NCBI GenBank assembly: GCA_002862305.1
Contig: PKCS01000069.1
Span: forward strand, 1-49,632
Source of the DNA: Phycisphaerae bacterium
GTDB taxonomy: Bacteria; Planctomycetota; Phycisphaerae; Phycisphaerales; SM1A02
DNA: 49,632 nucleotides
Direction of reading: 5' to 3'
Part shown: piece after piece, positions 1 to 49,632 of the stretch
Layout: every line of letters starts with the position of its first letter
How positions within the stretch are numbered: position 1 is the first letter of the stretch
Notes under the pieces: model-generated
Told to the model about the DNA's origin: nothing
What the model saw: only the letters and a program-made list of their open reading frames with translations
Databases searched by the model: none
Program-made: the position numbers and the translations under genes

Positions 1-2
1 TG

Positions 3-1280
3 TACCTCGCCATCGGCGCGGCCAGGGGGAGCGGGCTTCGCTTCTGCCTCTGGACCGCGCTGGCCGTGACCATCTGGGTCCCGTTCCTGGTGCTCGGCAC
101 CGCGCTGCTCGGGGGCACGATCCTCGGTCCCTTCCAGAAGGTCTTCGGCGACGGGGTGCTGCCATGGATCGTGGTGGGACTGCTGATGCTGGTCGTCCTC
201 CACGTGGTCTCGCTGAGCTTCACCGCCGACGGTCGGCTGCACCTCAGGGTGTTCTGCTCGCGTCTCGTCCGCTGGGAGTTCTGGTCGCCCTGGGCCTTCT
301 ACGGTCCGATCCTGCCCTGGTTCGTGGTGAACTACCTCCGACTGGGGTGCATGCGCACCGCGACCGCGGTCGATCCCTGCTGGCCCGATGGAGGCGCGAT
401 CGGGGAGAGCAAGCAACGGGTCCTGGACCTCTTCCCCGAAGGCAGCGTCGAACCCTCCTTCCGGCACCCGGACGGAGCGGACGTCGAGGCGTCGGTCCGT
501 CGCGTCGAGTCCCAGGGCTGGGGCTGGCCGATGATCCTCAAGCCCGACGAAGGCCAGCGCGGAGCGGGCGTCCACCTCATCGCGGATCCCGCGGAGCTTC
601 GCGACCGGCTCTCGGAGACCAGGATCCCGGTGGTGCTCCAGCGCTACCACCCCGGTCCCGGCGAGGTGGGACTGTTCTGGTGGAAGCTTCCCGGGGCCGA
701 GCGAGGACGGCTGTTCACCCTCTGCCACAAGATCTTCCCGGTGGTGGTGGGGGACGGTCGCCGGACCCTCAAGGAGCTCATCGTCGACGATCCCCGCCTT
801 CGCCTCCAGTTCAAGGTCTTCTTCCGGCGGTTCGAGGCCCGCCTGGACGAGATCGTCCCCCTCGACGAGCAGGTCCAGCTCACCCGTGCGGGGAACCATG
901 CGCAGGGCTGCCTCTTCGTGGACGGGGAGCACCTGCGGACCCCGGCGCTCGAGTCATGGCTGGACGAGGTCTGCTCCGCGGTGCCGGGGTTCCACTACGG
1001 GCGGCTGGACGTACGGTACCGCGACGTCGAGTCACTGAAGCGCGGCGAGGGTCTCTCGGTCATCGAGGCCAACGGGCTCGGGAGCGAGTCGACCAACATG
1101 TACGATCCCAGCTTCTCGCTGTTCAAGGCCTGGTCGCTGGTTCGCATCCACTGGATCGTCGCCATGAAGATCGGCCGGGCCAATCGTGCCCGCGGGGTGC
1201 CCGGGATCAACGAGTGGGAATACCTCAGGAACTGGTACCGCTGGCGACGCCTCGGCCGCTCGAGCGAGCTCTCGGACTGA
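3..1280 (+). CDS. Membrane-anchored ATP-grasp ligase-like protein (5' end outside window)
   Basis: The frame is open from base 3 and reads as hydrophobic protein before the first in-frame GTG (66), so the gene most likely starts upstream. About 425 residues are visible. The first ~110 contain two or three hydrophobic membrane segments. An ATP-grasp fold follows: the ATP-binding Lys lies in MILKPDEGQRGAG (about residue 180), and the metal-binding pair E-x-N lies in VIEANG (about 355-357). Families with this fold join a carboxylate to an amine or similar nucleophile using ATP, as in D-Ala-D-Ala or glutamate ligases. The substrate here is unknown; the membrane anchor suggests lipid- or envelope-linked chemistry (inference). 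It converges on the GH16 gene with 10 bases between stops. The fold is fairly secure, the specificity is not. Confidence 0.75.
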   Translation, partial: YLAIGAARGSGLRFCLWTALAVTIWVPFLVLGTALLGGTILGPFQKVFGDGVLPWIVVGLLMLVVLHVVSLSFTADGRLHLRVFCSRLVRWEFWSPWAFYGPILPWFVVNYLRLGCMRTATAVDPCWPDGGAIGESKQRVLDLFPEGSVEPSFRHPDGADVEASVRRVESQGWGWPMILKPDEGQRGAGVHLIADPAELRDRLSETRIPVVLQRYHPGPGEVGLFWWKLPGAERGRLFTLCHKIFPVVVGDGRRTLKELIVDDPRLRLQFKVFFRRFEARLDEIVPLDEQVQLTRAGNHAQGCLFVDGEHLRTPALESWLDEVCSAVPGFHYGRLDVRYRDVESLKRGEGLSVIEANGLGSESTNMYDPSFSLFKAWSLVRIHWIVAMKIGRANRARGVPGINEWEYLRNWYRWRRLGRSSELSD

Positions 1281-1290
1281 ATCGCCGCCC

Positions 1291-3447
1291 TCAGCCGCTC
1301 CAGTCCTGCAGCAGGATCGCGAGGTCCGCACCATCGACGACACCCGACTCGTCGAGGTCCCCGACCGGGTCCTCGGCGCCCCAGGCCTGCAGCAGGATGG
1401 CCAGGTCCCGTCCGTCCACCACGCCGTCCCGATCGAGGTCGCCCGCCAGCGGGGGCAACGGCTCGATCGGTTCGGGATAGTCTCCGGGGTCCGCCCACGC
1501 GAGGTTCGGCACCGTTTCGTCAACCCACCGGTCCCGTGCGTTCCCGAAGGGGGTGATGCGCACCCAGGCCACGTGGGCGGCCGTGATCCCGAATTCGGGA
1601 TCCCCCGTCCAACCGACCCGATCCCCGTAGCCCGCGGCGGGGAACCACGTGCCCAGCCAGAATCGTGCCGCCCTGAAGGGTACGTTGCCCTGTCCGAAGG
1701 GAACGTCCTGCAGCTCGTCGACGAGGCGACCGTCGATGAGCCACCGCACCGATCCCACCTCGGACCTGGTGATCGACTCGTCACCGAGGTCGCTTCCCGA
1801 ACGCCACTCGATCGTGAAGGTGTGGTACCGGCCGTCGAGCGCCTCGGTCGCGAGGTCCAGGAGCGCACCGTCCTCGTCGCGGAGGAGCTTGCGACCCTTG
1901 TGCTCGCCGCCCTCGCCCCCGAACTGGCCGCCCCAGGAGTTCGTCCGGGCCTTGGTGAAGGAGAAGTTGCCGGTGTCGGCGCCCGCCAGGTCGGTCGGGA
2001 ACTCCCAGTCGATCTCGGTGTTCCGGCGGGGGTTGGGTTCATGCCAGTACTCCGGTTCCCCCATCTGGTGGTCGATGTAGTGGAACGGCCAGAAGGCGGT
2101 GCAGGTCCCGTATTCCGGGGCGATCCTCGCCCGTACCTCGTAGCGACCCGATGCGTAGTAGTCCCGGGTCGCGATCGCCGCCCCCACCCGCGTCCGGCGC
2201 CCGTTGTGGACCAGCGGTCCGTCGTAGTGGTCGCCGTGCGCCTCGAGCCTCAGTGCGATGATCGGCCTTCCCTCGTCGAAGTCCTCCACCAGGGTCACGT
2301 TCTGCGGGGCCACGCCTCCGTTGTCCCCGCCCCAGGCCTTGCTCGAGACCAGCCAGCGGCCGGGGTCCAGGGTCCCGCTGGAGAAGTCGTCGTGGAACAC
2401 CTCCAGGGCGGGCGTGGGGGGGGAGTCCAGCGTCGGCCTCCATTCCCCACCGACCGCCGTGAACCGCAGATCGCGGTACCACGCGGAACCCGGTTGTTCC
2501 TTCCAGTTCTCGAGGGTCAGCCGTCCGTCACGCACCCATTCCGCCCCCGACTCCACCGGGAGCTCGATCCGCCGCCACTCGGTGTGGTCGAACGAGCGAC
2601 TGGCCACCGTGTCCCCGGATCCGGTGAAGTACAGGCTGGCCACCACGCCGGGGTCCACCCTGGTCTCGACCGACACCGTCCACTGGCCGTGGGGGGGCAG
2701 GGCGGCGGTGATCGGCTGGGTCGCCCGGGACGTGTCCTCGGTCGAGCGCAGGCGAAGCGCGTTGCCCGACCCGGTGGTCTCGATCGTCGCGTTGAGCCCC
2801 AGCGCCCACCCACCCCCGGTCGGGTCCCCGAAGTCGCCGTCGCGCAGCAGCGGGTCCCCCGGCGATGGCGCGACCTCGACCAGCGGTGCGACCGCCCAGG
2901 GTGCCTCGCCGGGATCGGGCTGTGGCGCGGGCTGGCGCCCCTCCCAGAGCCTGATCGAATCGAACTCGATCACCGATCCCGATTCGGCCTGCCACCCGCG
3001 GAGGTACACCTCGAGGGAGTCGGCCCCCTCGTCGACGTGCACCTCGAACCTCCGCTCGAGCCAGCGACCTTCCTCGCCGACGGCGATCCAGCCGAGTGCC
3101 TTGTCGATCTGTGCGCCGTCACGCACCCCGAGCACCGGAGGATTGAGCCGGTCGTTGGTCCGCACCCGTGCAGCGAGCGTGTACCGTCCCCTCGGCACCA
3201 GACCCTCGACGGTCTGCCGGAGTTCGCCGGTCAGTCCCGGTCCCGGCTCGATCCGGACCGACCTGGATCCCGCGAAACCCTGCTGGGAGAGGGAGACCGG
3301 TCCGCTGGAGGTCCACCCCTCGAATCCCGATTCGAACGAGCCGTTCAGGAGGAGGTTCTCCTCGGATACGGACGAACCACCCGCTCCCGCGGCGGCAACG
3401 ACAGTGGCCAGCCCCAGGGCTGGTGAGCGGAACAGATCGAAGAGCAT
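1291..3447 (-). CDS. Secreted GH16 glycoside hydrolase with two carbohydrate-binding-like domains and dockerin-like tail
   Basis: This 718-aa protein probably hydrolyses a beta-glucan or galactan (laminarin- or agar-type; exact substrate not readable). The ATG at 3447 is chosen because GGAGG lies 5 nt upstream and a signal peptide follows (MLFDLFRSPALGLATVV...); the frame stays open upstream but runs into a tRNA. Order: signal peptide; two beta-sandwich modules resembling CBM4/9 (each starting near LLLNGSFESG or LLRDGDFGDP); a GH16 jelly roll with the catalytic signature EIDWE (E478 nucleophile, D480, E482 acid/base by family rule); and at 669-718 two dockerin-like calcium loops (GDLDRDGVVDGRDL, GDLDESGVVDGADL) each ending LLQxW. 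No cohesin gene is visible nearby. Planctomycetes carry such tails widely, probably for localisation (inference). Confidence 0.88.
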   Translation of the reverse strand: MLFDLFRSPALGLATVVAAAGAGGSSVSEENLLLNGSFESGFEGWTSSGPVSLSQQGFAGSRSVRIEPGPGLTGELRQTVEGLVPRGRYTLAARVRTNDRLNPPVLGVRDGAQIDKALGWIAVGEEGRWLERRFEVHVDEGADSLEVYLRGWQAESGSVIEFDSIRLWEGRQPAPQPDPGEAPWAVAPLVEVAPSPGDPLLRDGDFGDPTGGGWALGLNATIETTGSGNALRLRSTEDTSRATQPITAALPPHGQWTVSVETRVDPGVVASLYFTGSGDTVASRSFDHTEWRRIELPVESGAEWVRDGRLTLENWKEQPGSAWYRDLRFTAVGGEWRPTLDSPPTPALEVFHDDFSSGTLDPGRWLVSSKAWGGDNGGVAPQNVTLVEDFDEGRPIIALRLEAHGDHYDGPLVHNGRRTRVGAAIATRDYYASGRYEVRARIAPEYGTCTAFWPFHYIDHQMGEPEYWHEPNPRRNTEIDWEFPTDLAGADTGNFSFTKARTNSWGGQFGGEGGEHKGRKLLRDEDGALLDLATEALDGRYHTFTIEWRSGSDLGDESITRSEVGSVRWLIDGRLVDELQDVPFGQGNVPFRAARFWLGTWFPAAGYGDRVGWTGDPEFGITAAHVAWVRITPFGNARDRWVDETVPNLAWADPGDYPEPIEPLPPLAGDLDRDGVVDGRDLAILLQAWGAEDPVGDLDESGVVDGADLAILLQDWSG

Positions 3448-3584
3448 GGATACCTCCGTGACTCCGGCCGTGGCGCGCCGTGTGCCGTGCCGTGGGGGCC
3501 CCGTTCCGGGAGCCGCCCTGACGGTGGATGCGAGGGACATCGCTCGGATGCATCCCCCGGTTCCGACCGCCGGCATCGAGGCAA

Positions 3585-3658
3585 TGGGCGATAGAGGACT
3601 CGAACCTCCGACCTCTGCCATGTGACGGCAGCGCTCTAGCCAGCTGAGCTAATCGCCC
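3585..3658 (-). tRNA. tRNA-Val (anticodon CAC)
   Basis: It folds as a full cloverleaf on the minus strand. The acceptor stem is GGGCGAT/ATCGCCC with discriminator A at 3585. The anticodon stem CTGCC/GGCAG encloses the loop GTCACAT, giving anticodon CAC (codon GTG). The T-arm contains GGTTCGAGTCC. The 3' CCA is not encoded. It sits upstream of the GH16 gene and overlaps a 5' extension of that frame, which helps reject the longer start. Confidence 0.93.
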
Positions 3659-3670
3659 CTGGAAGTCCCC

Positions 3671-3676
3671 AGTGTA
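3671..3676 (-). promoter_or_regulatory. -10 element TACACT for tRNA-Val
   Basis: TACACT on the minus strand ends 12 nt before the tRNA 5' end. The same hexamer sits at the same distance before tRNA-Ser in this window. The -35 region is not recognisable. Confidence 0.5.
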
Positions 3677-3739
3677 CCGCGAATCACGTGACCTGCTAGG
3701 TCGAACTCTTCTCTGGGCGACAACCGGCCCGAGCGCGGG

Positions 3740-5155
3740 TCAGCCGCCCTCGTCCACCAGCGCCTCGAGGTGGACCCTGATGCGCCTCGCGACCCGCTGG
3801 ACCTGCCGGCCGCGTGCCGCATGGTTGGTGGGGCTTCGACCGACGCCGCTCCAGGAGGGATTGGATCTCGCGCGACCGAGTTCCGCGAGCACCTCCTTCA
3901 CGAAGCCGGGATCGAGGTCCCGGCCCCGGATCCGGACCGACTCGAGGTGCGCATGGCCCCGGCTGGTCAGGGCCCCGATCAGGTCGACGCCTCGCGCGAG
4001 CATCAACCGGAGGACCACGTCGCCGGCGCGGAGGTCGTTCGCGCCCTGCGCCCGGCGGATCCAGCGACGCCCCTGGGTCGCGCTCGAGCCAAGGGTCCCC
4101 CCGAGAACCGCCCCGATCAGGGCTGCGGCACCGAGGCTGAGCCCGCCGACCGCGAGATCGATGGCGGCGCCGCCGGCGGCGCCTCCGGCCGCTCCGGCCA
4201 TCGCCCCCAGCCCGGCCTCCCGCAATGCCTCCCGCGAGAAGAGATCGATCCCCAGCCGTCCCTCGGTGCACTCCAGCATCACCTTCTCCGGATCCTCGTC
4301 CTCGAACCCGAAGGCGGCGAGGATCGCCCGGTGGGCCAGCGCCTCGTGCGTGCGCAGCGCCTCCTGCAGTCGCGTTTCCGCATCCTCGACCGCCTCGCTC
4401 GACCCCGCCCCCGAGGGCGCGACCGGCTGCACGTACGAGGCGGTGTCCACGAGCAGGTCCGCGATCGCCCGACTGGCTCGCGTGATCGACCGCTCCCGCA
4501 TCCGGCGCCGGTCCTCGGTCAGCAGGTCGAGTGCCTCTCGATGGTCGCTCGCGAGCACCGCCATCGCCTCGAACAGGCGCTGTTCGTCGGTGGCGTCGTA
4601 GACCACGGTGTCGAACGTCGCGGTGGCGTGGAGACCCAGGCGCGCGAGTGCATCACGCCATTCCTCGGTCCGGCTTCCCTCGTCCACCACGAAGTTCATC
4701 ACCGGGAGGACCGGTCGACCGCACCGGGCGAGGAGCTCCAGCTCGTCGGTGTGCCGTGGCAGGACGGGGTCCCTCGCGTCGAGCACGTAGAGCACGATGT
4801 CCGCGATCCTCGCCTGCCGGAGTGCCTTCGCCTCCCCGGTGAACGGACCCTCGGCCTCGCTGCGCCCGAGGAACCGCTCGATCAGCGAGGGCCCGTCGTC
4901 GCGTCGATCGGTGCGAAGCCCGTCGATGAACTCCAGCAGGCCGATGGGATCCTCCAGCCCCGGGGTGTCGCGGAACTCGGCGACCGCCCGTCCCGACGCC
5001 AGCAGCTTCACCGACTCGACGTCGGTGGTGGTCGCGGGACTCGGGGACACCGCACCGAATCCCGCGTCCCGCGAGAGCGTTCGCATCAGCGAGGTCTTCC
5101 CCGCATTGGTGTGACCGACCACCGCGACCATGAGGATGGATGCCGGTTCGCTCAT
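3740..5155 (-). CDS. Era/TrmE-like GTPase with DUF3482-type C-terminal region
   Basis: This 471-aa protein begins MSEPASILMVAVVG. The P-loop GHTNAGKTS is at residues 14-22, and DTPG (G3) is at 63-66 after a threonine-rich switch I (PATTTD). The C-terminal half has a glycine/alanine-rich hydrophobic segment (AGAAGGAAGGAAIDLAVGGLSLGAAALIG) that may insert in or contact the membrane. It matches, from memory, the GTPase/DUF3482 family usually encoded next to DUF2868 proteins. The start at 5155 overlaps the upstream stop as ATGA (5152-5155), so the two are translationally coupled and probably form a complex. The cellular role of the family is not established. The frame is open further upstream but that part overlaps the DUF2868 gene and is not used. 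Confidence 0.82.
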   Translation of the reverse strand: MSEPASILMVAVVGHTNAGKTSLMRTLSRDAGFGAVSPSPATTTDVESVKLLASGRAVAEFRDTPGLEDPIGLLEFIDGLRTDRRDDGPSLIERFLGRSEAEGPFTGEAKALRQARIADIVLYVLDARDPVLPRHTDELELLARCGRPVLPVMNFVVDEGSRTEEWRDALARLGLHATATFDTVVYDATDEQRLFEAMAVLASDHREALDLLTEDRRRMRERSITRASRAIADLLVDTASYVQPVAPSGAGSSEAVEDAETRLQEALRTHEALAHRAILAAFGFEDEDPEKVMLECTEGRLGIDLFSREALREAGLGAMAGAAGGAAGGAAIDLAVGGLSLGAAALIGAVLGGTLGSSATQGRRWIRRAQGANDLRAGDVVLRLMLARGVDLIGALTSRGHAHLESVRIRGRDLDPGFVKEVLAELGRARSNPSWSGVGRSPTNHAARGRQVQRVARRIRVHLEALVDEGG

Positions 5156-7404
5156 GCGCCGTGCTCCTCGATGAGTCCCGCCAGGCTGGCACGCCACCGG
5201 CCGAGCTGGTGCCCGGCCTGTTCCGCATCCTCGAGTTCGGGGGGATCCTCGGTGAAGGTGCGGTCGATCGCCTGCTGGATGCGTCGTTCGCCCGCGCCCT
5301 GCATCGCCAGCACCACCGTGAGCAGTGCCGCCGCGGACACCGCCTCGCCGCGCAGCCTCGCGGGCGGATCGTCCTCCGGGAGGCTGTCCTCCGAATCCGG
5401 CTTTCGTCCCCCGCCGAGCAGTGCGAGCACCCCGCCACCGGCCGCTCCAGCGGCCAGCCAGCCCGGAAGGGCCGCGAGCGCGGCCGGTGCCAGGGTCCCC
5501 GCGGTGGCCAGGCACGCCAGGATGCCCGCCGCACCACCGATCGCGACCCACCGGCTCGATCGAGTCAGGCGATCCGGCATCACCGAGGTGATCGCCTCCA
5601 CCGCCTGCTGGAACCCCTCCCGCGGATGCTCCACCAGCCTCGTCGGTTCCGGCAGTCCCGCCAGCCCCCCGGTCGCTCGTGCGCCGGCGCAGCTGGCGAC
5701 CGCGCGATGAAGCGCGACGAGATCGCTGGCCTCGGGCACCGTCGGCCACTTCCTGACGTGGGCCGCGATCTCGGCGAACGCCGTGTCCACCACCCCCATG
5801 ATCCCCCGGTCCCCGGGCAGTTCCGGACGCCCCTTGCCGGCGATCAGTTCATTCAGCCGTGCTCGACTCACCGCGGTCAGACGATCGAGGTCGAGTTCGG
5901 TGACGGTGCCCCTCGTCTGGAGTTCCCCGACCATCAACTTCCAGTCGGATACGCGCTGTTCGAGGACCCGTGCGTCGCACCGCCTGCGGAACCGATCTCC
6001 CCCGGTGAGCACCACGTTCAGGATCGAGTCCCCCGTCACCTCGTGGAACCTCCGCATGGTCCTGGCCATCCCCCGGTCAGGGGTGGTCGCGAGGTCCACC
6101 ACGATCACCAGTCGACTCGGTGAATGTTCCGCGAGTGCGACCCGCCTGACGACCGCGGCGCGATCCTCGCGACTGGACACGATCCCCAGGTCGGTCACCG
6201 TCGCATCGCAGGGGGGTGGCCAACCGCATTCCGGGGTCTCGAGCTCGATGCCCACGATCGCGGAGCCCCGTGCGGTCCGTTCCGGATCCGCGAGTTCCCC
6301 GGCCGCGGCATCGCCTTGCTGGACTCCGGGATCCGGGATCGTCTCCACCGCGACCGGCCGGGGTTCCGCGAGCGCCCGCAGGGGCGCGAAGTTGGGCGAA
6401 TCGACGTCGGGTCGCCAGCGCCGGACGGCCCGCTTCCAGAGCAGCACCGAGAGCACCAGCAGCAGGCAGCGGGGGAGCAGTCCGTAGAGGATGAGGCACC
6501 CGATGATCAGTCCGCTGAACGCACGTCGTGCGTCCGCGCTCGAGGCATTCGATCCCGAGGCTTCGATCCTCGCCGAAGCGAACTCCGCCTCGCTGGGCAC
6601 CTTGAACCCGATCGCCTCCGGCAGCCTCGAGATCGCCTCCCCGACCTGCTTGAACGCGGCTTCGGATCCGATCGTGGTCTCCCACCCGAAGTCCACCTGC
6701 CTGATCGAGAGGATCACCACCAGGCCACCCAGCAGGCCGATGTTGAAGAACGTCCAGCCCAGGTGGGTGATGGTCCCCAGGGCCCAGCGGGTCCTCGGGC
6801 CACCGAAATCCACGTGCGTCACCGCGGCACTCGCCGCCTCCACGCGTTCCCTTCGTTCGTCCCCACCCCGTCGCGGGCCGGACCCGAGCTGCCCGGCGAT
6901 GATCCGCGCGATTCCCGCGATCGCTCCCCCCAGCGAGCAGCGGCCCAGCAGGCGTCCGCCGAGGATGGCGAGGAGGATCCAGAGCACCAGCAGCAGGGAC
7001 TGTCCCCCCAGCACCGCACCCAGGATCCAGAACAGGTTCACCGGTCGCCCCGCGGGGGCCTCGAGGATTCCGGCCGCGGTGAGGGTGCCGAGGACCGCCG
7101 CGGCCACCATCGCGACGAGGCAGATCAGGGCCGTTTCCCAGTGCCGGATCCCGGACATGATCCCTCGAAGCGCCGCGGACTCCGGCTGCGCCGCGGCCAC
7201 CTCGTCCAGTCGTTGCTGGAGTGATCCCGTTTCCACCCCGGGGACGTCGCCCCGGAGGGTCTCCCGGGTCCCCCGGACCTGGATCAGGTTGGCCATGGCC
7301 AGCGCCAGAAGCCCCGACGGCTGCAGTGCGCGTGCGACGGTACGCACCGGCTCACCGGTCGGCGGGGCAACGGTCTCGCTGGAGGAGTCGTCCTTTTCGG
7401 GCAT
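5152..7404 (-). CDS. DUF2868 membrane protein, partner of the downstream GTPase
   Basis: This 750-aa protein has hydrophobic segments at about 92-112, 124-149, 215-234 and 297-323. The sequence THLGWTFFNIGLLGG around 213-227 is characteristic of DUF2868. A soluble region of ~280 residues follows (330-610), then another long hydrophobic stretch at about 615-660. Family knowledge: DUF2868 proteins are multipass membrane proteins co-encoded with a DUF3482-type GTPase, and their function is unknown. Its stop overlaps the GTPase start by four bases. tatA lies 85 bp upstream on the same strand, so the three may share a transcript. Confidence 0.78.
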   Translation of the reverse strand: MPEKDDSSSETVAPPTGEPVRTVARALQPSGLLALAMANLIQVRGTRETLRGDVPGVETGSLQQRLDEVAAAQPESAALRGIMSGIRHWETALICLVAMVAAAVLGTLTAAGILEAPAGRPVNLFWILGAVLGGQSLLLVLWILLAILGGRLLGRCSLGGAIAGIARIIAGQLGSGPRRGGDERRERVEAASAAVTHVDFGGPRTRWALGTITHLGWTFFNIGLLGGLVVILSIRQVDFGWETTIGSEAAFKQVGEAISRLPEAIGFKVPSEAEFASARIEASGSNASSADARRAFSGLIIGCLILYGLLPRCLLLVLSVLLWKRAVRRWRPDVDSPNFAPLRALAEPRPVAVETIPDPGVQQGDAAAGELADPERTARGSAIVGIELETPECGWPPPCDATVTDLGIVSSREDRAAVVRRVALAEHSPSRLVIVVDLATTPDRGMARTMRRFHEVTGDSILNVVLTGGDRFRRRCDARVLEQRVSDWKLMVGELQTRGTVTELDLDRLTAVSRARLNELIAGKGRPELPGDRGIMGVVDTAFAEIAAHVRKWPTVPEASDLVALHRAVASCAGARATGGLAGLPEPTRLVEHPREGFQQAVEAITSVMPDRLTRSSRWVAIGGAAGILACLATAGTLAPAALAALPGWLAAGAAGGGVLALLGGGRKPDSEDSLPEDDPPARLRGEAVSAAALLTVVLAMQGAGERRIQQAIDRTFTEDPPELEDAEQAGHQLGRWRASLAGLIEEHGA

Positions 7405-7489
7405 CGCTTCCCTCGCCGCCCCCGCTCAGGTTTCTCAGCACGATCACGATTCCGCCTCCCACCACGGGAGTCGGTCCGCAGGGCCCGGC

Positions 7490-7810
7490 TCAGTGATCCT
7501 TGGCGGGTTCCTCGTTCGCACGGTCGTACATCGCCGACCGAGCGCTGTCGGTGGTGTCCTGGGTCAGTTCCCGGGACGAGGCACCCTTCGAGTTCGAGGC
7601 CTCCTGGTCGATGTCGTCCTCGATCCCCTTGATGCCCTTCTTGAACTCGACGATCGACTTGCCGACCGAACGACCGACTTCGGGAAGTCGCCGGCCGAAG
7701 ACCAGGAGCCCGATCGCGAGCAGCGCTATCCACTCCCAGCCGCTCGGCATCCCGAAGGCGAGGACCGGACTGGTGAGGCTTTCCAGCGACATGAAGGTTG
7801 ACGGTGTCAT
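7490..7810 (-). CDS. tatA: Sec-independent (twin-arginine) translocase subunit TatA/TatE
   Basis: This 106-aa protein would form the protein-conducting part of the Tat pathway, which exports folded proteins. One transmembrane helix (WEWIALLAIGLLVFG) is followed by the family motif FGRRLPEVGRSVG, an amphipathic helix rich in Lys (VEFKKGIKGIEDD) and a polar tail. The ATG at 7810 is preferred because GAAGGA lies about 7 nt upstream. The frame extends to 7876, but a TACACT -10 lies directly before that ATG, so the longer form would not be transcribed. No tatC is visible here. The DUF1501 protein at 22.1 kb carries a twin-Arg leader and is a possible client. Confidence 0.9.
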   Translation of the reverse strand: MTPSTFMSLESLTSPVLAFGMPSGWEWIALLAIGLLVFGRRLPEVGRSVGKSIVEFKKGIKGIEDDIDQEASNSKGASSRELTQDTTDSARSAMYDRANEEPAKDH

Positions 7811-7876
7811 GCACGAGTCCTTCAGGGATTGGGGGTGACTTTCCGGAACCGGATCCCGTTGGTCGGGTCCTGTCAT

Positions 7877-7882
7877 AGTGTA
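7877..7882 (-). promoter_or_regulatory. -10 element TACACT for tatA
   Basis: TACACT lies on the minus strand, about 67 nt upstream of the tatA ATG at 7810, leaving a leader of about 60 nt. It is the same hexamer as at the two tRNA promoters. No convincing -35. Confidence 0.4.
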
Positions 7883-7939
7883 GCGGCCGGGAGCCCTCCG
7901 GAAGACATCCTTCCGAATTGTGCCGTGACCGCTCGTTCC

Positions 7940-7970
7940 TTGCAGGGAATCGGCCTCCCGAACCGATTAT
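7940..7970 (+). promoter_or_regulatory. Possible mltA promoter
   Basis: TTGCAG (7940-7945), a 19-nt spacer and GATTAT (7965-7970), about 55 nt before the mltA ATG. A short inverted repeat CCGAA-N7-TTCGG overlaps the -10. The spacer is long, so this is tentative. Confidence 0.3.
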
Positions 7971-8025
7971 TCGGACTGGAAGTTGCTCCCCGACCCGTCC
8001 GCCCCCGGCTCCAGAAAGGCGTTCC

Positions 8026-9270
8026 ATGACCGAACCCGCGAACACCATCCTCACCCGCGTCGGCCTCGCCTGCTGCCTGCTGGCCGTGGTGGGGTGCACG
8101 TCGTCCCCCAGGACCGCCAAGCCCGAGTACCACCGTCCCCTGGAGCCCGGCGAGCAGTCGCTGCGCAAGGTCTCGCCGGACGCGGTCCGCATGGACCTCG
8201 TGACCGCCTACCGGAATCGGGAGTCCGGACTCCTGGTCGCCCTCGACGAGAGTGCGCGATGGTACGAGGCACCCTCCAGCGAGCGTCGCTTCCCCTTCGA
8301 GACCCGGGACGGGACGGTCAGCCACGACCTCGCCCGGGCCAGCGTCCTCGCCTTCAAGCAGACCCTCGAGGAATCGTCGAGCGGCGAGGTCTTCGCCCGG
8401 GACATCCTCAGGAGCTTCGACGTCTACCAGACCGTGGGCTGGGACTCCCGGGGCACGGTCCTCTTCACCGGGTACTACGCCCCGATCTTCAAGGGAAGCC
8501 TGGAACGGACCCCGCGATTCGCCCACCCCCTGCACACCCGGCCGGAGTGGTTGCTGACCACGACCGAGGGCATCCCGTTCGGACGCCGGCTTCCCGACGG
8601 TCGGATCGCGGACTCGCCGGATCGCGCGGAACTCGAGGATTCGGGGATGCTCGACGGCAGCGAGCTGGTCTGGCTGGAGAGCAAGCTCGACGCCTACATC
8701 TGCCAGGTGAACGGTTCCGCCTGCATCGAGCTGCCGGACGGTTCCCGGATGTACGTGGGGTACGCGGGCAAGACCGAGCATCCCTACACCGGCCTCGGTG
8801 CCTCGATGCTGGCCGAGGGGATCATGACCAAGGACGGGCTGAGCCTGGACGCCATCGAGTCCTACAACCTCGAGCACCCCGAGGTCGTGGAGCGCCTGAT
8901 CGACCGGAACCGGAACTACGTCTTCTTCAAGGAATACGACGGCGCCGGGTGGCCTGCCGGTTCCCTCGGGGTGCCGGTGACCGAGCGAGCCTCGATCGCC
9001 ACCGACAAGACCATCTACCCCCCGGGGGCGGTGGCGCTGGTGGACACCAGGGTGGTGGACGGTGCGGGTGGCAAGGCCGAATTCGTGCAACTGGTCTGCG
9101 ACCAGGACACCGGTGGCGCAATCGTGGCCCCCGGACGCTGCGACCTCTTCATGGGCATCGGTCCCGATGCCCGCACCCTCGCCGGGGGGCAGTACGCGGA
9201 AGGCACGATGTACTACTTCTTCCTGAAGCCGCGGCTGGTCGCCGGGCACGGGGGCGTGGATCCCGGGTGA
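8026..9270 (+). CDS. mltA: Membrane-bound lytic murein transglycosylase A
   Basis: This 414-aa lipoprotein should cleave the MurNAc-GlcNAc bond of peptidoglycan with formation of 1,6-anhydro-MurNAc. The ATG at 8026 is preceded by AAAGG at a suitable distance and starts a lipoprotein signal with lipobox VVGC (lipidated C24). The MltA barrel domain covers roughly 130-290 (FTGYYAPIFKGS, GYAGKTEHPYTGLG). The C-terminal 3D domain has its three aspartates around DTGGAIVAPGRCDLF (D361, D373). The length fits the family. It is divergent from tatA. Confidence 0.92.
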   Translation: MTEPANTILTRVGLACCLLAVVGCTSSPRTAKPEYHRPLEPGEQSLRKVSPDAVRMDLVTAYRNRESGLLVALDESARWYEAPSSERRFPFETRDGTVSHDLARASVLAFKQTLEESSSGEVFARDILRSFDVYQTVGWDSRGTVLFTGYYAPIFKGSLERTPRFAHPLHTRPEWLLTTTEGIPFGRRLPDGRIADSPDRAELEDSGMLDGSELVWLESKLDAYICQVNGSACIELPDGSRMYVGYAGKTEHPYTGLGASMLAEGIMTKDGLSLDAIESYNLEHPEVVERLIDRNRNYVFFKEYDGAGWPAGSLGVPVTERASIATDKTIYPPGAVALVDTRVVDGAGGKAEFVQLVCDQDTGGAIVAPGRCDLFMGIGPDARTLAGGQYAEGTMYYFFLKPRLVAGHGGVDPG

Positions 9271-9291
9271 TCCGCCCGGTCGATCCCCGGC

Positions 9292-9957
9292 TCAGCCTCC
9301 GGTCGTCCGCGTCGAGTCCTCCTCGGGACGCCACCAACCCTGCCTCCTTGCTTCCGGGTCCCGGCGGCTTTCCGCCTGGGGTTCGGCGTAGGGTCCGTGC
9401 TCGGGGTCGTTGAGGAGCAGGGCGTAGCCGGAAGGCCACACCCTCGGCCGTGATTCCAGCCGCTGTCCGCCCGGTCGGCTGCATGCAGCGCTCCACCGGG
9501 CCTCGTCGAGCACCAGCCTCGTCTCGGCCACCGCTCCACCCAGGATCATCGCCGACAGGAAGATCAGCACGAAGTGAAGGAAGATCCTTCCTCGCATCCT
9601 CCATTCCGGCGGTTCCCTGAACGGCACCCCGCATTCCGGGCAGTTCCCCCGGACCTGTTCCCCGACCCCCGGGTACCCGCAGCCGGGGCACTCCCCCCGC
9701 TTGAAACGCCGGCTGGGTCGCACGTGCTGGTGGAAGATCGTCGCCACGTTGGTGATCGGGGCCAGCCACAGCACGAAGCATCCCAGGGCGAGCACCGCCA
9801 GCATGCTCTTGAAGCAGGTCATGGGATCGAACCCGAAGGTCCCGAACAGGGGGCGCACCAGCGCATAGACCAGGAAGCAGTACACGCTGAGCAGGACCAG
9901 CAGCAGGCCCTGGACCAGGATCCTGGTCCGTACGGGGGTGACCACCTCGGGGTTCAC
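9292..9957 (-). CDS. Membrane protein with CxxC...CxxC zinc ribbon
   Basis: I do not recognise a named family. With the GTG start at 9957 it is 221 aa. Helices lie at about 13-34, 51-70 and 124-145. Between the second and third is a zinc-ribbon-like knuckle with Cys 90, 93, 106 and 109 (CPGCGYPG ... CPECG). The C-terminal tail is polar and Arg-rich. The GTG is chosen because it overlaps the UbiD stop as GTGA (9954-9957), the coupling pattern used elsewhere in this window; an ATG at 9999 in the same frame is the alternative. Small zinc-ribbon membrane proteins of this shape are common and uncharacterised in planctomycetes. Confidence 0.65.
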   Translation of the reverse strand: MNPEVVTPVRTRILVQGLLLVLLSVYCFLVYALVRPLFGTFGFDPMTCFKSMLAVLALGCFVLWLAPITNVATIFHQHVRPSRRFKRGECPGCGYPGVGEQVRGNCPECGVPFREPPEWRMRGRIFLHFVLIFLSAMILGGAVAETRLVLDEARWSAACSRPGGQRLESRPRVWPSGYALLLNDPEHGPYAEPQAESRRDPEARRQGWWRPEEDSTRTTGG

Positions 9958-12011
9958 GGGTCGTCCGTCCCGGCCACCGGCAGTCCGTACTCGTGCCATC
10001 GAGCGTCCACCAGGTTCCGGGTCTCCTCATCCATCTCGAGGTAGGGGGCGAAGTCCCTGATCGCGGCCCCGCACGGTCTCCGGCCGGGAGCCTTGGTGGT
10101 GGCATCGAAGGCGATCCGTCGCTGGCCGGTCGACCCGTCGAAGAACGAATCGCCCCCCGGATCCGCGCAGGACATCCAGTTGAAGAGCACTCGGTCGAAG
10201 TCGTCGAGATCGGTCTCCGAATCGACCACCAGGACCATGTCCGCGGCGCTCGATTCCTGCCCCACCGCACTCCAGGCCGCCTGCACCCTGGCCCGGATCG
10301 TCTCCGCTTCGGTTCCGGGCTCCATGCCCAGCACCAGCAGTCGTCCCGCACCCCACTCGGGGAGGTGCCATCCGTCCCCCAGTCCGGTTGCAAGTCGTTC
10401 CCGGGCCGCCTCGTGCATCCCCTCGTCGTCCACCCTCGGAGGAAGCAGCGTCCGGCCGTCGATCCCGTCCCCGTCGATCTTGGTCGTCGCGTCGAAGCCG
10501 ATCTTCGTCCCCGCGCCCAGCTGCGGTGCCGCCTGGTCCAGGATGTCCAGGGGGCCGTTCACGAACTCGATGTCCCTGCGGAAGTCGCACTTCGTGAGCA
10601 TGGTCCGGAAGAGCGCCTTCTCGTCGTGGACGTCGGTCTCCTCGTCGACCACGATGATCGCCTTGGTCCATGCCATCTGCCCGGCGCCCCAGATGGAGTG
10701 CATCACCCGCCGCCCCTGCAGTCCGTAGGCCTTCTTGATCCGCAGCGCCGCGCAGTTGTGGAAGCAACCGAACATCGGCAGGTGGTAGTCGTCGACGTCG
10801 TGCACGATGGTCTTGAGCAGCGGGAGGAAGATCCGTTCCGTCGCCTTGCCGAGGTAGTAGTCCTCCATCGGCGGGGGGCCGACGATCGTGGTCGGGTAGA
10901 CCGCGTTCGCCCGGTGGGTGATCGCGGTCACCTCCACGATCGGATATCGATCGGGCAGCGAGTAGAACCCGGTGTGGTCCCCGAAGGGTCCCTCGAAGAC
11001 CGCCCCGGGGCCGAGCGGTTCGGAACTGGTCCGCGGGTCCCATCCGATCGGACCGCATTCCGTCGAGACCCAGCCCTCGATCACGATCTCGCTGTTGGCG
11101 GGCACCCGGATCGGTACCGTCTTGCCCCGCACCAGCGGGATCCCCCGGCCGTTCAGGTAGCCGGCCATCAGCAGCTCGGAGATCCCCGGGGGCAGGGGAG
11201 CGGTGGCCGCGTAGGGCAGGATCGACTCCCCACCCAGGCAGATCGCGATGGGCATCCGCTTCCCGGCCTTCTTCCAGCTCCTCCAGTGGGAGGCCCCGTC
11301 GTGGTGGATGTGCCAGTGCATGGCGAGGTGGGTCTCGTCGATCAGCTGGGACCGATACATGCCGATGTTGTGGCTGGGCGGCTTTGGTGACTCCGCATCG
11401 TCGGCGTGGACGGTGTGCATGCCGGCCAGGGTGATGTACCGACCGAGTCCGGGGCCGGTCCCCGCCTCGTCGCTGCTCATCGGGTAGCCCACCGCCTGCG
11501 GGTCGCCGTCCAGCGGCCAGCACTTCAGGATGCCCAGCCGGGTGAGGTCGACCTCCCCGCGCTCGGCGAGCTTGACCACCTCCTGGCAGGGGCCGCTGCG
11601 CACGGTGCGGGGTGGTATGCGAAGCAGCGGCAGGAACTCCCGGGCCTTGGAGACCAGCTCCCCGAGCGAGCGAGGAGGCTGGGGCGTGGTCAGGGAGGCG
11701 ATTCGCCTGGCGATCGACTCGTAGTCGTCCCCGAACGCGAGCTCCATCCGGTGGTAGCTCCCCCACAGGTTGATCGCCACGGGGAAGTCGCTGCCCTGGA
11801 CGTTCTCGAACAGGAGGGCCCGGCCCCCGAGAGCCGCATGGTCCGGATCGAACGCCCGGGCGGTCTCGCTCACCCTGGGAGCGGGACCCTTGCTCACCCG
11901 GTCGGTGATCTCGGTGATCTCGAGCAGGGGCGACACCTCGGCGGAGATCCGCTGCAGTTCCCCCGCCGATTCCAGCGCGTCTATGAATGATCCCAGGGAG
12001 GAGAAGGTCAT
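9954..12011 (-). CDS. UbiD-family prenylated-FMN decarboxylase, menaquinone (futalosine pathway) type
   Basis: This 685-aa protein begins MTFSSLGSFIDALES. UbiD enzymes use prenylated FMN to decarboxylate aromatic or unsaturated acids. Recognisable parts are the N-terminal INLWGSYHRM, the central EGPFGDHTGFY and TTIVGPPPMEDYYLGKAT, and the IVVDEE...DV segment. The size and the EGPFGDHTGFYS/MEDYYLG blocks resemble the long UbiD group annotated as menaquinone biosynthesis decarboxylase of the futalosine route. A different aromatic acid substrate cannot be excluded. No mqn genes or UbiX flavin prenyltransferase are visible nearby. There is no Shine-Dalgarno; instead TACCCT ends 8 nt before the ATG, suggesting a leaderless message. 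The downstream zinc-ribbon gene overlaps by four bases. Confidence 0.8.
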   Translation of the reverse strand: MTFSSLGSFIDALESAGELQRISAEVSPLLEITEITDRVSKGPAPRVSETARAFDPDHAALGGRALLFENVQGSDFPVAINLWGSYHRMELAFGDDYESIARRIASLTTPQPPRSLGELVSKAREFLPLLRIPPRTVRSGPCQEVVKLAERGEVDLTRLGILKCWPLDGDPQAVGYPMSSDEAGTGPGLGRYITLAGMHTVHADDAESPKPPSHNIGMYRSQLIDETHLAMHWHIHHDGASHWRSWKKAGKRMPIAICLGGESILPYAATAPLPPGISELLMAGYLNGRGIPLVRGKTVPIRVPANSEIVIEGWVSTECGPIGWDPRTSSEPLGPGAVFEGPFGDHTGFYSLPDRYPIVEVTAITHRANAVYPTTIVGPPPMEDYYLGKATERIFLPLLKTIVHDVDDYHLPMFGCFHNCAALRIKKAYGLQGRRVMHSIWGAGQMAWTKAIIVVDEETDVHDEKALFRTMLTKCDFRRDIEFVNGPLDILDQAAPQLGAGTKIGFDATTKIDGDGIDGRTLLPPRVDDEGMHEAARERLATGLGDGWHLPEWGAGRLLVLGMEPGTEAETIRARVQAAWSAVGQESSAADMVLVVDSETDLDDFDRVLFNWMSCADPGGDSFFDGSTGQRRIAFDATTKAPGRRPCGAAIRDFAPYLEMDEETRNLVDARWHEYGLPVAGTDDP

Positions 12012-12115
12012 GGCCCTGAAGGGTAGCGCCCGGTGCCGGAAATTGGTCGAGAACTTGCCCAAGTACTTTGCAGGTATCCTGCGGAAGTCCATCCCTCAAG
12101 AAGGACCCGATCCGC

Positions 12116-13147
12116 ATGGTCTCAGATTCACCCTCAATCGATCTCAGCGAGGTCTCCAAGACCTATCGTGGCAGGGTGCATGCCTTGAGGTCGGTCTCCC
12201 TCCAGGTCCATCCGGGGGAGATCTTCGGCCTGCTCGGGCCGAACGGCGCGGGCAAGAGCACCCTGGTGAAGATCATGATGACCGTGGTCCGCCCGACCTC
12301 GGCCCGGGGCACCGTCCTGGGCAGGCCCGTGGGGCACAAGCCGACCCTCGCCCGGGTCGGCTACCTCCCCGAGCACCACCGGTTCCCGCAGTGGCTGACC
12401 GGCCGCCAGGCGATCGAGTTCGCCGGGGCGATGTGCAGGATGCCTCGGCGCCTCCGTCGTCGCCGGGCCTCCGAGCTCCTCGACCTGGTCAACATGACGG
12501 AATGGTCGTCGCGTCGGCTCGGCACCTACTCCAAGGGAATGCAGCAGCGGATCGGTCTCGCCACCTCGATGATCAACGACCCCGAGCTGATCCTCCTCGA
12601 CGAACCCACCGACGGGGTCGATCCCGTCGGCCGCAAGGAGATCCGCGAGGTCCTGGTCCGGATGCGCGACGAGGGGCGGAGCGTCCTCGTGAACAGCCAC
12701 ATCCTCTCCGAGCTCGAGGGTTTCTGCAGCAGGGTCGCGATCCTCCTCCAGGGTTCGGTGGTCCGACAGGGCACCGTCGATTCGCTCACGCGGGAGAGCT
12801 GCCGTCACGAGATCACCGTGCAGGAATCCCCCCAACGCATCGGCGTCATCGACGGCACCTCCATCGCGCCGGCCTCCGACGGGGCCTCCAGGCTGACCCT
12901 GAACACCATGGACCCCCGGGAGGTCCAGCCGGTGATCGACCAGCTTCGTTCCCGCGGGCTCACCATCCTCGAGGTCGTGCAGGCCCGCGATTCGCTCGAG
13001 GATCTCTTCATGAATTCGGTGACCGATGCCTCGACGGGCCAGGCGCCTCGTCCCGGGGCGGCCTCGCCGATCCCGTCCCCTCCTCCGCCTCCTCCGCCTC
13101 CTCCGCCGAGCGACGGCGATCCAGCGGGAAGGAGCGGTTCGTCATGA
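12116..13147 (+). CDS. ABC transporter ATP-binding protein with polyproline tail
   Basis: This 343-aa ATPase powers the permease encoded immediately downstream. Walker A GPNGAGKST is at 41-49, the signature loop YSKGMQQ at 138-144, Walker B LILLDEPTDGVDP at 158-170 and the H-loop His at 195. The domain belongs to the exporter/gliding-NatA type. After residue ~300 comes a low-complexity tail with ten consecutive prolines. Its stop overlaps the permease start as ATGA (13144-13147). The ATG has AAGGA 10 nt upstream. A -10-like TATCCT (12075-12080) sits in the 104-bp gap shared with the divergent ubiD gene. Confidence 0.88.
   Translation: MVSDSPSIDLSEVSKTYRGRVHALRSVSLQVHPGEIFGLLGPNGAGKSTLVKIMMTVVRPTSARGTVLGRPVGHKPTLARVGYLPEHHRFPQWLTGRQAIEFAGAMCRMPRRLRRRRASELLDLVNMTEWSSRRLGTYSKGMQQRIGLATSMINDPELILLDEPTDGVDPVGRKEIREVLVRMRDEGRSVLVNSHILSELEGFCSRVAILLQGSVVRQGTVDSLTRESCRHEITVQESPQRIGVIDGTSIAPASDGASRLTLNTMDPREVQPVIDQLRSRGLTILEVVQARDSLEDLFMNSVTDASTGQAPRPGAASPIPSPPPPPPPPPPSDGDPAGRSGSS
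13079..13108 (+). repeat. Triplet-rich CCTCCTCCG repeat encoding Pro10
   Basis: Three tandem copies of the 9-bp unit CCTCCTCCG plus a final CCG encode ten prolines at the end of the ABC ATPase, about 36 bp before the permease start codon. Polyproline runs stall ribosomes and need EF-P (established knowledge). Confidence 0.9.
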
Positions 13148-14211
13148 TCCAGACCCTGGCCCTGCTCCATGCCGCCTACCGGGAGCTGAACGCCCGCAAG
13201 CTCTTCTGGATCACCCTCGGGCTCTCCGGGCTCGTGATCGCGGCGATGGCCTCCATCGGGCTGAACGAGCAGGGTCTGAGCGTCCTCTGGTGGCAGTTCG
13301 ACCTCGCGTTGCTCAACACCCAGTTCATGCCGGTCGATGTCTTCTACAAGATGATCTTCGCGGAGCTGGTGGTTCCCTACTGGCTGGCCTGGATCGCCAC
13401 CATCCTCGGCCTGGTCTCGACCTCCTCGATCTTCCCGGACATGGTCAGTGGCGGGTCCATCGACGTGCTGCTCTCGAAGCCGATCAGTCGGTCGAGGCTC
13501 TTCCTCACCCGCTACCTCACCGGACTGCTGTTCATGACCCTCCAGGTGACGGTCTTCGCGACCCTGGCCTTCCTGGTGATCGGGCTCCGAGGCGGCGCGT
13601 GGGAGCCATGGATCTTCATCACCATCCCCCTGGTGGTGCTCTTCTTCTCCTACCTGTTCTGCTTCTGCGCGGTGATGGGGCTTCTCACCCGGTCGACCAT
13701 CGCCTCGCTCCTGCTGACCCTGCTCTTCTGGTTCTTCATCTTCGGGGTCAACTCCGCCGAGGGCATCACCCTCGCGGGCTCGACCGCGACCGAGATCTCC
13801 GCGGAACAGTCGCGCTCGGACCTGGAGGAGGCCGAGGAGGCCGGGGACCCGATCGAGGTGACCGGCCCGCTGTCCGAGCGTCTCGACCGCGACGAGGAGA
13901 ACCTCGCCACCTGGCGCCTCACCAACTCGGTGTTCTACGGGATCAAGGCGGCCCTGCCGAAGACCGACGAGACCATCGAGCTGCTGGCGAGGCTGCTCCG
14001 CGACAACGCGGGAATGGAGGTCGAGGACGATCGCGAGAGTCGCGGCCGCCTGTTCGGCGTGAGCCAGCGGATCAGCATGCGCGAGTTCGAGAAGCGGATC
14101 CAGTCCAAGCGTGATGCGCGGGGCTACTTCTGGATCATCGGCACCAGCCTGATCTTCGAGTCCCTGGTCCTCCTCTTCGCCTGCTGGCGGTTCTCCCGCC
14201 GCGACTTCTGA
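13144..14211 (+). CDS. ABC transporter permease (ABC-2 type)
   Basis: This 355-aa membrane protein has about six hydrophobic helices (near 20-38, 68-93, 122-147, 157-180, 186-202 and 328-345). A large acidic extracytoplasmic or loop segment (205-320, with EEAEEAGDP) lies between helices five and six. The motif SIFPDMVSGGSIDVLLSKPISR between helices two and three is typical of ABC-2 export permeases. GGAAGGAG lies just upstream inside the ATPase gene, and the start overlaps the ATPase stop. Substrate unknown. It converges with proC, with eight bases between the stops. Confidence 0.85.
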   Translation: MIQTLALLHAAYRELNARKLFWITLGLSGLVIAAMASIGLNEQGLSVLWWQFDLALLNTQFMPVDVFYKMIFAELVVPYWLAWIATILGLVSTSSIFPDMVSGGSIDVLLSKPISRSRLFLTRYLTGLLFMTLQVTVFATLAFLVIGLRGGAWEPWIFITIPLVVLFFSYLFCFCAVMGLLTRSTIASLLLTLLFWFFIFGVNSAEGITLAGSTATEISAEQSRSDLEEAEEAGDPIEVTGPLSERLDRDEENLATWRLTNSVFYGIKAALPKTDETIELLARLLRDNAGMEVEDDRESRGRLFGVSQRISMREFEKRIQSKRDARGYFWIIGTSLIFESLVLLFACWRFSRRDF

Positions 14212-14219
14212 GCCCGGGC

Positions 14220-15023
14220 TCAGCCCCTGCCGAGCTCCTCGCTGCGTTCGCGGGCGGCCCGTACCGCCGTGCTCATGGCCTCCCGGATCGCGCCCGCCTC
14301 CAGACGTTCGATGCCCGCCGCGGTCGTCCCGCCCTTGCTGGTGACCGTCCCCCGCAACGCCTCGGGATCGCCGTCCCGCCTGAGCAGTTCCGCCGATCCG
14401 TGGACCGTCGAGATCACCAGCTCCCGGGCGACCGCGGGATCGAGTCCGTTCTCGATCGCGGCCTCGATCCAGGCTTCGGCGAGCAGGAACAGGTATGCAG
14501 GTCCCGAACCGCTGACCGCGGTGACCGCGTGCAGTTCGGATTCACCGACCTCGACGACCCGACCCACCGTTCCCATGAGCTGGATCGCCTCACGCAGGTC
14601 ATCCCGTCCCGCGTGGGCTCCGATCGCCACCGCGCTGATCCCCGCCCCGACCGCGCACGGGGTGTTGGGCATCGCCCGGACCACCCGGACCCGACCTCCG
14701 AAGGCCCGCGCGATCTCGGACGAATCGATGCCGGCCATCACGCTCAGGACCATGGTCGATTCGTCAAGGGATCCGATCGACTTCGCCGCCTCGGCGAACG
14801 ACTGGGGCTTGACCGCCACCAGCAGGGTCCCGACCCCGGCAAGGTCCCGGGGGGAGTCCGAGACCCGTACGCCTCGTGCACTCCAGTGATCCCTCCGTTC
14901 CGGAGAGCGTTCCGCCACCAGGACGCCGGACGGTTCGCACAAGCCATTCTCGAGCATCCCTTCGAGGATGGCTCCACCCATGTTTCCACAGCCGAGGAAT
15001 CCGATCGTGTGCTGGTTGGTCAT
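14220..15023 (-). CDS. proC: Pyrroline-5-carboxylate reductase
   Basis: This 267-aa enzyme makes the last step of proline synthesis, NAD(P)H-dependent reduction of pyrroline-5-carboxylate. The Rossmann motif GFLGCGNMGGA starts at residue 8. MPNTPCAVGAG and the substrate-binding block AVSGSGPAYLFLLAEA are present. The C-terminal VTSKGGTTAAGI is the family signature. The length is typical. The ATG at 15023 gives the usual N-terminus; 42 further in-frame codons upstream are not used. It is divergent from accA. Confidence 0.93.
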   Translation of the reverse strand: MTNQHTIGFLGCGNMGGAILEGMLENGLCEPSGVLVAERSPERRDHWSARGVRVSDSPRDLAGVGTLLVAVKPQSFAEAAKSIGSLDESTMVLSVMAGIDSSEIARAFGGRVRVVRAMPNTPCAVGAGISAVAIGAHAGRDDLREAIQLMGTVGRVVEVGESELHAVTAVSGSGPAYLFLLAEAWIEAAIENGLDPAVARELVISTVHGSAELLRRDGDPEALRGTVTSKGGTTAAGIERLEAGAIREAMSTAVRAARERSEELGRG

Positions 15024-15065
15024 CCCGTAAGGCTCGTCCAATCCCCCCAGTTCGTCAAATTCCCA

Positions 15066-15096
15066 TTGGACGTGCTCGAAGCCACCCGAGTACCAT
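15066..15096 (+). promoter_or_regulatory. Possible accA promoter
   Basis: TTGGAC (15066-15071), a 19-nt spacer and TACCAT (15091-15096), about 20 nt before the accA start. The spacer is at the long end of the usual range. Confidence 0.3.
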
Positions 15097-15117
15097 GGGC
15101 CCGGAGCATCCCCGACC

Positions 15118-16095
15118 ATGATGACGCTTGACTTCGAAGAACCCATCATCGAGATCGAGAAGCAGATCTCCTCCCTGAAGGAACGGGACTCCTCCGATCA
15201 GTACGCCGAGGAGATCGCCCAGCTGCAGCAGACCCGCGACCGGGTGATCCAGAAGACCTACGCGTCGCTGTCCCCGTGGCAGACGGTCCGCGTCGCGCGC
15301 CACCCGGAGCGTCCGCAGACCGTCGATTACGTCCGAATGATCTGCCGGGACTTCTGCGAGCTTCACGGAGACCGCCACTTCGGCGATGATCCGGCCATCC
15401 TCTGCGGATTCGCCCGGATCGGGGCGATGAAGGTCCTGGTCGTCGGCCACAACAAGGGCCGGACCACCGCCGAGAAGATCGCCTGTCACTTCGGCTGTGC
15501 GCATCCGGAGGGATACCGCAAGGCCCTGACCAAGATGAGGCTGGCCGAGAAGTTCGGTCTGCCCATCGTCACCTTCGTCGACACCCCCGGCGCCTATCCC
15601 GGTCTCGGGTCCGAACAGCGCGGGCAGGCCGAGGCCGTGGCGATGAACCTGAGGGAGATGAGCCGACTCCGGACCCCGATCGTCTCGATCGTGATCGGCG
15701 AAGGCGGTTCGGGAGGCGCTCTCGGGATCGGCGTGGGCGACCGGGTGGCCATGCTCGAGCATGCCTGGTACTCGGTGATCTCCCCCGAGGGCTGCGCGGC
15801 CATTCTCTGGAAGGAAGCCAACGAGAAGACCAACGAGCTCGCGGCACGGTCGCTCTGCCTGACCGCGCGTGACAACCTCTCCAACGGCCTGATCGACGAC
15901 ATCCTCGACGAGCCGGTGGGGGGGTCCCACCGGGACCCCGCGGGCAGTGCCCGCACCATAGAGACCTGGGTCATCGACCAACTCGGGGAGCTTGCACGGC
16001 TCAATCCCGAGACGCTCATCCGAAGGCGCTTCGACAAGTTCCGGAAGATCGGTGCCGTGACCAGCCGGGCGCTTCCCGCGCCGACCGAATCCTGA
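15118..16095 (+). CDS. accA: Acetyl-CoA carboxylase carboxyltransferase, alpha subunit
   Basis: This 325-aa protein forms the carboxyltransferase with AccD and moves the carboxyl group from biotin to acetyl-CoA, the first step of fatty acid synthesis. The N-terminal helix LDFEEPIIEIEKQISSL is typical of AccA. GDRHFGDDPAI, TPGAYPG and the oxyanion-forming GEGGSGGALGIGVGD follow. Length and order fit a stand-alone AccA. No accD is visible nearby. Two adjacent ATGs (15118, 15121) are possible starts, with GGAG about 11 nt upstream of the first. Confidence 0.95.
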   Translation: MMTLDFEEPIIEIEKQISSLKERDSSDQYAEEIAQLQQTRDRVIQKTYASLSPWQTVRVARHPERPQTVDYVRMICRDFCELHGDRHFGDDPAILCGFARIGAMKVLVVGHNKGRTTAEKIACHFGCAHPEGYRKALTKMRLAEKFGLPIVTFVDTPGAYPGLGSEQRGQAEAVAMNLREMSRLRTPIVSIVIGEGGSGGALGIGVGDRVAMLEHAWYSVISPEGCAAILWKEANEKTNELAARSLCLTARDNLSNGLIDDILDEPVGGSHRDPAGSARTIETWVIDQLGELARLNPETLIRRRFDKFRKIGAVTSRALPAPTES

Positions 16096-16101
16096 TCCCG
16101 T

Positions 16102-16131
16102 TTGACTCTCCACGCGCTGCTCCGGTACGCT
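16102..16131 (+). promoter_or_regulatory. Promoter of the dksA-like/lspA operon
   Basis: TTGACT (16102-16107), an 18-nt spacer and TACGCT (16126-16131). This is the best sigma-70-type match in the window. The predicted transcript starts near 16138 and has a leader of about 74 nt before the GTG start. Confidence 0.6.
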
Positions 16132-16211
16132 TTGCCGGGCACTGCGGCCGTGTCGCGGTCCTCCGATTCGACGCCCGATCAAGCAGCCTTTCCTTTCAAG
16201 GTGACACGCCT

Positions 16212-17201
16212 GTGGCAAAGAAAAAGACCTCGAGCAAGAAGACCCGATCGAAGAAGGTGACCAAGAAGTCCACCAGGAAGGTGGCCAAGAAGACCACCAG
16301 GAAGGCGGCGAAGAAGACCGCCAAGAAGACCGCCAAGAAGACCGCCAAGAAGACGACCAAGAAGACGACCAAGAAGACGACGAAGAAGACCGCCAAGAAG
16401 GCCGCCAAGAAGGCGACCAAGAAGACCGCCAAGAAGACCACCAAGAAGACGGCCAAGAAGGCGACCAAGAAGGCGACCAAGAAGACGGCCAAGAAGACGG
16501 CCAAGAAGACTGCCAAGAAGACGACCAAGAAGGCCGCCAAGAAGACGGCCAAGAAAGCCGCCAAGAAAGCCACCAAGAAGGTGGTCAAGAAGACGGCCAA
16601 GAAGACGGCCAAGAAGAGCGGCAAGCGAAGCCAGGGATCCTCCAGCAGCCGTTCGGTCGCGGCGGTCGCCGCGGCGGCCGAGCCTGATGCCGCCGGCTAC
16701 GTGATCATCAACGGTCGCAGGGTTCGGATGATCTCCACCAAGGGGCTCACGCTGACCAAGAAGAAGGCGGCTCCCGCCAGCGTCGAGGATGAGACCACCG
16801 AGGTCACCGCACCGATCAAGAAGAAGACGAAGATGCCCAAGAAGGAGCTGGACCAGTACCGGGACCTCCTCCTCCAGGAACGGGCTCGGCTGCTCGGCCT
16901 GGTCCACGGCATCGAGGACGAGGCGCTCCGTTCAAAGGGCGGCAACCTGTCCAACATGCCGCTCCACATGGCGGACGTGGGCACCGATACCTTCGACCAG
17001 GACCTTGCACTGGGCATGGCCGAGACCGAGCGCAAGCTGCTCAACGAGATCAACTCCGCCCTCAAGCGCGTCGAGCAGAAGACCTACGGCATGTGCGAGA
17101 TGACCGGCAAGCCCATCCCCAAGACCAGGCTCAAGGCCAAGCCCTGGGCCCGCTACACCATCGACGCGGCACGAAAGGTTGAGAGCGGCCTGCATTTCTG
17201 A
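16212..17201 (+). CDS. DksA/TraR-family protein with histone-H1-like lysine-rich N-terminus
   Basis: This 329-aa protein has a GTG start preceded by AAGGTGA. Residues 16-139 are 31 tandem tetrads of the form xxKK (TAKK, TTKK, AAKK, ATKK), like the tail of eukaryotic H1 or bacterial histone-H1-like proteins; it should bind DNA or RNA by charge. A linker (140-210) leads to a DksA/YteA-type coiled coil with the acidic tip MADVGTDTFDQDLALGMAETE. The zinc finger is degenerate: of the four cysteines only C295 (YGMCEMTGKPIPK) remains. I recall Cys-poor fingers in other planctomycete and chlamydial members, so this may be normal for the clade. DksA proteins act through the RNA polymerase secondary channel; here that is inference. 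The stop overlaps the lspA start by one base. Confidence 0.85.
   Translation: MAKKKTSSKKTRSKKVTKKSTRKVAKKTTRKAAKKTAKKTAKKTAKKTTKKTTKKTTKKTAKKAAKKATKKTAKKTTKKTAKKATKKATKKTAKKTAKKTAKKTTKKAAKKTAKKAAKKATKKVVKKTAKKTAKKSGKRSQGSSSSRSVAAVAAAAEPDAAGYVIINGRRVRMISTKGLTLTKKKAAPASVEDETTEVTAPIKKKTKMPKKELDQYRDLLLQERARLLGLVHGIEDEALRSKGGNLSNMPLHMADVGTDTFDQDLALGMAETERKLLNEINSALKRVEQKTYGMCEMTGKPIPKTRLKAKPWARYTIDAARKVESGLHF
16257..16628 (+). repeat. Tandem 12-bp repeat coding xxKK tetrads (31 copies)
   Basis: Degenerate 12-bp units close to ACCGCCAAGAAG encode 31 consecutive lysine tetrads. The near-identity of the copies makes copy-number change by slippage likely. On the opposite strand this produces false hydrophobic frames (LAVFLAVFL...). 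Confidence 0.95.
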
Positions 17202-17899
17202 TGCCTTCCCCCCCGTCACGGAAACCCGGTTCACTCACCGTTCTCAATCCCGCGTGGAGGTCTCCGGCGGCCTGGGCCACCCTGGTCCTGGTCGCGGTCC
17301 TGGGATTCTCACTGGACCTCTGGAGCAAGAGCTGGGCGTTCGAGCACGTCGCCCCGGCCCCGGTGGTGCTCGATCGGGACGAGATCCTGGCCGACCCCGG
17401 CTGGCGCCCGCCTCCCCACCAGGGAATGACGGTCCTCCCCTTCGGCCTGCTGGACTTCGACCTGGTCGTGAACCACGGAGCGGTCTTCGGGATCGGCCAG
17501 CAGCAGCGCTCGCTCTTCATCGTCTTCACGGTCGTGGCGGTGCTGGTCGCGACCTTCATATTCGCCTTCATGACCCGGGCCACCTCCCACTGGGTGCACG
17601 TCGGGATCGCCCTGATCCTCGCCGGGGGCCTGGGCAACCTCTACGACCGCATCGTCTTCGGCGCGGTGCGGGACTTCCTGCACATGACGCCGGGCTGGGA
17701 CCTCCCGTTCAACTGGAACTGGCCGAACTCGAGCACCGAACTGTTCCCCTGGGTGTTCAACATCGCCGACGTCCTGCTGCTGGCTGGGATGGGCATCCTC
17801 ATCATCCGAAGCGGACGTGACGCCCCGGATCGTGCCGGCGAAGGTGATTCACCCGTCGAGGAGGACCAGGGCGTCGTCGACACCAATCAGCAGACCTAG
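17201..17899 (+). CDS. lspA: Lipoprotein signal peptidase (signal peptidase II)
   Basis: This 232-aa membrane aspartyl protease removes signal peptides from prolipoproteins. It has four transmembrane segments. The catalytic aspartates lie in NLYDRI (D149) and FNIADVLL (D190), and NHGAVFGI (91-98) is the conserved N-x-G-x-x-F loop. It is longer than typical LspA (~165 aa) because of an insertion after helix 1 (about 50-78, including DEILADPGWRPPPH) and a polar C-terminal tail. The ATG overlaps the previous stop (TGATG), so translation is coupled to the dksA-like gene. Its last 51 bp overlap the 3' end of truB on the other strand. Clients in this window include the MltA, DUF1573 and 42.4-kb lipoproteins. 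Confidence 0.93.
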   Translation: MPSPPSRKPGSLTVLNPAWRSPAAWATLVLVAVLGFSLDLWSKSWAFEHVAPAPVVLDRDEILADPGWRPPPHQGMTVLPFGLLDFDLVVNHGAVFGIGQQQRSLFIVFTVVAVLVATFIFAFMTRATSHWVHVGIALILAGGLGNLYDRIVFGAVRDFLHMTPGWDLPFNWNWPNSSTELFPWVFNIADVLLLAGMGILIIRSGRDAPDRAGEGDSPVEEDQGVVDTNQQT

Positions 17900-18574
17900 G
17901 GGCAGGGGGTCCTCCAGCGCTTCGGGATCGTGGGCCATCGACAGGTCGAAGGGGCCCACCGCGGTCCGGCGGATCGCGAGACAGTGCCCGCCGGTTCCGA
18001 GGGCCTCCCCCAGCATGCGGGCCAGGCTCCGCACGTAGAAGCCCTTGTCCACGTGGAGCTCGAGCTCGAGCTCCGGCCATCGGTACTCGAGGACCTCCAC
18101 CGAATGCGCGGTGACTTGCCGGGGAGCCACCGGTACCGGTCGGCCCTGCCGAGCGAGCTGATAGGCCCTCCTTCCCCCGACCTTCATCGCGCTGTACGCC
18201 GGCGGTGGTTGCAGGTGCGTGCCCCGCATGCCCTCGAGGGCGCCCTCGATGCGGTCGAGGTCCGGCGGATCGTCGGTCGCGACCTCGACACGATCGGCCT
18301 CCCGGTCGTCGGTCTCGGTGAACGCCCCGAGGTCGATCCTGGTCCGATACCGCTTGGTGGTGTCCATGACCCGCGAGATCGACTTGGTGGCCCGACCCAC
18401 CGCCGCCACCAGCACGCCGGTCGCCAGCGGGTCCAGCGTGCCGGCATGACCGGTCTTCACCCCACCGGCTTTTCGCCTCAGAATGGCGATCGCGGTCATC
18501 GAGGACAGTCCCTCCGGCTTGTCCAGGACGATGAAACCGCTGGTTTTCGGTTTGGAGTTGTCGGCTCCTGCCAT
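17849..18574 (-). CDS. truB: tRNA pseudouridine(55) synthase
   Basis: This 241-aa enzyme isomerises U55 in the T-loop of tRNAs. The catalytic Asp is D48 in GHAGTLDPLATG. The KP-x-G motif LDKPEGLSS and the later YSAMKVGGRRAYQLAR and GFYVRSLARMLGEAL are characteristic. It lacks a long C-terminal PUA-like extension. There is no Shine-Dalgarno; TAGTGT ends 6 nt before the ATG, as expected of a leaderless message. The start region overlaps the promoter of the divergent tRNA-Ser/tRNA-Pro unit. The 3' end overlaps lspA by 51 bp in antisense. Confidence 0.94.
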   Translation of the reverse strand: MAGADNSKPKTSGFIVLDKPEGLSSMTAIAILRRKAGGVKTGHAGTLDPLATGVLVAAVGRATKSISRVMDTTKRYRTRIDLGAFTETDDREADRVEVATDDPPDLDRIEGALEGMRGTHLQPPPAYSAMKVGGRRAYQLARQGRPVPVAPRQVTAHSVEVLEYRWPELELELHVDKGFYVRSLARMLGEALGTGGHCLAIRRTAVGPFDLSMAHDPEALEDPLPLGLLIGVDDALVLLDG

Positions 18575-18585
18575 GCCGCTACACT
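18558..18585 (+). promoter_or_regulatory. Promoter of the tRNA-Ser/tRNA-Pro unit
   Basis: TTGTCG (18558-18563), a 16-nt spacer and TACACT (18580-18585), 13 nt before the tRNA-Ser 5' end. It overlaps the divergent truB start. Confidence 0.55.
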
Positions 18586-18598
18586 AACGACCTCGACG

Positions 18599-18686
18599 GG
18601 ACAGGTGTCCGAGCGGCTGAAGGAGCGGCACTGGAAATGCCGTGTGCGGTTTTTCCGTACCGTGGGTTCGAATCCCACCCTGTCCG
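18599..18686 (+). tRNA. tRNA-Ser (anticodon GGA)
   Basis: An 88-nt class II tRNA. The acceptor stem is GGACAGG/CCTGTCC with discriminator G. The anticodon stem CGGCA/TGCCG encloses the loop CTGGAAA, giving anticodon GGA (codon TCC). A long variable arm precedes the T-arm GGGTTCGAATCCC. The 3' CCA is not encoded. Confidence 0.95.
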
Positions 18687-18692
18687 CTTTCA

Positions 18693-18766
18693 CGGGCTGT
18701 AGCGCAGCTTGGTAGCGCGCTTCACTGGGGGTGAAGAGGTCGCAGGTTCAAATCCTGTCAGCCCGA
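18693..18766 (+). tRNA. tRNA-Pro (anticodon GGG)
   Basis: A 74-nt tRNA. The acceptor stem is CGGGCTG/CAGCCCG with discriminator A; the C1-G72 pair is typical of bacterial tRNA-Pro. The anticodon stem CTTCA/TGAAG encloses the loop CTGGGGG, giving anticodon GGG (codon CCC). It is only 6 nt after tRNA-Ser, so the two are co-transcribed. Confidence 0.95.
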
Positions 18767-18768
18767 TC

Positions 18769-18797
18769 GGGCGACTCCGGAAGGAGTCGCCCTTTTT
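18769..18797 (+). terminator. Rho-independent terminator of the tRNA unit
   Basis: A perfect 10-bp stem, GGGCGACTCC/GGAGTCGCCC, with the loop GGAA is followed directly by TTTTT (18793-18797), just after tRNA-Pro. Confidence 0.9.
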
Positions 18798-19066
18798 CTA
18801 TGTCCGCACCCATTCGGTCCCTGCATCCTCCATCCAACCCGGGCGACCTCGAGGCTTCCCGTGATGATCGCGACCGGGCCGACCCTGGTCCCGGTCCGTC
18901 CCCCCTGGAACCGCCTGGACCTCCCAACGATTCCGGTATGCTGCACCGAGGCTGTCCCGCCCCGGTCCGGCGGTGTCCAGGCACCCTCCGAGCGTGGCCT
19001 CGGTCGAGCCGACCGGGGACACTCCGCGCGCTCGCACCTCTGCTCCCGGCCACGGAACGTCCCGGC
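18798..19066 (+). other. Intergenic region, no supported gene
   Basis: About 270 bp between the tRNA terminator and a small membrane-protein gene. The only signal I see is a -10-like TATGCT at 18937-18942. An open frame crosses the region but it has a composition unlike protein and runs out of the tRNA, so it is not called. Confidence 0.4.
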
Positions 19067-19309
19067 ATGTCCCACAACGGATCCAATCCCGATGCGCACG
19101 TGTTCCGGGGCATGGCCCTGCTCCTCGGTGCGGTGTGCTCGTTGGTGCTGGCGGGGATCTGCCTCTTCGGCTTCCTCGCGTCCTTCGAACCCACCACCAA
19201 CGCGCTGGCCTTCCGGATCGGCTACGGGGTGGCGGGGGTCGTCCTGCTCGGTCTCACGGCGATCCTGCTGCCCGCCGGCATTCGCGCGTTCCAGACCCCC
19301 CGTGGTTGA
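19067..19309 (+). CDS. Small two-helix membrane protein, unknown function
   Basis: An 80-aa protein starting MSHNGSNPDAHVFRG, with two hydrophobic helices (about 16-38 and 47-70) joined by a short polar loop (SFEPTTNA). I do not recognise a family. The ATG is preceded by GGAACG, a weak ribosome site. The frame stays open far upstream through proline/arginine-rich nonsense-like sequence into tRNA-Pro, which is why the short form is preferred. The stop codon lies inside a run of three 9-bp repeats. Confidence 0.55.
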   Translation: MSHNGSNPDAHVFRGMALLLGAVCSLVLAGICLFGFLASFEPTTNALAFRIGYGVAGVVLLGLTAILLPAGIRAFQTPRG

Positions 19310-19330
19310 ACCGGTCGAACCGGTTGAACA
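19304..19330 (+). repeat. Three tandem 9-bp repeats (GGTTGAACC type)
   Basis: GGTTGAACC, GGTCGAACC and GGTTGAACA follow each other without gaps, starting at the stop codon of the small membrane protein and about 100 bp upstream of the PSD1 gene. They could be an array of binding half-sites. Confidence 0.6.
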
Positions 19331-19363
19331 GCCTTTCCGGTCCACCAGCGGGGATATTCGGTA

Positions 19364-19387
19364 ATTTCACCCGATCATGGGTGAAAT
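19364..19387. promoter_or_regulatory. Perfect inverted repeat, operator candidate
   Basis: ATTTCACCC and GGGTGAAAT (9-bp arms) flank a 6-nt centre. It lies directly upstream of the predicted -35 of the PSD1/DUF1501 operon, where a dimeric regulator would be expected to bind. Confidence 0.5.
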
Positions 19388-19388
19388 A

Positions 19389-19416
19389 GTGACTCACCCC
19401 GCGCGTTCCCGATAAT
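19389..19416 (+). promoter_or_regulatory. Predicted promoter of the PSD1/DUF1501 operon
   Basis: GTGACT (19389-19394), a 16-nt spacer and GATAAT (19411-19416), 10 nt before the chosen PSD1 start codon. The transcript leader would be only a few nucleotides long. Confidence 0.45.
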
Positions 19417-19426
19417 GGAGAGGCCC

Positions 19427-22066
19427 ATGCCTGACGTCACCCCCTCCATTCCAGACCGTGGACCCAACCGGGTGCCACTCGTGGCCCGGCTCCCGGCGGT
19501 TGCATTCGTCCTCGGCCTGGCGGCGAGCCTCCACGGGCAGTCGATCGGCGGGCTCTCCGCACCCGACCTGCAGTTCTTCGAGTCCAAGGTCCGGCCCCTG
19601 CTGATCAAGCACTGCTACCAGTGCCACGCCTCGGAAGGAGGGCGGATCCGTGGCGGGCTCGTCCTGGACTCCCGGGAGGGTTGGATGCTCGGTGGGATCT
19701 CCGGACCCGCGGTGGTCCCCGGCGATCCGGATTCCAGCCTGCTGATCGAGGCGGTTCGCGGGGAGGACCCCGATTTCCAGATGCCTCCGAACCGCAAGCT
19801 CGGCGAGGCCGAGGTCGCCATCTTCGAGGAATGGGTACGGCGGGGCGCCCCCGATCCGAGGATCCCCGATCCGGATGCCTCCAACGCCACCCCCGTTCCC
19901 GGTGGGGGGGTTCCCAAGGAGGCCGGGGAGGATCACTGGGCGTTCGCTCCGGTCCGGTCGCCGGACCCTCCCCGGGTCGAGGATCCGCGCTGGTGCACCA
20001 ACGAGATCGACGCATTCATCCTCGCGGGGCTCGAGGCCGACGGACTCAAGCCCGCGGCCCGGGCGAGCAAGACCGCCCTGATCCGCCGCCTGAGCTTCGA
20101 CCTTCGGGGTCACCAGCCCAGCCCCGAGGAGGTCGAGGACTTCCTCGCGGACCGCTCCGATCAGGCCTGGTCCGCACTGGTCGACCGTTTCCTGGCCTCC
20201 CCCGCCTTCGGCGAACGCTGGGGTCGGCACTGGCTGGACGTCGCCCGCTTCGCGGAATCGAGCGGGAAGGAGCAGGACGTCCCGTATCCTCACGCATGGC
20301 GATATCGCGACTGGGTCATCCGGGCCATCAACGAGGACCTTCCCTACGACCAGTTCCTTCGGATGCAACTCGCCGGGGACCTCCTCGGCGGTCGCACCCG
20401 GGAGGAGGTCGGCTCGAATCTGGTCGCGACCGGGTACCTGGCGGTGGGACCGAAGAGCCATCGGGAGCGGCAGCGAAGGCAGTTCGAGCTCGACGTCGCG
20501 GACGAGCAGATCGACACGATCACCCAGGGCATGCTCGGACTGACCGTGTCCTGTGCCCGCTGCCATGACCACAAGTACGATCCCGTCAGCCAGCAGGACT
20601 ACTACCAGCTCGCGGGCATCATGATGTCGAGCGAGACCCTCTTCGGCGGCTACGGCACGCGCAGCGGGATGCAGTCCGACCTCATCGACCTCGCGCGGTC
20701 CGACTCGATCGGTGGCGGCCTGTCCATTCCCGCCGGTCTCTACGCCCGACTGCTCGATCAGCATGACGGACTCGGTTCCCAGATCTCGGAGCTCGAATCG
20801 CGTCGCGCCTCGGGGGACGTCACGGAATCCGAGTATCGGCAGAGAATGAGGACCCTTCGGCAGCGTCAGGCCCCGGTCGAGGAGGTGCTCGCGCGCTTCG
20901 ACGAGGGTGGCGCACCCACCTCGCTCAACAAGGTCGCGATGGGCATCCGGGACGACGTCGCCCCCGCGGATGCAAGACTCCTGATCCGTGGTGAACTCGA
21001 CAATCCCGCCGAGACCGTTCCTCGCGGGGTGCCCCCGATCGCCGACCTCCGCGACCCCATCCTCATCGAGGAGGGGAGCGGTCGACTCGAGCTCGCGAAC
21101 TGGATCGCCTCCGAGGGGAATCCCCTGACCGCACGGGTCATGAGCAACCGGATCTGGCTGCATCTCTTCGGATCAGGCATCGTCGCCACCACCGAGAACT
21201 TCGGACTGGAGGGTGCACCGCCCTCCCACCCGGCGCTGCTCGATCACCTCGCCACCCGGTTCCTGGCGCACGACTGGTCGGTGAAGAACCTGGTCCGCGA
21301 GATCGTGCATTCCAGCGCCTACCGGATGGCCACCGACGAGCACCCCGCCGGGCTTCGTGTCGATCCCGACAACGCCAGGTACTGGCGCATGAGCCCATAC
21401 CGCCTGGAAGGGGAGGCGATCCGGGATGCCATCCTCTACGCCGCCGGGACCATCGAGCTCGGTGCCCCCGGTGGGTCCAGGGTGTCATGGCTCCCGGGCC
21501 GGGTCCCGAACGACGAGTACCTCGTCGAGGCGATGCTCTCGTCGGATTCGCGATCGATCTACCTGCCCCAGATGCGCACCCTCTCCGCCGTGATCCTGGA
21601 GACCTTCGACGGCCCGGAGAGTTCGTTCGTGACCGGCGATCGGGACGAGACGAACGTGCCCTCCCAGGCCCTTCTGATGCTGAACAGCGACTGGGTGACC
21701 CGACAGGCCGACGAGATGGCCTCGATGCTGCTCTCGCTGGACGTCGATGATCGTCGCCGCCAGGAGATCGCGTTCCTCCGGACCCTCGGGAGGCCGCCCA
21801 CCTCGCTGGAGCGATCCGCCATACGCCGGTTCTTCGCCGACTTCGGTGCGCTGCTCGACGACGGGGAGGCCATCGACGACCAGCGTGGCCAGCAGGCCCG
21901 CGATCGGGTTCGACGCCGGAACCAGCGTCGCCGCGGACTCGCGGAAGCCCCCGAGACCCCCCTCGAACGACATGGCGGAACTGCTCGCGACCAGGCCCGC
22001 CTGATCGCGTGGAGCGCGCTCTGCCAGTCCATCTTCGCCAGCGCCGAATTCAGGTACCTCGATTGA
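19427..22066 (+). CDS. Planctomycete cytochrome C / DUF1549 / DUF1553 (PSD1) protein
   Basis: This 879-aa exported protein starts with a signal peptide (VARLPAVAFVLGLAASLHG). An N-terminal haem-type motif CYQCH (63-67) begins the planctomycete cytochrome C (PSCyt1) domain, followed by DUF1549 with a second CxxCH (CARCH, 376-380) and C-terminal DUF1553 with the typical LANWIASEGNPLTARVMSNRIW and HLFGSGIVATTENFG. The ATG at 19427 has GGAG 6 nt upstream; an in-frame ATG at 19415 is possible. The function of this expanded family is not established; roles in extracytoplasmic redox chemistry or polymer degradation are proposed. It is followed after 12 bp by a DUF1501 gene, the standard partner. Confidence 0.92.
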   Translation: MPDVTPSIPDRGPNRVPLVARLPAVAFVLGLAASLHGQSIGGLSAPDLQFFESKVRPLLIKHCYQCHASEGGRIRGGLVLDSREGWMLGGISGPAVVPGDPDSSLLIEAVRGEDPDFQMPPNRKLGEAEVAIFEEWVRRGAPDPRIPDPDASNATPVPGGGVPKEAGEDHWAFAPVRSPDPPRVEDPRWCTNEIDAFILAGLEADGLKPAARASKTALIRRLSFDLRGHQPSPEEVEDFLADRSDQAWSALVDRFLASPAFGERWGRHWLDVARFAESSGKEQDVPYPHAWRYRDWVIRAINEDLPYDQFLRMQLAGDLLGGRTREEVGSNLVATGYLAVGPKSHRERQRRQFELDVADEQIDTITQGMLGLTVSCARCHDHKYDPVSQQDYYQLAGIMMSSETLFGGYGTRSGMQSDLIDLARSDSIGGGLSIPAGLYARLLDQHDGLGSQISELESRRASGDVTESEYRQRMRTLRQRQAPVEEVLARFDEGGAPTSLNKVAMGIRDDVAPADARLLIRGELDNPAETVPRGVPPIADLRDPILIEEGSGRLELANWIASEGNPLTARVMSNRIWLHLFGSGIVATTENFGLEGAPPSHPALLDHLATRFLAHDWSVKNLVREIVHSSAYRMATDEHPAGLRVDPDNARYWRMSPYRLEGEAIRDAILYAAGTIELGAPGGSRVSWLPGRVPNDEYLVEAMLSSDSRSIYLPQMRTLSAVILETFDGPESSFVTGDRDETNVPSQALLMLNSDWVTRQADEMASMLLSLDVDDRRRQEIAFLRTLGRPPTSLERSAIRRFFADFGALLDDGEAIDDQRGQQARDRVRRRNQRRRGLAEAPETPLERHGGTARDQARLIAWSALCQSIFASAEFRYLD

Positions 22067-22078
22067 TGGAGGCTGTGC

Positions 22079-23491
22079 ATGACGCCATCTGACCACGGAT
22101 TCTGCTCGAATCGGATCACCACGATGTCACGACGCGAGATGCTGAAGGGAGTCTCGTGCGGCTTCGGCATGCTGGCCTTCGCGGGGATCGCACAGTCGGT
22201 GTGCGCCAGGCACGCGACGCCTCCCAATCCCCTCGCCCCGAAGGATCCGCACTTCGCGCCGCGGGCCAAGACCGTCATCTTCCTCTGCATGTCCGGAGGA
22301 CCCAGCCACCTCGACATGTTCGACTACAAGCCCAAGCTCGTCGCCGACGACGGCAAGGCGTTGTCGACCGGACGCCGACGCGGTGCACGATTGATGGGTT
22401 CCCCCTTCAAGTTCACCCCGCGGGGCGAGAGCGGGATCCAGTTCAGCGAGCTGGTCCCGAACATAGGCTCGCATGCTGACAAGATCACCATGCTGAAGGG
22501 CATGCACACCGACATTCCCGCCCATGCCCAGGCCCAGGTGCAGATGCACACCGGTTCCTTCCAGTTCGTCCGGCCCTCGATGGGCGCCTGGACCCTCTAC
22601 GGACTCGGCACCGAAAACGAGAACCTTCCCGGCTTCGTGACCATCGGTCCCAATCGGGGCAACGGGGGTGCACAGAAGTACGGCAGCGCGTTCCTCCCCG
22701 CGGTCACCCAGGGAACCCCCATTCCGGTGACGAACGGCAATCGACCCGCCACGGTGGAGAACCTCTCGCGAGCCAGGTTCTCCCGGTCGGCCCAGAGGAA
22801 GCAGATCGACCTCATCCAGAGGCTGAACGAATCGGCCTTGCGGCGCAGCGGCGATCCCGACGGGATCAACGGCGTCATCCAGAGCTACGAACTCGCCTTC
22901 CGGATGCAGGACACCCTTCCCGCGGTGCTGGACGTCGGCGGCGCCGATGCGCGGACCCGGGAGCTCTACGGGCTCGACGAGGAGCCCACCGCCCGGTTCG
23001 GCCGGCAGTGCCTCATGGCCAGGCGGATGGCCGAGTCCGGCGTGCGCTTCATCGAGGTGACCGCTTCCGGGTGGGACCACCATCGCAACCTGCGCCAGTC
23101 GATGCTCGACAGCTGCACGGGGATCGACAAGCCCATCGCCGGGCTGCTCACCGACCTCGAGCAGCGGGGGATGCTCGATGACACCCTGGTCCTGTACGGG
23201 GGTGAGTTCGGTCGTACCCCGGACGCCCAGAATGGTGATGGCCGCGACCACAACGCCAAGGGATTCACGATGTGGATGGCCGGCGGGGGGGTCAAGGGTG
23301 GATTCGAGTACGGGGCGACCGACGACTACGGGGCCGAGGCCGTCGACGGTCGCGTCCACATCCACGACTGGCACGCCACCATCCTGCACCTGCTGGGCCT
23401 CGACCACGAGCGGCTCACCTACAACCATGCGGGCAGGGACTTCCGGCTCACCGACGTGCACGGAAACGTCGTGCGCGACATCCTGGCCTGA
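22079..23491 (+). CDS. DUF1501 protein with twin-arginine leader
   Basis: This 470-aa protein has GGAGG 6 nt before the ATG. The leader carries SRREMLKG (17-24) followed by a hydrophobic stretch, a Tat-type signal, so it is probably exported folded. The body has the alkaline-phosphatase-like features of DUF1501 (sulfatase superfamily relatives): FLCMSGGPSHLDMFDYKPKL, VTASGWDHH, GEFGRTPDAQNGDGRDH and DWHATILHLLG, with His/Asp metal-ligand-like residues. Family knowledge: DUF1501 genes sit next to PSD1 genes throughout Planctomycetota and the activity is unknown. It converges on the DUF1573 lipoprotein gene. Confidence 0.92.
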   Translation: MTPSDHGFCSNRITTMSRREMLKGVSCGFGMLAFAGIAQSVCARHATPPNPLAPKDPHFAPRAKTVIFLCMSGGPSHLDMFDYKPKLVADDGKALSTGRRRGARLMGSPFKFTPRGESGIQFSELVPNIGSHADKITMLKGMHTDIPAHAQAQVQMHTGSFQFVRPSMGAWTLYGLGTENENLPGFVTIGPNRGNGGAQKYGSAFLPAVTQGTPIPVTNGNRPATVENLSRARFSRSAQRKQIDLIQRLNESALRRSGDPDGINGVIQSYELAFRMQDTLPAVLDVGGADARTRELYGLDEEPTARFGRQCLMARRMAESGVRFIEVTASGWDHHRNLRQSMLDSCTGIDKPIAGLLTDLEQRGMLDDTLVLYGGEFGRTPDAQNGDGRDHNAKGFTMWMAGGGVKGGFEYGATDDYGAEAVDGRVHIHDWHATILHLLGLDHERLTYNHAGRDFRLTDVHGNVVRDILA

Positions 23492-23526
23492 CCGGCCATC
23501 CCGTCACGACCGCGCCCGATCGTTCG

Positions 23527-24627
23527 TCACTTCCGGATGCTTCCCGCGACCTTGAACACGACTTCCTGTTCACCGGGAATCGAGGTCTGGACCACGACCT
23601 TGCCCTTGATGGCCCCGGAGTTGGCCCCGGTGTTGCCCATCAGCGTGATGTCGTAGCTGCTGCCTCGCGACTCCGGTATCGGCTCGACCCGGACCTGCAT
23701 GTCGATGTTCCCGGAGTCCACGACGCGGGCACTGGTGATCTCGAATGGTGATTCATCCTCACTGCTGACCCGGATCGTCTTCCGGAAGGTGTGGTTCTGG
23801 GGCAGTACCAGCAGCCGGAACATCGAGTCGCTGGCCCTGAAGGAACCCTGCACGTTGGCATTCACCCCGATGGTCAGGTTGCTGGCCCGCGAGGCTCCGG
23901 GGGTCTCGCCGCGCACCGTGCCCTGGATGCGTATCGACCCGGTGTACCAACCCCAGTCCAGGTCGGAATCGAGCCGGACCGTCATCTTCCACTCGCGCAA
24001 GTCCCCCGTCGTCCCGGGGACCGGTTCGATCGACTGGCTGAGGTCGCCCTTGAGGTCGCCCAGGATCGTCACCTTGTCCATCTCGTAGTTCGGGATGCCC
24101 GAGGTCAGCGTGACGACCCGCGTCGCTCCCGAGCCCAGCTGGACCTTGCCGAAGGAGAGCGAGCGCGGGTTCGCCTTGAGCGTCGGGATCACGTCCGCCC
24201 GGATCTCGATCTCGCGGCGGGGCTTCGAGGCATCGTTCGTGAACACGATGACCTTCTTCGACTGCTTGCCACTCCCGGTGGGCTTGAAGGTCAGCTCGAT
24301 CGTGTCTCCCTCCCCGGGTGCGAAGAGGGTCTTGTCCAGCTTGGTGGTGGTGCATCCGCAGGTCGGCTGCACCTTGATGACCTCAAGCGTGGCGTTTCCG
24401 TTGTTGACGAACCTGAAGCTCGCCTTCCGGGACTCGTAGTCGGGAAATCGTCCGAAGTCCATGACCGGCTCGGCCATGTAGAGGGACGGGCCGCTCACCG
24501 TGGCTGCCGGCACCGAGTCCCCACCGGGCTGGCTTTCGCCACTCTTGCCGCATCCCGTCACCGTGAGGAGGCTCGTGATCAGACCTGCGTGAACGATGTA
24601 TCTCATGATGATCATGTTCGAGTTCAT
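23527..24627 (-). CDS. DUF1573 lipoprotein
   Basis: This 366-aa protein has lipobox LTVTGC (C26). The DUF1573 domain (about 50-150) shows the signature MDFGRF...VNNGNATLEV...PTCGCTTTKLDK...PGE, with the paired cysteines C90 and C92. A second Ig-like repeat (160-366) follows. DUF1573 domains are Ig-like (ASPM/Hydin-type) extracytoplasmic modules of unknown role. The start is uncertain: ATG at 24627, 24615 and 24606 are all in frame and none has a good ribosome site. The upstream region has a spaced inverted repeat. Confidence 0.85.
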   Translation of the reverse strand: MNSNMIIMRYIVHAGLITSLLTVTGCGKSGESQPGGDSVPAATVSGPSLYMAEPVMDFGRFPDYESRKASFRFVNNGNATLEVIKVQPTCGCTTTKLDKTLFAPGEGDTIELTFKPTGSGKQSKKVIVFTNDASKPRREIEIRADVIPTLKANPRSLSFGKVQLGSGATRVVTLTSGIPNYEMDKVTILGDLKGDLSQSIEPVPGTTGDLREWKMTVRLDSDLDWGWYTGSIRIQGTVRGETPGASRASNLTIGVNANVQGSFRASDSMFRLLVLPQNHTFRKTIRVSSEDESPFEITSARVVDSGNIDMQVRVEPIPESRGSSYDITLMGNTGANSGAIKGKVVVQTSIPGEQEVVFKVAGSIRK

Positions 24628-24636
24628 CCAGTGGAT

Positions 24637-24676
24637 TCAGATGTGTCCTTGACCTGTAACGACATGATACATCTGA
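24637..24676. promoter_or_regulatory. Spaced inverted repeat upstream of the DUF1573 gene
   Basis: TCAGATGT (24637-24644) and ACATCTGA (24669-24676) are perfect 8-bp arms 24 bp apart, just before the DUF1573 start. A -10-like TATCAT (minus strand, about 24665-24670) overlaps the distal arm. It may be an operator or a leader hairpin. Confidence 0.4.
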
Positions 24677-24724
24677 TGGCACGCCGAACCACGGACAAGG
24701 GGCAAGTCCGGGAAAACAACAAAC

Positions 24725-24755
24725 CGCGGCGGCCCGGTGAGACCGGGCCGCCGCG
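24725..24755 (-). terminator. Terminator of the PDZ-protein gene
   Basis: A perfect 13-bp stem (24725-24737 with 24743-24755, G+C only) with loop TGAGA. On the minus strand it is followed by GTTTGTTGTTTTC, a T-rich tail. It lies about 75 bp beyond the PDZ gene stop. Confidence 0.8.
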
Positions 24756-24828
24756 TTCACGGTGTTCCTGCCGGAGGGTTTGGCACGCCTCCGGCGGGCC
24801 GTGGGACCTCACTCATCAACGTCGGTCG

Positions 24829-25806
24829 TCAGAGCATCGAGCTCATCTGTCCGGCGTTACCGGTCCAGGCGCATCCCTTTACGAATCCAAGGGGGTTCTG
24901 GCCGAGGTTCGGCATCCCCTGGCTCAGCTGCATGCCCGTCAGCGGGCACACGCCACCGAGGACCTTCGCGAAGGGATTCGCGTAGGGCGCGTTGGCGCCG
25001 AAATGGACGCCGCCGCCGGGGAAGGCTGCCTTCCAACCCGCACCGTACCCTCCCAGGCTGGCCTGTGGCATGCCCTGGAAGACGGGGGTGCTGAGAGTGT
25101 TGAGGGTGTTGCCGTCCAGCGGGACCTGGACCTGGTTCTTGATGCCCTTGCAGAGCACGATCAGGCTGATGACCTGGCCGATCTTCGCGACATCAAGTTC
25201 CTGGCGAAGCGTGGCGATGTTCGCCTGCTTGCCGTTGATCCCGAGGATCAGGTCGTTGGGCTCGAGTCCCGCATAGAAGGCCGCGCTCCCCGGCAGAACC
25301 TCGCTGACCACGCAGACGTTGCGTGCGTCGACCGCGAGGTTGTGCGCGAGGTCCGGACTGACCGGCCGCACGGTGATCCCCAGGAAGGGCTTCGGGTTCA
25401 TGCCGATCCCGCCGGTGACCTGGTAGTTCGACACGGCCTCGGCAGGGATCTGGACCTTGTCCAGGAGCATCCCGTTCAGGTCCCTGATCTCGACCATTCC
25501 GTTCGGTGCGACCTTCACCGCATCGGACGGAAGTACCTGACCATTCAGGGAGACGACCGGGGTCGAACCCTTGGTACCCGCGATTTCGACGTCGAAGATG
25601 TTTTCACCGGCAACCCCGGGGGAGTTCCAGGTGCATTCGAGCCGGCGGGTGATCTTGAAATCGCCCGAGCCGTCGATGGTGGTCGTGGAGGCCACGCAGT
25701 TGACGGTGCAGATTCCGTTCTCGATGCAGTTGGAGAGATCCTTGAAGTCGGTGGTCTTGGTGTTCATTCCCTTGACGGGTTCAGTGTTGATGGTGGAAAT
25801 AGTCAT
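24829..25806 (-). CDS. PDZ-domain protein without signal peptide
   Basis: A 325-aa protein. A PDZ domain spans about 140-230 (carboxylate loop PFLGITVRP, then VLPGSAAFYAGLEPNDLILGINGK), as in HtrA-type proteases, but no protease domain is present. The N-terminal ~130 residues include a Cys-containing segment (C27, C33, C37, C58). The C-terminal ~90 are Gly/Ala/Pro-rich with two further Cys. The N-terminus is polar, with no signal peptide or membrane helix, so it is probably cytosolic. AAAGGAAA lies 5-6 nt before the ATG, and the gene has its own strong terminator, which suggests high expression. No family name beyond PDZ. It is divergent from the S10 gene. Confidence 0.8.
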   Translation of the reverse strand: MTISTINTEPVKGMNTKTTDFKDLSNCIENGICTVNCVASTTTIDGSGDFKITRRLECTWNSPGVAGENIFDVEIAGTKGSTPVVSLNGQVLPSDAVKVAPNGMVEIRDLNGMLLDKVQIPAEAVSNYQVTGGIGMNPKPFLGITVRPVSPDLAHNLAVDARNVCVVSEVLPGSAAFYAGLEPNDLILGINGKQANIATLRQELDVAKIGQVISLIVLCKGIKNQVQVPLDGNTLNTLSTPVFQGMPQASLGGYGAGWKAAFPGGGVHFGANAPYANPFAKVLGGVCPLTGMQLSQGMPNLGQNPLGFVKGCAWTGNAGQMSSML

Positions 25807-25974
25807 GGTGCTTTCCTTTCAGCCTCGGGTCTCCCGCACGGTGGTGCGGTCCGGGCCGTCCTTGGTACGGACGTCCAGGCAGGTTGTTTCCCATCCGGGG
25901 CAAGTGACGCAAAGAGGCAAAACCGGTGTCGCCAATCGCCCCCCCGTACCTCGTGGCCCGGCTAGCATGCGAGC

Positions 25975-27486
25975 ATGCATCACCTACTTGCAACGTCGCT
26001 CACCGCGCTCACCACCACCCTGCTGCCGGTCGGTCCCGACGACCCCGCGAAGCCCGTTCCCGAAGTGGTGCTCCGGGCCGAGCCGGTGACCACCGTCCAC
26101 TCCATCGAACTCGACGGGCAGGCCGTGGAGTACGAGGCGATCGCGGGCACCCTGCCCCTGTTCGACGAGAAGGACGGTTCGGTGGAGGCGGAGATCTTCC
26201 ACATCGCCTATCTCAGGCGGGACGTGGATCCCGGGACACGGCCCCTGATCTTCCTGTTCAACGGGGGACCCGGTTCCTCCAGCGTGTGGCTGCACATGGG
26301 GGCCTTCGGTCCCGTGCGGGTCCTCACCGGGGATGCCGGTTCCCTTCGGCCTCCGCCCTGGTCCACGGCGCCCAACGAGGGATGCCTGCTCGACGTCGCC
26401 GACATGGTGTTCATCGATCCCGTCTCGACGGGGTTCAGCCGGATGGCCGAAGGGGGGGCGCACGAGGACTTCCACGGACTCGAGCAGGACGCCGAATCCG
26501 TGGCCAGATTCATCCGGCTCTTCATCACCCGGCACGACCGATGGCAGAGCCCCAAGTACATCGGTGGTGAGTCCTACGGGACGATCCGGTCCGCGGCGCT
26601 CGTCGAGAAGCTGCAGGACGGGCAGGGCATCTACCTGAACGGGGTGCTGCTGGTCTCGAGCATCCTCGACTTCGGCACCGTACGGACCTCGGGCGGGAAC
26701 GACCTGCCCTACTGCCTGTTCCTGCCCACCTACGCCGCGACCGCCTGGGAGCACGGGCTGCTGGATCGGGGACGATTCCCCGACCTCCCCTCCGCGGTGG
26801 CCGCGGCCGAGTCCTACGCGATCGAACGCTACCTGCCCCGCCTGGCGATGGGCACCTCGCTCGATCCCACGCTCCGGCAGCAGACGGTCGAGGAACTCGC
26901 CGGGCTCACGGGGCTCGATCGGGACCTCATCGACCGGGCCGACCTCAGGGTCGGTCCTTCGCGGTTCCGGAAGGAGCTGCTCGCGGACCGGGGGGAGGTC
27001 GTGGGACGTTTCGACTCGCGGTTCCTCGGTCCGGTGATGGATCCCATGACGACCCGGCCCGAGTACGACCCCAGCTACACCGCCATCGTCGGGCCCTACA
27101 CCTCGACCCTCAACCACTACGTCCGCACCGTGCTGGGGTATCGCAGCGACCTGCCCTACGAGATCCTCACCGGCAAGGTCTGGCCCTGGGACTACTCGGG
27201 GTTCGAGAACCGATACGTCGCGGTGGCCGATCGACTGAAGCGCTCCATGGTCAAGAATCCGAGCCTCGGGGTGTTCATCGCAAGCGGGTACTTCGACCTG
27301 GCGACACCCCACTTCGCCACCGACTACGTGGTCGATCACATGGAACTCTCGCGTGACTTCCTCGATCACCTCGAGGTCGAGTACTACCCTGCCGGCCACA
27401 TGATGTACCTCAACGACGCACTTCGCGTGAAGCTCTCCATGGACGTGCGATCATGGATCGAGAAGACTAGGAACACCGTCCCCTGA
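25975..27486 (+). CDS. Peptidase S10 (serine carboxypeptidase-like) protein
   Basis: This 503-aa alpha/beta hydrolase is of the S10 family, which removes C-terminal residues from peptides, normally at acidic pH. The catalytic triad is visible: S200 in GGESYGT, D441 in GYFDLATP and H475 in PAGHMMY. The oxyanion loop FNGGPGSSS is at 95-103. A short N-terminal hydrophobic stretch (LLATSLTALTTTLLPVG) may be a signal peptide. There is no Shine-Dalgarno; TAGCAT ends 6 nt before the ATG, so the message may be leaderless. All family residues are present. Confidence 0.92.
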   Translation: MHHLLATSLTALTTTLLPVGPDDPAKPVPEVVLRAEPVTTVHSIELDGQAVEYEAIAGTLPLFDEKDGSVEAEIFHIAYLRRDVDPGTRPLIFLFNGGPGSSSVWLHMGAFGPVRVLTGDAGSLRPPPWSTAPNEGCLLDVADMVFIDPVSTGFSRMAEGGAHEDFHGLEQDAESVARFIRLFITRHDRWQSPKYIGGESYGTIRSAALVEKLQDGQGIYLNGVLLVSSILDFGTVRTSGGNDLPYCLFLPTYAATAWEHGLLDRGRFPDLPSAVAAAESYAIERYLPRLAMGTSLDPTLRQQTVEELAGLTGLDRDLIDRADLRVGPSRFRKELLADRGEVVGRFDSRFLGPVMDPMTTRPEYDPSYTAIVGPYTSTLNHYVRTVLGYRSDLPYEILTGKVWPWDYSGFENRYVAVADRLKRSMVKNPSLGVFIASGYFDLATPHFATDYVVDHMELSRDFLDHLEVEYYPAGHMMYLNDALRVKLSMDVRSWIEKTRNTVP

Positions 27487-27894
27487 GACCGGGCCGAACT
27501 TCCACGCCTTCCGGTCCGGCCTGCACGCTCCGGCCCGGCCCGGTTCATCCCGGCTCGAGAGCGGTCGGTCCGGGCGATGCACCTGCAGGTGACTGGTTTG
27601 AGGCTGAATTGGTGTCCTGGGATCCCTGAAGGATGCAGACCCCCGCCTTGAGCTCAGGAAGGGCGCTCCGTCCCCCGTTGACGACCCTCACGGCCTTCTT
27701 TCCCGAGCCGCGGAACCCTCCTCAAATCCTCTGAATCCACGGGTTCAGGCGACTTTTGACTTCTCCCGTATCCACCCCGGGGTATTCTTAGGGAACTCAA
27801 ATCCCCCACGATCCGTAGACGATACCGATCGGACTTCGAACGCCTCCCGTGGCCCCCCCCGGGTGACCTCACCATCCCCAGCTGGAATCAAAGC
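27487..27894. other. 408-bp intergenic region upstream of the GSDH gene
   Basis: No gene supported. It holds a weak hairpin CTGAATC/GGTTCAG (27731-27748), a TTGACT at 27756-27761 and a TATTCT at 27783-27788. The last two are 21 bp apart, too far for a normal promoter, although TATTCT alone could be a -10 with a leader of about 100 nt. Confidence 0.4.
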
Positions 27895-29283
27895 ATGAAC
27901 TACAAGAACCTTCTTCTGGCGACCACCCTCTCCGCGCTGGTCACCGGTTCCCTCGGCGCCCAGAACGTACAGATCGACACCACCCGCGTGGCCAGCGGGC
28001 TGAACTACCCGGTGGTGGTCCAGCACGCGCCCGGGGACGCCGATCGACTGTTCATCAGCGAGAAGCGGGGGAGGATCAAGATCCTCGACCTCACCACGAA
28101 CCAGGTGCTTCCCACTCCCTTCCTCGACATCGACAACCTCATCGCCGGGGCGACGTCCCTCAGCGACGAACGAGGCCTCCTCGGCATCGCGTTCCACCCC
28201 GACTTCGCGTCCAATGGCTACTACTTCGTCTACTACACGAACAGCAGCAGCGACACCAGGGTCGTGCGATACACCGTCTCGAGCAGCAACCCCAACCTGA
28301 CCAACTACTCGTCGGCCAAGACGATCCTCTCGATCAACCAGCCCTACTCGAACCACAACGGTGGCGCCATCGAGTTCGACTGCGACGGCTACCTCCTCAT
28401 CGCCACCGGCGATGGTGGTCTCTACAACGACCCCGGCAATCGTTCACAGGACGTCACCAACCAGCTGCTGGGCAAGATCCTGCGCCTGGACATCGACGTG
28501 CCCGACTCCGTCCCCTACGGGATTCCCCAGGACAACCCCTTCGTCGGCGGGACCGGTGACGACGAGATCCTCCACTACGGGCTTCGCAATCCCTGGAAGA
28601 TCGACGTCGACCCCGTGACCTGCGAGATCTACATAGGCGACGTCGGCCAGAACGCCCGCGAGGAGATCAACGTCGCCGCCCCCCTCGAGCGCGGCCTGAA
28701 CTACGGCTGGCGCTGCATGGAGGGCAATGGAAACACCGGGCTCTCGGGTTGCACGGCCTTCAGTCCCACGCTCGTTGATCCCGTCTTCGAATACAACCAG
28801 TCCGGTTCCACCGGCTACAGCGTGACCGGCGGCGTGGTCTACCGCGGATGCGCCATCCCGGAGCTCGACGGCACCTACTTCTTCGCGGACTACGCGACGG
28901 GGAACATCTGGAGCTTCGTCTACAACGGCGCGGGCGGCTACACCGGCTACCAGAACCGAAACGAGCTCGAGACCTCCCTCGAGGGATACGGCGTCGACAA
29001 CATCGCCTCCTTCGGCAAGGATGCGAACGGCGAGGTCTACATCGTCGACCAGAACGGTGGGGAGATCTTCAAGATCGTCAAGGCAAGCGGCGATGCGCCC
29101 TGCTTCGCCTACCCGATCGGCGACATCAACCAGGACTGCCTGGTCAACGGCCAGGACCTCGCCCAGGTCCTTGCCAACTGGAACTCCACCAGCCATCCCA
29201 ACATCGACCTCAACAACGATGGAATCGTCAACGGATCGGATCTCTCCTTCATCCTGTCCTACTGGAACAGGACCTGCGATTGA
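27895..29283 (+). CDS. Secreted PQQ-type glucose/sorbosone dehydrogenase-like protein with dockerin-like tail
   Basis: This 462-aa protein starts with a signal peptide (NLLLATTLSALVTGSLGA). A six-bladed beta-propeller of the GSDH family follows, with DERGLLGIAFHPDF, NHNGGAIEFDCDGYLLIATGDGG, GLRNPWKIDVDP and IGDVGQNAREEIN, the typical soluble aldose dehydrogenase blocks. Members oxidise aldose sugars with pyrroloquinoline quinone, but many homologues have no proven activity. The tail (about 412-462) is a pair of dockerin-like calcium loops (GDINQDCLVNGQDL, DLNNDGIVNGSDL), as in the GH16 protein of this window. The ribosome site is weak (GGAATC). A strong hairpin follows the stop. Confidence 0.87.
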   Translation: MNYKNLLLATTLSALVTGSLGAQNVQIDTTRVASGLNYPVVVQHAPGDADRLFISEKRGRIKILDLTTNQVLPTPFLDIDNLIAGATSLSDERGLLGIAFHPDFASNGYYFVYYTNSSSDTRVVRYTVSSSNPNLTNYSSAKTILSINQPYSNHNGGAIEFDCDGYLLIATGDGGLYNDPGNRSQDVTNQLLGKILRLDIDVPDSVPYGIPQDNPFVGGTGDDEILHYGLRNPWKIDVDPVTCEIYIGDVGQNAREEINVAAPLERGLNYGWRCMEGNGNTGLSGCTAFSPTLVDPVFEYNQSGSTGYSVTGGVVYRGCAIPELDGTYFFADYATGNIWSFVYNGAGGYTGYQNRNELETSLEGYGVDNIASFGKDANGEVYIVDQNGGEIFKIVKASGDAPCFAYPIGDINQDCLVNGQDLAQVLANWNSTSHPNIDLNNDGIVNGSDLSFILSYWNRTCD

Positions 29284-29312
29284 TCCAGGTCTCGATTTCA
29301 CCCGAACGCTCC

Positions 29313-29342
29313 ACGACGGCCCGGCCCCTGCCGGGCCGTCGT
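29313..29342 (+). terminator. Hairpin terminator after the GSDH gene
   Basis: A perfect 13-bp stem, ACGACGGCCCGGC/GCCGGGCCGTCGT, with loop CCCT, 30 bp after the stop. The following sequence TTGCCTTCC is only partly T-rich, so termination may be incomplete. Confidence 0.6.
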
Positions 29343-29378
29343 TGCCTTCCGTGACCGGGTATGCTCTGCTCACAGCCG

Positions 29379-31313
29379 ATGAGCACCCAGAGCGCACCCC
29401 AATCTTCTGACAAGCCCGCCGAACGAACCTCTGCCGGCTGGTCCCAGCGGTCCGGACCCAGCGGGACCGCCGCCCTGGTCCTGGCCGCCCTCGGAGTCGC
29501 GTTCGGGGACATCGGGACCAGTCCGCTGTACGCGATCAAGGCGTGTTTCAGCAAGACCTACGGCCTCCAGCCCGAACCCGCCGAGGTGCTCGGGTTGCTT
29601 TCCCTGGTGTTCTGGTCGCTCTTCCTCGTGGTCAGCTGCAAGTACGTCCTCCTCATGCTCCTCATAGACAGCCGTGGGGAAGGGGGGATCTGCGCGATGC
29701 TGGACCGCATCCGCAACGAGCGATTGCCGAAGCACTGGCGATTCTTCGCCTTCTCGGCGACGGTCCTCGGAGCGGCACTCCTCTTCGGTGACGGCGTCAT
29801 CACCCCGGCCATCTCGGTCCTCTCTGCGTTGGAGGGCCTTGCCTTCCATTCCGCCCAGCTCGAGCGGTACATCATGCCGGTCTCGGTGGTGGTCCTGGCG
29901 ATCCTGTTCCTCGTGCAGCGGTTCGGAACCGGTCGGGTCGGGGTGGTGTTCGCCCCCATCATGGTGGTCTGGTTCCTGTCCATCGCGATCCTCGGGGCCA
30001 TCGCCATCTCCGAGAAGCCCGAGGTCCTCGCGGCCCTGAATCCCGCCTACGCGATCTCCTTCATCAGGGCCCACTCCGGGGAGGCGTTCGTGGTGCTCGG
30101 TGCGGTGGTGCTCGTGGTCACCGGCTGCGAAGCGCTCTACGCGGACCTGGGCCACTTCGGTCGCAAGGCGATCCGCATCGGTTGGTTCACCCTGGTGCTG
30201 CCCAGCCTGCTGCTGTGCTACTTCGGCCAGGGAGCCGCCATCCTCGTGGATCCTTCCGCGAGGGACAGCCCGTTCTTCTCGATCGTTCCCACCCAGCTGC
30301 TCTGGCCGATGATCATCCTCTCGACGATGGCGGCGGTCATCGCCTCCCAGGCGATCATCTCCGGCCTCTTCTCGCTGACTCGACAGGCGTCGAACCTCGG
30401 CCTGCTTCCCCCCCTCAAGGTCATCCATACCTCCACGAGCCAGAAGGGCCAGATCTTCGTCCCGGTGGTGAATGTGTTCCTCATGACCTGCTGCATCATC
30501 CTCGTGGTGGTGTTCCACAAGTCCGACGCCCTTGCTTCAGCCTACGGGATCGCGGTCACCGGACTTATGGTGCTTTCCACACTGATGTTCATGGTCGTGA
30601 CCAGGTCGGTCCTCCGCTGGCCCTTCCTCGTGGTCCTGGGTCTCGGATCCTGCTTCCTGCTGATCGACCTCATCTTCTTCTCCGCGAACGTCCTCAAGAT
30701 CAAGGACGGGGGCTGGGTCCCCCTGGTGATCGCCACCGTCTTCACCGCGATCATGTCCACCTGGTTGCGGGGATCGATACTCATCAACCGGCAGCATCGG
30801 ATCAAGTCGATCAGCTTCACCTCCTTCAAGGGGCTCTGGGGGGATCGCGAGCTCAAGCGCGTTCCCGGGGTGGGTGTCTTCCTGACCACCTCCCGGATCG
30901 GGGTGCCGCCCTCGCTGACCACCATCTACCGCAACTTCAAGGTCCTGCCCGAGAAGGTGGTGCTCCTCAGCATCCAGATCGAGGAGGTCCCCTACATCGG
31001 GATCCACCGGAACATCCGGGTCTACCAGATGCCAGGGGACTTCTACCACGTCACCGTGCGCCGGGGCTACCTCGACGAGGTGAACGTGCCCGAGATCATG
31101 GAACGTGCGCTCACGCAGGGTCTGGACATCGATCCCGACCTGATCACCTACTACGTCCGCCAGCTGATCATCGATACCTCGGCGAACCGACGCATGATCC
31201 GCTGGAGGCGCAGGCTCTTCCAGTTCCTGCTGCGCAACCAGTGGCCCGCGGTGTGGGCGTTCCACCTTCCGCCCCATCGCACCATGGCCGTGGGGATCGT
31301 GGTCCGACTGTAG
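29379..31313 (+). CDS. kup: KUP-family potassium uptake protein
   Basis: This 644-aa inner-membrane protein takes up K+ with protons. It has about 12 hydrophobic helices followed by a ~170-residue cytoplasmic domain. The family signature ALGVAFGDIGTSPLYA opens helix 1. SRGEGGICAML, LFGDGVITPAISVLSA, YADLGHFG and ASQAIISGLFSL are all Kup landmarks. The length matches Kup/TrkD (~620-650). The ATG at 29379 (MSTQS) is preferred over an in-frame ATG at 29361, which falls within a TATGCT -10-like element (29360-29365). Neither has a good ribosome site. The gene is preceded by the GSDH terminator. Confidence 0.93.
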   Translation: MSTQSAPQSSDKPAERTSAGWSQRSGPSGTAALVLAALGVAFGDIGTSPLYAIKACFSKTYGLQPEPAEVLGLLSLVFWSLFLVVSCKYVLLMLLIDSRGEGGICAMLDRIRNERLPKHWRFFAFSATVLGAALLFGDGVITPAISVLSALEGLAFHSAQLERYIMPVSVVVLAILFLVQRFGTGRVGVVFAPIMVVWFLSIAILGAIAISEKPEVLAALNPAYAISFIRAHSGEAFVVLGAVVLVVTGCEALYADLGHFGRKAIRIGWFTLVLPSLLLCYFGQGAAILVDPSARDSPFFSIVPTQLLWPMIILSTMAAVIASQAIISGLFSLTRQASNLGLLPPLKVIHTSTSQKGQIFVPVVNVFLMTCCIILVVVFHKSDALASAYGIAVTGLMVLSTLMFMVVTRSVLRWPFLVVLGLGSCFLLIDLIFFSANVLKIKDGGWVPLVIATVFTAIMSTWLRGSILINRQHRIKSISFTSFKGLWGDRELKRVPGVGVFLTTSRIGVPPSLTTIYRNFKVLPEKVVLLSIQIEEVPYIGIHRNIRVYQMPGDFYHVTVRRGYLDEVNVPEIMERALTQGLDIDPDLITYYVRQLIIDTSANRRMIRWRRRLFQFLLRNQWPAVWAFHLPPHRTMAVGIVVRL

Positions 31314-31341
31314 TCGGCCGGGTGCGCGCCGGGAGGCTACC

Positions 31342-32454
31342 ATGCGACCCATGAACATCCATACCTCAATCCCCTGTACCCTCGTCCTGCTCTCGCTGGT
31401 GACGGCCCACGCCGGAACCAACGACGCGACGCCGGCCCCAGAGGCTGGACAGCAGGGGGTGCCCTCCTCGACGGCGCGCTCCAATGGCTCGGTACTGGCG
31501 GATCCCGGCAGGTACGACCTCGGCGACATCGAACCCGGTTCCGAACACTCGAGGGAGTTCCTGCTCCGGAACCTCACCCAGGCACCGGTACGCGTCAAGG
31601 CGGCGATCCCCACCTGCCGCTGCACCACGACCACCGACATCTCGGGGAACGTCATCCCCGCGGGGGGGACGCTCCCCTTCACCGCGATCCTGACCGCTCC
31701 GACCACCCCCGGGGTGAAGAATGCCAAGGTCCAGATCACCTTCGATGGCAACGCGCGCCCCCTGGTGCTCGAGATCGAGGGCGACGTGACGATGCCGATC
31801 AAGGCCACGCCTCCCTACGTGGGCGGCCCGAAGGGCGACCAGATGTCCGGCCTGGTCACGATCCGGTCCATCGACCGCCGACCATTCAGGGTCCTCGCCA
31901 GCGGAGGCGCACCTCCCGTGTTTCCGCAGGGGGACGCCTCCGAACAGCCCCGGGACTCGTACACGCTCCGCTGGGACATCGCACGCATCCGTGACCTGCC
32001 CCGGCACATCTGGTGGGTGGTGTTCACGGACCATCCCGACTGTCCGGTGCTTCCCCTCCGGATCCGCAACGCCGCCACCGGCTCCCGCGCGGACATGGAG
32101 CGATACGAACGCCACTGGCGATTCGACGAGTCGCTGGTGAACGCCCAGCGGATCGCGCCGGGGGAGTCCGTCACCCTGGAACTGGTCATCAAGCACTACA
32201 ACCCACGGGCCCGGGGTGCGGTCCAGAAGCCCAGCTGGGGAGTGGTCAAGTCACTGCGCTCACGGTCCACCGATCTCGACCTCCGGCTGGTCGGTTCCTC
32301 GCCCAGCTCCGCGGAGGAGGTTCGCGTCACGTTCACGGCCACGCCCGCGCCCGGCCGCACGGGTCCGCTGGAAGCCCTCCTGGAGCTCGAGACCGAGACC
32401 GGGAGTGCGACCTGCCAGTTCCTCGCACTGGTGGGCGAACCCGCGTCCGAGTGA
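31342..32454 (+). CDS. DUF1573 domain protein, exported
   Basis: A 370-aa protein, the second DUF1573 gene in the window. It has a signal peptide (IPCTLVLLSLVTAHAG) rather than a lipobox. The domain signature YDLGDIEPGS...LLRNLTQAPVRV...PTCRCTTTTD has the paired cysteines at C92 and C94. A long C-terminal part (170-370) is beta-rich and of unknown fold. GGGAGG lies 5 nt before the ATG at 31342; a second in-frame ATG at 31351 lies 7 nt after a TACCAT hexamer and could be a leaderless start. tsaB follows 15 bp downstream. Confidence 0.83.
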   Translation: MRPMNIHTSIPCTLVLLSLVTAHAGTNDATPAPEAGQQGVPSSTARSNGSVLADPGRYDLGDIEPGSEHSREFLLRNLTQAPVRVKAAIPTCRCTTTTDISGNVIPAGGTLPFTAILTAPTTPGVKNAKVQITFDGNARPLVLEIEGDVTMPIKATPPYVGGPKGDQMSGLVTIRSIDRRPFRVLASGGAPPVFPQGDASEQPRDSYTLRWDIARIRDLPRHIWWVVFTDHPDCPVLPLRIRNAATGSRADMERYERHWRFDESLVNAQRIAPGESVTLELVIKHYNPRARGAVQKPSWGVVKSLRSRSTDLDLRLVGSSPSSAEEVRVTFTATPAPGRTGPLEALLELETETGSATCQFLALVGEPASE

Positions 32455-32469
32455 ACCGAGACTCCGACC

Positions 32470-33195
32470 ATGCCCGAACCGCCCTCCGAACCGCCCCTCG
32501 TCCACCTCGCGATCGAAACCTCCCAGCGGGAGGGAGGTATCGCGCTGCAACTCGACGACGGGCGGGTTCTCGAGCGGACCTTCCCCTGCGGTGGTCGCGA
32601 AACGGACCTGCTGGTCCCCTCGATCGACGCCCTCGTGGAGGAGGGTGGGATCGCGCCGTCCCGACTCGAGCTGGTCTCCGTCTCGATCGGGCCGGGAAGC
32701 TTCACCGGCCTGCGCATCGCGGTCAGCACGGCGAAGGCCCTCGCCCGGGGAACGGGGTGCGCCCTCGTCCCGGTACCGAGCGCCTGGGTCGTGGCCGAGC
32801 GGTGGTTCCACGATTCAGGTGACCGAGGATCGGTACTCGTGGCCAGCGCCGCCAAGGGAACGGCTTGCTGGCTCACCCGACTTGATCGTTCGGACGACGG
32901 CCTGGTCCAGGCCCGGCCAGCCGGCCTCTTCACCGTGCAGCCCCCCACGGAAGAGGTCATGACGCTCTGTGACGGGGCATGGATCCTCGCCGACGACCAC
33001 GCGCCGGAAGGCTTCCTCGAGGCCTGCTCGGGGCATTCGCGCGGGCATGACCAGCCAGGGCCATCAGCCCGGGCCTGCCTGGCCGCGGGGCAGCAGGTTC
33101 TTGCCCGGACCGGTCCGGTCCCGGCCGCACGGCTCGAGCCCCTCTACCCCCGCGAGCCCGAGGCGGTCACGCTCTGGCGGAAGCGCCATTCCTGA
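32470..33195 (+). CDS. tsaB: tRNA threonylcarbamoyladenosine biosynthesis protein TsaB
   Basis: A 241-aa protein of the ASKHA fold. With TsaD and TsaE it transfers threonylcarbamoyl to A37 of ANN-decoding tRNAs. The N-terminal LAIETSQREGGIAL, the motif SIGPGSFTGLRIAVSTAKALA, and the C-terminal LEPLYPREPEAV are the family landmarks. Length is normal. It lies 15 bp after the DUF1573 gene, probably one transcript. No tsaD or tsaE in the window. Confidence 0.92.
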   Translation: MPEPPSEPPLVHLAIETSQREGGIALQLDDGRVLERTFPCGGRETDLLVPSIDALVEEGGIAPSRLELVSVSIGPGSFTGLRIAVSTAKALARGTGCALVPVPSAWVVAERWFHDSGDRGSVLVASAAKGTACWLTRLDRSDDGLVQARPAGLFTVQPPTEEVMTLCDGAWILADDHAPEGFLEACSGHSRGHDQPGPSARACLAAGQQVLARTGPVPAARLEPLYPREPEAVTLWRKRHS

Positions 33196-33304
33196 GCGTT
33201 TTCCCGGGAAGCTCCCAGAAGGCGCCAAACCCGACCCCCGGTCCTGACGATAGGCAGGATCAACGAGGTGGTGGGTCGGGATGCCCGTCGCTCCGATAAC
33301 CGGA

Positions 33305-33330
33305 AATGCCCGTGGCATTGATCATGCCAT
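33305..33330 (+). promoter_or_regulatory. Overlapping inverted repeats with a sigma-54-like GG-N10-GC
   Basis: ATGCC, GGCAT and ATGCC alternate, so two palindromes overlap (ATGCC-CGT-GGCAT and GGCAT-TGATC-ATGCC). TGGCATTGATCATGC also fits the sigma-54 spacing (GG at 33314-33315, GC at 33326-33327), about 30 nt before the kinase-like gene start. Either an operator or a sigma-54 promoter. Confidence 0.3.
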
Positions 33331-33356
33331 CGGGACGCTCGGGAGTACCAGGACGA

Positions 33357-35543
33357 ATGCCACACGCGGACTCCGTGAATCCTCCGGACACGATCGCCCG
33401 CCTCCTCGATCGGCTCGATCAACTGCCTTCCCCGAGTGCGGTGGCCACCCGCCTCATCACCCTGCTGGACGATGAATCGGCTTCCTCGCGTGACGTCATC
33501 GACCTCGTGTCGACGGACCCCGCGCTGTCTGCGAAGGTCGTGAGCATGTGTGCCCGATCGCCCCGCGGGCGATCACTCGGGATCTCCAGCCTTGATCGTG
33601 CGGTGGTGCTGCTCGGTTTCGACGCCGTCCGCTCCGCTGCGCTCTCGGTGCGACTCTTCGAGACGGTGGGGGGGTTTCCTCATGGCGAGCCGCCCGGTCG
33701 ATCGAACCCCGCCTTCGACCACGACATGTTCTGGCGTCACTGTCTCGCCGTCGGGATCCTCTCGGATCGCATCGCGAGGCTGGTCAGGAAGCCCGCCCCC
33801 GCGAACGCGTTCCTCGCAGGACTCCTGCACGACATCGGTCACCTGGGACTTCACGCCGTGGCCCCCGACGTCTTCGCATCCCTCTGCGAGATGGCCGAGG
33901 CCCAGTGCACCTCGGTCGATCGCGTCGCTGCCCGGAACCTCGGCCTCGACGGGCGAACCGCTGGTACCCGGATCGCTCGCAGCTGGGGCCTGCCCGCCCC
34001 CCTGGTGGAGGTCATCGAACTCGTCGACCAGCCGCTGGATTCGATCTGGTCCTCCCGGTACCCGCTCCTGGTCGCGACCGTCTCCCTCGCCGACGCCCTG
34101 GTGGCACGCGACCAGGTCTCGATCGCGGGTCACGGGCTCCGGCTCTCCAGCATCAAGGGCCTCTGCTCCCGCCTGGAGCTTTCCCTCGACGACCTCCTTC
34201 GGATGCGGTCACCGGTGCTCGCCGAGGTCGAGTCCCGCGCCGTCGAACTTGGCCTGGAGCCACGACCCACCCCCGATCTCCTACTTGATTCCGTTGCCAG
34301 GGCCAATCGATCGGTGGGCCGGTTCGCGGCCGCCTACCGCGACCAGATCACCGAGAACCAGCGCTGCCAGGCCAGTCTCCACAGGCTCAACCACTTCCTG
34401 GCCAGAGGGGACCACGACACCCTCCAATCCGCGGTCGCCGCGGTCGCCGCATCCGCCTGCTCGATCATCGCCGGGTCGTCCGCCTGCGTGATCACCCCCG
34501 GCACCTCCGCCGGCGACGACCCCCAGATCACCTTCTGCGACGCGGACGACGCGACGTCCGTCGAGTTCCGCGCGGGCATGCCGGCGGACATCGCCCGGGA
34601 CGTCCTGTCCCGGAACCGTCTCGAGCGATGCGGCGAACCTATTCGGCTGCCCATGCCGGGCGGGGAGTTCGCGGTGCTCGCGCTCGGTCTGCCCGTTGGA
34701 AGCGGTTCCCCGGACTTCGTGCCCGACCCCGTCCTCGCGGGGGCATGGTCCAGTACCCTGTCCAGTGCACTCCTCCGGGAACGGAGCCACGAACTCGCGG
34801 CGCGCCTGGACCGCGCCGACCGGGCCCTGGCCTCCCAGCGAGACTACATGTCGAGTGCCCGGGCGGCCTCAGCCGTCGCATCCCTCGCCGCCGGCGTCGC
34901 CCGACAGATCGACCACCCGCTCTCCGTGATCCGGGAACGCACTGAATTGCTCCGGTCCTGCCTCGGTTCGACCGAACTCGAGCAGTCGGTCGAGGCGATC
35001 CACGACGCCTCCCGCCGGGCGATGGAGATCATCCGCGTCCTCACCGAGGCCGTCTCCCCGATCGACGTCAAGGCCGCTGCGGTCGACGTGGGCACGCTGC
35101 TCGCGCAGGCCTGCGACGTGGTGTCGCAACGGGCGGGGAATCGCGTCTTCGTCACCGCAGGGTCCGGGCCCGTGGTCGCCCACCTCGATCCCGACCTGCT
35201 GAAAAGGGTCCTGGTGGAGGCCATCGAGAACGCCCTCCAGTCCAGCCATGATTCCTCGATCATGCTCTCGTGGCAGTGGGAGCAGGCGAATCTCCAGGTC
35301 ACTGTCGCCGACAGCGGGCCGGGATTCAGTGCCGAGGCACTCGAGAAGGCCTTCGATCCCTTCTATTCAGGCAATCCGGCCCCGGGTCGAACCGGCCTCG
35401 GGCTTTCCGAGGCGCGCCGACTCGTCGAGGCCCACGGGGGTCGGGTCTCGGTCGCGAACCGCCAGGGCTGGAACCGGGGTGGACGGCTCCTGATCGAGCT
35501 CCCGGACGCCCGGGTTGCCGCGGGCAAAAAGGTCCTGGTGTAG
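33357..35543 (+). CDS. HDOD / GAF-like / histidine-kinase-like signalling protein lacking the phosphoacceptor His
   Basis: A 728-aa soluble protein. Residues ~15-250 form an HDOD domain with LLHDIGHLGLH. Residues ~320-480 look GAF-like and end in a coiled coil (ELAARLDRADRALASQRDYM). Residues ~505-565 match a HisKA dimerisation helix, SLAAGVARQIDHPLSV, where the usual A-G-V-A-H-E-I-N-N-P reads R516 instead of His; a His appears four residues later (H520). The ATPase domain looks intact: N box ENALQS (N625), G1 DSGPGF, F box FDPFY and G2 GRTGLGLS. So ATP binding is likely but classical autophosphorylation is doubtful. The ATG at 33357 (AGGA/GGGAG upstream) is preferred over 33306. The partner gene at 35618 is probably co-transcribed. 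Confidence 0.82.
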   Translation: MPHADSVNPPDTIARLLDRLDQLPSPSAVATRLITLLDDESASSRDVIDLVSTDPALSAKVVSMCARSPRGRSLGISSLDRAVVLLGFDAVRSAALSVRLFETVGGFPHGEPPGRSNPAFDHDMFWRHCLAVGILSDRIARLVRKPAPANAFLAGLLHDIGHLGLHAVAPDVFASLCEMAEAQCTSVDRVAARNLGLDGRTAGTRIARSWGLPAPLVEVIELVDQPLDSIWSSRYPLLVATVSLADALVARDQVSIAGHGLRLSSIKGLCSRLELSLDDLLRMRSPVLAEVESRAVELGLEPRPTPDLLLDSVARANRSVGRFAAAYRDQITENQRCQASLHRLNHFLARGDHDTLQSAVAAVAASACSIIAGSSACVITPGTSAGDDPQITFCDADDATSVEFRAGMPADIARDVLSRNRLERCGEPIRLPMPGGEFAVLALGLPVGSGSPDFVPDPVLAGAWSSTLSSALLRERSHELAARLDRADRALASQRDYMSSARAASAVASLAAGVARQIDHPLSVIRERTELLRSCLGSTELEQSVEAIHDASRRAMEIIRVLTEAVSPIDVKAAAVDVGTLLAQACDVVSQRAGNRVFVTAGSGPVVAHLDPDLLKRVLVEAIENALQSSHDSSIMLSWQWEQANLQVTVADSGPGFSAEALEKAFDPFYSGNPAPGRTGLGLSEARRLVEAHGGRVSVANRQGWNRGGRLLIELPDARVAAGKKVLV

Positions 35544-35556
35544 GACCTTTTGCCCG
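35521..35556 (+). other. Strong hairpin across the kinase-like gene stop codon
   Basis: The left arm 35521-35536 and right arm 35542-35556 pair over 15 bp with one bulged A and the loop GGTGT. The TAG stop (35541-35543) lies at the loop edge. No T-run follows, so it is more likely a processing, stability or attenuation element between the two signalling genes than a simple terminator. Confidence 0.6.
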
Positions 35557-35617
35557 AGTTGAGTGAAAGCGCGCTCCGATCGTGCCGATGACCCTGCAGT
35601 CATCTCTGGAGGATCGA

Positions 35618-36727
35618 ATGAACGACAATTATCCGGACATCCCGAACGAGCCCGACTCCCGCGGCAGCGACGTGCTCCTGATCCACGAAGGGACGCGATC
35701 CGCCTGCTCGGAAATGGCTTGGCGCCACCTCGAGGAGATGGGCGTCGAGTGCGGTTCCTGCGAGCAGCTCGAGTCGCGGATCATCGACGGTGGGACCGGC
35801 CTGGTCATCATCGACTGCTCGAGTCGTGCGGTCGCGGACACCGACCGGATCCGGACTCTTCGGCCCGGCCTCCCGGTCCTGGCCCTCGTCGACGAATCGT
35901 CGATGGAGTCCCTCCAGGACCTGCTCGCCGCCGGCGTGACCGACGTGCACTTCCTCGAATCCGGCGTGGAGACCCTTGGACGGCGCGTGGGTTCCCTGGT
36001 CGGTTCCGTGCACGGCACCGACCGCGACTCCATGGTCGAGCGCTCCCTCGAGATTCTTCGCGGACTGTGCTCCACCAACTCCGCGCTCTCGGAACGGGTC
36101 ACCGACCTGGAGTCCGAACTCGCGGAAGTCGAATCCGATGTGGCCTCCCAGGTCGAGATCGCCACCGTCGTCTCGTCCTTCAAGGCACTCCTCTCCCAGG
36201 AGCTTGGGGTGGAGGGCGTGCTCCAGACCGCGCTCGAGTTCATCCTCGGCCGGACCGGACCCACCAACGCCGCGATCTTCCTCGCCGACTCCGAGACCAG
36301 CTACTCCCTCGGCGCCTACGTCAACTGCGACTGCCCCCGGGAGAAGGCGGATCCCGTGCTCTGCAAGTTCACGACCGACGTCTGCCACCACGTGGCCGCG
36401 CCCGACGATCTGGTGCGCTTCGAGGACATCGACTCGTTCATCCAGGCGGTGGGACCCGAGGCGGAGATCCTCAGGTCCTCCGAGGTCATCGGGATGCCTT
36501 GTTCCTCCGACGGGGAGTGCCTCGCGGTGGTGTTCCTCTTCAGGTCCGAATCCGATCCGTTCCCCGAGCAGCTCGCTCCGGTGCTCGATGCGGTGCGGGT
36601 GACTCTCGCCGAGCAGCTTGCCACGATCGTCAGCATCCACCACCGGATCGAGGATCACTGGCCCGACGAGCCGACCGACGAGGCTTCGGACTGGGGATTC
36701 GGCACGGGGGGCAACAAGGCGGCCTGA
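35618..36727 (+). CDS. Receiver-like / coiled-coil / GAF-like protein with Cys-His cluster
   Basis: A 369-aa soluble protein with GGAGG 6 nt before the ATG. Residues 17-130 have the alternating pattern of a response-regulator receiver. Asp66 (GLVIIDC) is at the phosphorylation position, but the acidic pair reads H23-E24 and the conserved Lys is absent, so it is degenerate. A coiled coil (about 155-190) leads to a GAF-like domain (190-345) containing C237, C239, C249, C256, H257 and H258, a possible metal or Fe-S site. No output domain follows. I recognise the folds but no named family. It sits 74 bp after the HDOD kinase-like gene and converges with psd. A role as partner or sensor for that protein is inference. 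Confidence 0.75.
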   Translation: MNDNYPDIPNEPDSRGSDVLLIHEGTRSACSEMAWRHLEEMGVECGSCEQLESRIIDGGTGLVIIDCSSRAVADTDRIRTLRPGLPVLALVDESSMESLQDLLAAGVTDVHFLESGVETLGRRVGSLVGSVHGTDRDSMVERSLEILRGLCSTNSALSERVTDLESELAEVESDVASQVEIATVVSSFKALLSQELGVEGVLQTALEFILGRTGPTNAAIFLADSETSYSLGAYVNCDCPREKADPVLCKFTTDVCHHVAAPDDLVRFEDIDSFIQAVGPEAEILRSSEVIGMPCSSDGECLAVVFLFRSESDPFPEQLAPVLDAVRVTLAEQLATIVSIHHRIEDHWPDEPTDEASDWGFGTGGNKAA

Positions 36728-36737
36728 GCCCGGAGGC

Positions 36738-37412
36738 TTACCCGCTCCCCATCGCCTCGACGGAGGCAAGGATCGTCACCCCGCCCCGGACGCGATCACC
36801 CACCGCAACCCTGACCTGCGGACCCTCCGCTCCCCGGTCGGGCAGGATGAGCTCGGTGGTCGACCCGAACTTGATCATCCCGAACCGCTGGGCCCTGTCC
36901 AGGGTGTCCCCGCTGCTGATCGGGCAGACGATCCGCCTTGCGATCGCACCCGACACCTGCCGCACCCCGAAGGGCTCGCCGGATTCCATGGAGAGCAGGA
37001 CCAGGTTCGATTCGTTGACCTTCGCGGATTCCTCGGTCCGGGCATCGAGGTACTTCCCCGGGGTGTAGACCAGTCCACGCACCGTCGCCTTGCACGGGGA
37101 TCGATTCACGTGCACGTCGAGCACGCTCAGGAAGATGCGGATGATCACCGCAGGGCCGTCGACCGCCGGATGCTCCGGAACGCGCTCAATGGCCGAGATC
37201 CTGCCGTCCGCCGGGCTCACGAGGTCGGCGGGGTCCCGGGAGGCGGGCCGCCGGCCCAGCGGGTCCCTGAAGAACCAGGCCACCACGAACCAGGGCACCA
37301 GCACCAGCATCCCGATCCACCACCAGCCGAGGAGTCCCGAGACCACCAGAACGATCGCCGCCAGCACGCTGGCGGTGAGCCATTCCCTGATTCCGTACGG
37401 GGAGAGAGTCAC
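36738..37412 (-). CDS. psd: Phosphatidylserine decarboxylase, short form
   Basis: This 224-aa proenzyme should make phosphatidylethanolamine from phosphatidylserine at the membrane. The self-cleavage site is FGST (182-185), splitting between G183 and S184 to give the pyruvoyl group. SPADG (D69) and LDVHVNR (H101) complete the usual Asp-His-Ser set. Two N-terminal hydrophobic helices (about 12-46) anchor it. The length fits the short archaeal/PSD-B-like group. It is 25 bp downstream of the HTH membrane-protein gene on the same strand. No pssA is visible here. Confidence 0.92.
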   Translation of the reverse strand: MTLSPYGIREWLTASVLAAIVLVVSGLLGWWWIGMLVLVPWFVVAWFFRDPLGRRPASRDPADLVSPADGRISAIERVPEHPAVDGPAVIIRIFLSVLDVHVNRSPCKATVRGLVYTPGKYLDARTEESAKVNESNLVLLSMESGEPFGVRQVSGAIARRIVCPISSGDTLDRAQRFGMIKFGSTTELILPDRGAEGPQVRVAVGDRVRGGVTILASVEAMGSG

Positions 37413-37437
37413 GTCGTTTCGTCGCCGGCGGCTCCGG

Positions 37438-38244
37438 TCATTCCGTGGCGCGACCGACCACGAAGCCGACCACCAGGAGTGCGAGCAGGAGCCCGATCAT
37501 CACGCTGACTCCGACGATGGACACGAACCACGCCGCGATCCCGCTGCCACCGGACCCGATCACCGCGGTCGCCATGATGGCCACGACGATCAGTGCCACG
37601 CAGGCCGCGATCATGCCGCCGAGCGCCATCCCGCTTCCCGCGCCGTCGTACTCCTCGACGATCATCGGGACGTTCATCGGGGTGTTCCCGATCGCGGCCG
37701 CCACGTCCTGGGCGCTTCCCTCGTCCTCCATCCGGCGGAAGATGCCGCTGGCGCTGGAGGGGAGGTCGACGGGGTCGTCGTCCTCGAAGGACTGGTTCAT
37801 GAGGGCCGCCCCGGCCATCGAATCATCCGATTCCCTGGTCAGGTCCATCATCTTGCTGCCGGAGTCCATGCCGGTGTCGAATCCGAAGTCGTCATCGCCA
37901 TCCAGCTTGGGGCTCTCCTGGGCGAGTGCGGTATCGAATGCGCTGATGCCCGTCGCCTCGTTGGAGTCCGCGAGGCCGATCGCGCTGCCGCTGGCACTCG
38001 CGTCGTCGAGCTCGATCACCGGATCGAACGAGTCCTCGAGGTTGATGGGATCGCCCACGACGGAATCGTCGAGGCCGATGCTGGGGGCGTCGAGGATGAT
38101 CTGGAGCTGGTCCGCCTTGATCATCACCTCACCCTCCTGCTTGAACTCCTGCAACTTCCCGTCCTGGATCATCTGCTTGACATCATCGACGGACTGTCCC
38201 AGCTGCTCAGCTGCTTCTTCCATCGTGAGGAACATCTTCGACAT
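37438..38244 (-). CDS. Membrane-anchored protein with excisionase/MerR-like HTH
   Basis: A 268-aa protein. The first ~50 residues (MFLTMEEAAEQLGQSVDDVKQ... then GKLQEFKQEGEVMIKADQL) are a winged HTH like excisionase or helix-turn-helix 17 domains. Residues 55-190 are acidic and low in order (many Asp, Ser, Gly). Two hydrophobic helices (about 205-228 and 236-262) close the protein. Such HTH-linker-membrane proteins recur in Phycisphaerae, but I know of no assigned role; membrane-tethered DNA binding or a protein-protein adaptor are both possible. AGGAG lies 8 nt before the ATG. psd follows after 25 bp. Confidence 0.75.
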   Translation of the reverse strand: MSKMFLTMEEAAEQLGQSVDDVKQMIQDGKLQEFKQEGEVMIKADQLQIILDAPSIGLDDSVVGDPINLEDSFDPVIELDDASASGSAIGLADSNEATGISAFDTALAQESPKLDGDDDFGFDTGMDSGSKMMDLTRESDDSMAGAALMNQSFEDDDPVDLPSSASGIFRRMEDEGSAQDVAAAIGNTPMNVPMIVEEYDGAGSGMALGGMIAACVALIVVAIMATAVIGSGGSGIAAWFVSIVGVSVMIGLLLALLVVGFVVGRATE

Positions 38245-38638
38245 GGTGCAGGCTCCTGAAAGAACGGTGGGGCTTGGTCCGGCCGTCTCGGGAAGGGGGT
38301 TCCGGGCCGTGGATCGGGTTCGAGGGACGGTCTCACTATTCGTGCCCGGAGGCCTGAAAGTTCAGGTCGAGCGGCACTGTTATCGAGAATTGGAAGGTAC
38401 TCCTTGGGGTTGCCGGACGCAACCGATCAGGGCTTCGTCTGGCCCGAAAATCGCCCCTTACGGCCGTTGAGGAACCTTTTCCGCCGCGGACGACCATCGA
38501 CGGTCACCACCCTGTCGCCAGCTTTCCCACCGTTGGACCCGGTCGTCTCCCGGGCCGGTCGCCTGCCTGGTCCGGACTCGCCCTGCCGGGCCGGTCCCCC
38601 GGGATCCCGGCCCCGCTCGATTCCACCCCAGCCCTATC
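38245..38638. other. 394-bp divergent intergenic region (HTH protein / mutY)
   Basis: No gene supported. It contains a 14-bp palindrome CCTGAA-AG-TTCAGG (38353-38366), about 110 bp before the HTH-protein start, which may be its own operator. A TATCAT (38635-38640) overlaps the mutY ATG and lies 7 nt before an in-frame GTG (38648). Confidence 0.4.
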
Positions 38639-39748
38639 ATGAGCCTCGTGCCTGTTGAAAACGGAATCCCCGCCGAACCCCCGGCCCTCGAGCCCCGCGC
38701 AACCTCCTCGATCGCCGGGGCGCTCGAGGCGTGGTTCCCCGAGGCGGCCCGCGAGCTGCCCTGGCGCACCCGGCGCTCCGGTTACCACGCCCTGGTCTCC
38801 GAGGCGATGCTCCAGCAGACCCAGGTGGCCAGGGTGGTCGATTCGTTCCTCAGGTTCGTCGCGAGGTTTCCAACCGTGGAATCCCTCGCGGAGGCCGACG
38901 AGCAGGACGTCCTCGCGCTGTGGCAGGGTCTCGGGTACTACCGACGCGCACGGAACCTCCATGCGGCCGCTCGAATGGTGTGCGACGAGTTCGACGGGGA
39001 GGTCCCCGGCCGGGCCGATCTTCTCCTGAAGCTGCCCGGGGTCGGTCGCTACACGGCGGGCGCCATCGCATCGATCGTCAACGGGGAACGGGCACCGATC
39101 GTCGACGGGAACGTGGCCAGGGTGCTTTCCCGGCTCGCCAGGTTCCCCGGACGCCCCGGGGAGCGCGCATTCGACCGGTGGTGCTGGTCCCAGTCCGAGG
39201 CGATGGTGCTGAGCGCCTCCGACCCGGGCGTGCTCAACGAGGCGATGATGGAGCTCGGAGCGACCGTCTGCACCAAGCATTCCCCGGCCTGTGACCGATG
39301 TCCTGCCAGCGCCCACTGTCGCGCGGCGGTGGCGGGGGACCCCCAGGAGTTCCCGACCCCCAAGCCGCCACCCGCCCGCAAGGTCGTCCACCACCACGCC
39401 CTGCTGCTCACCCGGACCCACCGAAACCGGTCCGAGGTGTTCCTCCAGCAGCGTCCGGACGAGGGACTCTGGGCCCGCATGTGGCAGCCACCGACCCTGG
39501 AGACCGATCGGCGGCTTTCCCTGTCGGAGCTCGGCACCCGCTGGAAGGTGGATCCCCGTTCGATGGACCGGAGCCTCGAGTTCACGCACCGGACCTCCCA
39601 TCGGGACGTCTGCTTCCACGTCCACGTGACCTCGTCGCGACCCGGGGTCGAGTTGTCCGGTCGCTGGCATCCGGCCGGCAGTCTCGGGGAGATCCCGCTC
39701 GCGAACCCGCATGCACGGATGATCAGGGACCTCGCCGGCGGGTCCTGA
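38639..39748 (+). CDS. mutY: A/G-specific adenine DNA glycosylase
   Basis: This 369-aa enzyme removes adenine mispaired with 8-oxoguanine. Catalytic E55 lies in SEAMLQQTQV and D156 in VDGNVARVLSR, after the helix-hairpin-helix LPGVGRYTAGAI. The [4Fe-4S] ligands C211, C218, C221 and C227 keep the C-x6-C-x2-C-x5-C spacing. The C-terminal ~130 residues form the NUDIX-like 8-oxoG recognition domain. The ATG at 38639 overlaps a TATCAT hexamer; an in-frame GTG at 38648 lies 7 nt after it and may be the real, leaderless start, costing three residues. Confidence 0.95.
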   Translation: MSLVPVENGIPAEPPALEPRATSSIAGALEAWFPEAARELPWRTRRSGYHALVSEAMLQQTQVARVVDSFLRFVARFPTVESLAEADEQDVLALWQGLGYYRRARNLHAAARMVCDEFDGEVPGRADLLLKLPGVGRYTAGAIASIVNGERAPIVDGNVARVLSRLARFPGRPGERAFDRWCWSQSEAMVLSASDPGVLNEAMMELGATVCTKHSPACDRCPASAHCRAAVAGDPQEFPTPKPPPARKVVHHHALLLTRTHRNRSEVFLQQRPDEGLWARMWQPPTLETDRRLSLSELGTRWKVDPRSMDRSLEFTHRTSHRDVCFHVHVTSSRPGVELSGRWHPAGSLGEIPLANPHARMIRDLAGGS

Positions 39749-39761
39749 AGCAGGGGGGGGC

Positions 39762-42140
39762 TCAGGCGGTTGCGGACTGCGGCGATTCGGCCGCGAGGTT
39801 CTCGACCTCGTCGGACTCCTGGTCCCCGGCCTGCTTGCCGGGGTAGGAGATCCTGCCGTGGTAGATCGCGCAGAGGCTCTTGATGATCGAGTCCTCCACG
39901 GTGCGCAGTTCCCGGAAGCTGAGGGGGCACTCGTCGTACTGGCCATCCTCCAGCCGCTTTCGGCTCAGCGACCGGACCAGCGTCTCGATGCGGTTGGGAG
40001 TGGGTTCACCCATCGCCCGGGTGGCGCTCTCGACGCAGTCGCAGAGCATCAGGATGGCGGCTTCCCTGGTCCGGGGCTTGGGGCCGGGGTAGCGGAACTC
40101 GAACTCCTCGACCGCTCCGTCCTGCCCTTCCTCCGCGGCCTTGCTCTGGGCGGCGTGGTAGAAGTACTCGACGAGGGTCGTGCCGTGGTGGCTCTCTATG
40201 AAGTGATGCAGCACCCTCGGAAGCCCGTACTCGCGTCCCAGCTCGACGCCATCCTTCACGTGTCCGGTGATGATGAGCAGGCTCATGGCGGGGCTCAGCT
40301 TGTCGTGCTTGTTGGGGCCACCCGCCTGGTTCTCGATGAAGTACTCGGGCTTGTTGATCTTGCCGATGTCGTGGTACAGCGCACCCACGTAGACGAGCAG
40401 GCTGTCCGCACCGATGCTGTCCGCGGCCGCTTCCGCGATGTTGGCGATCTGGATCGAGTGGTTGTAGGTCCCGGGGGCCTTCTGCTGCATCTGCCTCAGC
40501 AGGGGATGCCTCGGGTCCCTCAGCTCGCTCAGGGTGAGTCCGGTGGTCAGCCCGAAGATCCGTTCGATGCTCGGCAGCGCACCCAGCATCACGAATCCCA
40601 CGAGGTACGCCGCGGCGAATGCGAACGCGGAGTTGATCAGGATGATCCTCCACGCACCGAGGGTCACCGACAGCTGCGGGATGATGGTCAGCGCGAACAT
40701 CAGGGCTCCGACGACCGCGGTCACCGTCGCGGCCCGGATCATCGCACGCCGGTTCCTGAATTCCCGGAGCATGCTGGCCATCGTCGCGCAGGTGATCAGC
40801 TGGGCCGCCACCACCATCGCTTCCAGCTCCAGGGCCAGGGCCAGGAGCACGATCTGGATGAGCGTCGCGAAGAGGGCGATGCGCCGGTCGTAGGAGAGCG
40901 AGACGATGATGACCACGATCAGGGTCGCGGACAGGGTCGCCAGCACGGTCAGGCTCGGCAGCTTCACGGCCACCAGCGTCGCGGACGCGGTCGAGACCAG
41001 CACGATGGCGAGGATCACCGCGAGTCGCAGCGAGTTCCGCGCGATGCTCGGGTAGAAGACCGCCGCGTAGCTCGCGAGCAGGGTGCACAGGCCAGCGGCC
41101 AGTCCCGCGATGGCGATGCCCATGAGGATCATCTCGTTCGAGGCGTCGTCGGTCGCGCGATACGCCTGTCGTGACTCCTCGATGCCCACGATCTGCTCGG
41201 GCGTCAGCACGTCGCCGGGCATGGCGAGTATCTCCCCCCGCTCGTGGTTGAGCCGGACTGGAACGACCTCCTCGGCGGCCTTCTTCGCGACCGCCGCGGT
41301 CAGGTTCTGGTCCACGTAGGCGGTGGGCTGGGGAGCCTCGATGATCCGATGCACGACGATCGGGGTGACTTCACGCGGGAAACCCGCCCGGCGGGCGAGC
41401 ATCTCCAGCTCGTTCGCGGCGTTCTGCAGGCTCTCCTCGCCTTCCCCGAGCTTGATCGCGTCGTTGAAGGGTATCGCCCGGAGGTCGTCCTGGTCGACTT
41501 CGGGCTTGTCCCCGGGCTGGTCGATGGTCGCCTTGTTCAGGGTGGTCGCGAACGCCTGGAAGTCCGGGACCGACAGGATCGGATCCTCGCCGGCCAGGGC
41601 GTCCATGAACCTCTGGTTCCACCTCGTCCAGTCGGCGTTCGGCGTCCCGTCCACCGGTGCGTACTTCCTGACCAGGGGCAGCCTTGCCTTGTCCAATGCG
41701 AAGGCCTTGGCCAGTTCGGGGTTGACCTCCTCGATGGTCGAGCTCTCCGCGACCGCCCTGGGGAGTCCCTCGATGGCGGCCTGGATCTGGTCGAGGTAGG
41801 CACGCTTGGGCACGAAGATCAAGGGCGCCGCCTTGCGGGCCTCCGCCCTCGCGCGCTCCGTTGCTTGTCGATCCGGCACCTCGAAGTCGACCAGGTTCAC
41901 GATGGGACTCTGGACCAGTTCCCCCACGTAGGGCTGCCTCGCATTCCGCCCCCACGAGAGCATGGCGGTCACCAGGACCACGAAGAGCAGGCAGGCGGTT
42001 CCACCGTAGACGACCTGCTTCTGTCGAAGCTTGAGCCACAGTTCGCCCGATCGCTTCGGCAGGCGCCGGCGCAGCTCCTTTCGACGTCGCGTCGAGCTCG
42101 CCTTCGATGATTTGCCGTTGCGGCTTTGCGTGGTGTTCAT
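39762..42140 (-). CDS. 7TM-HD membrane phosphodiesterase (PgpH/YqfF-like)
   Basis: This 792-aa protein matches the PgpH family, which hydrolyses cyclic di-AMP. Order: basic cytoplasmic N-terminus; one helix (about 44-62); a large extracytoplasmic 7TMR-HDED region (63-~330); a cluster of about seven helices (~335-560); and a cytoplasmic HD domain with NHSIQIANIAEAAA and the metal motif YHDIGK (H590-D591), then HHFIESHHGTT and AILMLCDCVESATRA. The ATG at 42140 starts a polar basic N-terminus; 41 in-frame codons upstream are not used. Whether this lineage makes c-di-AMP cannot be told from here. Confidence 0.9.
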   Translation of the reverse strand: MNTTQSRNGKSSKASSTRRRKELRRRLPKRSGELWLKLRQKQVVYGGTACLLFVVLVTAMLSWGRNARQPYVGELVQSPIVNLVDFEVPDRQATERARAEARKAAPLIFVPKRAYLDQIQAAIEGLPRAVAESSTIEEVNPELAKAFALDKARLPLVRKYAPVDGTPNADWTRWNQRFMDALAGEDPILSVPDFQAFATTLNKATIDQPGDKPEVDQDDLRAIPFNDAIKLGEGEESLQNAANELEMLARRAGFPREVTPIVVHRIIEAPQPTAYVDQNLTAAVAKKAAEEVVPVRLNHERGEILAMPGDVLTPEQIVGIEESRQAYRATDDASNEMILMGIAIAGLAAGLCTLLASYAAVFYPSIARNSLRLAVILAIVLVSTASATLVAVKLPSLTVLATLSATLIVVIIVSLSYDRRIALFATLIQIVLLALALELEAMVVAAQLITCATMASMLREFRNRRAMIRAATVTAVVGALMFALTIIPQLSVTLGAWRIILINSAFAFAAAYLVGFVMLGALPSIERIFGLTTGLTLSELRDPRHPLLRQMQQKAPGTYNHSIQIANIAEAAADSIGADSLLVYVGALYHDIGKINKPEYFIENQAGGPNKHDKLSPAMSLLIITGHVKDGVELGREYGLPRVLHHFIESHHGTTLVEYFYHAAQSKAAEEGQDGAVEEFEFRYPGPKPRTREAAILMLCDCVESATRAMGEPTPNRIETLVRSLSRKRLEDGQYDECPLSFRELRTVEDSIIKSLCAIYHGRISYPGKQAGDQESDEVENLAAESPQSATA

Positions 42141-42437
42141 GGACTGGCACTCGGTCCGTGGACGAGCCACGGTGGCTTGAAGGGCAGTCGGCAGCGTGGC
42201 TTCCGGTGGCGGGGGCCATCCGACCCTTCGGGCGTCAGCGATCTCGAATTCCCGTCCTTCCAAGGGACATCCGACCGACGATATTAGTCGGCATCTGGTT
42301 CGAACATCTTCATATATGTCTTTTGGTTATCAGACTAGAAACCCGTTTCTGGCCCCTTGGACGCCCTCAGGACGGTGTTCAGGTAGGATCATTCCCAGCG
42401 TTCTTGATTCACCCATGCCAGGAGCCGGTCGCCGATC
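42141..42437. other. AT-rich divergent intergenic region
   Basis: About 300 bp with an A+T-rich patch (42278-42350) that stands out from the GC-rich surroundings. It holds the inverted repeats CCGAC-N7-GTCGG (42275-42291) and AGAAAC-CC-GTTTCT (42337-42350) and a palindrome CATATATG (42311-42318). TAATAT on the minus strand (42281-42286) could be a -10 for the phosphodiesterase, and TAGGAT (42384-42389) a -10 for the lipoprotein gene. Confidence 0.4.
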
Positions 42438-42968
42438 ATGCGTCTGCCTCATCGAACCACCACCTTGCTCCTGGCTGCAGCCCTGTGCGGGGCGGGCTGC
42501 TCCGGCGCCTCGAGGAATCCCGCCTCGTCGAACGCCTCCATGGGTCCTGATGACCGCTTCGCCACGAGGGTCCTGAGTCCCGGGGAGTCCCGAGAGGTCA
42601 TCCAGATCCTCAGGGATTCCGTGGATGGTCCCACCGGGGATCCGGCTCGGCCGGCTCGGTACGGGGTCCGCTGGGAGGACGTCCGCGCCGCCGCCGCCCA
42701 CGCCGGCAGCAAGCTGGAGCTGGCGATCCTCAGCGTCGAGGAGTCCGACGAGGGGCGGACCAAGCGGATCAACATGGTCTCGATCGGAAGCGTGCCCGCG
42801 ACCCTCACCGTGTGCCGTGCACCCGCCCCGACGGTCTACGAGGCGACCGCCACCGCCGGCCTCTTCGATGAACGTGTCGAGCTGGCCTCGTCCCTGGTCA
42901 GCAGGTTCAACGAATCCATGCGCCTGTTCGGTGCCAAGCCCTCCTGGCCCCCGCTTCGCAACGACTGA
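42438..42968 (+). CDS. Small lipoprotein, unknown function
   Basis: A 176-aa protein with a clear lipoprotein signal: basic start, hydrophobic TLLLAAALCGAG and lipidated C21. The mature part is mixed alpha/beta, with ALAILSVEES-type strands and no motif I recognise. The ATG follows a far-placed AGGAG (about 15 nt). Its 3' end converges on gatA with 8 bases between stops. It may be processed by the LspA encoded at 17.2 kb. Confidence 0.7.
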   Translation: MRLPHRTTTLLLAAALCGAGCSGASRNPASSNASMGPDDRFATRVLSPGESREVIQILRDSVDGPTGDPARPARYGVRWEDVRAAAAHAGSKLELAILSVEESDEGRTKRINMVSIGSVPATLTVCRAPAPTVYEATATAGLFDERVELASSLVSRFNESMRLFGAKPSWPPLRND

Positions 42969-42976
42969 GGCATGGC

Positions 42977-44452
42977 TCAGACGCAGGGCACCCGTTCGTA
43001 GCCGAACTCGACCAGGCGTTCCAGGGAACGTGCCGCCCCCAGCAACGTGGCTTCGTCGAATGCCCTGGCCTGGAGCTGCAGCCCGATCGGCAGGCCGCCC
43101 CCGTCCGTGCCACCGAGTCCGATGGGGATCGATACCCCGCAGATGCCGGCCATGTTCGCGTTCACGGTGTACACGTCGCAGAGGTACATGGACATCGGAT
43201 CGAGCTTCGAACCCAGCTTGAACGCCGTGGTGGGAGCGGTCGGCCCCAGCAGCACGTCGCATGACTCGAACGCCCGGTCGAATTCCTCCTTGATCAGCCG
43301 CCTGACCTGGAGGGCCCGGTTGTAGTAGGCGTCGTAGTAGCCGGAGCTCAGCACGTAGGTGCCCAGCATGATCCTTCGCTGGACCTCCTCTCCGAACCCT
43401 TCCGCCCTCGAGGCCGCGTAGAGCTCGTCGACCGAGGCCGTGGCTCGATCCGTGCGGTGTCCGTAGCGGATCCCGTCGAAGCGCGCGAGGTTGCTCGAGG
43501 CCTCCGCCGGTGCGATCACGTAGTAGGTCGAGATCCCCTTGTCGGTGAGCGGAAGATCCACCTCCACGACCGTCGCCCCGCCGGACCTGGCCCGTTCGAT
43601 CACTTCCTCGACCCCGCGTGCGACGTCCGGCTCGTTGCTCCCCGGATCCATGTACTGCACCGGCACCCCGATCCGGAGGCCCTCCAGCGGGACCTCCCCG
43701 ATCCGGCAATCCTCGCACGTCCCCTCCACCGAGGTCGAGTCCAGTCGGTCGAAGCCACCGATGACCTCGAGGGCGAGCGCCGCATCCGAGACCGACCGGG
43801 TGAAGGGTCCGATCTGGTCGAGGCTGGATCCGAAGGCCACCAGTCCGTACCGGCTCACCCGCCCGTAGCTGGGCTTGAGGCCCACGCACCCGCACATCGA
43901 TGCCGGCTGACGTATCGACCCGCCGGTGTCCGAACCCAGGGCGAGCGGTACCAGCCCCGCCCCGACCGCGGCGGCGCTGCCTCCGCTCGATCCCCCCGGC
44001 ACCCTTGCCGGATCCCATGGATTCCTGACCGCACCGAAGTAGCAGGTCTCCGTCGAGGAACCCATGGCGAACTCGTCGCAGTTGGTGTGGCCGACCGGGA
44101 TCGCGCCGGCGGACCGGAGTCGTTCGACCACCGTCGAGTCGAACGGGGACCGGTAGCCCTCGAGCATGCGTGAGCCGCAGCAGAGCGTGCCTTCGGTGGT
44201 GGCGATGTTGTCCTTGATGCCGACGGGAACCCCCGCCAGGACTCCCGGATCCTCTCCCTTCGCGACCATCCGGTCGATCCGCCCGGCCGCGGCGAGCGCT
44301 TCCTCGTGGAACACGTCCCGAAAGGAGTTGGTCCGTTCGTTCTCCCGGTCGATCCTCGCCAGGGTCTCGGTGATCACCTCGACGGCGGTCCTGGTTCCCG
44401 ACCGGACCGCGTCCCGTATCCCGTGGCAGGATTCGAATCGTCCGTCGCTCAT
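42977..44452 (-). CDS. gatA: Asp-tRNA(Asn)/Glu-tRNA(Gln) amidotransferase subunit A
   Basis: A 491-aa amidase that frees ammonia from glutamine for transamidation of mischarged tRNAs. The Ser-cisSer-Lys triad is visible: K80 in GIKDN, S155 in PGGSSGGSA and S179 in [11 protein letters not shown]. Length is standard. The ATG overlaps the gatC stop as ATGA. gatB is not in the window, so the third subunit is encoded elsewhere. Confidence 0.96.
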
Positions 44453-44763
44453 GACCCCTCACCAAGCACCTTCGGGACCGCGATGTAGTCCCCCTCGCGC
44501 CGTGGTGCGTTCCGAAGCACCGCCTCGACCGGCAGCGGCTCGACTGGTTCGTCCTCCGCGAGCCGATTGTTCACCGGCAGGGGGTGAGCCATGGGTTCCA
44601 CGGACTCCACGTCGAGGCTCCCCAGGTTCTCGATGTGCGCGAGGACCGACGAGAGCTGCTCGGAGTACAGCTCGACCTGCTCCGGCTGGAGTTCCAGCCG
44701 GGCCAGGCGCGCGACCTTTCGTACCTCGCTCTCGCTCAGGCGGCGTGGTTCCGGGGTGCTCAT
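44449..44763 (-). CDS. gatC: Asp-tRNA(Asn)/Glu-tRNA(Gln) amidotransferase subunit C
   Basis: A 104-aa protein that wraps around GatA and holds the GatCAB complex together. ESEVRKVARLARLEL, the helix EQLSSVLAHIENL and the C-terminal LRNAPRREGDYIAVPKVL are typical. There is no Shine-Dalgarno: TACCCT ends 7 nt before the ATG, suggesting a leaderless message. The stop overlaps gatA by four bases. Confidence 0.95.
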   Translation of the reverse strand: MSTPEPRRLSESEVRKVARLARLELQPEQVELYSEQLSSVLAHIENLGSLDVESVEPMAHPLPVNNRLAEDEPVEPLPVEAVLRNAPRREGDYIAVPKVLGEGS

Positions 44764-44816
44764 GCCCTAGAGGGTAGCGGGTCGGACGCAAACGCGACTT
44801 CGGGGGTCCCGGAGGC

Positions 44817-44822
44817 TACACT
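44817..44822 (+). promoter_or_regulatory. -10 element TACACT for the RND efflux operon
   Basis: TACACT lies about 50 nt before the adaptor start codon, the same hexamer as at the tRNA and tatA promoters. No clear -35. Confidence 0.4.
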
Positions 44823-44871
44823 GCCCGACTCGGGGACCTCTTCCACCCCCCGACTCGATGGACGCCCCAGC

Positions 44872-46185
44872 ATGCCCCCGAGACAGAATCCTGCAAGCAT
44901 CGTGTTCCGGTCCCTGGTCGTGGTCCTCCTCCTGGGCCTGGGGGTCGGGGTGGCCTACTGGTTGTTCTCCACCAGTCCGGTGCCGCCCTCCTCCGTACGC
45001 CCCGACACCCGCAGGACCGTCGACGTGGTCGAGGTCTCCCCGGTCCCGGTCCTGCGGCCCTGGATCGGGTACGGGCTGTCCTCCGCGGAGGTGAGCGAGG
45101 ACGTGCCCGCCGAGGTGTCCTCGATCGTCACCGTGCTGCCACCGGGGATCAAGCCCGGGAACCCCGTCTCGAAGGGTGAACTCCTGGCCAGGCTCGACGA
45201 AGGAGATTTCCGCAGGCAGTACGAGATCGCGGAGCGATCCATCAACGAGATCGCGGCCCGCTTCGACCAGCTCGACATCGAGGAACGCAGCGCCCGGAGG
45301 ATGGTCGAACTCGGGCAGCAGGACGTCGAGATCGTGAAGGACGAACTGAAGCGCATCGAGTCCGCCCGCGACGAGGGAGCGGCCAATCCGAGGGAAGTCG
45401 ACCTGGTCCGGCAGCGGCTCGTCCAGTCCGAGACCGCACTGACCTCCGCGCAGAGCATGCTCGACGGGGTGCCCGTGACCCGTCGCCTGCTCGACAACCA
45501 GAAGGCCGCGCAGGTCGCGAGTCGCGACCTGGCGCTCCGGAACCTCGAACGCTGCACGATTCGGAGCGCCATCGACGGGGTCCTGGAGGTCGTCGACATC
45601 GAGCTCGGGGAGCGGGTCGGCCCCGGGCAGCGACTCGCCCGCATCGTCAACCTCTCCGAAGTGGTGGTCGAGGTCAGGCTGCCGGTCTCCGCTCGCGCCT
45701 CGGTCTCGATCGGCAACGAGGTCGAACTGACGGCCCGTGGCGCCTCGGAACGACGCTGGTCGGGAGCCGTCTCGAGGATCTCGCCGGTCGACGATCCCGC
45801 CAACCGGACCATGGGGGTGTACGTCGACATCGACCAGTCGCCGGCCCCGGCCGCCGGCGCGCAGCTGGTCCCCGGCACCTTCCTCCAGGCCACGGTGAAC
45901 TCCACCTACCCCGTACCCCGGCTCATGCTGCCCAGCACCTCGGTCAAGAACGACCGCATCTGGCTCGTCGACGACGACAGCGAGATCATCTCGCTCCCGG
46001 TCGAGGTCGCGTTCCCGATCGAGCTTCCCGGTGGTGACGGTACCCGGTTCCTGGTGCTTGAGGGCGACCTGCCCACCGGTTCCCGGGTGCTGGTCCACGC
46101 CGAACAGAGCCCCTCCATCGGCACCGAGGTCGACTACAACGTCATCGATCCCGCGGCCGGTCGCGACGACGGAGCAGGCTCGTGA
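44872..46185 (+). CDS. RND efflux periplasmic adaptor (HlyD/MFP family)
   Basis: A 437-aa protein with one N-terminal membrane helix (VFRSLVVVLLLGLGVGVAYWLF). The lipoyl/barrel-sandwich halves (VSSIVTVLPPGIKPGNPVSKGELLARLDE and IRSAIDGVLEVVDIELGERVGPGQRLARIVNL) flank a long alpha-helical hairpin (about 105-220). A beta-barrel domain follows with VEVRLPVS. It would connect the inner-membrane pump to an outer-membrane channel; no TolC-type gene is visible nearby. Its stop overlaps the permease GTG (GTGA), so the two are made together. The ribosome site is weak. Confidence 0.9.
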   Translation: MPPRQNPASIVFRSLVVVLLLGLGVGVAYWLFSTSPVPPSSVRPDTRRTVDVVEVSPVPVLRPWIGYGLSSAEVSEDVPAEVSSIVTVLPPGIKPGNPVSKGELLARLDEGDFRRQYEIAERSINEIAARFDQLDIEERSARRMVELGQQDVEIVKDELKRIESARDEGAANPREVDLVRQRLVQSETALTSAQSMLDGVPVTRRLLDNQKAAQVASRDLALRNLERCTIRSAIDGVLEVVDIELGERVGPGQRLARIVNLSEVVVEVRLPVSARASVSIGNEVELTARGASERRWSGAVSRISPVDDPANRTMGVYVDIDQSPAPAAGAQLVPGTFLQATVNSTYPVPRLMLPSTSVKNDRIWLVDDDSEIISLPVEVAFPIELPGGDGTRFLVLEGDLPTGSRVLVHAEQSPSIGTEVDYNVIDPAAGRDDGAGS

Positions 46186-49100
46186 GCCTGCCCGCATTCG
46201 GCGTCCGCAACCCCGTTCCCGCGAACCTGCTCATGGTCGCCGCCCTGGTGATCGGGGTCTACTCCGCCCTCACCATGCGACGCGAGTTCTTCCCGGAGGT
46301 CGAGTCCCAGGCGGCCTACATCATCGCCGAGTATCCGGGTGCGACTCCCGAGGAGATCGAGGAGTCGATCGTCTACAAGCTCGAGGACTCCCTGGTCGGG
46401 ATCGACGAGATCAAGCAGATCAAGACCACCGTCCGCGAGGGTTCCGCCTCCATCGTCACCGAGTTCGAGGACGGGGTGAACGTCCCCAAGGTCCTCGACG
46501 AGATCGAGCGGGTGGTCGATCAGCTCCAGGACCTGCCCGCCGACGCGGAGCGACTCCGGGTCACGGAGATGATCCCCAACATGCCGGTCATCCAGCTGAA
46601 CCTCTGGGGAGACGCCAGCGAGGAGGAGCTGAAGCGAGGGATACGCCGGATCAAGCAGGACCTCGAGTCCCTGCCGAGGATGGGCTCCCTCATGGAGAGC
46701 GGGGTCCGCGAGTACGAGGTCTCAGTGCAGGTCGACTTCGACTCCCTCCTGCAGAACGGACTCTCGATGCCGATGGTCTCCCGTGCGATCTCGGCCTGGA
46801 TGAACGACCTTCCCAGCGGGGTGCTGAAGACCGACGAAGGGAACATCAACGTCCGGACGGTCGGGGTCGGGGTCCGGGCCGACGCCATCGCGGGGATCAC
46901 CCTGCGGGCCGATCCCGACGGTTCGGTCCTCACCGTAGGGGACGTCGCCGAGGTCCGGGAGGGATACGTGGACGCGGACATCGTCCAGCGCTTCAACGAG
47001 CTCCCGGGCGTGAACCTGACCATATTCCGCGAAGGCAGCCAGGACGCCATCGAGATCGCCGACATGGCGAAGGCCTATGTCGCCGGTCGCACCCAGCAGC
47101 CGTTCGACGGCTCGCTGTTCGACCGCTGGTTCGAGAGGCCGAACTGGCGGGCGTGGTCGATCGGGGCCGAGAACCCCGACAAGCTCCCCGGGACCCTGAC
47201 CACCAGCACGGACCTCGCCCGGTTCATCGAGGGCCGGCTCGACCTCCTCAAGCGCAACGCCCTCCAGGGTGCGGGGCTGGTCTTCCTCGCGCTGTTCCTG
47301 GTCCTGAACATCAGGACCTCGATCTGGGTCATGGTCGGCCTCACCACCGCCATCTGCGGCACCCTGGTGGCCATGTACTTCGGCGGGATCACCCTCAACC
47401 TGCTGACCATGTTCGGGCTCCTGGTCACCCTGGGAATGCTCACCGACGACGCGATCGTCGTGGCGGAGAACATCCAGGCCGAGACCGACAAGGGAGGTGA
47501 CCCGCAGGAGGCCTCCATCAAGGCCGCCAACCAGGTGGCCTGGCCCGTGCTGGGGACGGTGTCCACCTCCATAGTCGCCTTCCTGCCCCTGATGTTCGTC
47601 AAGGGGCAGATCGGCGAGTTGCTGGGTGCCCTCCCCCTGGTCGTGCTCTGTGCGCTCAGCGCGAGCTACATCGAGTCCATCCTGATCCTCCCCAGTCACA
47701 TGGCCCACTCCGTCCGCCGGCGCCGGGCAAAGCAACCCGGCCGGATCATGGACGCGCTGGAACGCGCCTGCGCGTGGCGTGACCGACGGGTGCTTGGAGC
47801 GGCCATCGAGGCCTACTCACGGTTCACCGCACGGGCGTTGCGGTATCGCTACATCACCACCGCCGCGGCCCTCTGCCTGCTGATGATCTCGCTGGGCATG
47901 GTGCTCGGCCGGCGGGTACCCTTCGTCTTCCTGCCGGTGAGCGATGCCGAGAACCTCCTGGTGGACGTACGCATGCCGACCGGCGTTTCCATCGAGGACA
48001 CTGGTGCCTTCGTCTCGCGGATCGAGTCCGCGGCACGGTCCCAGCCGGAGACGTCCTCGGTCTCCACCATCCTCGGGACCTCCTTCGACGTGGCGTCCGG
48101 CCAGATGAGCCCGAGCAACGCGACCTCCGGCCAGATCTTCCTGGAGCTCAAGCCGATCGAGCAACGCAACCGCTCCAGCGAGCAGGTCGTCGACTCCATA
48201 CGGTCCGCCCTCGGCGACACCTCCGAGGCGGAGGAGGTTTCCTTCACGGTCCTCGACGGCGGGCCCGGGGGACAGGACATCACGATCCAGGTCTCGAGCG
48301 AGAACCTCGAGGCACGACTCGGCGCGGTGGCCGCGGTCGAGGAACTCCTCGCGAGGTTCCAGGGCGTCTACGGGATCAGCAACGACGAGGTGCTCGGACA
48401 GAGGGAGATCCAGGTGCGCCTGCTGCCGGGTGCGGCCGGCCTCGGCTTCACGGTCGAGGACCTCTCCCAGCAGCTTCGGGCCGCGCTCTACGGATTCGAG
48501 GCCCACGTCTTCAGCGCCGACCGGGAGGACATCGACGTCCGGGTCCAGCTTGGCCCGGACTCCCGTGATCGATTGATGGACCTGGAGCAGATGTGGGTCC
48601 TCTCACCGGCCCAGCAGCTCACGCCGCTCTCCGAGGTGGCGACCCTGGAGGAATCGACCGGCTACTCGACGATCCAGCGGATCGATCGGGAGCGAACCAT
48701 CACGGTCACCGCGGATACCGATGCCTCGACCAGCCCCGAGGAGGTCTACCGCGAGATGATCGCACCCCTGGGCCAGATAGAGGACGACTGGCCCGGCGTC
48801 ACCCTCAAGGCCGGGGGGCGGCAGGCGGACGTCACCGAGGCATTCTCCACCCTGCCAGTCGCGTTCTCGGCCGCGGTCCTCATGATCTACATCATCCTGG
48901 CGTGGCTGTTCGCCAGCTACACCCAGCCCATCGCGGTGATGATCGCCATCCCCTTCGGGTTCATCGGGGTCATCTGGGGTCACTACCTGCTCGGATTCGA
49001 GCTGACCTTCCTGAGCCTGATCGGCACCGTCGCCCTCGCCGGCATCGTGGTGAACAATTCACTGATCCTGGTCGACTTCTTCAATCACTATCGCCTGGCG

Positions 49101-49433
49101 GGGCTGCCTCTCATCGAGGCGCTGCTGGAGTCGGGGAGGCGCCGCCTGCGACCGATCGTGCTCACCACCGCGACCACCGTCCTGGGACTGTCACCCCTCA
49201 TGCTCGAGCAGTCCTTCCAGGCCCGCTTCCTCATCCCCATGGCCATCTCAATCACCGCGGGCCTCGTGTCCTCCACGGTGCTCACCCTGGTGGTCCTCCC
49301 CGCGATCATCGTGATCCTCGACGACATCCAGAGGATCCTGTACCGACTCTGGTTCGGCCGTGATCGCGACGAGGACCCCGCGGATCCGGATTCGCTCAAC
49401 CGGTCCGCAGGGGCGGGCGGTCCCGTCGGCTGA
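46182..49433 (+). CDS. RND-family efflux permease (AcrB/HAE1-like)
   Basis: A 1083-aa proton-driven transporter with the two-fold repeat of RND pumps: helix 1 near the N-terminus, a large porter domain, then helices 2-6, and the same again. The proton-relay aspartates D422-D423 sit in LGMLTDDAIVVAENI of helix 4, and the C-terminal repeat has LAGIVVNNSLILVDFFN. Between the first porter domain and helix 2 there is an extra segment of about 30 residues (around FDGSLFDRWFERPNWRAW) not found in typical members. The GTG start overlaps the adaptor stop. The 3' end overlaps the convergent NIF3 gene by 38 bp. Substrate unknown; drug or lipid export is likely. Confidence 0.93.
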   Translation: MSLPAFGVRNPVPANLLMVAALVIGVYSALTMRREFFPEVESQAAYIIAEYPGATPEEIEESIVYKLEDSLVGIDEIKQIKTTVREGSASIVTEFEDGVNVPKVLDEIERVVDQLQDLPADAERLRVTEMIPNMPVIQLNLWGDASEEELKRGIRRIKQDLESLPRMGSLMESGVREYEVSVQVDFDSLLQNGLSMPMVSRAISAWMNDLPSGVLKTDEGNINVRTVGVGVRADAIAGITLRADPDGSVLTVGDVAEVREGYVDADIVQRFNELPGVNLTIFREGSQDAIEIADMAKAYVAGRTQQPFDGSLFDRWFERPNWRAWSIGAENPDKLPGTLTTSTDLARFIEGRLDLLKRNALQGAGLVFLALFLVLNIRTSIWVMVGLTTAICGTLVAMYFGGITLNLLTMFGLLVTLGMLTDDAIVVAENIQAETDKGGDPQEASIKAANQVAWPVLGTVSTSIVAFLPLMFVKGQIGELLGALPLVVLCALSASYIESILILPSHMAHSVRRRRAKQPGRIMDALERACAWRDRRVLGAAIEAYSRFTARALRYRYITTAAALCLLMISLGMVLGRRVPFVFLPVSDAENLLVDVRMPTGVSIEDTGAFVSRIESAARSQPETSSVSTILGTSFDVASGQMSPSNATSGQIFLELKPIEQRNRSSEQVVDSIRSALGDTSEAEEVSFTVLDGGPGGQDITIQVSSENLEARLGAVAAVEELLARFQGVYGISNDEVLGQREIQVRLLPGAAGLGFTVEDLSQQLRAALYGFEAHVFSADREDIDVRVQLGPDSRDRLMDLEQMWVLSPAQQLTPLSEVATLEESTGYSTIQRIDRERTITVTADTDASTSPEEVYREMIAPLGQIEDDWPGVTLKAGGRQADVTEAFSTLPVAFSAAVLMIYIILAWLFASYTQPIAVMIAIPFGFIGVIWGHYLLGFELTFLSLIGTVALAGIVVNNSLILVDFFNHYRLAGLPLIEALLESGRRRLRPIVLTTATTVLGLSPLMLEQSFQARFLIPMAISITAGLVSSTVLTLVVLPAIIVILDDIQRILYRLWFGRDRDEDPADPDSLNRSAGAGGPVG

Positions 49434-49632
49434 TCATGATCTTCGGGGCGGAGGTACCCAGTTCGAGCTGGATCCGGCGGGACAGCTCGGGGAGGTAGCA
49501 CCGTTCCGTCTCGGTGTGACCCACCAGCACCACGGTGCAGCCCGAGGCCTGGGCCTTGAGCAGGTCGTGGTGGCTCATCTCGCCCGTGATGAAGACCGTG
49601 CAGCCCTGCTCGATCGACTGGTCCAGCAGGGA
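49396..49632 (-). CDS. NIF3 / GTP cyclohydrolase I type 2-like protein (C-terminal part only)
   Basis: The frame is open to the window edge, so only the last 78 residues are seen. ITGEMSHHDLLKAQASG followed by VVLVGHTETERCYLPELSRRI is the conserved C-terminal metal-site region of NIF3 proteins (compare the family pattern TGE-x-x-HH and GH-x-x-TE). These are toroidal di-metal proteins of uncertain function. The last 38 bp overlap the 3' end of the RND permease gene on the other strand. Confidence 0.85.
   Translation of the reverse strand, partial: SLLDQSIEQGCTVFITGEMSHHDLLKAQASGCTVVLVGHTETERCYLPELSRRIQLELGTSAPKIMISRRDRPPLRTG

Follow-up and report, generated by a model that had tools for sequence, protein, structure and literature searches.

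A Planctomycetota signalling pair that looks like a two-component switch under piecewise dismantling

The Phycisphaerae DNA analysed here (the window, 49,632 nucleotides at full length) contains two adjacent genes, A and B. The product of A is an HDOD protein with a histidine kinase core, in which the phosphoacceptor histidine is replaced by an arginine; that of B combines a degenerate receiver with a GAF domain. In most relatives A is preceded by a third gene, R, which searches of the window genome did not turn up. We consider A and B to be, probably, the remnant of a three-gene two-component operon that has lost its regulator and whose phosphotransfer is decaying, while the HDOD and GAF domains are retained. 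The pair thus looks like a switch that is being taken apart piece by piece. The relevant features are as follows.

32470..33195, + strand: tsaB-like gene, the upstream landmark (PF00814, E-value = 2.3e-14; same position in near relatives)
33196..33356, + strand: gap between tsaB and A, the site of R in relatives (neighbourhood comparison)
33226..33252, + strand: promoter-like motif CWAA-N18-CGATA, common to five near relatives, where it lies upstream of R
33357..35543, + strand: gene A, HDOD, linker and His-less HisKA/HATPase protein (ORF, Pfam, alignment)
33423..34034, + strand: HDOD domain of A, residues 23-226 (PF08668, E-value = 9.6e-39)
34845..35063, + strand: DHp region of A, residues 497-569, with the degenerate H-box ARQIDHPL (alignment, rates)
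34902..34904, + strand: codon CGA of Arg516, in the phosphoacceptor His column (His in 102/102 readable relatives)
35064..35504, + strand: CA (HATPase) region of A, residues 570-716; N, G1 and G2 kept, ATP lid changed (Pfam, alignment)
35618..36727, + strand: gene B, degenerate receiver, coiled coil and GAF, 369 aa, alternative GTG start at 35582 (ORF, alignment, AlphaFold2)
35666..36007, + strand: degenerate receiver of B, residues 17-130, with HE / D66 / V / L replacing DD / D / T / K (alignment)
36197..36652, + strand: GAF part of B, residues 194-345, the best conserved part of the family (alignment, Foldseek, rates)

The ORF of A is intact, with 728 codons from the ATG at 33357 to a stop ending at 35543; an alternative ATG at 33306 would give a protein of 745 aa. 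Against Pfam, A matches the HDOD profile with 133.3 bits (curated cut-off 22.9) and HATPase_c with an E-value of 2.3e-19, and its HisKA match is sub-threshold (19.2 bits for a cut-off of 26.9). Many HDOD domains lack the HD-type residues. All four (H128, H158, D159 and D246) are present in the window protein, and they occur in 95, 99, 90 and 71, respectively, of the 104 other aligned rows.

The first-pass annotation had placed Arg516 in the phosphoacceptor column with a histidine four residues further on, and the family alignment bears this out. His520 falls in the column of the second asparagine of HEMNNP, and the alignment rules it out as a hidden canonical acceptor. The E/DxxT/N phosphatase motif, which follows the acceptor histidine (PMC11502775), is absent from A, with QxxH in its place. 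The ATPase domain had been described as intact-looking. This stands for the N, G1 and G2 boxes, where DSGPGF and GRTGLGLS are in place and N625, D652, G654, G656, G680 and G682 are all present, but not for the ATP lid, of which three conserved residues are altered (H664K, G676P, R677G). The A protein of the window genome seems incapable of classical phosphotransfer.

This state is peculiar to the window lineage. Every one of the 102 relatives whose H-box could be read from the alignment columns has His-Glu at the acceptor position and its neighbour, where A exhibits Arg-Gln; no second species sharing the His-less state was found among them. The loss of the histidine is therefore lineage-specific, and homologues with a normal histidine at 516, which the first-pass annotation had named as evidence that would refute its reading, do exist. 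The surrounding DHp region has changed as well. Of 14 sites with at least 95% conservation across 91 background homologues (rows L074, L034, L038 and L202 left out), eight are changed in A (G508A, A514V, H516R, E517Q, N519D, N520H, G527E, Q530E), so that one sequencing error is no explanation. The sister sequence L031 changes two of the 14. The highest count among the other eight near relatives is five, in L067, which retains both the histidine and R; drift of the DHp region is thus by itself no proof of lost function.

The acceleration is confined to certain domains. In the window lineage, DHp and CA, the kinase half of A, evolved about 2.4 times faster than in the sister L031 (0.63 against 0.26), and the linker is likewise accelerated (0.42 against 0.23). 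No acceleration is seen in the HDOD domain of A (0.28 against 0.24) or the GAF domain of B (0.14 against 0.15). The rate for the B pseudoreceiver (2.08 against 0.88) is saturated and was set aside. Since HDOD and GAF keep to the sister's rate, A and B probably still function through these domains without phosphotransfer.

Gene R encodes an HTH_17 domain and a canonical receiver and is likely the response regulator. Among 103 relatives (a locus list that leaves out the paralogue L074), R immediately precedes A in 95 and is located elsewhere in six, the remaining two being in neither count. In 94 it is an ORF on the strand of A, and in one more (L038) it is frameshifted. Six f4 genomes have R away from A, with 332-337 bits, and in L167 R likewise does not adjoin A. 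In the window genome A directly follows tsaB, and no operon-type R was found in this draft, which is 96.57% complete in 103 contigs, so that R could sit in a missing piece. Its top HTH-receiver is a different paralogue (150.8 bits). An HTH_17-receiver gene on contig 50 was considered as a relocated R and rejected: it has orthologues at 51-79% identity in most of the 40 relatives searched, and since these are usually accompanied by a further copy, of the operon type, with about 29-39% identity, the contig-50 gene is another paralogue. At the DNA level, the R region of five near relatives did not significantly match the tsaB-A gap. The promoter-like motif, which was defined post hoc, is retained in front of A, and G004 (L038), of the same genus, has no exact match to it.

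The receiver of R tends to be decayed where A is missing. In the 94 loci with A it reads DDDSK in 93 and EDDSK in one, and is degenerate in none, against three of the five A-less loci holding R (Fisher, 6.4e-5); the other two, L075 and L079, have a canonical receiver. Conversely, the histidine of A is lost in the one genome where R was not found and in none of 100 where R is found (Fisher, 0.0099, kinship ignored). As R loss and His loss amount to a single event, their order and cause are unproved.

The linkage of A and B, as the first-pass annotation supposed, is real: in each of the 97 relatives that could be checked (97 of 97), B comes after A. A contig scan with the search word GAAHE served as the basis for names and linkage, not for the H-box counts. 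Twelve genomes hold B without a full A, one of them with an A remnant. By threshold, 11 of 80 loci lack B; ten of these have weak matches (47-118 bits), which may be the receiver of R, and in one (L101) B shares an ORF with A. In L191 both genes lie in one open frame, but L190 and L192, taken as references, reveal a frame shift where A ends, and the case was therefore not counted as a fusion.

The receiver of B is as the first-pass annotation had it, with D66 kept, H23-E24 in place of the acidic pair and no conserved lysine; with valine and leucine at the Thr/Ser and Lys positions, it lacks the residue set of a phosphorylatable receiver, and it is not aspartate-less. The full DD-D-T-K site is found in only five of 53 B proteins; the aspartate is present in 21 and absent from 32, one of which has no receiver at all. 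Pfam gives no receiver match for the window B alone, and only a weak one to GAF_2 (E-value = 0.056, below cut-off). Among 42 aligned B proteins, Response_reg matches 35 and GAF (PF01590) 18 at an E-value of 0.01 or better, the window protein being among the 42 and matched by neither. In its AlphaFold2 model (mean pLDDT 86.4) one half resembles a receiver, and a long helix and a GAF fold are also present; Foldseek matches it to GAF structures such as 3eea (TMt 0.80).

On the evidence of the alignment, the degeneracy of the B receiver is old. It is found in most relatives that have the histidine in A, so that the changes in A and B share neither their age nor their distribution; a coupling of B receiver decay to the His loss in A is ruled out. 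A conserved phosphotransfer-free switch with both partners altered together, the direction in which the first-pass annotation pointed, is not supported. Loss of R, a gene outside the view of that annotation, is a simpler account of the His loss, and a conformational role for the remaining parts of A and B is possible.

We propose that the ancestral operon, spread across an order of Planctomycetota, consisted of R, A as an HDOD histidine kinase and B as a pseudoreceiver-GAF protein. In the relatives, His516 is most likely the site of autophosphorylation of A, from which the phosphate would go on to R, which would bind DNA. B would be a linked partner whose receiver, in most lineages, presumably no longer accepts phosphate; it probably acts by binding, with its receiver half on the docking face of the kinase, so that A and B may bind each other, and its GAF domain on a small ligand. 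Loss of R in the window lineage would have removed the gene that separated A from the operon promoter. Without a partner to phosphorylate, the kinase half would have come under weaker constraint, and the acceptor histidine, the adjoining glutamate, the phosphatase-motif asparagine and the ATP-lid residues would then have been replaced. A stronger version, which we hold tentatively and would not yet favour, is that the pair now works free of phosphotransfer: HDOD and GAF would be fully constrained and signal by HDOD activity or binding and by GAF ligand sensing, the kinase core serving as a dimerisation scaffold. B would then stand at the centre of an undescribed system, spread over the whole order, that can shed its two-component parts in either sequence.

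Selection might instead keep the His-less core of A as a pseudokinase like DivL, for docking and ATP-dependent conformational reading of B or another receiver. The retained N, G1 and G2 residues, the unbroken frame, the presence of DivL (4q20) among the Foldseek matches of the A model and the DivL precedent itself (PMC4211667) point this way, but the kinase half is the fast-evolving one, conserved lid residues are altered and no second species among the 102 shares the state; we regard it as unlikely. Slightly less likely still is that the whole of A is on its way to loss, not yet disrupted, and that only B matters. The genomes with B but no full A and the acceleration of kinase half and linker would agree with this; the HDOD domain at the sister's rate and the intact frame would not. 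That His520, one helical turn away, has become the acceptor of a working kinase is very improbable, given its place in the Asn column of a motif that has lost its glutamate too, the altered lid and the lack of a detected operon-type R as phosphate recipient. Least credible is an assembly artefact, in which the fragmented, incomplete draft dropped R and garbled the H-box: a single 49.6-kb contig carries tsaB and A with 161 bp between them, the promoter-like motif common to the near relatives is still there, and the H-box carries several separate substitutions within an intact frame.

Regulator loss, our preferred reading, would make these loci a natural series for the breakdown of two-component systems. 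Where the kinase has gone, the receiver of the regulator tends to decay; where the regulator has gone, the H-box and ATP lid of the kinase would decay first and the sensory domains hold. The series also brings out an order-wide operon in which a GAF protein of putative function is conserved best, and it cautions that a "degenerate pair" seen in a single genome can be a local remnant and not a conserved mechanism.

Among the known systems closest to A are the NtrB/ZraS/AtoS-type HisKA kinases: of the NCBIfam profiles, A scores best with ZraS (96 bits, cut-off 479), ZraS (9jfj) is the top Foldseek match, and the relatives of A exhibit the canonical H-box. In contrast to these kinases, the input domain is HDOD, and the window A lacks the acceptor histidine, the glutamate and the asparagine of the H-box. 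The Caulobacter pseudo-histidine kinase DivL likewise has no histidine at the acceptor site and keeps the N and G boxes, but the tyrosine in its place is conserved through DivL homologues (PMC4211667), whereas the arginine of A occurs in one species, with altered lid residues and an HDOD input. About 4% of receivers lack the aspartate, according to PMC4395418. B resembles these aspartate-less and other degenerate receivers in having neither acidic pair nor lysine, and in 32 of the 53 rows no aspartate, but differs from the aspartate-less ones in the D66 of the window protein and in an output that is GAF and not a DNA-binding domain. A resembles HDOD proteins in its Pfam match and in the Foldseek matches of its model to the solved HDOD structures 3hc1 and 3m1t; A differs in being fused to a kinase core and in keeping the HD-type residues. 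Judged from titles and abstracts, searches of an open-licence library listed no description of an operon of HTH-receiver, HDOD-kinase and pseudoreceiver-GAF genes. The parts are of known kinds; it is their arrangement that is unusual.

The gene encoding the HDOD protein fused to a histidine-kinase core (A) and its neighbour (B) lie as follows:

33357-35543 (+): gene A, Arg516 at the phosphoacceptor position
35618-36727 (+): gene B, degenerate receiver and GAF

Gene A exhibits an intact frame of 728 codons (745 if counted from an upstream ATG), with an N-terminal HDOD and a C-terminal HATPase domain in Pfam, and a HisKA match only below the cut-off. Its H-box reads SLAAGVARQIDHPL. Alignment with relatives places R516 in the acceptor column, Q517 at the Glu and H520 at the Asn at +4. 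With Q517 and H520, the E/DxxT/N phosphatase motif of HisKA kinases (as described in an excerpt of PMC11502775) is lost along with the acceptor. The first-pass annotation considered the ATPase domain intact-looking; this holds for the N, G1 and G2 residues, but conserved residues of the ATP lid are substituted.

Window A was used as query in overlapping sets of 61, 181 and 400 genomes, the last sampled evenly from a larger group and giving matches in 186. A subset of all matches was retrieved: 103 A loci from 103 other genomes, and one extra paralogue. His-Glu is found in 102 of the 103, that is, in all with a readable H-box (A of locus L034 ends before it and was excluded), against Arg-Gln in the window. 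A normal His at 516 in every readable relative is thus the result named beforehand as refuting the first-pass proposal of an ATP-dependent or conformational switch. The extra paralogue, a divergent second HDOD-kinase (L074 5658-8126 (-), contig 2 of genome G054), is also His-less, with Asp-Ser in place of His-Glu; B was not found adjoining it.

Three-point branch lengths (window/sister locus L031) are 0.28/0.24 for HDOD (95% interval of the difference spanning 0), 0.42/0.23 for the linker, 0.56/0.22 for the H-box region (DHp), 0.67/0.28 for the HATPase region (CA), 0.63/0.26 for DHp plus CA, and 0.14/0.15 for the B GAF (interval again spanning 0). Among sites at least 95% conserved across 91 background homologues, those altered in DHp number 8/14 in the window and 2/14 in the sister; the corresponding values are 3/25 and 2/25 for HDOD, 2/7 and 2/7 for the linker, and 3/18 and 1/18 for CA (DHp versus HDOD plus CA: Fisher 0.0026 window, 0.59 sister). 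L067, which kept its His, has 5/14 DHp sites altered.

In relatives, a gene encoding HTH_17 and a canonical receiver (R; Response_reg 9.6e-24 and HTH_17 9.5e-09 in L031) sits between tsaB and A. It is the same-strand ORF upstream of A in 94 of 103 relatives, a frameshifted gene there in one (L038), and located elsewhere in the genome in six relatives of family f4 (332-337 bits). Two loci at contig edges (L049, L225) are unsettled, their best genome matches (166.5 and 163.6 bits) not being strong. A second, contig-scan set, overlapping these genomes, has R upstream at 74 of 80 loci; the other six comprise two at contig edges, three already counted (two f4, one L038) and L167, with R elsewhere in its genome (322.7 bits). 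In L038 (contig 31 of G004, same genus; H-box AHEINTPL), R, A and B all exhibit frame breaks, which probably reflect poor assembly, or possibly another decaying copy. Operon-type R was not found in the window genome (G000), only generic receivers and a paralogue (150.8 bits) with orthologues in most relatives searched:

L098 112-672 (G000 contig 50): second HTH_17-receiver paralogue, DAD / D / T / K versus DDD / D / S / K

The 161 bp tsaB-A gap gave no significant BLASTN match to five near relatives. A motif, CWAA-N18-CGATA, lies upstream of R in five near relatives (G001, G002, G003, G010, G110), and recurs with identical spacing in the window:

33226-33252: copy preceding A
27798-27824 (+): second exact copy, 70 bp ahead of an ORF starting at 27895

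Presumably it resembles a sigma-28 promoter. The pattern was settled post hoc, after an earlier one, and in this final form counts 3 copies in the 2.67-Mb window genome against 0 for the reversed pattern, and 2 in the window against a mean of 0.02 in shuffled windows. That the motif upstream of R now precedes A suggests loss of R from between the promoter and A. The copies could mark a small regulon.

A is probably the kinase of R, since the R receiver is intact alongside A and often degenerate without it. At the 94 loci with both genes it reads DDDSK in 93 and EDDSK in one. R is present at 5 of 12 retrieved loci with B but without full A, its receiver being canonical in L075 and L079 and degenerate in L076, L078 and L081 (3/5 versus 0/94; Fisher 6.4e-5, shared ancestry uncorrected). 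Between the canonical R and B of L079 lies:

L079 4996-5600 (+) (G036): remnant of A, short overlapping frames resembling the A start and HATPase

B consists of a degenerate receiver (identified in the window through homologues and predicted fold), a long helix and a GAF domain. It is present in 53 of 61 genomes. Only 5 of the 53 aligned rows, all of family f5, have the full DD-D-T-K site; Asp is retained in 21, one (L086) has no receiver, and the most conserved columns fall in the C-terminal GAF part. These few complete sites indicate that the B receiver is decayed in many genomes whose A retains His, and the earlier pairing of phosphotransfer changes in A and B does not hold. Linkage of the two genes does: in all 97 relatives with a continuing contig, B comes directly after A and shares its strand (95 by script, one shared open frame, L217 by coordinates; six of 103 loci run off the contig and were left out). 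In near relatives the block is flanked by tsaB and psd. A protein with a sub-threshold HTH_17 match (37438-38244 (-)) adjoins psd, and is conserved there in near relatives. At L077, L080 and L082-L086, B lies near tsaB with neither A nor R found adjoining; thus B outlasts the two-component parts.

Most likely, R would have been lost first, phosphotransfer would then have been of no further use in the window lineage, and the kinase half of A would be eroding while its HDOD and the B GAF are retained. His is lost in 1/1 without R versus 0/100 with R; this co-loss is a single event, so order and cause are unproved. Since window HDOD retains H128, H158-D159 and D246, it may be an HD-type hydrolase. 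The receiver half of B probably docks on the A DHp, by analogy with receivers on kinases. No description of the R-A-B operon was found in the open-licence literature searched, as judged by title and abstract. Receivers without Asp make up about 4% of all receivers (excerpt of PMC4395418), and a catalytically inactive, laboratory-evolved ChrS gave higher heme tolerance than chrS deletion (part of PMC9491836). Like window A, DivL has no phosphoacceptor His, and an excerpt of PMC4211667 shows that such a kinase can function by reading a receiver.
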